A program made the position numbers and the translations under genes. The notes beneath the pieces are model-generated. The model did no database searches. It was not told the origin of the DNA and saw only the letters and a program-made list of their open reading frames with translations. Shown one piece after another: positions 1 to 33,158 of a stretch of DNA of 33,158 nucleotides; position 1 is the first letter of the stretch; every line of letters starts with the position of its first letter. This stretch comes from Paludibacteraceae bacterium (GTDB taxonomy: Bacteria; Bacteroidota; Bacteroidia; Bacteroidales; Paludibacteraceae), in contig JAFWXW010000034.1 of assembly GCA_017517845.1 (NCBI GenBank), positions 1-33,158 on the forward strand, read 5' to 3'.

Positions 1-19
1 ATTCCTAATTTCTAATTAA

Positions 20-1513
20 ATGATAAAACACATACACAGATACATATTAAAGAATTTTTTAAGAACATTCTGCATCACATTTTTTGCGGCTGTATTCATA
101 CTTGTAATGCAGTTTATGTTCCGTTATGTAGATGATTTGGTTGGGAAAGGAGTTGGAGTTTCTGTTCTTGGGGAATTTTTCTTATATGCAGCCTTATCTG
201 TTGTACCATTAGCTCTGCCACTATCCATACTTTTGGGTTCTTTGATGACATTTGGAAACTTAGGAGAAAGACTTGAACTACTTGCCATGAAGGCTGCAGG
301 TATTTCTTTGTTTAAAATAATGAGGTCTCTAATTATCCTCATTGCTATGGTTTCTATAGGTAGTTTCTACTTTGCAAACCACATTTTACCCAAAACACAA
401 GTTAGAATGTGGGGACTTCTATTTTCCATTAGGGAGGCTTCTCCCGAACTAGACATTCCACAAGGTGCATTTTATAGTGGAATTACAGGAAGAAATATCC
501 ATGTAGAAACCAAAAGAAATGGTTTTCTATATGGCGTAGTTATATATGACTACTCAAATGGATTTAGCAACACTGGAATTACTCTTGCAGATACCGGCAG
601 ATTAAGACTTACAGAAGATAAGAATCATCTAATATTGGATTTGTATAATGGTGAAAGTTTTGAAAATCTTCAAAATAGGGACAAAGTGAATAATCATGAC
701 AATAAAATTATACCATATCGAAGAGAAACATTTAGCAAAAAGGAACTTATAATTGATTTCGACGCCAACTTTAAGGAATTAAACTCTTCATTTTTAAACG
801 ACCAATATGTTGCTAAAAATGTAGAAGAATTAAATAATACTGTTGATTCCATTACAAAAAGAATAAATGAACGTACAAATAGAGAAACTACAAATCAGCA
901 AAAAAATACATACTTCAATAAAAATAATTTAAGTGCAGCAGAAGTAACAGTATTTAAAGATAGTAGCATAAACATAAAAGAGCATCAGACTTTGCAATCT
1001 AGATTCTCCAAACTCAATAAAAACAATAAAAAATTAGTATTAAATTCATGTATAAATAGAATTAAATCTATCAATAGCAGACAAAATAGTTATTACCAAG
1101 AAAAAGAATGGTTAAAAACAGAAATGAGAAGGCATGAAATAGAGATGCATAAAAGATATACCTTGGCATTTGCATGCTTCATATTCCTATTTATTGGAGC
1201 CCCACTAGGAGCCATTATTAGAAAAGGCGGAATGGGTATGCCTGTAGTATTATCCACCATTCTATTTATCATTTATTATATAATAGACAACACTGGATAC
1301 AAAATGGCTCGTGAAGGTATTTGGGAAGTATGGCAGGGTATGTGGTTAAGTGCATTTATACTACTTCCTTTCGGTATTTTACTCACATATATGGCAGCCA
1401 CAGAGTCTAGTATTATGAATGGTGAAAGTTATATTATGGTATTTAAGAAGTTTTTTAGTAAAGAAAATATTATATTTGCAAAAATAAATAAGTTAAGAAC
1501 CAATAAAAAATAA
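20..1513 (+). CDS. LptF/LptG-family permease (YjgP/YjgQ)
   Basis: This is an inner-membrane component of the Lpt machine, which pulls lipopolysaccharide out of the inner membrane towards the outer membrane. The 497-residue protein has the family layout: an N-terminal membrane block (about residues 13-120, several hydrophobic helices), a soluble periplasmic part starting near the segment [13 protein letters not shown], and a C-terminal block of three helices (about 375-460) with the typical [13 protein letters not shown] stretch. Between about residues 265 and 370 there is a long Asn/Lys-rich, probably helical insertion, longer than in E. coli LptG (about 360 residues) and common in Bacteroidota members. 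I cannot decide LptF versus LptG from sequence alone. The start ATG lies directly after a degenerate heptamer repeat (1-19). The next gene, ribBA, begins 5 bp after the stop, so the two are probably cotranscribed. Confidence 0.9.
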
Positions 1514-1518
1514 AATAT

Positions 1519-2718
1519 ATGGCACTAAACACTATAGAGGAAGCATTAGAAGATTTCAGAGAAGGGAAATTTGTTATAGTAGTAGATGACGAAGATCGTG
1601 AAAATGAAGGCGATTTCATTATTGCAGCAGAAAAGATAACCCCAGAAGCTGTAAATTTCATGTTGAAAAATGGTAGAGGTGTTTTATGCGCCCCTATCAC
1701 AGAATCACGTTGTGCAGAACTAGAATTGGACAAACAAGTTAGTAACAATACTTCAATCTTAGGAACACCTTTTACTGTTACTATAGACAAAATAGAAGGT
1801 TGTAGCACAGGGGTATCCACCGCAGACCGTGCAGCTACCATACGTGCGTTGGCAGATCCAAACTCTACACCCAACACATTTGGTCGTCCTGGACACATCA
1901 ACCCTCTTTATGCAAAAGAAAAAGGAGTTCTTCGTCGTGCAGGACACACAGAAGCTGCTGTAGATTTAGCACGTCTTTCTGGTTTATATCCTGCTGCCGC
2001 ACTTATAGAAATAATGAATGAAGACGGCACTATGGCACGTATGCCAGACCTTATGAAAGTTTCTGAAAAATTTGGCATTAAAATCATTACTATACGTGAT
2101 TTAATTTCATACAGACTAAAAAAAGAATCAATAGTAGAAAAAGGAGAAACTGCTCACCTACCTACCAAATATGGTGATTTTAAAATTATACCTTTCCGCC
2201 AACTATCCAATGGTCTAGAACACGTGGCACTTGTAAAAGGCGAATGGAAAGAAGATGAGCCTATCCTAGTGAGAGTACACTCATCTTGCGTTACTGGCGA
2301 CATCTTTGGTTCATTAAGATGTGAGTGTGGCGACCAACTTCACAAAGCCATGGAAATGGTAGAAAAAGAAGGTAAAGGTGTAATTATATACTTGATTCAA
2401 GAAGGTAGAGGAATTGGTTTAATGAACAAGATTAAAGCATACTCACTTCAAGAACAAGGCCTTGACACTGTAGATGCTAATATTCAATTGGGATTTAGCC
2501 CAGACGAACGTGACTACGGCGTTGGAGCAAGCATTCTTCGTGAAATTGGTGTAAGAAAAATGCGTTTAATAACTAATAATCCTGTAAAGCGTATTGGTTT
2601 AGAGGGTTATGGATTAGAAATAGTAGAAAACGTCGGCATAGAAGTAGGAATTAATAAATATAATGAATACTATATGCAAACGAAGAAAGAAAGAATGGGA
2701 CATAACTTAAAATTATAA
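1519..2718 (+). CDS. ribBA: Bifunctional 3,4-dihydroxy-2-butanone-4-phosphate synthase / GTP cyclohydrolase II
   Basis: RibBA makes both precursors of riboflavin: the RibB half converts ribulose 5-phosphate to dihydroxybutanone phosphate, and the RibA half opens GTP. The 399-residue length matches fused enzymes. The N-terminal domain (about 1-200) carries [11 protein letters not shown] and the [12 protein letters not shown] motif; the C-terminal domain (about 205-395) carries the zinc-binding cysteines in [20 protein letters not shown], then QEGRGIGL and [14 protein letters not shown]. Both domains look intact. It sits 5 bp after the Lpt permease gene, and its stop codon lies inside the left arm of a long terminator. 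The lumazine synthase gene ribH lies separately at 9620-10102. I see no FMN riboswitch in front of it, which fits its position inside a transcription unit. Confidence 0.97.
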
Positions 2719-2762
2719 AAAATATGGTGACTCAATCGAGTCACCATATTTTTTATAATTTT
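2709..2762. terminator. Bidirectional terminator between ribBA and the starch-binding protein gene
   Basis: A perfect 25-bp inverted repeat with a 4-base loop (AATC at 2734-2737). The inner stem is TATGGTGACTC/GAGTCACCATA, flanked by A-tract and T-tract on both sides, so it works as an intrinsic terminator in either direction. The ribBA stop (2716-2718) lies in the left arm, and the stop of the convergent gene (2761-2763) starts at the end of the right arm. Confidence 0.93.
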
Positions 2763-4473
2763 AATATACCTTTTTAACTACCTTACTACCACGACGTTCT
2801 ATAGTAATTTGACCTTCAATTGGTTCATTTACTTGTACACCTGTGATTGTGAAATATTCTGCAGGACCTTCTTCTGCTTCTACCTCGTCAATAGGAGTAT
2901 CTGCACCTCCGTCTGGAGTATCTGGGTTGGTTAGAAGTATACCAATACGTGCAGGAGCGTATGTAATCTTATCTTCGTCTTCTTTTTCTTTACTTGTAGA
3001 AGGATCCATAGAGTACTCTTCTTTGGCATTATCAAAGTATGAAGGGTCATATGGAGTACCACCTACAGGGCTTGAGCCATAAATATCAATATACATTACA
3101 CCAATACCATATTCAGCAATATAATCTGCAGATACACCAAGTAGTGAAAGTGGGAATTTCCATTCATAGAAGGTGTGTGCAGTAGTAGCAATTTCTGATT
3201 TCAAATCTCCAAAGCCAGTTTCTCCAGTAAGAACACTTGGGTTGTAACCAAAATTTTTCTGACCATAAATAGTTTTGATAGCAGGGTGTAAATCATCATA
3301 TTTACCATATTTTACACCTGCAGGACTAGGACATTGAGGACAATTATAACATGCATGACCATCTGCTGTAGGAAGGAAGAATCCTGGAGTACCTACACCT
3401 GGTTTTGAAGAGCCAATCCAGATAGCATCTACACCATTAGCAAATTTTGCGCCCTTTTGTCCATCGCCATTCCAAATAGCATGGGTACCATTAATATAAC
3501 CATCAAATTCTTTTATAGGACTTAAGTCAAATGCCCACATCATACGTCCGTCCATATTGTGTGGTTTAGATTCACCTGCTTGTTTTCCTTCACCACCAAT
3601 ATCCCAAACAGTATATACCAACTGCACACCAAGATAAAGATTATCGTTGTCGTATGCAGCAAAAATAGCGTATGAGTCAATGATTGGACGTTCGTGAACT
3701 CCCTTAATTGCTTGGCAAACGTCACGAGCCACACCTTGAGCAATAATATCACTTGCTTCCCAGTGTTTCATAGCATTGGTAGCATCTTGATTATTAAATG
3801 CCATATCGATGGTTTTCTTAACACCAACTTGACCATTAGGGTTCACTTGATAATATTTGGTATTTAGTTGAGGACCAGTTTTTCCTGTACCAGGAGCAGG
3901 CATTTTGGTATAATCAAATGTTTGTGCTTTTTCTTTACCATCTGTTGTTACAGCAAGAGTTTTTAGTGTAGTAGTTTCTGTAAACTCTAGAGGTTCACTA
4001 TAAATAGCAGATTCTTTTGTAGGATTTGTACCATCTGTTGTGTAATAAATGGTAGCTTCCATAGACACTTCCAATGTTACTGTAATACTTTTACCATCTT
4101 TAAATGTTGCACCAGACGCAGGATTTGCAGTTACATTAGGAATTGTAGGGTCAACAAATTCTGTGCAAGTACCATCTTGGTGATAAGTAGCTTTATCTAC
4201 ATATTTTAGGTCACCACCACCTATTTTATTATCACCTTGGTGGATAATGATACCAGTAGGTAAACCTTTACCTTCGGGCACTTCCCAATACCATTTGCCA
4301 TCTTTTTTAACCATGTTATCGCCTGGCCACGAAGTAAAGTCTTTGTCGGCCCAAGCATGAACTTGAGGATTAGAGAATGTACCATCATAGTACACATAGT
4401 GCTCTGCCGCAAATACCGACAACGCACCCATAGCCATTACAAAGGCTAAAAATAATTTTGTAAACTTTTTCAT
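2761..4473 (-). CDS. Secreted starch-binding multidomain protein
   Basis: The 570-residue protein begins with a signal peptide (MKKFTKLFLAFVMAMGALSVFA, cut before AEHYV). Residues about 24-105 (HAWADKDFTSWPGDNMVKKD, WYWEVPEG) resemble a family 26-type starch-binding module. Residues about 112-190 resemble a chitobiase C-terminal domain (IYYTTDGTNPTKESAIYSEP). Residues about 205-520 resemble a family 9-like/DOMON-type sugar-binding domain (YAIFAAYDNDNLYLGVQL). I see no catalytic motif of a glycoside hydrolase. The last 30 residues (EYFTITGVQVNEP, then IERRGSKVVKKVY) form a short C-terminal motif recurring in secreted Bacteroidales proteins and unlike the T9SS domain of the amylase in this window. 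Likely role: binding starch or a similar glucan outside the cell. The domain calls are from residue patterns only. Confidence 0.7.
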   Translation of the reverse strand: MKKFTKLFLAFVMAMGALSVFAAEHYVYYDGTFSNPQVHAWADKDFTSWPGDNMVKKDGKWYWEVPEGKGLPTGIIIHQGDNKIGGGDLKYVDKATYHQDGTCTEFVDPTIPNVTANPASGATFKDGKSITVTLEVSMEATIYYTTDGTNPTKESAIYSEPLEFTETTTLKTLAVTTDGKEKAQTFDYTKMPAPGTGKTGPQLNTKYYQVNPNGQVGVKKTIDMAFNNQDATNAMKHWEASDIIAQGVARDVCQAIKGVHERPIIDSYAIFAAYDNDNLYLGVQLVYTVWDIGGEGKQAGESKPHNMDGRMMWAFDLSPIKEFDGYINGTHAIWNGDGQKGAKFANGVDAIWIGSSKPGVGTPGFFLPTADGHACYNCPQCPSPAGVKYGKYDDLHPAIKTIYGQKNFGYNPSVLTGETGFGDLKSEIATTAHTFYEWKFPLSLLGVSADYIAEYGIGVMYIDIYGSSPVGGTPYDPSYFDNAKEEYSMDPSTSKEKEDEDKITYAPARIGILLTNPDTPDGGADTPIDEVEAEEGPAEYFTITGVQVNEPIEGQITIERRGSKVVKKVY

Positions 4474-4501
4474 AATATATTAAATTAAAGTAATTGATTA
4501 T

Positions 4502-4646
4502 TTCTAACTCCTAATTGCCTAACGGCGATTTTATTCCCTACGGTCATCAACACGTGCTCTCGTTCGGGATAATAAATAAATTTATTCTCCTCTCACTTAC
4601 TCGCAAAATTCCTAATTCCTAACTCCTAATTCCTAATTCCTAATTA
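4502..4646. repeat. Heptamer-flanked intergenic repeat element, copy A
   Basis: The left flank (4502-4522) has about three AACTCCT/AATTGCC-type units. The right flank (4607-4646) has five and a half units of AATTCCT/AACTCCT. The core (about 4523-4606) shares GGTCATCAACACGT, CTCTCACTT and other blocks with copy B (10866-10955). It holds a perfect hairpin AATAAAT-AA-ATTTATT at 4571-4586. The element fills most of the gap between the murB stop and the start of the starch-binding protein gene. I found no convincing TAnnTTTG promoter in this gap. Confidence 0.8.
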
Positions 4647-4652
4647 TATAAC

Positions 4653-5669
4653 CTACCCAAATATCAGGTTTACCTCTGGAGTAAGTTCTATTTGGAATTT
4701 TTCTCGTACCGACTGACGAATACTATCAGAAAGATTTATAATATCCAATCCATCAGCACCACCTTTGTTTATAAGTACCAATGCCTGACTACCATGCACT
4801 GCCACATTGCCTTGTGATTTTCCTTTCCAACCACACTTTTCTATCAAATAACCAGCAGGCACTTTCACTTCCTTTTCAGATACCTTATAACATGGCAACT
4901 CTGGATATTCTTTCAAGAGAGAATCATATTGAGACTTAGAAATTACAGGGTTAAGATAAAAACTGCCTGCATTCCCCCATACTTTTGGTTCTGGAAGTTT
5001 TCTCTGGCGAATATCTATCACAGCTTTACGCACATTAGAAAGAGTCACTTCTGGATATTTCTTCATTTCTTCCTCTAGGCTACCATAGTTTATTTGTGGA
5101 ACACCCACTTTTTTAAGTTTATAATAAACATTGGTCACTATATATTTACCTTTGAGTTCTCTTTTAAAAACACTATCTCTATAAGCAAACTTACATTCTT
5201 TGTTTGTAAATTCCTTAATATCACCTGTTTCTACAGACACACATTCCACCTTGGTTATCACATCTTTCACCTCCATACCATAAGCACCTATGTTTTGTAT
5301 AGGTGTAGCTCCCACTTCACCAGGAATAAGAGAAAGATTTTCTACCCCACCATATCCTTTATTCACACAAAATGCCACAAAATCGTCCCAAATCTCTCCA
5401 GAAGCAGCACGCACCACTACAGTATCTTTTGTAGTTTCTACCACATCTATACCTTTCATCTTGGAATGCAAGATAACACCTTGATAATCGCCCACAAACA
5501 ACAAGTTGCTACCACCACCAATGTGAAGAAATTTGTTCTCTTTAAGCAAATCTGAATTTATGAGTTGAACTAATTCCTCTACAGAATCATATTCAACAAA
5601 ATAATTTGCAGATACATCTATCCCAAAGGTATTATTATTTAACAAAGAATAGTTCTCGTATGTTTTCAT
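4653..5669 (-). CDS. murB: UDP-N-acetylenolpyruvoylglucosamine reductase
   Basis: MurB is the cytoplasmic FAD enzyme that reduces the enolpyruvyl group to give UDP-N-acetylmuramate, an early step of peptidoglycan synthesis. The 338-residue protein matches the E. coli (type I) form. Visible motifs are the FAD-binding GGGSNLLF, SLIPGEVGATPIQNIGAYG, the AYRDSVFK segment, the NAGSFYLNP loop with the catalytic serine, and the C-terminal glutamate in ELTPEVNLIFG. The start ATG is at 5669. A promoter box TACATTTG lies 23 bp upstream in the 37-bp gap behind the deacetylase-like gene, so murB probably has its own promoter besides possible read-through. Confidence 0.96.
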   Translation of the reverse strand: MKTYENYSLLNNNTFGIDVSANYFVEYDSVEELVQLINSDLLKENKFLHIGGGSNLLFVGDYQGVILHSKMKGIDVVETTKDTVVVRAASGEIWDDFVAFCVNKGYGGVENLSLIPGEVGATPIQNIGAYGMEVKDVITKVECVSVETGDIKEFTNKECKFAYRDSVFKRELKGKYIVTNVYYKLKKVGVPQINYGSLEEEMKKYPEVTLSNVRKAVIDIRQRKLPEPKVWGNAGSFYLNPVISKSQYDSLLKEYPELPCYKVSEKEVKVPAGYLIEKCGWKGKSQGNVAVHGSQALVLINKGGADGLDIINLSDSIRQSVREKFQIELTPEVNLIFG

Positions 5670-5685
5670 ATTATTATGTACTAAT

Positions 5686-5700
5686 TTACATCAAATGTAA
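5686..5700 (-). promoter_or_regulatory. murB promoter -7 box inside a 15-bp dyad
   Basis: On the minus strand TACATTTG (5692-5699) fits the Bacteroidota -7 consensus TAnnTTTG. It is embedded in the perfect inverted repeat TTACAT-CAA-ATGTAA (5686-5700). A dyad over the -7 box would suit a repressor site. The regulator is unknown, and chance is possible for 6-bp arms. Confidence 0.5.
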
Positions 5701-5706
5701 AGTTAG

Positions 5707-6954
5707 TTAATTTTTCTCATTTTCAATATAAGAAATCACATTTTTATACAGTTTTCTATGATAATTTCCTTTTCTAACCTCAGAATTATGCCACAGAAGC
5801 ACCAATTCACCACCAAACTTCCTTACTTGCTCTATCAAGTTACATGCACAAATGTATGCTTGATCATAATCCATACAAGCATATTTAGAGAAACTTCCGT
5901 CCATCATAGTAAGAGGGTGAAGAATTAAATCCTCCACTTTTAATGTTTCTGGATTAATATACTTTACTGGGTGGCAAGTACCTAATCTAAAACCAGGCAT
6001 TTCTGCAAAGCCAATAGTAAAATCTTCCTTAATTCCAGCATCAATCAAAGCCTCTAGTTGTTTATTACTTTTCAACCTCAGATAATGATTTCTATTGGCA
6101 GTCAATGTTTTACCCAACATTCTCTCAATAGAAACTTTTTCCTGCTTCACCAATTCCAAATGGTCTGCAGACGCATAACTTACATGAAGCCCCAATTCTA
6201 CATCATTTTTCTTTAGAATACGAAGTAGCCTTCTCATATCAGAAGACTCAATCTTTAAATATGGACGGTCATAATATTCTGGAAACAATGGATTTCTTAA
6301 GAAATAAATCTTACGTGCATTTTCCAACCTATTATCTTGCTGCAACAACCATGGAAAAGTAAAAAAAGTATTCTTTTCTAAACTACGAAAAATATTTTTA
6401 AATAATTGCTTAAACTCACCACGGCGTATTCCACCCAATATAGACATAAAACTTCTATACACAAACGGCACATCTACATCATGAGTAAGTACCACAGACA
6501 TTTTATTTTCTGGTTCTGGAATATTTACCCCTACACTCCTAAGTGCTTCACGCAATATTACACCATATTCATCTACTATTGGTCGATGAAGAAAATCCTC
6601 TTTTACAGCAATCGAATCCATAGCAGAAAATCTCCCATGATTATCACGTTTAGTAACAATAAGTTCCTCATAACGAGATAATAAATAAAAAGAACTAGCT
6701 ATTAAGTCTGCTTTAATTACTACTAAATCATCAGTTTTGGAAACACTAGGAGTACCAAATAGTATAGGAGTTCCGCTGAGTTTTTCTAGCGGAGTATGTG
6801 GAGCAAGAGGAGTTCCTGCTTTGTGAAAATCAAAAAACTCAGAAGGCACAATAACCACCTTATAATTTTTCCATTCACTAACTTCTTTTGTATAGCCCAC
6901 ATATTTCACATAGGCTTTATCTCTTAATAAAAATTCTATTATGTAGTTTGTCAT
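5707..6954 (-). CDS. Polysaccharide deacetylase-like (NodB-fold) protein
   Basis: The 415-residue protein has no signal peptide. Its first 130 residues resemble the N-terminal domain often found before NodB-like domains in Bacteroidota (ending around FSAMDSIAVKEDFLHRPIVDEY). From about residue 155 it resembles the carbohydrate esterase 4 fold: VLTHDVDVP supplies the metal-binding Asp, ELGLHVSYAS and NRNHYLRL match later motifs, and LVLLWHNSEV near the end contributes the C-terminal His. Members are usually linked to polysaccharide or envelope glycan metabolism; the substrate cannot be read from sequence. It precedes murB in the same direction with a 37-bp gap. Its leader (about 6955-7036) carries a heptamer array ending 2-3 bp before the start codon. 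The deacetylase activity itself is inferred, not shown. Confidence 0.75.
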   Translation of the reverse strand: MTNYIIEFLLRDKAYVKYVGYTKEVSEWKNYKVVIVPSEFFDFHKAGTPLAPHTPLEKLSGTPILFGTPSVSKTDDLVVIKADLIASSFYLLSRYEELIVTKRDNHGRFSAMDSIAVKEDFLHRPIVDEYGVILREALRSVGVNIPEPENKMSVVLTHDVDVPFVYRSFMSILGGIRRGEFKQLFKNIFRSLEKNTFFTFPWLLQQDNRLENARKIYFLRNPLFPEYYDRPYLKIESSDMRRLLRILKKNDVELGLHVSYASADHLELVKQEKVSIERMLGKTLTANRNHYLRLKSNKQLEALIDAGIKEDFTIGFAEMPGFRLGTCHPVKYINPETLKVEDLILHPLTMMDGSFSKYACMDYDQAYICACNLIEQVRKFGGELVLLWHNSEVRKGNYHRKLYKNVISYIENEKN

Positions 6955-6956
6955 AT

Positions 6957-7004
6957 AGTTAGGGGTTAGTTAGTTAGGAGTTAGAAGTTAGGAGTTAGGA
7001 ATTA
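6957..7004. repeat. Heptamer array in the leader of the deacetylase-like gene
   Basis: About six units of AGTTAGG/AGTTAGA/AATTAGG type with some irregular spacing. On the coding (minus) strand the unit reads CCTAACT. The array starts almost at the ATG (6954) and ends about 40 bp downstream of the promoter box at 7043-7050. Confidence 0.8.
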
Positions 7005-7042
7005 TTTTTTCTATTAACACCCAACTCAAAACTAGTCTTTAG

Positions 7043-7050
7043 CAAAAATA
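7043..7050 (-). promoter_or_regulatory. Promoter -7 box for the deacetylase-like gene
   Basis: TATTTTTG on the minus strand fits TAnnTTTG. It would start a transcript near 7036 and give a leader of about 80 nt containing the heptamer array. The upstream -33 element is not clear. Confidence 0.5.
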
Positions 7051-7104
7051 TAAAATTTTAGATAAAAAAATTACTTTTTTATTTTTATTTTAAAAAAAAT
7101 ATAG

Positions 7105-7112
7105 TATCTTTG
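7105..7112 (+). promoter_or_regulatory. Promoter -7 box for tRNA-Ser
   Basis: TATCTTTG exactly fits TAnnTTTG and lies about 60 bp before the tRNA. The region upstream is a T/A-rich tract without a clear TTTG. Confidence 0.65.
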
Positions 7113-7172
7113 CATCGCATTTGAGAAATCAAGCACAGCCTACGAGAGCGTAGCCTTAAAAAAAATCAAATT

Positions 7173-7257
7173 GGAGAGATGGTAGAGTGGTCGATTACAG
7201 CGGTCTTGAAAACCGCCGTACCGAGAGGTACCGGGGGTTCGAATCCCTCTCTCTCCG
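7173..7257 (+). tRNA. tRNA-Ser (anticodon UGA)
   Basis: A complete class II cloverleaf: acceptor arms GGAGAGA/TCTCTCC, anticodon stem GCGGT/ACCGC around loop CTTGAAA with anticodon TGA at 7207-7209, a long variable arm with stem GTACC/GGTAC as expected for serine, T loop TTCGAAT, and discriminator G at 7257. The 3' CCA is not fully encoded. Confidence 0.97.
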
Positions 7258-7279
7258 CAAACTGACTTCGGTCAGGGCA

Positions 7280-7311
7280 AACATCGCAATTCAAATTGCG
7301 ATGTTTTTTTT
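7280..7311 (+). terminator. Terminator after tRNA-Ser
   Basis: Perfect 11-bp stem AACATCGCAAT/ATTGCGATGTT with loop TCAA, followed by a run of T. A smaller hairpin (CTGACTTCGGTCAG, 7262-7275) lies between it and the tRNA. Confidence 0.93.
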
Positions 7312-7388
7312 ATGCCCTTCCCTCGCCAAGTTTGCTTGAAAGAGGAATTAGGGAATAAAAAAAACATGCAATTTAGCAGAAAAAAAAT

Positions 7389-7761
7389 AGAAAATCAGTG
7401 TGTCTATAAGCCGGGTTCTGTACTTCTGTCAAAACAAAAGCGTTTGTCATTTATCTACTACTACCCTCACGAGTAGTCTCTAGCAACCTACCCCCTGACA
7501 TCGGACGGACAGCCCTACATGCGTCAGTATACTTGGTCTTGCAATCCGTGGCGTGAACAGACCCTACATGTTGCCATGCAAGCGGTGAGCTCTTACCTCA
7601 CCTTCTCACCCTTACCCCAAACGGGCGGTTATTTTCTTCTTCACTTACCTACCCTCGCGGATAGCTTCTACTTTCAGAAACACGGTGTCCTATATTGCCC
7701 GGACTTTCCTCTTTTTTTGCCCAAGGGCAAAACCAGCGACAAACCGTCACACTAATTTTCT
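7389..7761 (-). ncRNA. rnpB: RNase P RNA (type A)
   Basis: RNase P RNA is the catalytic RNA that removes 5' leaders from tRNA precursors. On the minus strand the conserved blocks appear in order: GAGGAAAGTCCGGGC near the 5' end, the GGTAAGAGCTCACCG region in the middle, and ACAGAACCCGGCTTAT near the 3' end. The ends pair as a long P1 stem (7748-7761 with 7389-7402, 14 pairs including one G-U), which I used to set the boundaries. A U-rich stretch follows the 3' end. The gene lies between tRNA-Ser and rpoD, transcribed away from rpoD. An apparent reading frame at 7519-7755 on the plus strand is only the complement of this RNA. Confidence 0.96.
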
Positions 7762-7771
7762 ATTAAGTCTG

Positions 7772-7779
7772 CGAAGATA
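7772..7779 (-). promoter_or_regulatory. Likely rnpB promoter -7 box
   Basis: TATCTTCG on the minus strand differs at one base from TAnnTTTG and lies about 11 bp before the expected 5' end of the RNA, the right distance. Confidence 0.5.
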
Positions 7780-7819
7780 ATATTTTATTTTAAAAAAATA
7801 ATTTATTTTACTATATTTT

Positions 7820-7851
7820 TTTGAGAATTACACAAGTTTTTACTACATTTG
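7820..7851 (+). promoter_or_regulatory. rpoD promoter
   Basis: TTTG (7820-7823), a 20-bp spacer, then TACATTTG (7844-7851): a full match to the Bacteroidota -33/-7 pattern. Transcription should start near 7857, giving a leader of about 38 nt with the direct repeat TATATATTA. Confidence 0.75.
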
Positions 7852-7894
7852 CATTTTATTTGCCCGAAAACTATATATTACTATATATTATAAT

Positions 7895-8755
7895 ATGAGA
7901 CAGCTTAAAATCGTAAAATCCATTACTAATCGTGAAAGTGCTTCCTTAGATAAGTATCTTCAAGAAATCGGCCGCGAAGGCCTTATTGTTGTAGAAGAAG
8001 AAGTAGAACTGGCTCAACAGATAAGGAAAGGTGACAGACGCGCATTAGACAAGTTGGTTCGTGCCAATTTACGTTTCGTTGTTTCCGTAGCAAAACAATA
8101 CCAAAACCAAGGTTTAAGTCTTCCAGACCTTATTAATGAGGGAAACTTAGGTCTTATCAAGGCTGCTGAAAAATTTGATGAAACACGTGGTTTTAAGTTT
8201 ATCTCTTACGCTGTTTGGTGGATTCGCCAATCTATTCTTCAAGCATTGGCAGAACAATCTCGTATAGTTCGTCTTCCACTTAACCAAGTAGGTTCGTTAA
8301 ATAAAATCAACAAGGCGTTTTCTCGATTTGAACAAGAACACGAACGTCGTCCTTCTCCAAAGGAATTATCAGAAGAACTAGATATTCCAGTGGACAAAAT
8401 TGCAGATACATTGAAAGTATCTGGTCGTCACATTTCTGTAGATGCTCCATTTGTAGAAGGCGAAGACAATAGTTTATTAGACGTGTTAGTTAATGAAGAA
8501 TCGCCTATCGCAGACCGCGAACTAATGAACGAATCTCTTTCTAAAGAAATAGACAGAGCTCTAAACACCCTAAGCGAAAGAGAAAAGAAAATCATTGTTT
8601 GTTTCTTTGGTATCGGTTGCCAAGAAATGACACTAGAAGAAATCGGAGATAAATTTGGTTTAACTCGCGAACGTGTTCGTCAGATTAAAGAAAAAGCTAT
8701 CAGAAGATTGAAGACTAGTGCACGCAGCAAATTACTAAAAAGTTACTTAGGATAA
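7895..8755 (+). CDS. rpoD: Primary sigma factor (sigma-70, Bacteroidota type)
   Basis: This protein directs RNA polymerase to housekeeping promoters. At 286 residues it has the compact form of Bacteroidota primary sigma factors, lacking region 1.1 and the non-conserved insert of E. coli RpoD (613 residues). Region 1.2 begins near [15 protein letters not shown]; region 2 contains [20 protein letters not shown] and the [11 protein letters not shown] helix used in promoter melting; region 3 follows around [16 protein letters not shown]; region 4 ends the protein with the helix-turn-helix [20 protein letters not shown]. The promoters seen throughout this window fit the unusual specificity of this sigma type. 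It is monocistronic, with its own promoter and terminator. Confidence 0.97.
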
Positions 8756-8765
8756 ACAAACTAAG

Positions 8766-8803
8766 AGGCTGAGTCAAAAATATTTGAATCAGCCTTTTCT
8801 TTT
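8766..8803 (+). terminator. Terminator after rpoD
   Basis: A 13-bp stem AGGCTGAGTCAAA/TTTGAATCAGCCT with one mismatch and loop AATA, followed by a T-rich tail. Confidence 0.9.
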
Positions 8804-8828
8804 AATTCTCAAATCACACAAAAGAAAT

Positions 8829-9581
8829 ATGCAATCAGTTTGGATCTCTGCCATTGGACTATGCTTAGCATCTGTCATTGGTTCAATTATAGGTCTCACC
8901 TTCAAGGGCTTAAGCCACAAGTGGAATGATATTATAATGGGCTTCTGTGCTGGTATTATGCTAGCAGCATCAGTAGTTGGCCTTATTTTACCTGCTACAG
9001 AAATGGCAGGTAGTTATGGTTGGTGGCAAGTGGCAATAGGCGTGCTACTGGGTGCATTATTCCTAAATCTACTAGACAATATCACACCACACCTACATAA
9101 ACTAACTGGTCTAGACGAAGAAGAACACGCCAACAATGCACATTTAAATAAAATTTTGCTTTTTGTTTTGGCTATTGCTATACACAAATTGCCAGAAGGC
9201 ATTGCTGCAGGCGTTAGTTTTAATAACGAAAGCGAAAGTGCTGCTTGGAGTGTTACTTTAGGTTTGGCACTACAAAACGTACCAGAAGGAATGGTAGTAA
9301 TTTCACCGCTACTGCTAGCTGGTGTGAATAGGTGGCGTACATTCTTTATTTCATTAGCTATTGGGCTACTAGAAATAGTAGGAGTTTGGATTGGTTACGG
9401 ACTTGGAGCAATATCTCTAATAATGTTGCCGGTAATGCTTGCATTTGCAGGCGGTGCCATGTTGTATGTTATTAGTGATGAAATGATTCCCGAAACTCAC
9501 GCTCATGGCTATCATAAAGCTGCCACATACGCCCTACTTATTGGGTTTATGAGTTTGGTATTTATGGAAGGAGTGATGTAA
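8829..9581 (+). CDS. ZIP-family divalent metal transporter
   Basis: ZIP proteins bring zinc and sometimes other divalent metals into the cytoplasm. The 250-residue protein has about eight membrane helices. The metal-site helices are clear: HKLPEGIAAGVSF (about residue 120) and ALQNVPEGMVV (about 155). The end of the protein, including DEMIPETHAHGYHK, matches the ZupT/GufA-like branch. I chose the ATG at 8829 (MQSVWISAIG); the frame is open further up to a TTG at 8784, but that codon lies inside the rpoD terminator. A weak hairpin (GGAGTG/CACTCC) spans the stop codon. Metal specificity cannot be told from the sequence. Confidence 0.9.
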   Translation: MQSVWISAIGLCLASVIGSIIGLTFKGLSHKWNDIIMGFCAGIMLAASVVGLILPATEMAGSYGWWQVAIGVLLGALFLNLLDNITPHLHKLTGLDEEEHANNAHLNKILLFVLAIAIHKLPEGIAAGVSFNNESESAAWSVTLGLALQNVPEGMVVISPLLLAGVNRWRTFFISLAIGLLEIVGVWIGYGLGAISLIMLPVMLAFAGGAMLYVISDEMIPETHAHGYHKAATYALLIGFMSLVFMEGVM

Positions 9582-9619
9582 AAAACACCACTCCTTAAAT
9601 TACTCATTTATATATTAGT

Positions 9620-10102
9620 TTATATATTAGCCATCTTGATTGCAGTAATGGCTGCTTCTACTCCTTTGTTTCCGAGTTCTCCCCCACATCTATCTAGTGC
9701 TTGTTGAAGAGTATTTACTGTTAGAAGTCCGAATATTACAGGTGGAAAACCTTCACGTGCATTAAGTTCTGCAACTCCTTGTGTTGTACCAGAACATACA
9801 TAATCGAAATGTGGAGTATCACCCTGAATTACACAACCTAAAACTATGATTGCATCATAATTCTTTTTTGATTGGAATTTTTTGGCTGCGTATGTAAGTT
9901 CAAATGCCCCTGGCACATGAACTACATCTACGTTTACAGCACCATTTTCTTCTAAAGCGTCCAATGCTCCTTCCAACAACTTAAAAGTCACATTAGAGTT
10001 CCAATCTGCCACTGCTATGGCATAATTTTGTTTAGCTACTATAGCCCTATCTGGCATAGAGTTAGCATCGTATTCCGAAAGATTATGTAGCTTACTTGCC
10101 AT
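9620..10102 (-). CDS. ribH: 6,7-dimethyl-8-ribityllumazine synthase
   Basis: RibH joins dihydroxybutanone phosphate (from RibBA) with the ribitylamino-pyrimidine to form lumazine, the penultimate step to riboflavin. The 160-residue protein has the family motifs AVADWNSNVTFKLLEGA, VHVPGAFELTYAAKK, the loop GCVIQGDTPHFDYVC with the catalytic His, and FGLLTVNTLQQALDRCGG. The start overlaps the end of the upstream TPR gene by 11 bp, so the two are translated from one message. A TPR gene directly before ribH is a recurrent Bacteroidota arrangement as far as I recall. The enzyme is expected to form a 60-mer or pentamers; this is family knowledge. Confidence 0.97.
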   Translation of the reverse strand: MASKLHNLSEYDANSMPDRAIVAKQNYAIAVADWNSNVTFKLLEGALDALEENGAVNVDVVHVPGAFELTYAAKKFQSKKNYDAIIVLGCVIQGDTPHFDYVCSGTTQGVAELNAREGFPPVIFGLLTVNTLQQALDRCGGELGNKGVEAAITAIKMANI

Positions 10103-10805
10103 TTTTAAGAGAAGCGTTTTCTATATATTTATCTATTTCGTCTATATCAGTAATACCTGTTATTTTACCTTCTAGACGAGTTTTAATTTCTTTATAAGCA
10201 GCTTCTGCAGAAGTAAAATCACCAAGAGTTTCGTATGCACGACCCACTTTCATTAGAGCAGCACTTGCAACTAAAACATTTTCAGATTTTGCTGCTTTTT
10301 TGTAGCAAGAAATTGCTTTTTCTGTGTCACCTTTAAATGCATAGCAATCACCCAAGGTTGATTTCACTGTATATTGAAGAATATTATCAGAAGCAGAGAA
10401 ACCTTCTAGATAATTAATTGCATTATCATAATCTGCCAATTTGAAGTATGCTAAACCTGCGTATGCATTAGCCAAATTTCCAGATTTAGTAATTGAATAT
10501 TCATCTGCTATAGCAGCGAAGCCAATAAATTCTATACTGTCTCCATTAATAGATTTTTCATAATCTTGTGCAGCATAATAAACTTGACCTAGAGCCATTT
10601 GTTCTGCAGCTTCTTCTGATTGTGGTTGAATCATAAAGTTTTCTACAACTAACCAACATACTAACACTGCTACGATAGCAACTAGTGCATAAAGTAGAGG
10701 TTTTTGATTTTTTTCTAAAAATGCTTCTGAAGTACTTAATGCTTCTTCTAAATTTCTTAATTCCTTTTCGGTAGCATCTACCTGATTATTTTTTTTGTTT
10801 GCCAT
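10092..10805 (-). CDS. TPR-repeat membrane-anchored protein (YfgM-like)
   Basis: The 237-residue protein has a charged cytoplasmic start, one membrane helix (about residues 39-58, LLYALVAIVAVLVCWLVV), and a periplasmic part with several tetratricopeptide-type helices, for example NLANAYAGLAYFKLADYDNA, LGDCYAFKGDTEKAISCYKK and LMKVGRAYETLGDFTSAEAA. The layout resembles E. coli YfgM, an ancillary factor of the Sec translocon, but I cannot claim the same function. It is the first gene of a unit with ribH. Its leader is unusual: the promoter box lies near 11030 and the 218 bases between hold repeat element B. Confidence 0.8.
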   Translation of the reverse strand: MANKKNNQVDATEKELRNLEEALSTSEAFLEKNQKPLLYALVAIVAVLVCWLVVENFMIQPQSEEAAEQMALGQVYYAAQDYEKSINGDSIEFIGFAAIADEYSITKSGNLANAYAGLAYFKLADYDNAINYLEGFSASDNILQYTVKSTLGDCYAFKGDTEKAISCYKKAAKSENVLVASAALMKVGRAYETLGDFTSAEAAYKEIKTRLEGKITGITDIDEIDKYIENASLKNGK

Positions 10806-10813
10806 GATATATA

Positions 10814-11018
10814 ATTGTTTATTGTTTATTGTTTTTTTAGTATATATAATTCCTAACTCCTAACTAACGTTGATTCTTGGCTGCGTTATTCCCTGACGGT
10901 CATCAACACGTCGGCATAGTTCAAACAAGTTTGACTCTGCTCTCACTTGCACAAGAATTCCTAACTCCTAACTCCTAACTCCTAACTCCTAACTGTCAAC
11001 TGTCAACTGTCAACTCCT
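10814..11018. repeat. Heptamer-flanked intergenic repeat element, copy B, with CAATAAA array
   Basis: From left to right: three units of ATTGTTT (10814-10834; CAATAAA on the coding strand); AATTCCT/AACTCCT units (10848-10868); a core of about 90 bp (10866-10955) with GGCTGCGTT, GGTCATCAACACGT and CTCTGCTCTCACTTGCACAA; then nine heptamers (10956-11018): AATTCCT, four AACTCCT, three AACTGTC, one AACTCCT. The core holds the hairpin TCAAAC-AA-GTTTGA (10921-10934). Together with the promoter box and tRNA promoter this explains the 355-bp stretch between the TPR gene and tRNA-Cys; I see no coding sequence in it. Confidence 0.85.
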
Positions 11019-11029
11019 CGAATGAACTG

Positions 11030-11037
11030 CAAAGTTA
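11030..11037 (-). promoter_or_regulatory. Promoter -7 box for the TPR-ribH unit
   Basis: TAACTTTG on the minus strand fits TAnnTTTG. It predicts a leader of about 215-220 nt that contains all of repeat element B. A clear -33 TTTG is missing. Confidence 0.55.
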
Positions 11038-11115
11038 AACTTTTTATTGATATAACAACTATTAAATTGGGTGTTTTATAAGATAAATTAAAAATTTATT
11101 GAAATTTCCTGTCTT

Positions 11116-11150
11116 TTTGTTTTGTAATTTAAAGAAAAGTATTACCTTTG
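11116..11150 (+). promoter_or_regulatory. tRNA-Cys promoter
   Basis: TACCTTTG (11143-11150) fits TAnnTTTG, with TTTG at 11116-11119 and again at 11121-11124 at suitable distance. It lies 11 bp before the tRNA. Confidence 0.7.
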
Positions 11151-11161
11151 CACTGCCTTAA

Positions 11162-11232
11162 GGTTCCTTGGCCGAGTGGCTAGGCACCGGTCTGCAAAAC
11201 CGTATACGGCGGTTCGAATCCGCCAGGAACCT
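11162..11232 (+). tRNA. tRNA-Cys (anticodon GCA)
   Basis: A compact 71-nt cloverleaf: acceptor arms GGTTCCT/AGGAACC, D arm GCC/GGC, anticodon loop CTGCAAA with anticodon GCA, T stem GGCGG/CCGCC around TTCGAAT, and discriminator T at 11232, as expected for cysteine. The 3' CCA is not encoded. Confidence 0.96.
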
Positions 11233-11241
11233 CAACAAACG

Positions 11242-11270
11242 AAAGCGATGTTCAAACGAGCATCGCTTTA
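11242..11270 (+). terminator. Terminator after tRNA-Cys
   Basis: A 9-bp stem AAAGCGATG/CATCGCTTT followed by TATTTGTATT; the T tract is interrupted, so this is a moderate terminator. Confidence 0.65.
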
Positions 11271-11289
11271 TTTGTATTACGAAACAAAC

Positions 11290-11311
11290 AAGGGACGCAC
11301 GAGCGTCCCTT
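11290..11311 (-). terminator. Terminator after the EEP-family gene
   Basis: Perfect 9-bp stem AAGGGACGC/GCGTCCCTT with a 4-base loop, 14 bp beyond the stop of the minus-strand gene, followed on that strand by TTGTTTGTTT. Confidence 0.75.
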
Positions 11312-11324
11312 AACTAATTTATAT

Positions 11325-12587
11325 TTACTTTATTACCATTATTGTAATTACAGGCAGGTGGTCTGAAGGATATGTTGCTAAGCCCATGTTATCATCATCT
11401 GCCTTATATGAAAGAATTTCTGCATCCTCAAATAATACCAAGTCTATACGCTTTGGAGAATTGTCGCTAGAGCTGTAAAGACCTGTATAGGTATTTCCAT
11501 CCCAACCACATTGTGTAGGATATTTAGAAAGTTGAGATTCGTTACATTCATATGCTCCTTCTGCAGCATCGCCCATAGCAATGAAAGAGTCAGTCCAACG
11601 ATTTGATACTTTTTCGTATGCTGGCTCAGTGATTTCGCAGTTAAAGTCACCTACAAAGAAATATGGAAGGTCACCTGCTATCTCTGGCACCACTTTAATA
11701 GCCACTTCTGCTTGCTCGGTACGCACTTGCACTTTTGCTGGAGTGTAGTTGTGATTGAAGTGAGTAGAGAAGAAGAAAAATTCTTTATCTGTGGTTCTGT
11801 CTTTAAGTTTCACCCATGCAACAAGGCGGTTAAAATCTGAATTTGACACTTTACTTGGTTTATAAGGAGTATTAGATAGGAAGAAACGTCCTTGGTCCAG
11901 TTTCACAAATCTATCTTTTTTATAGATAATACCTGTTTGTTCGCCAGATGCACCAGCAGAATTTTCTTTACCATTGTCACGACCATAACCTATATATTCA
12001 TATTCAGTTAGTTCTGATATAAAATCTGGAGATTGGTTTTTAGTGATTTCTTCTATACCACAAACATCCATTTGGTGTCTGCGAATCATATCAAACACAT
12101 AAGATTTTCTAAATGGCCATGCTAGTTCACCCTTATTTGCATTATCACCTGCACCATTCCAATAACGAATGTTGTAGTTGCAGATTTTGTAAATATCTAA
12201 ATATACACCTTTTGTAATAGGTTCAAATACAGGAACTAAAGTTGTATCTTTTGAAATAAGGAATGAGTCACGGGCTGCACAACCTTTTACTATATTTGAG
12301 CCTACAAAAATATGGTCATTGTCTGGAATAAATTGTAAATACACTTTAGAAGATTTTTCTAAAAGAGTGTCTGATGCAGCAAGTTTCGCACCATTTATGA
12401 ACACTTCACCACCTTCAAAGTCACCTAAAGTAAGTTTATATGCTGTAGGTTCTGGTTTTGAAGGGTCTTCTGGGCTAACAGGAGTTTCTGGATCTTCTGG
12501 TGCTGGAGGTTCAGGGGTTGGTTTTTCATATGCAGCAAAAGCAAACATCATTGCCGCAGGAATTAATAATAAGAATAATTTTTTCAT
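11325..12587 (-). CDS. Secreted endonuclease/exonuclease/phosphatase-fold protein
   Basis: The 420-residue protein has an N-terminal export signal (MKKLFLLLIPAAMMFAFAA), a Pro/Glu-rich linker (about 22-48), a small beta domain (about 49-120) and an EEP-superfamily domain (about 130-420). EEP motifs in order are CNYNIRYWN, CGIEEI with the metal-binding Glu, FSTHFNHN, VGDFNCE, RIDLVLF and YPSDHLPV, so the catalytic site looks complete. Such proteins cleave phosphodiester or phosphomonoester bonds; the substrate is unknown. Where related Bacteroidales proteins have a lipobox cysteine before an EKP-rich linker, this one has Tyr20, so it may be soluble rather than lipid-anchored. Its leader shares a CAATAAA-type array with the TPR gene. 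Confidence 0.82.
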   Translation of the reverse strand: MKKLFLLLIPAAMMFAFAAYEKPTPEPPAPEDPETPVSPEDPSKPEPTAYKLTLGDFEGGEVFINGAKLAASDTLLEKSSKVYLQFIPDNDHIFVGSNIVKGCAARDSFLISKDTTLVPVFEPITKGVYLDIYKICNYNIRYWNGAGDNANKGELAWPFRKSYVFDMIRRHQMDVCGIEEITKNQSPDFISELTEYEYIGYGRDNGKENSAGASGEQTGIIYKKDRFVKLDQGRFFLSNTPYKPSKVSNSDFNRLVAWVKLKDRTTDKEFFFFSTHFNHNYTPAKVQVRTEQAEVAIKVVPEIAGDLPYFFVGDFNCEITEPAYEKVSNRWTDSFIAMGDAAEGAYECNESQLSKYPTQCGWDGNTYTGLYSSSDNSPKRIDLVLFEDAEILSYKADDDNMGLATYPSDHLPVITIMVIK

Positions 12588-12589
12588 AA

Positions 12590-12669
12590 ATAATTTATTG
12601 TTTATTGATTATTGTATATTGTTTATTAGTATATATAACTCCTAACTCCTCACTCCCAACTCCTAACTC
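12590..12669. repeat. Leader repeats: ATTGTTT-type units plus heptamer array
   Basis: Next to the EEP gene start lie degenerate TTTATTG-type units (about 12596-12628), then TAGTATATATAA, then AACTCCT, AACTCCT, CACTCCC, AACTCCT (12637-12664). The order is the same as at 10814-10868. The stop codon of the ABC-F gene (12663-12665) lies in the last heptamer. Confidence 0.75.
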
Positions 12670-14423
12670 ATTGACAACGTAAGCCACCTCATCGACTTCT
12701 CGTCCAGCAGCGGAATAAGTTCTTCCATACGTTTTGCGTTCTTTTGCAGGGCCTCCATATCTAGTGTTCCAGAAGCAAAACCATCTTCAAGTGCCTTCTT
12801 TTCCTCCTCTAGCTGAGCTATTTCTACTTCAAGTGCCTCCAACTCACGTTTTTCTGCAAAAGTAAGTTTCTTTTTTGTCTCATTACGAGGTTTATTATTT
12901 TGAGTTTTATTACTATTTTCATTGGCGGTAGCCTTTTTGGCAATATTTTCCTGCTCTGTTTTCCAATCACGATAATCTGTGTAGTTCCCTGGAAAATCTT
13001 TTATCTCTGCATTACCCTTGAAAACAAGCAAGTGATCTACAACCTTATCCATAAAGTAACGGTCGTGAGACACCACTATCACGCAACCTTTGAAATTGAT
13101 AAGATAATCTTCTAATATATTCAGCGTTACAATATCTAGGTCGTTGGTAGGTTCGTCTAGCACAAGGAAGTTTGGATTCCTCATTAACACAGTACACAAA
13201 TAAAGTCTGCGTTTTTCTCCCCCGCTCAATTTGTATATATAATTGTGTTGCGTTTCTGGAGCAAAAAGAAAATGTTGAAGAAATTGTGACGCAGAAAGTT
13301 TCTTTCCTCCACCCATATCCACTTCTTCTGCTATCTCACGCACCGCATCAATCACCTTCATTTGGTCATTAAATTTAAGACCTTCTTGGCTATAATAACC
13401 AAATTTTACGGTTTCACCTATATCAAAACTTCCACTATCTGGTTTTTCTATCCCCAACAACAACTTGATAAATGTAGATTTACCAGTTCCATTTGAGCCT
13501 ATTATCCCCATTTTCTCATAACGAGAAAACTGATAATAGAAATTGTCCAAAATCTTGAGGTCGCCAAATGCTTTACTAATATACTTGGCTTCAAATATCT
13601 TGGAACCTATATAGGTAGATTTATTTTCCAATCTTACTTGACCATTATCAACCCTTTGTGATACTTTTTCTTGAAGTTTATAGAAATCTTCTATTCTAGA
13701 TTTAGCTTTTGTGGCACGGGCTTGTGGCTGACGACGCATCCAGTCCAACTCCTTCCTAAACAGATTGTTAGCACGTGCAAGTTCTGCATTAGCTTGCTCA
13801 ATTCTTTCTTGGCGTTTTTCTAGATAATAACTATAATTGCCACGATACCTATAAAAACGTTTATTGTCTATTTCTATTATTTCATTACAAACTCTATCCA
13901 AAAAATACCTATCGTGAGTTACCATCAAAAGAGTAATGTTTGACCTATTAAGGTAATTTTCTAGATATTCTGTCATTTCTAGATCTAAATGGTTGGTTGG
14001 CTCATCTAGAATGAGTAAATCTGGTTCCTGAACCAACACATTGGCAAGTGCTACCCTTTTTACTTGACCACCAGAAAGGGTCCCCATTGGTTGGTCAAAT
14101 CGGGTTATATTAAACTTAGTTAGAATTTGTTTGGCTTTTTGTTCATTTGAGAATTCGCTAAAGGTTTCCAAAACAGTAATTTCTGGAGAAAAATCTGGAA
14201 GTTGTTTCAGATAAGAAACACGTAAATCCCTTTTGGTTGTAATTTTCCCTGCGTCCATAGGTTCCACACCAGCTATTATATTAAGGAGCGTAGTTTTACC
14301 TGCACCATTTTTTGCAATAATAGCTATTTTCTGACCTTGTGAAATCTCTATATCCACGTTTTCGTACATCAAATCTGCACCAAAACGCTTAGTTAATCCT
14401 TCTATTTGTAAATAACTTACCAT
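12663..14423 (-). CDS. ABC-F family ATPase (Uup-like)
   Basis: A soluble protein with two ATP-binding cassettes and no membrane helices. Cassette 1 has Walker A AKNGAGKTTLLN (about residue 37), signature LSGGQVKRVALA and LLILDEPTNHLD. Cassette 2 has GSNGTGKSTFIK, LSGGEKRRLYLC and LVLDEPTNDLD. The charged linker between them (about 225-290) is the region by which ABC-F proteins contact the ribosome. A C-terminal coiled coil (about 520-580, KRELEALEVEIAQLEEEKKA) points to the Uup branch. I chose ATG 14423 (MVSYLQIEGLTKRFG); the frame stays open up to 14621, but that extension runs over the divergent gene and resembles nothing. Its last codons (Ser-Met-Ser-stop) run into a heptamer array. The promoter box lies only about 10 bp before the start, so the leader should be almost absent. 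Confidence 0.9.
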   Translation of the reverse strand: MVSYLQIEGLTKRFGADLMYENVDIEISQGQKIAIIAKNGAGKTTLLNIIAGVEPMDAGKITTKRDLRVSYLKQLPDFSPEITVLETFSEFSNEQKAKQILTKFNITRFDQPMGTLSGGQVKRVALANVLVQEPDLLILDEPTNHLDLEMTEYLENYLNRSNITLLMVTHDRYFLDRVCNEIIEIDNKRFYRYRGNYSYYLEKRQERIEQANAELARANNLFRKELDWMRRQPQARATKAKSRIEDFYKLQEKVSQRVDNGQVRLENKSTYIGSKIFEAKYISKAFGDLKILDNFYYQFSRYEKMGIIGSNGTGKSTFIKLLLGIEKPDSGSFDIGETVKFGYYSQEGLKFNDQMKVIDAVREIAEEVDMGGGKKLSASQFLQHFLFAPETQHNYIYKLSGGEKRRLYLCTVLMRNPNFLVLDEPTNDLDIVTLNILEDYLINFKGCVIVVSHDRYFMDKVVDHLLVFKGNAEIKDFPGNYTDYRDWKTEQENIAKKATANENSNKTQNNKPRNETKKKLTFAEKRELEALEVEIAQLEEEKKALEDGFASGTLDMEALQKNAKRMEELIPLLDEKSMRWLTLSMS

Positions 14424-14432
14424 ATCAAACCA

Positions 14433-14460
14433 CAAATATACAATTTTTTCACTATTTTTG
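14433..14460. promoter_or_regulatory. Overlapping divergent promoters, ABC-F gene and S46-like gene
   Basis: TATATTTG on the minus strand (14433-14440) and TATTTTTG on the plus strand (14453-14460) both fit TAnnTTTG. Only 12 bp separate them, so each polymerase footprint would cover the other's box. Confidence 0.6.
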
Positions 14461-14478
14461 CAGTCTAACTCGAAAATT

Positions 14479-16506
14479 ATGACAAAACTTATAAAATATT
14501 TTATTCCCTTTGTTTTTTGCCTATTTGCAATGCCAAACTTATTGGCAGACAAAGGGTTTTGGCACCCTGCATTTCTTCCAGATTCCATTGTTGAATACAT
14601 AGAAGAAGAAGGCGACATCACACTAGAAAATATTTACAATGCAGACTCCTTAAACAGTTTAAATAATTATGTGGTATATCTTAACAACGGATATACTGCT
14701 AGTTTAATTTCTAAATCTGGTCTTCTTTTATGCCCATACGACGCCATCAAACCATATATAAACAGTGTAGATTCACTAAAAAATGGTTTCTTAGCAGAAG
14801 AAATTTATTATGAAAAACCTATCTACAATCTTTCTGCTTTTTTTGACAACAAGCCAGACAGCGTTAGATTTGATGATATTCGTTTGGTATATGCTCCAAG
14901 TTTGTCATTGGCTGAGCCTAATATCAAAAATCAATATTCCAAAGACAAATACAATGCCAACTTTGTTCTGCTAAGAATATATGCAGACCGCGACAATAAG
15001 CACTCAAACTATAACAACATAAACCAACCATACGTTACAGATAGTTGTTTGACTATCGCTCGCCACTATCCCAACGAAGACGATTTTGTTTTCTACATGG
15101 GTTACCCAAATATAAGTGAAAGAAATCTTTCTTCTATAAATATTTATGAGAGAATCCAATTGGAAGATAGTGCAAAACTTATTGGTTATCAATTCCTTAC
15201 AGACTCTGCCATTTGTTTTTCTCACAAAGAGATAGCAGAAATCAAAAACAAAAAAGAAACTCTTATATACCCTACTCTTGTCAAAGAAAAACAGGAAAAA
15301 GAAAATGAGTTTAGAGTTTGGGCTGCCAATCACGAGATATTTGAATCTGCTTTGAGATATGCCAATAATGTTACGTTTATGAGAAAATATCTAGCAGAAA
15401 GAAGAAAATCTGGATTTTTGTACAATCTCAGCCAAACAATATTTGACAAATCTGTTATTCTTTCTATGGGAGAAATTCTTGTCACCATGACAGAAGAGAA
15501 TAAAATGACAATGTATGCAGAACTAGCCAAACTTTATGAAATTTATAATCCAGAAAGAGAAAAACTAGTTCTTAAACAAATGCTAGAGTTTTACAAAACA
15601 CATTGCGATAGCATATTTTTACCAAATGTTTATTCAGAAATTGACTTAAAATACAAAGGTAATATAGATAAATATCTAGACAAATTGTTTAAAAAGTCAT
15701 TTGTGACTAATGAAAAACGCTTTAACAAATATCTAGACAATCCCAAAGAAGAGGTATTTAACCAAGATATGATGATTGTTTTGTCTAAGGATATATTAAA
15801 ACATAAAACATTGGTTTATAACTACTTCCATAGTTTTGACGAAGACATGGAGAAGGCTTATAAGCTATATACCGAGGGTTGTTTAATACTAAATTCAGAT
15901 TTTTATCATGCTCCAGATGCCGATTATTCACTCCGAATGGGATATGGAACAGTTAGCTCACACAGAAATAATCCTTCATTTACAGTATCTGCTATTTCAT
16001 ATTTAGGTGATATAAATGTAGTTTCTATTCTAGAAGGAGAAGCATTAGACTCATTAACCTATAGCCAACTAACTGATGCAGACAGCATTAGGACTAGTTT
16101 CCTTACCACCTGTGATGCCCCACTATTTAGAATGGGAGAACCTGTATTTAATCTAAAAGGTGAAATCATAGGTATGCTAACATCTGGAAATGAAGAAGCA
16201 GAATTAAATAATTATATGTATCATGAAAGTTTCCGCACTATAGCCACAGACATCAATTATTTAATGTATTTGTTGGACAATGCAGAAGCAGACAATATAT
16301 TAAATGAAATAATCCTAGGAGAAGAAGAAAAGATCATTGATATAGAATACTTTACACCAGTAGATTCACTATTAATCCCAAATGATTCATTAATGATTCT
16401 TAATGATTCGCTTTTGATGCTAAATGATTCACTAAGAGCGTTGAACGATTCGCTGATGATTAATGCAGATTCGGTTGCGATAGATAGTTTACAAGTTAGG
16501 AGTTAG
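14479..16506 (+). CDS. Exported S46-peptidase-like protein lacking catalytic residues
   Basis: The 675-residue protein has a signal peptide (to about residue 23, before DKGFW) and resembles S46 dipeptidyl-peptidases (DPP7/DPP11) in length and landmarks: DKGFWHPAFLP at the start, NNGYTASLISKSGLLL (about 69-84), NANFVLLRIYAD (159-170), GEPVFNLKGEIIGM (553-566) and FRTIATDINYLMYLLD near the end. At each expected catalytic position the residue differs: the NHH segment reads PYD (86-88), the Asp of TGDF reads Asn161, and the Ser of GNSGSP reads Glu554. Residues 629-671 are heptapeptide repeats of DSLxxLN. I chose ATG 14479; an upstream TTG (14458) lies in the promoter box. The stop lies in a heptamer array that also precedes pdxB. 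Function unknown; activity as a peptidase is unlikely. Confidence 0.75.
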   Translation: MTKLIKYFIPFVFCLFAMPNLLADKGFWHPAFLPDSIVEYIEEEGDITLENIYNADSLNSLNNYVVYLNNGYTASLISKSGLLLCPYDAIKPYINSVDSLKNGFLAEEIYYEKPIYNLSAFFDNKPDSVRFDDIRLVYAPSLSLAEPNIKNQYSKDKYNANFVLLRIYADRDNKHSNYNNINQPYVTDSCLTIARHYPNEDDFVFYMGYPNISERNLSSINIYERIQLEDSAKLIGYQFLTDSAICFSHKEIAEIKNKKETLIYPTLVKEKQEKENEFRVWAANHEIFESALRYANNVTFMRKYLAERRKSGFLYNLSQTIFDKSVILSMGEILVTMTEENKMTMYAELAKLYEIYNPEREKLVLKQMLEFYKTHCDSIFLPNVYSEIDLKYKGNIDKYLDKLFKKSFVTNEKRFNKYLDNPKEEVFNQDMMIVLSKDILKHKTLVYNYFHSFDEDMEKAYKLYTEGCLILNSDFYHAPDADYSLRMGYGTVSSHRNNPSFTVSAISYLGDINVVSILEGEALDSLTYSQLTDADSIRTSFLTTCDAPLFRMGEPVFNLKGEIIGMLTSGNEEAELNNYMYHESFRTIATDINYLMYLLDNAEADNILNEIILGEEEKIIDIEYFTPVDSLLIPNDSLMILNDSLLMLNDSLRALNDSLMINADSVAIDSLQVRS

Positions 16507-16532
16507 GAGTTAGGAGTTAGGAGTTAGGAGTT
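16494..16532. repeat. Perfect heptamer array between the S46-like gene and pdxB
   Basis: Five perfect copies of AGTTAGG plus AGTT, directly followed by the pdxB start ATG. It encodes the last residues and stop of the upstream gene (16504-16506) and offers several GGAG sequences; the one at 16520-16523 is 9 nt before the pdxB start. Confidence 0.93.
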
Positions 16533-17477
16533 ATGAAGATTGTTGCGGATTCATATATACCTTTTTTAAAAGGACTATTAGACGATGTAGCCCATGTAGA
16601 ATATTTACCACCTTCTGAAATCACTGCAGAGGCGGTAAAAGACGCTGATGCAATGATTATAAGAACTCGCACCAAGTGTAATGCAGCTTTGTTGTCTGAG
16701 AGTAAGGTGAAATTTATTGCAACAGCAACCATTGGTTACGACCATATAGACACTGCCTATTGTGCAGAAAAAGGAATTTCATGGACCAACTGCCCTGGGT
16801 GCAATGCAGATAGTGTTAATAACTATATTTATGCAGCCCTTACCACTGTTTTTGAAGAAAATTTAAAGGACAAAACCATTGGTATAATAGGTGTAGGAAA
16901 CGTAGGTAGTCGTGTAGCAAGCATGGCAGAGAAAATGGGAATGAAGGTTTTATTAAACGACCCTCCCCGTGCCGAGAAAGAAGGTCCAGAAATGTTTGTT
17001 TCACTGCGTGAAATTCAGGAAAAAGCAGCTATTATTACCATTCACACACCGTTAAATAAAGAAACTTTTCATCTAGTGAATGATGCATTTTTAGATGCTT
17101 GCAAAAATACACCCCTCATTATCAATGCAGCACGAGGCGAAGTTTGTGACACTTTAAGTTTGCTCAATTACAAAGGTGAAATTATTCTAGACTGTTGGGA
17201 AAATGAACCTAATATAAATCTAGATTTACTCAGAAAGGTTATCATAGGCACTCCACACATTGCAGGTTATTCAGTAGATGGCAAAGCCAATGGAACTCGC
17301 ATGGCAGTGGAAGCAGTTTGCAAGTTTTTTGGCATCGAAAAGACCATTCACATAGAAGTTCCAGGAGAAAAAGGAATACCTTATTATATAAAGGGTGAGA
17401 GTGTTGCTCTAAAAGCACACCCTGAACTTTTTGAAAGTTTTAGGAATAATTATCCAATCCGCAGGGATAATATATAA
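16533..17477 (+). CDS. pdxB: 4-phosphoerythronate dehydrogenase
   Basis: PdxB oxidises 4-phosphoerythronate in the DXP-dependent route to pyridoxal phosphate (vitamin B6). The 314-residue protein shows the D-2-hydroxyacid dehydrogenase layout: IIRTRTKCN and ATIGYDHIDT in the catalytic domain, the nucleotide-binding GIIGVGNVGSRVA (about 112-124), INAARGEVCD with the catalytic Arg, DCWENEP with the Glu, and TPHIAGYSVDGKANGT with the His. The last motif is diagnostic of PdxB. It is shorter than E. coli PdxB (378 residues) because the C-terminal dimerisation domain is reduced, though the end FRNNYPIRRDN is kept. The start codon directly follows a heptamer array whose GGAG copies are the only ribosome-binding-like sequences. 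Confidence 0.93.
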   Translation: MKIVADSYIPFLKGLLDDVAHVEYLPPSEITAEAVKDADAMIIRTRTKCNAALLSESKVKFIATATIGYDHIDTAYCAEKGISWTNCPGCNADSVNNYIYAALTTVFEENLKDKTIGIIGVGNVGSRVASMAEKMGMKVLLNDPPRAEKEGPEMFVSLREIQEKAAIITIHTPLNKETFHLVNDAFLDACKNTPLIINAARGEVCDTLSLLNYKGEIILDCWENEPNINLDLLRKVIIGTPHIAGYSVDGKANGTRMAVEAVCKFFGIEKTIHIEVPGEKGIPYYIKGESVALKAHPELFESFRNNYPIRRDNI

Positions 17478-17597
17478 TTCCTAATTGCCTAACTGCGATT
17501 GTTGGCTGCGTTCGGCATAGTTCAAGTAAACTTGACTCTGCTCTCACTTGCACAACAATTCCTAATTATTCACTAACGTTCATCAATACGTTCTAAT
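17474..17597. repeat. Heptamer-flanked intergenic repeat element, copy C
   Basis: The left flank is AATTCCT-AATTGCC-TAACT (17478-17495). The core shares GCGATT, TTGGCTGCGTT, CGGCATAG and ACTCTGCTCTCACTTGCACAA with copy B. The right flank is AATTCCTAATTATT (about 17558-17571). The hairpin is TCAAGT-AA-ACTTGA (17522-17535). A segment like GTTCATCAATACGTT, in the core of A and B, here lies after the right flank. It fills the gap between pdxB and truA. Confidence 0.82.
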
Positions 17598-17601
17598 TAA
17601 T

Positions 17602-18330
17602 ATGCGTTATTTTATAACACTATCGTACAATGGAAAAAACTATCATGGTTGGCAAATACAGCCCAATGGTAGTAGTGTACAAGAGACTATAGAAAAAGCT
17701 CTTAGCACCATTTTGCGAAGTGATATTAGCATTGTAGGAGCTGGCAGAACAGACACGGGTGTGCATGCAAAAAAGATGATTGCCCATTTTGATACTGATA
17801 TAGAAATAAATACTACAGAACTTCCACGCAGACTAAATTGTTTTCTCCCATCTGATATTGCTATACAAAAAATAGAACCCGTAGCAGACGACCTTCATGC
17901 CCGTTTTAGTGCTACCAAACGCAGTTATGAATATCATTTAGTTACAGAAAAAGATGTTTTCTGCACAGAAACTGCATATTTTTACCCTGGAGTGCTAGAC
18001 TTTGATGCTATGAATGAGGCTGCCAGCAAATTATTCAACTACATAGATTTTACTAGTTTTAGCAAACTACACACAGATGTAAAAACCAATAATTGCACTA
18101 TTTACGAAGCTCGTTGGGAACAAGTTTCACCTTCTCATTGGATATTCCACATTAGTGCAGACCGTTTCCTTAGGAATATGGTTCGTGCCATAGTAGGAAC
18201 ACTTCTTATGGTAGGAACAAAGAAAATTTCAGTAGATGGTTTTTGCCAAATAATTGAATCCAAAGACCGCTGCAAAGCTGGCACCTCTGCCCCCGCCCAC
18301 GGACTATACTTAACAGAAGTAGTATATTAG
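17602..18330 (+). CDS. truA: tRNA pseudouridine(38-40) synthase
   Basis: TruA converts uridines 38-40 in the anticodon arm of many tRNAs to pseudouridine. The 242-residue protein begins with the typical RYFITLSYNGKNYHGWQIQP, has the catalytic Asp in GAGRTDTGVHA (about residue 51), and further family segments HARFSATKRSYEY, FTSFSK and DRFLRNMVRAIVGTLL. Length and motifs are complete. Repeat element C occupies the 124 bp before it. Its stop codon overlaps, on the opposite strand, the stop codon of the small convergent gene (shared TTAG at 18327-18330), leaving no room for a terminator between them. Confidence 0.96.
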   Translation: MRYFITLSYNGKNYHGWQIQPNGSSVQETIEKALSTILRSDISIVGAGRTDTGVHAKKMIAHFDTDIEINTTELPRRLNCFLPSDIAIQKIEPVADDLHARFSATKRSYEYHLVTEKDVFCTETAYFYPGVLDFDAMNEAASKLFNYIDFTSFSKLHTDVKTNNCTIYEARWEQVSPSHWIFHISADRFLRNMVRAIVGTLLMVGTKKISVDGFCQIIESKDRCKAGTSAPAHGLYLTEVVY

Positions 18331-18548
18331 TTAGAAGTTTGATTATATTCACCCCATATTTCTTCCGCTAAATATTTATCACTGCGACAATGCAAATCTG
18401 CAATCCCCTCTTCTATCATATTAGCGGTTTCTGATTGATAATACATATCTGTTGCTTCATCAATCGAGATATTATACATTTCACTCAAACACAATATTAT
18501 TCTAGCACACTGATTGCTCTTTATTATTTGTTTAGAATCTTCACTCAT
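18327..18548 (-). CDS. Small protein, third gene of the DUF3990-type module
   Basis: A 73-residue hydrophilic protein; I do not recognise a named family with confidence. Its core IILCLSEMYNISIDEATDMYYQSE followed by an acidic helix looks like the small helical proteins encoded beside DUF3990 genes. I chose the ATG at 18548 (MSEDSKQI) because it overlaps the end of the DUF3990-like gene as ATGA, the same coupling as between the first two genes; the frame is open to 18608 but that adds only residues overlapping the neighbour. It is acidic and could be a partner or antidote of the middle protein, but this is inference from position and size only. Confidence 0.65.
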   Translation of the reverse strand: MSEDSKQIIKSNQCARIILCLSEMYNISIDEATDMYYQSETANMIEEGIADLHCRSDKYLAEEIWGEYNQTSN

Positions 18549-19018
18549 AGTTCTTGACTTTCTATAAAGGTAAGGCATTCTTTTAACATTCTTTCTGAAC
18601 GTATACAATATTGAATATTTGGTTTCTCAAATTGTAAAAGTCCCAAGGCTTCTTCTTGAGATATTTCACCCATAAAGTATCTATCTAAAGTTATAATAAC
18701 TCTATCATTTGCTATTCCCCCTATTATCATATCATAATCACCAACGTCATTTCCATCTCTACATTGGGCAACAAAATCTAACCATTCAACGTTATAACTT
18801 TCAAATTTCTTTATATTCCATTTACTATCATCATCTACCTTCAATTCATATGTATTAAGCCAAGCAGATTTTCCTCTTCTTTTAAATCTCTGTGCATATC
18901 TAAAGGCTTGATCATATAATGTTGTAAGATAAAACCCAGAACCAAAGTCTAAGAACTTACGTGAATGCGTTGTATCTGGCTTTTCTACTATAACATAAGA
19001 CGAATGGTACAGTTTCAT
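18545..19018 (-). CDS. DUF3990-like protein (possible ADP-ribosyltransferase fold)
   Basis: The 157-residue protein matches my memory of the DUF3990 family: start MKLYHSSYVIVEKPDTTHSRK, then LDFGSGFYLTTLYDQAFRYA, then a late segment YDMIIGGIANDRV and EKPNIQYCIRSE. Pfam groups this family, as I recall, with ADP-ribosyltransferase-like folds; the conserved YHSS and GSGFYLT segments would correspond to the His and Tyr motifs of that fold. No activity is shown by the sequence. It lies between two small genes, each overlapping it by 4 bp (ATGA), on the strand opposite to its large neighbours. The arrangement resembles a toxin-antitoxin or similar accessory module. Confidence 0.75.
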   Translation of the reverse strand: MKLYHSSYVIVEKPDTTHSRKFLDFGSGFYLTTLYDQAFRYAQRFKRRGKSAWLNTYELKVDDDSKWNIKKFESYNVEWLDFVAQCRDGNDVGDYDMIIGGIANDRVIITLDRYFMGEISQEEALGLLQFEKPNIQYCIRSERMLKECLTFIESQEL

Positions 19019-19233
19019 ACTTCTAACACTCCTTTCTCTTTCATATATTCTGTTAAATCTTCTACTAAATAACGTGAACTAAAAGTATGAAGTACATCGT
19101 ACGAAGGAATTATATATTCATCCAAAATACCTGAATATTTTAGACGTCTATATACTTCTTGTTGAGGCAACTTTAAAAACAATGATAATTTACCTATACA
19201 AAACGTAACAAATTCAAGTGATTTTCTATCCAT
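19015..19233 (-). CDS. DUF3791-like small protein, first gene of the module
   Basis: A 72-residue protein with the pattern I associate with DUF3791: VTFCIGKLSLFLKLPQQEVYRRL, then a short turn, then IPSYDVLHTFSSRYLVEDLTEYMKEKG. The LH pair and the VEDLTEY ending are the recognisable parts. Proteins of this type are often found beside DUF3990 genes. No catalytic motif is visible, and the size and helical character would suit an antidote or adaptor. It leads the three-gene module, with a promoter box about 20 bp upstream. Confidence 0.7.
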   Translation of the reverse strand: MDRKSLEFVTFCIGKLSLFLKLPQQEVYRRLKYSGILDEYIIPSYDVLHTFSSRYLVEDLTEYMKEKGVLEV

Positions 19234-19252
19234 TTCTTCACACTAATTTTTA

Positions 19253-19260
19253 CAAAAATA
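19253..19260 (-). promoter_or_regulatory. Promoter -7 box for the DUF3990-type module
   Basis: TATTTTTG on the minus strand, 20 bp before the first start codon. The -33 element is weak. Confidence 0.45.
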
Positions 19261-19405
19261 AAAATATTCTTTGTAAACGGAATATTTTATCAAACATTTC
19301 TTTACATTATTCCTTATTTTTTACAAAAGTACAAATAAAACTAATGCAACACTAAACTTATTTATCCATTACAAACACTTTCCAAACGTTAAATAAGCGA
19401 CATCG

Positions 19406-19437
19406 TTTGCAGGTTACATTTTTTTTACGTAACTTTG
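19406..19437 (+). promoter_or_regulatory. Alpha-amylase promoter
   Basis: TTTG (19406-19409), 20-bp spacer, TAACTTTG (19430-19437): a full Bacteroidota-type promoter. The leader would be about 38 nt. Confidence 0.75.
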
Positions 19438-19481
19438 TACCAAATTTGGATTTAATTTAAACCTAATTATATTTTTTAACT

Positions 19482-22190
19482 ATGAAAAAGATTACTTTAT
19501 TATTAGGAGCATTCCTAATGTCTTGTGCATCTCTGCTAGCACAAGCTCCTTCAAATGCTCCAGACGTAATGCTACAAGGTTTCTATTGGGACTCATTCGC
19601 GAATGGGAGCTATGGGAATACCACTTGGGCTACACTACAATCACAAGTAGAAGAACTCTCAGAATCTTTCGACCTAGTATGGCTTCCACCATCAGGGAAA
19701 GCTAGCAGCAAACCTAGTACAGGCTACGACCCTAAAAAATGGAGCGACCAAAATAGTTCATGGGGTACTGTAACCGAGTTAAAAGCACTGATTGCAGCAT
19801 TCAAAGCAAATGGTACTCGTTGCGTTGCAGACATAGTTATTAACCACCGTAATGGAAATTACCATTGGGGCGACTTTGAGAATGAAACTTTTGGTTCTCA
19901 AACATACACACTATATCCTAGCGGACAATTTATATGCAGCGACGACGAAGTAAGAAATCAACCTGATGAAGTTGTTCCAACTGGAGCTAAGGATGCTGGT
20001 TATGAAACGGTATGCGATGCTTCTGGAGGTTATTGTGCTTCACGTGACCTAGACCATAGCAATGCTTACCTACAAAAAACCATAAAAGCCTACTTATGTT
20101 GGCTTAAAGATGAAATAGGTTATGACGGTTGGCGTTATGACCTTGTAAAAGGTTATTTAGGCAAATACACTGCTATGTATAATGATGCAGCTAATGCCTA
20201 TATGTCTGTAGGCGAATACTGGGATTACAACTATGGAGGAGTTGAATATTGGATTAAAGAGACCAACTATAAATCAATGGCATTCGACTTCCCTATGAAA
20301 TACTCAGCATTGAATGATGCTCTTTCTAAAGGGAATTACCAAGGCATGGCTAGCAGTACTTACAACGTTCCACAAGGCCTATGCGGTGCAGACAACATGA
20401 AACGTTACTCTGTAACATTTGTTGACAACCACGATACATTCCGTGACCACAACAAATACAATGGACCAAGTTGGGAACAAGCTAATGCATACATTCTTTC
20501 TGCTCCTGGTATTCCTTGCGTATTCTGGCCTCACTGGGTAAGTTGCAAAAAGGATATCAAAGCTATGATTAAAGCACGTAAAGCTGTAGGTGAACACAGC
20601 CAATCTAAATGTACTACAGAAGGTACTTGCGGAAGCTACTACAAATGTACAACTACTGGTACTAAAGGTACTCTTATCTGCTTTATCGGTGGTGGTTGGC
20701 AAGAACCTGCAGGTTACACCAAAGCATGTAGCGGTAATGGTTGGGCATATTACACAAGTACTGGTGTTACTATAGACCCAACTCCAACACCTGATCCAAC
20801 TCCTACTCCAACACCAGACCCAACACCTGGAACTACAGGATATAGTCTTTTAGTTAATGGAACAGATCTATACAATATGACAGACGAAGGTGCATGGGAT
20901 ATGGACCAATCATACAACCAATTCTCACTTACAGGTGTATCTTTAAAATCTGGTGATACATTTGTATTCTACAACAACTCAAACGGAGAAACTTGGGGTA
21001 GTGTAACTGTAGACCCTGCAAGTGTTGCAGGAATCAGTGGTACTGGTACAAACTTCAGTGTTAGTGCAGATGGATGTTACTCTGTATACTTAAAACTAAA
21101 ATACCAAGCTGATAATGTTTACTTTGGTACAGGTTCAGATTGCGGTAGCGTAACTCCTACTCCAACACCAACTCCAGATCCAGACCCAACTCCTACACCT
21201 GATCCAACTCCTACTCCAGACCCAACACCTGGAGGTACAGGTTATAGCATATTAGTTAATGGAACAGATCTATACAATATGACAGACGAAGGTGCATGGG
21301 ACATGGATCAAACATACAACCAATTCTCACTTACAGGTGTAGCTTTAAAATCTGGTGATACATTTGTATTCTACAACAACTCAAACGGAGAAACTTGGGG
21401 AAGTGTAACAGTAGACCCTGCAAGTATTACTGACATCACAGGTTCTGGCACAGACTTCAGTGTTAGTTCAGATGGATGTTATTCTGTATACCTAAAACTA
21501 AAATACCAAGCTGATAATGTTTACTTTGGTACAGGTTCAGATTGCGGTAGCGTAACTCCTACTCCAATACCAACTCCAGATCCAACACCAGATCCAACAC
21601 CTGGTCTTTCAACAGACTACTACCTAATTGGTTACATCAATGGTGCTGATTATGCAAGTGGAGAAACTGATTGGAATATTACTGGCGACTATAAATTTGT
21701 TAATGGAAAAGTAACAGTAGAATTTACAGAAGAATCATACGTTTATGTAAAAACTGGTGACCTAAGCGGTTGGTTTATGGCAAAAGAATATGTATTACCT
21801 AACGAATCGGGAGCATCTGGCGTACTTTACAATACAGCAAACGAAACAACAGCCATGGAAAAAGTTGGTGTACCAGCTGGCACTGTAACATTTACCCTAG
21901 TAGAAAATGCTAACGGTTCATTAACATTGTCATACACAACAGGTGCTTCTGCAATCATCGAAGCTGAAGCAGTTAATATGACAATCTACCCTAACCCAAC
22001 AAGTGATTTCATCACAATCAGCTGCGACGAAGCTATTGAAGAAGTAGTTATCAACGCAATCAACGGTAGCGAAGTTATCAGAACAAACTCTAACCAAGTT
22101 GACCTATCTGCTCTAACTCCTTCAATGTACTTCGTAAACGTAATGTTACAAAACGGCGACGTTGTAAGAAGCAAAGTTATTCGTAAATAA
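19482..22190 (+). CDS. Secreted GH13 alpha-amylase with repeated modules and T9SS sorting domain
   Basis: The 902-residue protein hydrolyses alpha-1,4-glucan links in starch outside the cell. After a signal peptide (to about residue 21) comes the GH13 domain (about 26-430) with all four motifs: DIVINHR, GWRYDLVKG with nucleophile Asp220, VGEYWD with acid/base Glu245, and FVDNHD with Asp318. A Pro-Thr-Asp linker leads to two nearly identical modules (about 453-560 and 587-694, starting GYSLLVNGTDLYNMTDEG or GYSILVNG), each followed by another DPTPTP linker. A third beta-rich module (about 710-825) follows. Residues about 831-902 (MTIYPNPTSDFITI to YFVNVMLQNGDVVRSKVIRK) form a type A T9SS sorting domain, so it is exported through the type IX system. 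The C-terminal modules may bind starch, but I do not recognise their family. Confidence 0.93.
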   Translation: MKKITLLLGAFLMSCASLLAQAPSNAPDVMLQGFYWDSFANGSYGNTTWATLQSQVEELSESFDLVWLPPSGKASSKPSTGYDPKKWSDQNSSWGTVTELKALIAAFKANGTRCVADIVINHRNGNYHWGDFENETFGSQTYTLYPSGQFICSDDEVRNQPDEVVPTGAKDAGYETVCDASGGYCASRDLDHSNAYLQKTIKAYLCWLKDEIGYDGWRYDLVKGYLGKYTAMYNDAANAYMSVGEYWDYNYGGVEYWIKETNYKSMAFDFPMKYSALNDALSKGNYQGMASSTYNVPQGLCGADNMKRYSVTFVDNHDTFRDHNKYNGPSWEQANAYILSAPGIPCVFWPHWVSCKKDIKAMIKARKAVGEHSQSKCTTEGTCGSYYKCTTTGTKGTLICFIGGGWQEPAGYTKACSGNGWAYYTSTGVTIDPTPTPDPTPTPTPDPTPGTTGYSLLVNGTDLYNMTDEGAWDMDQSYNQFSLTGVSLKSGDTFVFYNNSNGETWGSVTVDPASVAGISGTGTNFSVSADGCYSVYLKLKYQADNVYFGTGSDCGSVTPTPTPTPDPDPTPTPDPTPTPDPTPGGTGYSILVNGTDLYNMTDEGAWDMDQTYNQFSLTGVALKSGDTFVFYNNSNGETWGSVTVDPASITDITGSGTDFSVSSDGCYSVYLKLKYQADNVYFGTGSDCGSVTPTPIPTPDPTPDPTPGLSTDYYLIGYINGADYASGETDWNITGDYKFVNGKVTVEFTEESYVYVKTGDLSGWFMAKEYVLPNESGASGVLYNTANETTAMEKVGVPAGTVTFTLVENANGSLTLSYTTGASAIIEAEAVNMTIYPNPTSDFITISCDEAIEEVVINAINGSEVIRTNSNQVDLSALTPSMYFVNVMLQNGDVVRSKVIRK
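20838..21562 (+). repeat. Direct repeat of an amylase accessory module
   Basis: Copy 1 (20838-21160) and copy 2 (21240-21562) are offset by 402 bp and nearly identical at the DNA level, with long exact blocks such as AATGGAACAGATCTATACAA. The linkers between and after them are short DPTPTP-type repeats. Confidence 0.92.
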
Positions 22191-22210
22191 CAAAACTCTA
22201 TAAAACTTTG

Positions 22211-22242
22211 AAAAGCGGTGTAATTTTACACCGCTTTTTTTT
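22211..22242 (+). terminator. Terminator after the amylase gene
   Basis: Perfect 13-bp stem AAAAGCGGTGTAA/TTACACCGCTTTT followed by a run of T, 20 bp after the stop codon. Confidence 0.95.
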
Positions 22243-22262
22243 GTCACTACACAAAAAAGTAG

Positions 22263-22270
22263 TAAATTTG
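22263..22270 (+). promoter_or_regulatory. rho promoter -7 box
   Basis: TAAATTTG fits TAnnTTTG. It predicts a leader of about 104 nt before the start at 22381. The leader holds the hairpin ACAAGAG/CTCTTGT (22284-22306). Confidence 0.65.
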
Positions 22271-22350
22271 CATAACTTTAAAAACAAGAGCCTACTACAC
22301 TCTTGTAATTCAATAATATATAATAACAAAATCTTATTTTATTCCCCTCC

Positions 22351-22371
22351 ACTTTGCATAAAGTGCAAAGT
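22351..22371 (+). promoter_or_regulatory. Hairpin just before the rho start codon
   Basis: Perfect 8-bp stem ACTTTGCA/TGCAAAGT with a 5-base loop, ending 9 nt before the ATG. It could affect ribosome access or be a target for autoregulation. Confidence 0.45.
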
Positions 22372-22380
22372 TCAATATTT

Positions 22381-23739
22381 ATGGCAGAAGAAATCGTAAA
22401 GAAAAGAAGGGCACGCATCAAAGTTACTCCAACAGAAGCGGCCACACCAGAGCCTATAGTAGAGGTTGTTCCTAATACTATAGACACTACCACATCTAAT
22501 TCTTCCCAAGAAGAAAAACCGATGAATGTAGAATCTACCGAAAAAGTAGAAACTATACTTTCCAAAACAGAAAAAAGAGTCCCAGAAAGAACTTATGAAA
22601 AAGCAGACAAACCATACGAGTTTGATGACATCATAAAAGGGTCTGGCGTACTAGAGATAGTTCAAGATGGTTATGGATTCCTTCGTTCTCCAGAGTACGA
22701 TTATTTTCCATCTCCAGATGATATATACGTTTCACAATCACAAATTAGACTTTTTGGTCTAAAAACCGGTGATACAGTAGAAGGTCCTATTCGTCCTCCA
22801 AAAGAAGGCGAGAAATATTTCCCACTAGTAAGAGTTGAAAAAATAAATGGTCGCGACCCTGAATTTGTAAGAGACAGAGTACCATTTGAGCACCTTACTC
22901 CCCTATTCCCTAATGAAAAATTTAATATCTGTGGAGGTAATCACACCACCATGGCTACAAGAATAGTAGATTTATTTAGCCCTATAGGCAAAGGACAACG
23001 TGGTCTTATCGTGGCACAACCAAAAACTGGTAAAACTGTTCTTTTAAAAGAATTGGCTAATGCCATTTTGGAAAATCACCCAGAAGTATATATGATTATT
23101 CTTCTTATAGACGAACGTCCAGAAGAAGTAACAGATATGGCTCGTAGTGTTCGTGCAGAGGTGGTTTCATCTACATTTGACGAACCTGCCGAAAAACACG
23201 TCAAAGTGGCATCTATAGTTCACGAAAAAGCAAAACGTCTAGTAGAATGTGGTCATGATGTGGTTATCCTATTGGACTCTATTACTCGTCTAGCTCGTGC
23301 ATACAACACCACTGCTCCTGCTTCTGGCAAAGTACTCTCTGGTGGTGTAGATGCTAATGCACTTCACAAACCAAAACGCTTCTTCGGTGCTGCTCGTAAT
23401 ATAGAAAATGGTGGAAGTTTAACCATTATTGCAACAGCATTGACCGAAACTGGTTCTAAAATGGACGATGTCATATTTGAAGAATTCAAGGGAACTGGTA
23501 ATATGGAACTTCAACTAGACAGAAAATTATCAAATCGTCGTATATTCCCTGCTATAGACATTATGGCTTCTGGAACACGTAGAGACGACCTTCTTCTAGA
23601 TGAAAACACTATGAGAAGGGTTTGGATTACACGCCAACACCTTTCTGACATGAATTCTATAGAAGCTATGGAATTCTTAAAAAAACAAATGGAAGGAACC
23701 ATGAATAATGAAGAATTTTTATTATCCATGAATTCATAA
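22381..23739 (+). CDS. rho: Transcription termination factor Rho
   Basis: Rho is the hexameric RNA-dependent ATPase that ends transcription of untranslated RNA. The 452-residue protein has the RNA-binding cold-shock-like domain (about 85-160, [32 protein letters not shown]) and the ATPase core with P-loop [12 protein letters not shown] (about 211), [26 protein letters not shown], the Q-loop [15 protein letters not shown] and the R-loop [11 protein letters not shown]. In place of the usual N-terminal helical domain there is a Ser/Thr/Glu/Lys-rich, probably disordered stretch of about 75 residues. I chose ATG 22381; an in-frame ATG at 22354 lies in a hairpin and adds nothing recognisable. nifJ follows after 38 bp and may be partly cotranscribed. 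Confidence 0.95.
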
Positions 23740-23777
23740 ACGAATTATATTTTAAAACTTTTATAATTTTTAAAACA

Positions 23778-26700
23778 ATGGCAAAAGAAAAAAAATTTCT
23801 AACCTGTGATGGTAACCAAGCTGCTGCACATATTTCATATATGTTCTCAGAAGTAGCTGCTATCTATCCTATCACACCTTCATCTACTATGGCAGAATAT
23901 GTAGATGAATGGTCAGCTGCAGGTCGCAAAAACATTTTTGGCGAAACTGTATTGGTACAAGAAATGCAATCAGAAGGTGGTGCAGCTGGTGCTGTACACG
24001 GATCTTTACAAGCAGGTGCATTAACTACTACTTACACCGCTTCTCAAGGTCTATTACTTATGATTCCTAATATGTACAAAATAGCTGGCGAGTTATTACC
24101 TTGTGTATTCCACGTTTCAGCTCGTACATTGGCTTCTCATGCTCTTTGTATCTTCGGTGACCACCAAGACGTTATGGCTTGCCGCCAAACTGGCTTCGCT
24201 ATGTTGGCAGAAGGCTCTGTTCAAGAAGTTATGGACTTAGCTGGTGTGGCTCACTTAGCTACTATTAAATCTCGTGTTCCTTTTGTAAACTTCTTTGATG
24301 GTTTCCGTACTTCTCACGAAATCCAAAAAATCGAAGCTCTAGAAAACGAAGATTTAGCTCCACTTATCGACCAAGAAGCATTAGCAGAATTCCGTGCTCG
24401 TGCATTAAATCCTAATAAACCTGTTATGCGTGGTATGGCAGAAAACCCAGATCACTTCTTCCAACACCGTGAAAGCAGCAACACATTTTATAATAATGTT
24501 CCTGCAATCGTGGAAGAATACATGAACGAAATCAACAAAATTACAGGTCGCAACTATGGTTTATTCAATTACTACGGTGCAGAAGATGCAGACCGCGTAA
24601 TTATTGCTATGGGTTCTGTAACAGAAGCTATCCGCGAAACTATAGATTACTTAATGGCAAAAGGTGAAAAAGTTGGTTTAATCGCTGTTCACCTATATCG
24701 TCCATTCTCTGCAAAACACTTCTTAGCAGCTCTTCCAAAATCTGCTAAACGTATTGCAGTATTAGACAGAACAAAAGAACCAGGAGCAAATGGCGAACCT
24801 CTATACCTAGATGTTAAAGATATTCTTTACAACATGGAAGACGCTCCACTTGTAGTTGGTGGTCGTTATGGTTTAGGTTCAAAAGATACCACTCCTGCTC
24901 AAATCTTAGCTGTTTATGAAAACTTAGCTATGAACGAACCTAAAAACCAATTCAACATTGGTATCGAAGACGACGTTACTTTCACTTCTCTTCCTAAAAA
25001 AGAAGAAGTGGCTGTAGGTGGCGAAGGTATGTTTGAAGCTAAATTCTATGGTTTAGGTGCAGACGGTACTGTAGGTGCTAACAAAAACTCTGTAAAAATT
25101 ATTGGTGACAATACCAATAAATATTGCCAAGCATATTTCTCATACGACTCTAAGAAATCTGGTGGTTTCACCTGTTCTCACTTACGTTTTGGTGACACTG
25201 CTATCCGCAGTACATATTTAGTAAACACTCCAAACTTTGTTGCTTGCCACGTTCAAGCTTACTTACGTATGTATGACGTGACTCGTGGTCTTCAAAAAAA
25301 TGGTACATTCCTTTTGAATACCGTTTGGAACGAAGAAGAATTAGCTAAAAACTTACCTAATAAAGTTAAACGCTATTTTGCACAAAACAACATCACTGTT
25401 TACTATATCAACGCTACTCAAATAGCACAAGAAATAGGTCTTGGGAACCGTACTAACACTATTCTTCAATCTGCATTCTTCCGTATCACTGGTGTAATTC
25501 CAGTAGATTTAGCAGTAGAACAAATGAAGAAATTCATTGTTAAATCTTACGGTAAAAAAGGTCAAGACATCGTTGACAAAAACAATGCTGCTGTAGATCG
25601 TGGTGGTGAATACAAACAACTTACTATCGATGCTGCTTGGGCAAACCTAGCAGATGATGAAGTTGTAGCAAACAACGACCCAGCATTTATCAACGAAATA
25701 GTTCGTCCTATCAATGCTCAAGACGGTGACTTACTTCCTGTTTCTGCATTTAAAGGTATCGAAGATGGTACTTGGTATGCAGGTACAGCTAAATATGAAA
25801 AACGTGGTGTAGCAGCATTCGTTCCAGTATGGAATGCAGAAAACTGTATCCAATGTAACAAATGTGCTTACGTTTGTCCTCACGCTTGTATCCGTCCATT
25901 CGTTCTAGACGAAACAGAAGCTGCTGGTCTAAACGCAGACATGATAGAAATGAAAGCTCCTGCTGCAATGAAAGGAATGAAATTCCGTATGCAAGTAGGC
26001 GTTATGGACTGTCTTGGTTGTGGAAACTGTGCTGATGTATGTCCTGGTAATCCAAAACTTGGTGGTCCTGCACTTAAGATGGTTTCTCTTGAAAGCCAAC
26101 TTTCAGAAGCTGCAAATTGGGATTACTGCGTAAAAAATGTGAAATCTAAACAAAACTTAGTAGATGTTTCTGCTAACGTTAAGAACTCACAATTTGCTAC
26201 TCCATTATTTGAATTCTCTGGAGCTTGCTCTGGTTGTGGTGAAACTCCATACGTTAAGTTATTAACTCAACTATTCGGTGACCGTCAAATCATAGCAAAC
26301 GCAACAGGTTGTTCATCAATTTACTCTGGTTCAGTTCCTTCTACTCCATATACAACTAATGAAAAAGGTCAAGGTCCAGCTTGGGCAAACTCATTATTTG
26401 AAGATTTCTGCGAATTCGGTATGGGTATGGAACTAGCTAACGAAAAAATGAAAGCTCGCTTAACAGACCTTATGACCAAAGGTCAAACTTGCGACTGCTG
26501 CTCAGATGAACTTAAAGGCTTATTTGCTGAATGGATTGAAAACCAAAACAATGCAGAAAAAACCAAAGAACTTGCAGAAAAAATCATTCCTGCTGTAGAA
26601 GCTTGTGATTGTGACATCTGCAAAGGTATCGCTGCATTAAAAGGTTATTTAGTAAAACGTAGCCAATGGATTATCGGTGGTGACGGTGCATCTTATGATA

Positions 26701-27317
26701 TAGGTTATGGTGGTCTAGACCACGTTATCGCATCTGGCAAAGATGTTAATATCCTAGTATTAGATACAGAAGTTTACTCTAACACTGGTGGTCAATCATC
26801 TAAATCTACTCCTGTAGGTGCTATCGCTAAGTTTGCTGCTGCAGGTAAACGTGTTCGTAAAAAAGACCTTGGTATGATTGCTACCACATACGGTTATGTA
26901 TATGTAGCTCAAATTGCTATGGGTGCAGACCAAGCACAATGCTTAAAAGCTATCCGCGAAGCAGAAGCTTATCCTGGTCCTTCTTTAATCATTGCTTACG
27001 CTCCTTGTATCAACCACGGTTTGAAAAAAGGTATGGGTAAAGCACAAGAAGAACAAGAAAATGCTGTTAAATGCGGTTACTGGCACTTATGGCGTTATAA
27101 CCCAGCATTAGAAGCAGAAGGTAAAAACCCATTCACACTTGATAGCAAAGAACCAAACTGGGAAGGATTTAAAGACTTCTTGAAAGGTGAAGTTCGCTAT
27201 GCTTCTGTTATGAAACAATATCCAGCAGAAGCTGATGAGTTGTTCCAAGCTGCAGAAGACAATGCTAAATGGCGTTACAACAGCTACAAACGCATGGAAA
27301 AACAATGGGCTGAATAA
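23778..27317 (+). CDS. nifJ: Pyruvate:ferredoxin (flavodoxin) oxidoreductase
   Basis: This single-chain 1179-residue enzyme oxidises pyruvate to acetyl-CoA and CO2 and passes electrons to ferredoxin, the central pyruvate reaction of anaerobic Bacteroidales. The start matches the family (CDGNQAAAHISYMFSEVAAI, YPITPSSTMAEY). Two [4Fe-4S] motifs follow: CIQCNKCAYVCPHAC (from residue 690) and CLGCGNCADVCPGN (from 745). The C-terminal thiamine-diphosphate domain has CSGCGETPYVKLL with the proximal-cluster cysteines and GGDGASYDIGYGGLDHV. Between residues about 895 and 955 an extra segment carries CDCC (905-908) and CDCDIC (943-948). Codon use leans more to C-ending codons than in neighbours, suggesting high expression. 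I see no clear TAnnTTTG promoter in the 38 bp before it. Confidence 0.97.
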   Translation: MAKEKKFLTCDGNQAAAHISYMFSEVAAIYPITPSSTMAEYVDEWSAAGRKNIFGETVLVQEMQSEGGAAGAVHGSLQAGALTTTYTASQGLLLMIPNMYKIAGELLPCVFHVSARTLASHALCIFGDHQDVMACRQTGFAMLAEGSVQEVMDLAGVAHLATIKSRVPFVNFFDGFRTSHEIQKIEALENEDLAPLIDQEALAEFRARALNPNKPVMRGMAENPDHFFQHRESSNTFYNNVPAIVEEYMNEINKITGRNYGLFNYYGAEDADRVIIAMGSVTEAIRETIDYLMAKGEKVGLIAVHLYRPFSAKHFLAALPKSAKRIAVLDRTKEPGANGEPLYLDVKDILYNMEDAPLVVGGRYGLGSKDTTPAQILAVYENLAMNEPKNQFNIGIEDDVTFTSLPKKEEVAVGGEGMFEAKFYGLGADGTVGANKNSVKIIGDNTNKYCQAYFSYDSKKSGGFTCSHLRFGDTAIRSTYLVNTPNFVACHVQAYLRMYDVTRGLQKNGTFLLNTVWNEEELAKNLPNKVKRYFAQNNITVYYINATQIAQEIGLGNRTNTILQSAFFRITGVIPVDLAVEQMKKFIVKSYGKKGQDIVDKNNAAVDRGGEYKQLTIDAAWANLADDEVVANNDPAFINEIVRPINAQDGDLLPVSAFKGIEDGTWYAGTAKYEKRGVAAFVPVWNAENCIQCNKCAYVCPHACIRPFVLDETEAAGLNADMIEMKAPAAMKGMKFRMQVGVMDCLGCGNCADVCPGNPKLGGPALKMVSLESQLSEAANWDYCVKNVKSKQNLVDVSANVKNSQFATPLFEFSGACSGCGETPYVKLLTQLFGDRQIIANATGCSSIYSGSVPSTPYTTNEKGQGPAWANSLFEDFCEFGMGMELANEKMKARLTDLMTKGQTCDCCSDELKGLFAEWIENQNNAEKTKELAEKIIPAVEACDCDICKGIAALKGYLVKRSQWIIGGDGASYDIGYGGLDHVIASGKDVNILVLDTEVYSNTGGQSSKSTPVGAIAKFAAAGKRVRKKDLGMIATTYGYVYVAQIAMGADQAQCLKAIREAEAYPGPSLIIAYAPCINHGLKKGMGKAQEEQENAVKCGYWHLWRYNPALEAEGKNPFTLDSKEPNWEGFKDFLKGEVRYASVMKQYPAEADELFQAAEDNAKWRYNSYKRMEKQWAE

Positions 27318-27333
27318 TTTCAGCCCCCTATAT

Positions 27334-27366
27334 AAAAAATGAGTTGCAAATTGCAACTCATTTTTT
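27334..27366. terminator. Bidirectional terminator between nifJ and the HU gene
   Basis: Perfect 16-bp inverted repeat around one base: AAAAAATGAGTTGCAA and TTGCAACTCATTTTTT. The stop codon and last lysine codons of the convergent HU gene are inside it. Confidence 0.93.
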
Positions 27367-27636
27367 ATTTATTTTATCTGATAATTCTGCTCCCGACTTA
27401 AACTTAACAACATTCTTGGCTTCTATTGTCATTGTCTCTTTTGTACTAGGATTTATTCCTGTTCTACTAGATCTTTCCACCACAGAAAATGCACCAAAAC
27501 CAGATAGTGCCACTTTATCTCCCTTTTTTAATGCTTGCGATACTGATTTTATAAAACCATCTAGTGCTTTTCTTGCCATTACCTTACTAATACCCGCATT
27601 ATTAGCCATGGCATCTATTAATTCTGTCTTATTCAT
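27358..27636 (-). CDS. HU/IHF-family DNA-binding protein
   Basis: HU proteins bend and compact DNA as dimers. The 92-residue protein has the standard fold: N-terminal helices (MNKTELIDAMANNAGISKVMARKALDGF), the GDKVALSGFGAFSVVER strands, the DNA-gripping arm with TGINPSTKET, and the end NVVKFKSGAELSDKIN. I chose ATG 27636, which gives the family start; the frame is open to 27666 but the extra residues do not fit and overlap the promoter region. A promoter box lies 24 bp upstream. It converges with nifJ. Confidence 0.95.
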   Translation of the reverse strand: MNKTELIDAMANNAGISKVMARKALDGFIKSVSQALKKGDKVALSGFGAFSVVERSSRTGINPSTKETMTIEAKNVVKFKSGAELSDKINKK

Positions 27637-27659
27637 AATATTTATTTTTTTGGTTATCA

Positions 27660-27667
27660 CAAACATA
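27660..27667 (-). promoter_or_regulatory. HU gene promoter -7 box
   Basis: TATGTTTG on the minus strand fits TAnnTTTG, about 24 bp before the start codon. Confidence 0.6.
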
Positions 27668-27722
27668 CATATTTTTTTTGACTTTTTATATAATTCTCTG
27701 CTATAATCTATAATTATTTCCT

Positions 27723-27730
27723 TAATTTTG
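27723..27730 (+). promoter_or_regulatory. Promoter -7 box of the rhomboid operon
   Basis: TAATTTTG fits TAnnTTTG. It predicts a leader of about 100 nt that contains repeat element D. Confidence 0.6.
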
Positions 27731-27740
27731 CACTATTTAT

Positions 27741-27826
27741 AATTAGGAAGGAGGAATTCGAAGAATCGCCGTAGGCAATGAGGAATTAAAAAATAACTCC
27801 TAACTCCTAACCCCTAACTCCTAACT
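27741..27826. repeat. Repeat element D: inverted partial copy plus heptamer array
   Basis: The left part (27741-27787) reads AATTAGGAAGG, then AATCGCCGTAGGCAAT and GAGGAATT, which is the reverse complement (one base shorter) of the ATTGCCTAACGGCGATT edge of copy A. The right part (27795-27826) is a plus-oriented array AACTCCT, AACTCCT, AACCCCT, AACTCCT, AACTTTT. The whole lies between the promoter box at 27723 and the rhomboid start. Confidence 0.75.
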
Positions 27827-27838
27827 TTTATAATTTAT

Positions 27839-28603
27839 ATGAATAACTACGAACCGATAAATAGAAACTTTCCACCGATAATTAAAAACTTAATTATCAT
27901 AAATGTGCTATGCTGGTTGGCCTCAATAACTTTGCCTAGGGCATTCAATATAGATATTGTAGAACTTTTTGGACTTCACTATTGGGGCAGCGAGGCTTTT
28001 AAACCATATCAGTTTATCACATATATGTTCCTTCACGACACATCATCTGTAGGACACTTATTCTTTAATATGTTTGGTCTATGGATGTTTGGTAAAGACA
28101 TAGAACTATTCTGGGGCAGAAATAAATTCCTTATCTTCTACTTCTTTACAGGCATTGGAGCTGGTATAATACAAGAATTGGTATGGCATATAGATTTGTC
28201 TAGGGCTGCAGAAGCATTTAATATGTATGCTTCCACAAAAGATATTACTCTACTCAAACCATATTTAACCAATCTCACAGAACATACCTACATACCAATA
28301 GGAAGACTTATGGAGCTAAAAGAACAAATTCTTTCTAGTGCAGTTACTGTAGGTGCTTCGGGAGCTCTTTTTGGCATATTATTGGCATTTGCCATGATAT
28401 TCCCACAAGCTAGAATGATGCTTTTATTCCTTCCATTCCCTATCAGAGCACCATATTTTGTGGCTATTTATGCCGTGGTGGAATTATTCTGTGGAGTGGC
28501 TCAAACCGCAGACGGAGTGGCACATTTCGCCCATCTTGGCGGTATGATATTCGGGCTAATCCTTATTTTATTCTGGAAAAAATCTGGTAAATTCTACAAC
28601 TAA
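27839..28603 (+). CDS. Rhomboid-family intramembrane serine protease (first of pair)
   Basis: Rhomboids cut substrate proteins within or next to their membrane helices. The 254-residue protein has about six membrane helices and the complete catalytic set: GHLFFNMFGLWMFG (HxxxN) in helix 2, TVGASGALFG with the nucleophile Ser in helix 4, and AHFAHLGGMIFG with the catalytic His in helix 6. The TAATG overlap with the next gene couples them. It is the first gene of a six-gene run, and its leader holds repeat element D. Substrates are unknown. Confidence 0.93.
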   Translation: MNNYEPINRNFPPIIKNLIIINVLCWLASITLPRAFNIDIVELFGLHYWGSEAFKPYQFITYMFLHDTSSVGHLFFNMFGLWMFGKDIELFWGRNKFLIFYFFTGIGAGIIQELVWHIDLSRAAEAFNMYASTKDITLLKPYLTNLTEHTYIPIGRLMELKEQILSSAVTVGASGALFGILLAFAMIFPQARMMLLFLPFPIRAPYFVAIYAVVELFCGVAQTADGVAHFAHLGGMIFGLILILFWKKSGKFYN

Positions 28604-29511
28604 TGGCTAATATTTTAGAAGAAATTAAGCAGAGTTTTAATAAGGGAAATTATCTAACCAGATTAATATATATTAATGCTGGAGTTTTTCTAGTGGTTCA
28701 ACTTCTAAGTGTAGTATTTTACCTTTTGGATATTTCTAATATATGGTTCACATATCTAGAACTTCCTGCTTTTTTCCACACTTTGATGAAACAACCATGG
28801 AGCATAATCACATATATGTTTATGCACCGAGACCTCATACACTTGATATTCAACCTGCTAGCTTTGTATTGGTTTGGAAAGATTTTCATCGACTACTTTA
28901 GTCAAAAACAATTAGTTGGGCTTTATATCTTGGGTGGTATTGGCGGAGCCATATTTTATTTAATTGCTTATAATATTACCAATACTTTTCAATACAATAT
29001 ATTTTTCTCATACCTTATAGGGGCTTCTGCTTCTGTTATGGCAATAATTTTTGCATTGGTAAGATATATTCCAGACGAAGAAATTAATTTGGCACTTATT
29101 GGTCCTGTAAAATTAAAATATTTGGGTATTGGTATGCTTATTTTGGATATTATTGGCACTACTTCTGGAAACGCAGGAGGAAGCATTGCTCATATTGGCG
29201 GAGCCGTGACTGGTTATTTATTTGGTCATTTAATGATAAATTCAGGAAAAGATATTACAGTACCAATAAATAAACTCATTACATGGGTAAATGATTTTTT
29301 TAAACGAAATAAAAAGCCTAAATTTACAGTTCATAAGAATACCAGCAAAACCGACGAAGAGTGGAATATAGAAAACAATAATAGAAAACGTAAAAATAAT
29401 GAGGAGATAGATAGAATTCTGGACAAAATAAAAAAAACAGGTTATGCCAATCTTTCTGATGAAGAGAAGAAAAAACTTTTTGATTTAAGTAATAAACAGA
29501 TTACCAAGTGA
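28603..29511 (+). CDS. Rhomboid-family intramembrane serine protease (second of pair)
   Basis: The 302-residue protein has the rhomboid core in the first 220 residues: MHRDLIHLIFNLLALYWFG, LIGASASVMA with the nucleophile Ser (GASA instead of the usual GASG), and SIAHIGGAVTGYLFG with the His. It continues in a charged cytoplasmic tail of about 75 residues (FKRNKKPKFTVHKN to EKKKLFDLSNKQITK) that ends in a motif (DRILDKIKKTGYANLSDEEK) recurrent in Bacteroidota rhomboids. Its stop overlaps the GTG start of the next gene by 4 bp. Two adjacent, different rhomboids suggest a division of labour or a heteromeric unit; this is inference. Confidence 0.92.
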   Translation: MANILEEIKQSFNKGNYLTRLIYINAGVFLVVQLLSVVFYLLDISNIWFTYLELPAFFHTLMKQPWSIITYMFMHRDLIHLIFNLLALYWFGKIFIDYFSQKQLVGLYILGGIGGAIFYLIAYNITNTFQYNIFFSYLIGASASVMAIIFALVRYIPDEEINLALIGPVKLKYLGIGMLILDIIGTTSGNAGGSIAHIGGAVTGYLFGHLMINSGKDITVPINKLITWVNDFFKRNKKPKFTVHKNTSKTDEEWNIENNNRKRKNNEEIDRILDKIKKTGYANLSDEEKKKLFDLSNKQITK

Positions 29512-30557
29512 GAAGAAAAATTGTAAATTTAATATTGATTATAATCAGCTGTGTATTAACATTTTGCTTAATACTGCTAAGTATAATGCCATATAGTCAT
29601 ATTATATCATCGTATATCGGAAATTTTTCTCTTGCTTTTCCATATATTCTCATCTCTACTATTATAGTTTTCTTTGTGGCATTGATAAGATTTTCATCTT
29701 GGAGTCTTATTATCTGCTTGATAGGTTTTGCATGTAGTATTCCAAATTTATTTAAGACATTTAGTTTTTCTCCAGAAATAGAAGCCAAAAACGCAGAAAC
29801 CTCTATAAGTCTGCTAAGTTATAATGTCCACTTCTTCAACTTCTTTAAGCCAGACAATGCCATGGATTACATTAAATATTGTGATGCAGACATTATTTGT
29901 ATTCAGGAGTTTACTTGCTCTAGAAAACTTGTGGATAAATTTTCACTTGCAGCAATAAGATTGAGTCTTTATAAATACCCATATTCACATATTGAGTTTT
30001 TGGGTGGTAATAAAAACATGAAAAAAGGTATTGCAACGTTTTCTAAATATCCTATCATTAAAAAGGAAAAAATAGACTTAAATAGCAATAATCATGGGGC
30101 GATAAATTCTTATATTAAGATTAAGAAGGACACTTTGCAGGTGATAAATTGCTATTTGGAATCCAATAAACTTACTCAAGAAGACAAAAACATTACCCAA
30201 TGGGAAACTCAAAACGAACCTATAAAAAAGATTTATAACAAGCTGAGTGATGCAGCAAACACACGTCGCAAACAATCCGAAATAGTTTCTTCAAAGAAAA
30301 ATCCTAATATTTCTTCTATTCTATGCGGAGACATAAATGATGTACCTAGCTCTTTTGTTTACAGAGAGTTGCGAGGTGACTACAAAGATGCATTCCTTAG
30401 TTTAGGCAAGGGATTTGGCAATACTTTTCATGAAGGAATCTATAATTTTAGGATAGATTACATATTTTTTAATAACTTTGTAGAGCCACATTTATTTTCT
30501 GTGGACAAAATAGAAAAATCAGACCATTACCCTATTTTATTTAAATTTGAATTATGA
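29508..30557 (+). CDS. Membrane-anchored endonuclease/exonuclease/phosphatase-family protein
   Basis: The 349-residue protein starts with three membrane helices (about 7-30, 40-60, 66-82) followed by an EEP domain (about 100-349). Motifs are LLSYNVHFFN, CIQEF with the metal-binding Glu, CGDINDVPSS, RIDYIFF and KSDHYPIL. The catalytic domain is expected outside the cytoplasm or at the membrane surface. The start codon is GTG, overlapping the rhomboid stop (GTGA), and the end overlaps the next gene (ATGA), so four genes here are translationally coupled. Substrate unknown. Rhomboid pair followed by this EEP type is a recurring order in Bacteroidales as I recall. Confidence 0.88.
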   Translation: MRRKIVNLILIIISCVLTFCLILLSIMPYSHIISSYIGNFSLAFPYILISTIIVFFVALIRFSSWSLIICLIGFACSIPNLFKTFSFSPEIEAKNAETSISLLSYNVHFFNFFKPDNAMDYIKYCDADIICIQEFTCSRKLVDKFSLAAIRLSLYKYPYSHIEFLGGNKNMKKGIATFSKYPIIKKEKIDLNSNNHGAINSYIKIKKDTLQVINCYLESNKLTQEDKNITQWETQNEPIKKIYNKLSDAANTRRKQSEIVSSKKNPNISSILCGDINDVPSSFVYRELRGDYKDAFLSLGKGFGNTFHEGIYNFRIDYIFFNNFVEPHLFSVDKIEKSDHYPILFKFEL

Positions 30558-30967
30558 CAGGATTAATTACTAGATACTATGCTATCTATATTTTACTTTT
30601 AGCATTGTTTGCAGGTATTCATTTCTTCATGCCTGTATTTGAGATTGGTGCCGATGCCGCCTACGCCACAAGCGTTGTTTGCATTGTATTTCTTTTTACC
30701 ATTCCAGTTACATTAAAATTATTCTCTGTAAAGACAAAAGGCAATAAAAAATTAAAAACCAAAGAAGAGAAAGTATCTAATTATATGATTTGGGCACGTA
30801 ACCAAATGTATTTAGTGGCTCTTCCTGCTGTGGTTTCTGCCATCGGATATGGATTTCTAAGAGACCGTTCTACCATATTTTGTTATCTTATAGCTTTTGT
30901 GGCACTTATTATGTGTAAACCTACCAAAGCAAAAATGGAAGAATGTACTAGTGATTTTGATATTTAA
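30554..30967 (+). CDS. Small membrane protein of unknown function
   Basis: I do not recognise this 137-residue protein. It has about four membrane helices (roughly 9-27, 36-57, 87-104 and 107-121), a Lys-rich loop between helices 2 and 3 (KTKGNKKLKTKEEK), and a short acidic tail. It is coupled to the upstream EEP gene by an ATGA overlap and lies 17 bp before the HAD gene, so it belongs to the rhomboid transcription unit. Confidence 0.7.
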   Translation: MTGLITRYYAIYILLLALFAGIHFFMPVFEIGADAAYATSVVCIVFLFTIPVTLKLFSVKTKGNKKLKTKEEKVSNYMIWARNQMYLVALPAVVSAIGYGFLRDRSTIFCYLIAFVALIMCKPTKAKMEECTSDFDI

Positions 30968-30984
30968 TATTTAAATAGAAATAT

Positions 30985-31404
30985 ATGGAGATTATAGCTG
31001 TAGATTTCGACGGTACCATAGTGGAACATGCTTTCCCACAAATAGGTAAACCTATTCCATTTGCCATAGAAACACTATTAAAACTTCAAAAAGATGGTTA
31101 TAGACTAGTTTTATGGACTGTGAGAACAGGCAGATTACTCAATGATGCCGTTCAATATTGTCGCGAGCGTGGACTAGAGTTTTATGCCATAAATTGTGAA
31201 TATCCAGAAGAAAAAATCACTCCAGAAAGTGGAAGAAAAATAGCTGCTGATATTTACATAGATGACAGAAACTTAGGCGGACTTCCAGATTGGGGCGTTA
31301 TCTACTCTATCATCAAGGGTAAAACCACTCCTACTTATAATATGGAATATGCTCACCCAAAATCCAAAGGATTTATAGAAAAAATCAGAAATCTTTTCCA
31401 TTAA
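30985..31404 (+). CDS. Small HAD-superfamily hydrolase
   Basis: The 139-residue protein carries the HAD signatures: AVDFDGTIVEH with the nucleophile and acid/base Asp (motif I), LVLWTVRTGR (motif II) and ADIYIDDRNLGG (motif IV). It lacks a cap domain, which usually means a large or exposed substrate such as a nucleotide-sugar or polymer end; the actual phosphate ester is unknown. It lies in the rhomboid run, one base before the GNAT gene. Confidence 0.85.
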   Translation: MEIIAVDFDGTIVEHAFPQIGKPIPFAIETLLKLQKDGYRLVLWTVRTGRLLNDAVQYCRERGLEFYAINCEYPEEKITPESGRKIAADIYIDDRNLGGLPDWGVIYSIIKGKTTPTYNMEYAHPKSKGFIEKIRNLFH

Positions 31405-31405
31405 T

Positions 31406-31921
31406 ATGTGGTTAAAAAATGACATTTTAAGGTTAAGGGCACTAGAAGAAACAGACCTTCATATCCTATATGAATGGGAGAACAATTCTGACAACTGGTT
31501 ATATACCAACACTTTAATGCCATTTTCTAAGCATACTCTTCTTGAATATATTAGAAACTGCCAAACAGATTTTCTATCTCAAGAAACTCTAAAATTGGTT
31601 ATTGAACTCTCAGACGGCACTGCTGTGGGCACGCTAGATGTATTTAATATAGATCACTTCAATGGCAGAGCAGAATTGGGAGTGTTCCTCGACTCTAAAT
31701 ATAGAGGCAATGGCTATGCGGTGATGGCATATAATCTATTTAAAGACTACGCTTTCAACTACTTAGGTTGGGTAAATCTGTATTCCATTGTTCCAAAAAC
31801 AAATAGTCCCATGCATGCCGTGATGCACAGGACTGGTTTTATTTCTTCTGGCACTCTCAAGAAATGGATAAAAGTATCTAAAGAGTACGAAGATGCAGTG
31901 ATTTACTGCATTACCAATTAG
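31406..31921 (+). CDS. GNAT-family N-acetyltransferase (RimJ/RimL-like)
   Basis: The 171-residue protein has the layout of the RimJ/RimL-type acetyltransferases: LRLRALEETDLHILYEWENN at the start, GTLDVFNIDHFNGRAELGVF in the middle strands, the acetyl-CoA-binding SKYRGNGYAVMAYNLFKDYA, and NLYSIVPKTNSPMHAVMHRTGF in the last part. It could act on a protein N-terminus, an amino group of a small molecule or spermidine; this cannot be decided. Its stop shares TTAG (31918-31921) with the stop of the convergent purE. Confidence 0.88.
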   Translation: MWLKNDILRLRALEETDLHILYEWENNSDNWLYTNTLMPFSKHTLLEYIRNCQTDFLSQETLKLVIELSDGTAVGTLDVFNIDHFNGRAELGVFLDSKYRGNGYAVMAYNLFKDYAFNYLGWVNLYSIVPKTNSPMHAVMHRTGFISSGTLKKWIKVSKEYEDAVIYCITN

Positions 31922-32424
31922 TTGGTTTTAAATTTAAAAGATACTTCTTTTAGCTCTTCATTGGCCTTAACGATTTTCTTCTTAAGGTCATTTTTGTATG
32001 CAGCAAATTTTTCTGCTAACTGCTTGTCGCCGATAGCAAGCATTTGCACTGCTAGAAGTGCAGCATTCATTGCACCATTGATAGCTACAGTTGCTACAGG
32101 TATTCCTGGAGGCATTTGCACTATAGCAAGAAGTGCGTCCATTCCGTCCAAGGAAGATTTGATAGGCACTCCGATAACAGGAAGTGTGGTCATAGAAGCT
32201 ATCACGCCACCCAAATGTGCTGCCATACCTGCAGCTGCTATAATCACTTTTATTCCTCTTTCTTCTGCACCTTTTGCAAACTCTGCTACCTCATCTGGAG
32301 TACGGTGTGCAGAAAGTGCAGACATTTCAAATGGTATTTCAAACTCATCTAATACTTTAGCAGCTTTTTCCATGATAGGAAGGTCACTGGTGCTGCCCAT
32401 AATAATACTTACTTTTGGAGTCAT
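31918..32424 (-). CDS. purE: N5-carboxyaminoimidazole ribonucleotide mutase
   Basis: PurE moves the carboxyl group of N5-CAIR to give CAIR in purine synthesis. The 168-residue protein has the class I motifs: IIMGSTSDLPIM, SALSAHRTPDEV with the catalytic His, AAAGMAAHLGGVIAS and VATVAINGAMNAALLAVQML. It lies 6 bp downstream of recR, so the two are cotranscribed. There is no space for a terminator before the convergent GNAT gene. Confidence 0.97.
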   Translation of the reverse strand: MTPKVSIIMGSTSDLPIMEKAAKVLDEFEIPFEMSALSAHRTPDEVAEFAKGAEERGIKVIIAAAGMAAHLGGVIASMTTLPVIGVPIKSSLDGMDALLAIVQMPPGIPVATVAINGAMNAALLAVQMLAIGDKQLAEKFAAYKNDLKKKIVKANEELKEVSFKFKTN

Positions 32425-32430
32425 ATTGTT

Positions 32431-33042
32431 TTAATTTTTATATGGTATTCTGTTTATAATAGATTTTCCTAATGTTAATTCATCGGCATATTGGAGTTCG
32501 TCACCTATTGCCACCCCACGGGCAATGGTAGTAATAGACACCTCTGGAAATGCAGCAAGTTTTCTAGCAATATAAAATGCTGTGGTATCACCTTCCATAG
32601 TAGTACTAAGTGCCAAAATCACTTCTTTCACCCCACCCTCTGCTACTCTTTTTATAAGGCTTTCTATTTCTAAATCTGCAGGGTGAACGCCTTCCATTGG
32701 TGAGACCACGCCACCTAGCACATGGTAAAGTCCACGATACTGACCAGTCTGCTCCACAAGCATTAGTTCCTTGATGGTTTCCACTACACAAACGGTAGAT
32801 TTATCTCTGCTTTCATCTGAGCATATACTGCAAATATCTGAGTCTGAGATATTTTTACAGCATTCACAGTATTTCACCTCACTCTTGAGCATCATAAGAG
32901 CCTTGGCAAAATCATCTACCATCTCTTTGTCTTGCTTAAGCAAAAAAAGAGCCAAACGCAGTGCCGACTTCCTCCCAATCCCTGGAAGTTTTGCCAACTG
33001 CGCCACCGCATTCTCTAATAAATATGAAGGATAAGACTGCAT
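32431..33042 (-). CDS. recR: Recombination protein RecR
   Basis: RecR works with RecO and RecF to load RecA on gapped DNA. The 203-residue protein has the helix-hairpin-helix segment [20 protein letters not shown], a four-cysteine zinc finger ([16 protein letters not shown]), and the Toprim domain with [26 protein letters not shown]. Length is standard. It starts the recR-purE unit, with a promoter box 19 bp before the start codon. Confidence 0.97.
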
Positions 33043-33060
33043 AGTTTACAACTAAGTTTA

Positions 33061-33093
33061 CAAAGATAGTGCGAGCCGAGAGAAATACCAAAT
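33061..33093 (-). promoter_or_regulatory. recR-purE promoter
   Basis: On the minus strand TTTG (33090-33093), a 21-bp spacer and TATCTTTG (33061-33068) fit the Bacteroidota pattern. The -33 region overlaps an imperfect inverted repeat with core GAAATAC/GTATTTC. The remaining bases to the window end hold no gene I can see. Confidence 0.7.
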
Positions 33094-33158
33094 TTATTTG
33101 AGTATTTCCGAGGCGATGCCTTCTGTTCTTTCTAATTATATAGTATATATATTGTATA

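Follow-up and report, generated by a model that had tools for sequence, protein, structure and literature searches.

A dispersed repeat of about 66 bp in Bacteroidales with a covarying single-strand fold, very probably a mobile element

Palindromic repeats such as the Rickettsia palindromic elements (RPEs) are able to sit in frame inside genes, and in integron attC sites a single strand folds, with structure kept more than sequence. REPs and BIMEs are short hairpin repeats that occur in many copies, as dimers and in clusters, according to one account (PMC3733652), which defines CGTC REPs by a CGTC tag, a stem of 8 to 9 bp, a loop of 4 to 5 bases, and a CCA tail and presents RAYT as the dedicated mover proposed for REPs. 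Non-autonomous repeats are likewise described from Bacteroidales, as the BrickBuilt MITEs of Porphyromonas gingivalis (PMC5771137), and a paper on the TAACTGA heptamer (PMC4679880) concerns heptamer arrays.

The element described here shares with REPs and BIMEs its hairpins, its many copies, and its dimers and clusters but differs from them in its greater length, its bipartite fold, its conserved asymmetric internal loops, and a basal stem that varies freely but stays paired. The CGTC tag is absent, the fold comprises 23 pairs with internal loops, and no GTAG-type unpaired tetranucleotide was found at the foot of the element in 101 named copies. Unlike a MITE, the element has no fixed terminal inverted repeat, its terminal stem varying by copy, and no parent transposon was found; the element was compared with BrickBuilt by description. 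Also compared by description, it resembles RPEs in that two copies are in frame and differs from them in occurring in other bacteria and in being mostly intergenic. One of these two copies is read through within a ZIP transporter gene (locus L082, 1501-1565) and the other within a frame without a Pfam hit that we take to be RHS-like (locus L085, 1501-1573). The likeness to integron attC sites lies in the single folding strand and the precedence of structure over sequence. With Rfam structured RNAs the element shares a covariation-supported fold without matching any model: there was no match in the window at gathering score and none in 7 loci at an E value of ≤1 apart from tRNA-related hits. 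The open literature searched held no description matching this family, nor one of heptamer or hairpin repeats of Bacteroidales like it. The preliminary description of this DNA had named no family, which still holds for Rfam and that literature; as far as these show, the element is a new family, close in kind to REPs.

The window, i.e., the whole stretch of DNA that was analysed, consists of 33,158 nucleotides of a Paludibacteraceae genome (G000; 1.68 Mb, 38 contigs, 81% complete). Three of its intergenic gaps had been said to carry related cores with a hairpin centred on AA, and direct reading of the window located the hairpins as described, all on the minus strand: AATAAAT/ATTTATT at 4571-4586, TCAAAC/GTTTGA at 10921-10934 (CTTG loop on the minus strand), and TCAAGT/ACTTGA at 17522-17535 (TTTA loop on the minus strand). 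The cores are indeed related, since CTCTCACTT is common to the 4.5-, 10.9-, and 17.5-kb copies and GGCTGCGTT and CGGCATAG are common to the latter two, and heptamer arrays adjoin element copies as reported. GGTCATCAACACGT is likewise common to the 4.5- and 10.9-kb copies, but it belongs to a second small repeat sitting within them rather than to the element. The small hairpin covaries, as had been claimed, but the folded unit is not limited to it: an outer stem and a middle helix covary as well, which gives a unit of about 66 bases.

In the clean class-I copy, this unit spans 17497-17561 (minus strand; covariance model R2, 17496-17561, 89.9 bits), and the gap that contains it is bordered by truA and a 2-hydroxyacid dehydrogenase (pdxB-like) gene, as named by Pfam; the copy is antisense to the two. 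The class-I copy at 10872-10960 (minus strand; R2, 10894-10960, 51.4 bits) lies upstream of a TPR-protein gene, in sense orientation to it, and is interrupted at 10888-10911 (ends ambiguous by one T) by the small second repeat ATTCCCTGACGGTCATCAACACGT; by comparison, its uninterrupted counterpart in the same genome (G000:C4:957-1062) reads GGCTGCGTTCGGCATAG. An insert of the same kind, ATTCCCTACGGTCATCAACACGT, placed at 4533-4555 by comparison with an uninterrupted copy, interrupts the copy at 4527-4611 (minus strand; covariance model R1, 4554-4610, 44 bits; R2, 4562-4598, 31.5 bits). This copy represents a second subtype, class II, with a different basal loop, and lies in sense orientation to both its neighbors, murB on one side and a gene carrying chitobiase-C-terminal/Fn3-associated domains on the other; an uninterrupted class-II copy at locus L019 reads GATTTTGCTCTCG. 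A fourth copy, missed in the preliminary description, was matched by R1 at 33061-33128 (R2, 37.5 bits), just upstream of recR and divergent from it. The folding strand is the minus strand for the 4.5-, 10.9-, and 17.5-kb copies and the plus strand for the fourth.

Heptamer arrays accompany the 10.9-kb copy (TCCTAAC and AACTGTC, 10959-11015) and the 4.5-kb copy (AATTCCT, 4607-4645). Further intergenic arrays of TCCTAAC and its kin occur in the window at 6957-7004, 12636-12669, 16494-16533, and 27794-27826, and around truA, congeners carry arrays of other 7- to 8-base units. The second small repeat, which is ATTC(A/C)CTNACG(G/T)TCATCAA(C/T)ACGT-like, is found within two element copies and free-standing at 17568-17591, near the third. 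Tandem repetition on another scale is seen at 20774-21603, where two 402-bp tandem copies with 91% matches lie inside an amylase-like gene (19482-22190, named by reading).

On the folding strand, the element begins with the basal stem P1, 6 to 7 bp of variable sequence (AATTNNN/NNNAAT and others), followed by one G opposite GCC, by P2 (TGC/GCA), and by an AA bulge. A middle helix of two variable pairs then leads to GA opposite GA, and beyond this come a G-C pair, an A bulge, and GCAGA/TATGC; the tip is a variable apical stem with a four-base loop, the first base of which pairs with the last. Within the 105 copies of alignment A2 (see below), this loop is CTTG in 50, TTTA in 18, and CTCG in 15. 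With alignment A4 (see below), the apical closing pair was counted as C-G or T-A in 135 of 141 cases. The second subtype (GCGATTAAGCGAGAGC...GCCGAGCGTGAGC), which includes the 4.5-kb copy, has the same centre and tip and another basal loop. In G000, P1 is often followed by a small hairpin that is exchangeable, and side hairpins with GAA, GTA, or GGA loops were noticed by eye. Among copies with identical 50-base cores, the P1 triplets differ by several matched changes (e.g., CTT/AAG and GAT/ATC); P1 stems with a single mismatch or wobble also occur. Folding z scores of the clean copy were -3.5 (minus strand) and -2.9 (plus strand) as RNA and -2.9 (minus strand) and -1.9 (plus strand) as DNA, values that do not decisively favor either strand, and the fourth copy scored -4.4 as RNA. 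The interrupted window copies folded no better than shuffles (RNA z scores of -0.7 for the 10.9-kb copy and 0.2 for the 4.5-kb copy), as is expected if the insert broke the fold.

Pairing was kept across copies through changes in both arms. RNAalifold recovered 11 inner pairs, 6 of them with double changes, from 22 of 24 collected copies (alignment A1; one identical copy and one without the outer stem were dropped). In A2, which holds 105 class-I copies out of 158 references (53 were dropped by hand as class-II copies, copies with an extra middle-helix base, or near-duplicates) and whose named copies were fetched by a pattern that fixes several paired columns, 95.0% of the cells at 23 pairs are paired, whereas shuffles reach 79.2% and slid controls no more than 45.3%. 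Double-change cells numbered 435, compared with 43 to 94 in slid controls, and double changes were present at 19 of the 23 pairs. Alignment A4 contains 150 copies (143 distinct) found by the model without a pattern, with 1 of 151 matches left unaligned; it is fitted to the model structure and so leans towards it. Here, 93.3% of the cells are paired, all 23 pairs are doubly changed, and the covariation score is 0.596, against 0.025 to 0.087 for slid controls. For class-II copies, its P2 is a poor fit (75% paired). The preliminary description had held that the structure and not the sequence is kept and had proposed collecting copies from this and related genomes for a covariance model. With those copies collected and the model built, covariation at all 23 pairs of A4, and double-change counts in A2 and a score in A4 far above those of slid controls, strongly support that view. 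We consider it probable that the element is selected for its single-strand fold.

An A.C mismatch on one strand is a G.T wobble on the other, so a bias between the two tells which strand pairs. On the minus strand, the off-Watson-Crick cells of A4 include 135 G.T and 36 A.C, a count that supersedes an earlier one of 85 and 23, in which many of the copies were pattern-fetched. The wobbles thus point to a fold of one strand only, the window's minus strand. This bias lies mainly in P2 and the middle helix, the two pairs of the latter having 39 G.T versus 2 A.C; it is weaker in P1 (30 versus 8), slight in the apical stem (5 versus 2), and reversed at one badly aligned pair (columns 38-85, 65% paired), with 3 G.T and 16 A.C. 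G.T wobbles are rare in the fast-changing arms (apical stem, 1.0%; P1, 2.4%), which is what recopying one arm from the other would give.

The element is abundant in its host genome and patchily distributed beyond it. Searching G000 by blastn with positions 10840-10980 gave 77 matches, 39 covering the hairpin and many others being heptamer arrays, and the core model R1 gave 78 matches at an E value of ≤1, 77 of them at ≤2.4e-5; similarity among the copies is far beyond chance. Fourteen of 16 genomes of the genus carry 2 to at least 86 copies each, the high counts being lower bounds, and the other two carry none. When 17 candidates per genome were scored, matches were obtained in at least 70 of 295 sampled Bacteroidales genomes, the window's genome included, and in 3 of 295 others from the phylum, with one match each and one of these three still belonging to Bacteroidales. 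A pattern scan of named genomes returned at least 116 stretches, and among 80 titles listed, 78 were Bacteroidales and 2 were "uncultured bacterium." The cultured strain Xylanibacter rarus 109 accounts for at least three of the pattern matches, on two contigs. Named carriers among the matches listed include Prevotella, Segatella, Xylanibacter, Hoylesella, Leyella, Duncaniella, Muribaculaceae, Paludibacteraceae, and others; a match at locus L216 was judged a G+C-rich chance match and left out. Phages and plasmids held almost no copies (one record each at an E value of ≤1e-3 with the consensus query), and viral contigs gave 5 pattern stretches on 4 contigs; carriage by phages or plasmids was rejected. 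Tandem head-to-tail copies of the element were observed at loci L141, L157, L169, L212, L305, and L307.

Comparisons within the genus indicate gain or loss of whole units. Congener G009 has a copy with heptamers in the pdxB-truA gap where congener G005 reads straight through, with truA 97.3% identical between the two, and at a second G009 site (L347:7612-7715), a 104-bp stretch with a copy stands against 16 bp in G005, next to a left flank that is 99% identical over 589 bp. These two genomes are mosaic relatives, in which pdxB is 75.5% identical and L347 segments are 77 to 99% identical. The window and G007 both have a copy in the pdxB-truA gap, in opposite orientations, the window's copy being antisense and that of G007 sense, and no copy was found in the murB flanks, as fetched, of 15 other congeners. 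No target-site duplication of ≥3 bp was evident by eye at the G005/G009 sites, which lie in repeats, nor were excisions, circles, or target duplications observed anywhere. The filled and empty sites lie in short tandem arrays, and loss by recombination could mimic insertion; because the flanking arrays can recombine, gains and losses at a single site are indistinguishable.

Nesting and borders delimit the unit. At three places in G000, a class-II copy together with its side hairpin is nested inside class-I copies. G009 holds a triple nest (L347, 18366-18770), from the outside inward a class-II element, a CGGTCACTGAGC hairpin repeat in the apical loop, and a class-I element; the innermost class-I copy is bounded by its own P1. 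Across 101 named copies, none of the 14 positions before P1 carries more than 0.19 bit of information apart from the last, which has 0.48 bit (G or C), and outside P1 on the 3' side the information is at most 0.36 bit, with a weak A-rich bias. Conservation ends at P1, and so do the copies. The preliminary description had offered a structured RNA or a small mobile repeat. Its second half is supported by copy numbers of 0 to 86 across 16 congeners, presence or absence between near-identical flanks, and nesting, and we regard it as very probable that the element is a mobile dispersed repeat. Movement appears to be recent, in a genus that mostly lacks the usual enzymes.

The first half, a structured RNA, fares less well. 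Such an RNA might act in transcripts as a 3'UTR or intercistronic element stabilizing or processing mRNA, or might constitute a small-RNA family, and the single-strand fold with G.U wobbles, together with a GA/GA internal loop and a CTTG apical loop that are RNA-like by loop name, would suit it. So would gene context in the window's genome: among 72 copies (75 R2 matches minus one place seen twice and the two weakest), the copy is sense to the gene before it for 48 of 63, with a median distance of 29 bases to the stop of that gene, and where both neighbors were scored, +/+ arrangements number 36, -/- 7, convergent 10, and divergent 5. This bias is, however, absent in named genomes (19 +/+ and 18 -/-) and absent or weak in G009 (9 +/+ and 6 -/- among 24 copies); gene calls in these context counts, as in the border and orientation-pairing counts, are mechanical long reading frames. 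In A2, moreover, the 28 antisense copies are paired as well as the 39 sense copies (97.1% and 95.8%, respectively; P = 0.30), which is the main reason why we do not file the element as a functional mRNA element. The range of 0 to 86 copies within one genus, the copies inside reading frames (7 of the 72), and the lack of an Rfam match also speak against a structured RNA, and we consider this explanation rather unlikely. As to replication, the copies show no leading- or lagging-strand bias (41 of 81 named loci); a positive skew in G000 (43 of 65) was set aside as confounded by the gene-orientation bias there. Reverse transcription and insertion of a folded transcript, in the manner of a bacterial SINE, would explain the strand-specific fold, insertion in either orientation, and the many copies. 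Reverse transcriptase (PF00078) was nevertheless found in only 5 of 16 congeners and is absent from 9 of the 14 carriers, including G000 (78 copies) and G009 (85 copies), in assemblies 78 to 100% complete, so that single absences are weak. Reverse transcriptase may have been active in carriers in the past; even so, we judge an RNA-mediated element improbable.

Enzymes of the other usual kinds do not track the copies either. Movement of a REP or BIME by RAYT, an IS200-like Y1 transposase, would fit small intergenic hairpins in high copy number, and a copy of the element lies about 0.7 kb from the single Y1 gene of G000. Yet Y1 (PF01797) was detected in 2 of 16 congeners versus the element in 14 of 16, the element's foot is without GTAG or CGTC, and the sole Y1 gene checked is flanked by a repeat of another kind, GTAG-footed and in inverted copies; we therefore reject a Y1/RAYT mover, and the REP/RAYT reading, which we hold to be highly improbable, is close to refuted. 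That Y1 gene stands alone at 1417-1851 of locus L031 (G000:C4:8386-11724), between repeats at 727-742 and 1990-2005 (GTAGGCAGGTGT...), and the unit appears to be REPtron-like and distinct from the element. Y2 transposase (PF04986) occurs in one congener, G011, which has 2 copies, and neither it nor reverse transcriptase tracks the copies; G009, with 85 copies in an assembly 86% complete, shows no Y1, Y2, or reverse transcriptase. A last alternative dispenses with a selected fold altogether: in a DNA palindrome, template switching during replication would recopy one arm from the other and so make paired changes. The matched P1 triplets between identical 50-base cores and the scarcity of G.T intermediates, both in P1 and in the apical stem, are what it predicts, and RNA genes are reported to show mutation patterns that fit template switching, among them multibase compensatory changes (PMC8794818). 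However, the asymmetric internal loops are conserved rather than erased, and the middle-helix wobbles are biased to one strand, which makes an unselected palindrome very unlikely. Template switching may still be the way in which the arms change, even under a selected fold.

Our favored explanation, to which we incline without great confidence, is that the copies are a non-autonomous mobile repeat of about 66 bp that relies for its spread on the folded shape of one strand. An enzyme acting in trans would recognize the conserved centre and cut or copy at the foot of P1. Matched changes in P1 and the apical arms would arise as one arm is recopied from the other by template switching at the hairpin, and selection for mobility would keep the foldable copies. 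We lean slightly towards DNA rather than RNA as the folded strand, given the orientation indifference in named genomes, the absence of reverse transcriptase from 9 of 14 carriers, the few arm wobbles, and the DNA-type loops. GNA loops form stable DNA mini-hairpins, which the GAA, GTA, and GGA side hairpins of the element resemble; the tetraloop CTTG is known from RNA as well. One paper describes TTTA as a type II loop of DNA with first and fourth residues pairing (PMC5661647). On the RNA side stand the wobbles in the centre, the GA/GA loop, the CTTG tetraloop, and the sense bias in the window's genome. More tentatively, the element could belong to a new, Bacteroidales-wide, recently active class of mobile repeats that move as a folded single strand, with internal loops recognized by a factor other than Y1, Y2, or reverse transcriptase and a basal stem remade pairwise at or after each move.

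Overall, the element is an abundant repeat family in gut bacteria, among them Prevotella and its relatives, Muribaculaceae, and Paludibacteraceae. Small hairpin repeats shape bacterial genomes, and this one has a richer fold and a clear strand specificity. Because some related genomes have a copy at a site where others have none, its mover can be searched for directly, and the copies amount to a large natural data set on the joint change of both arms of a stem.
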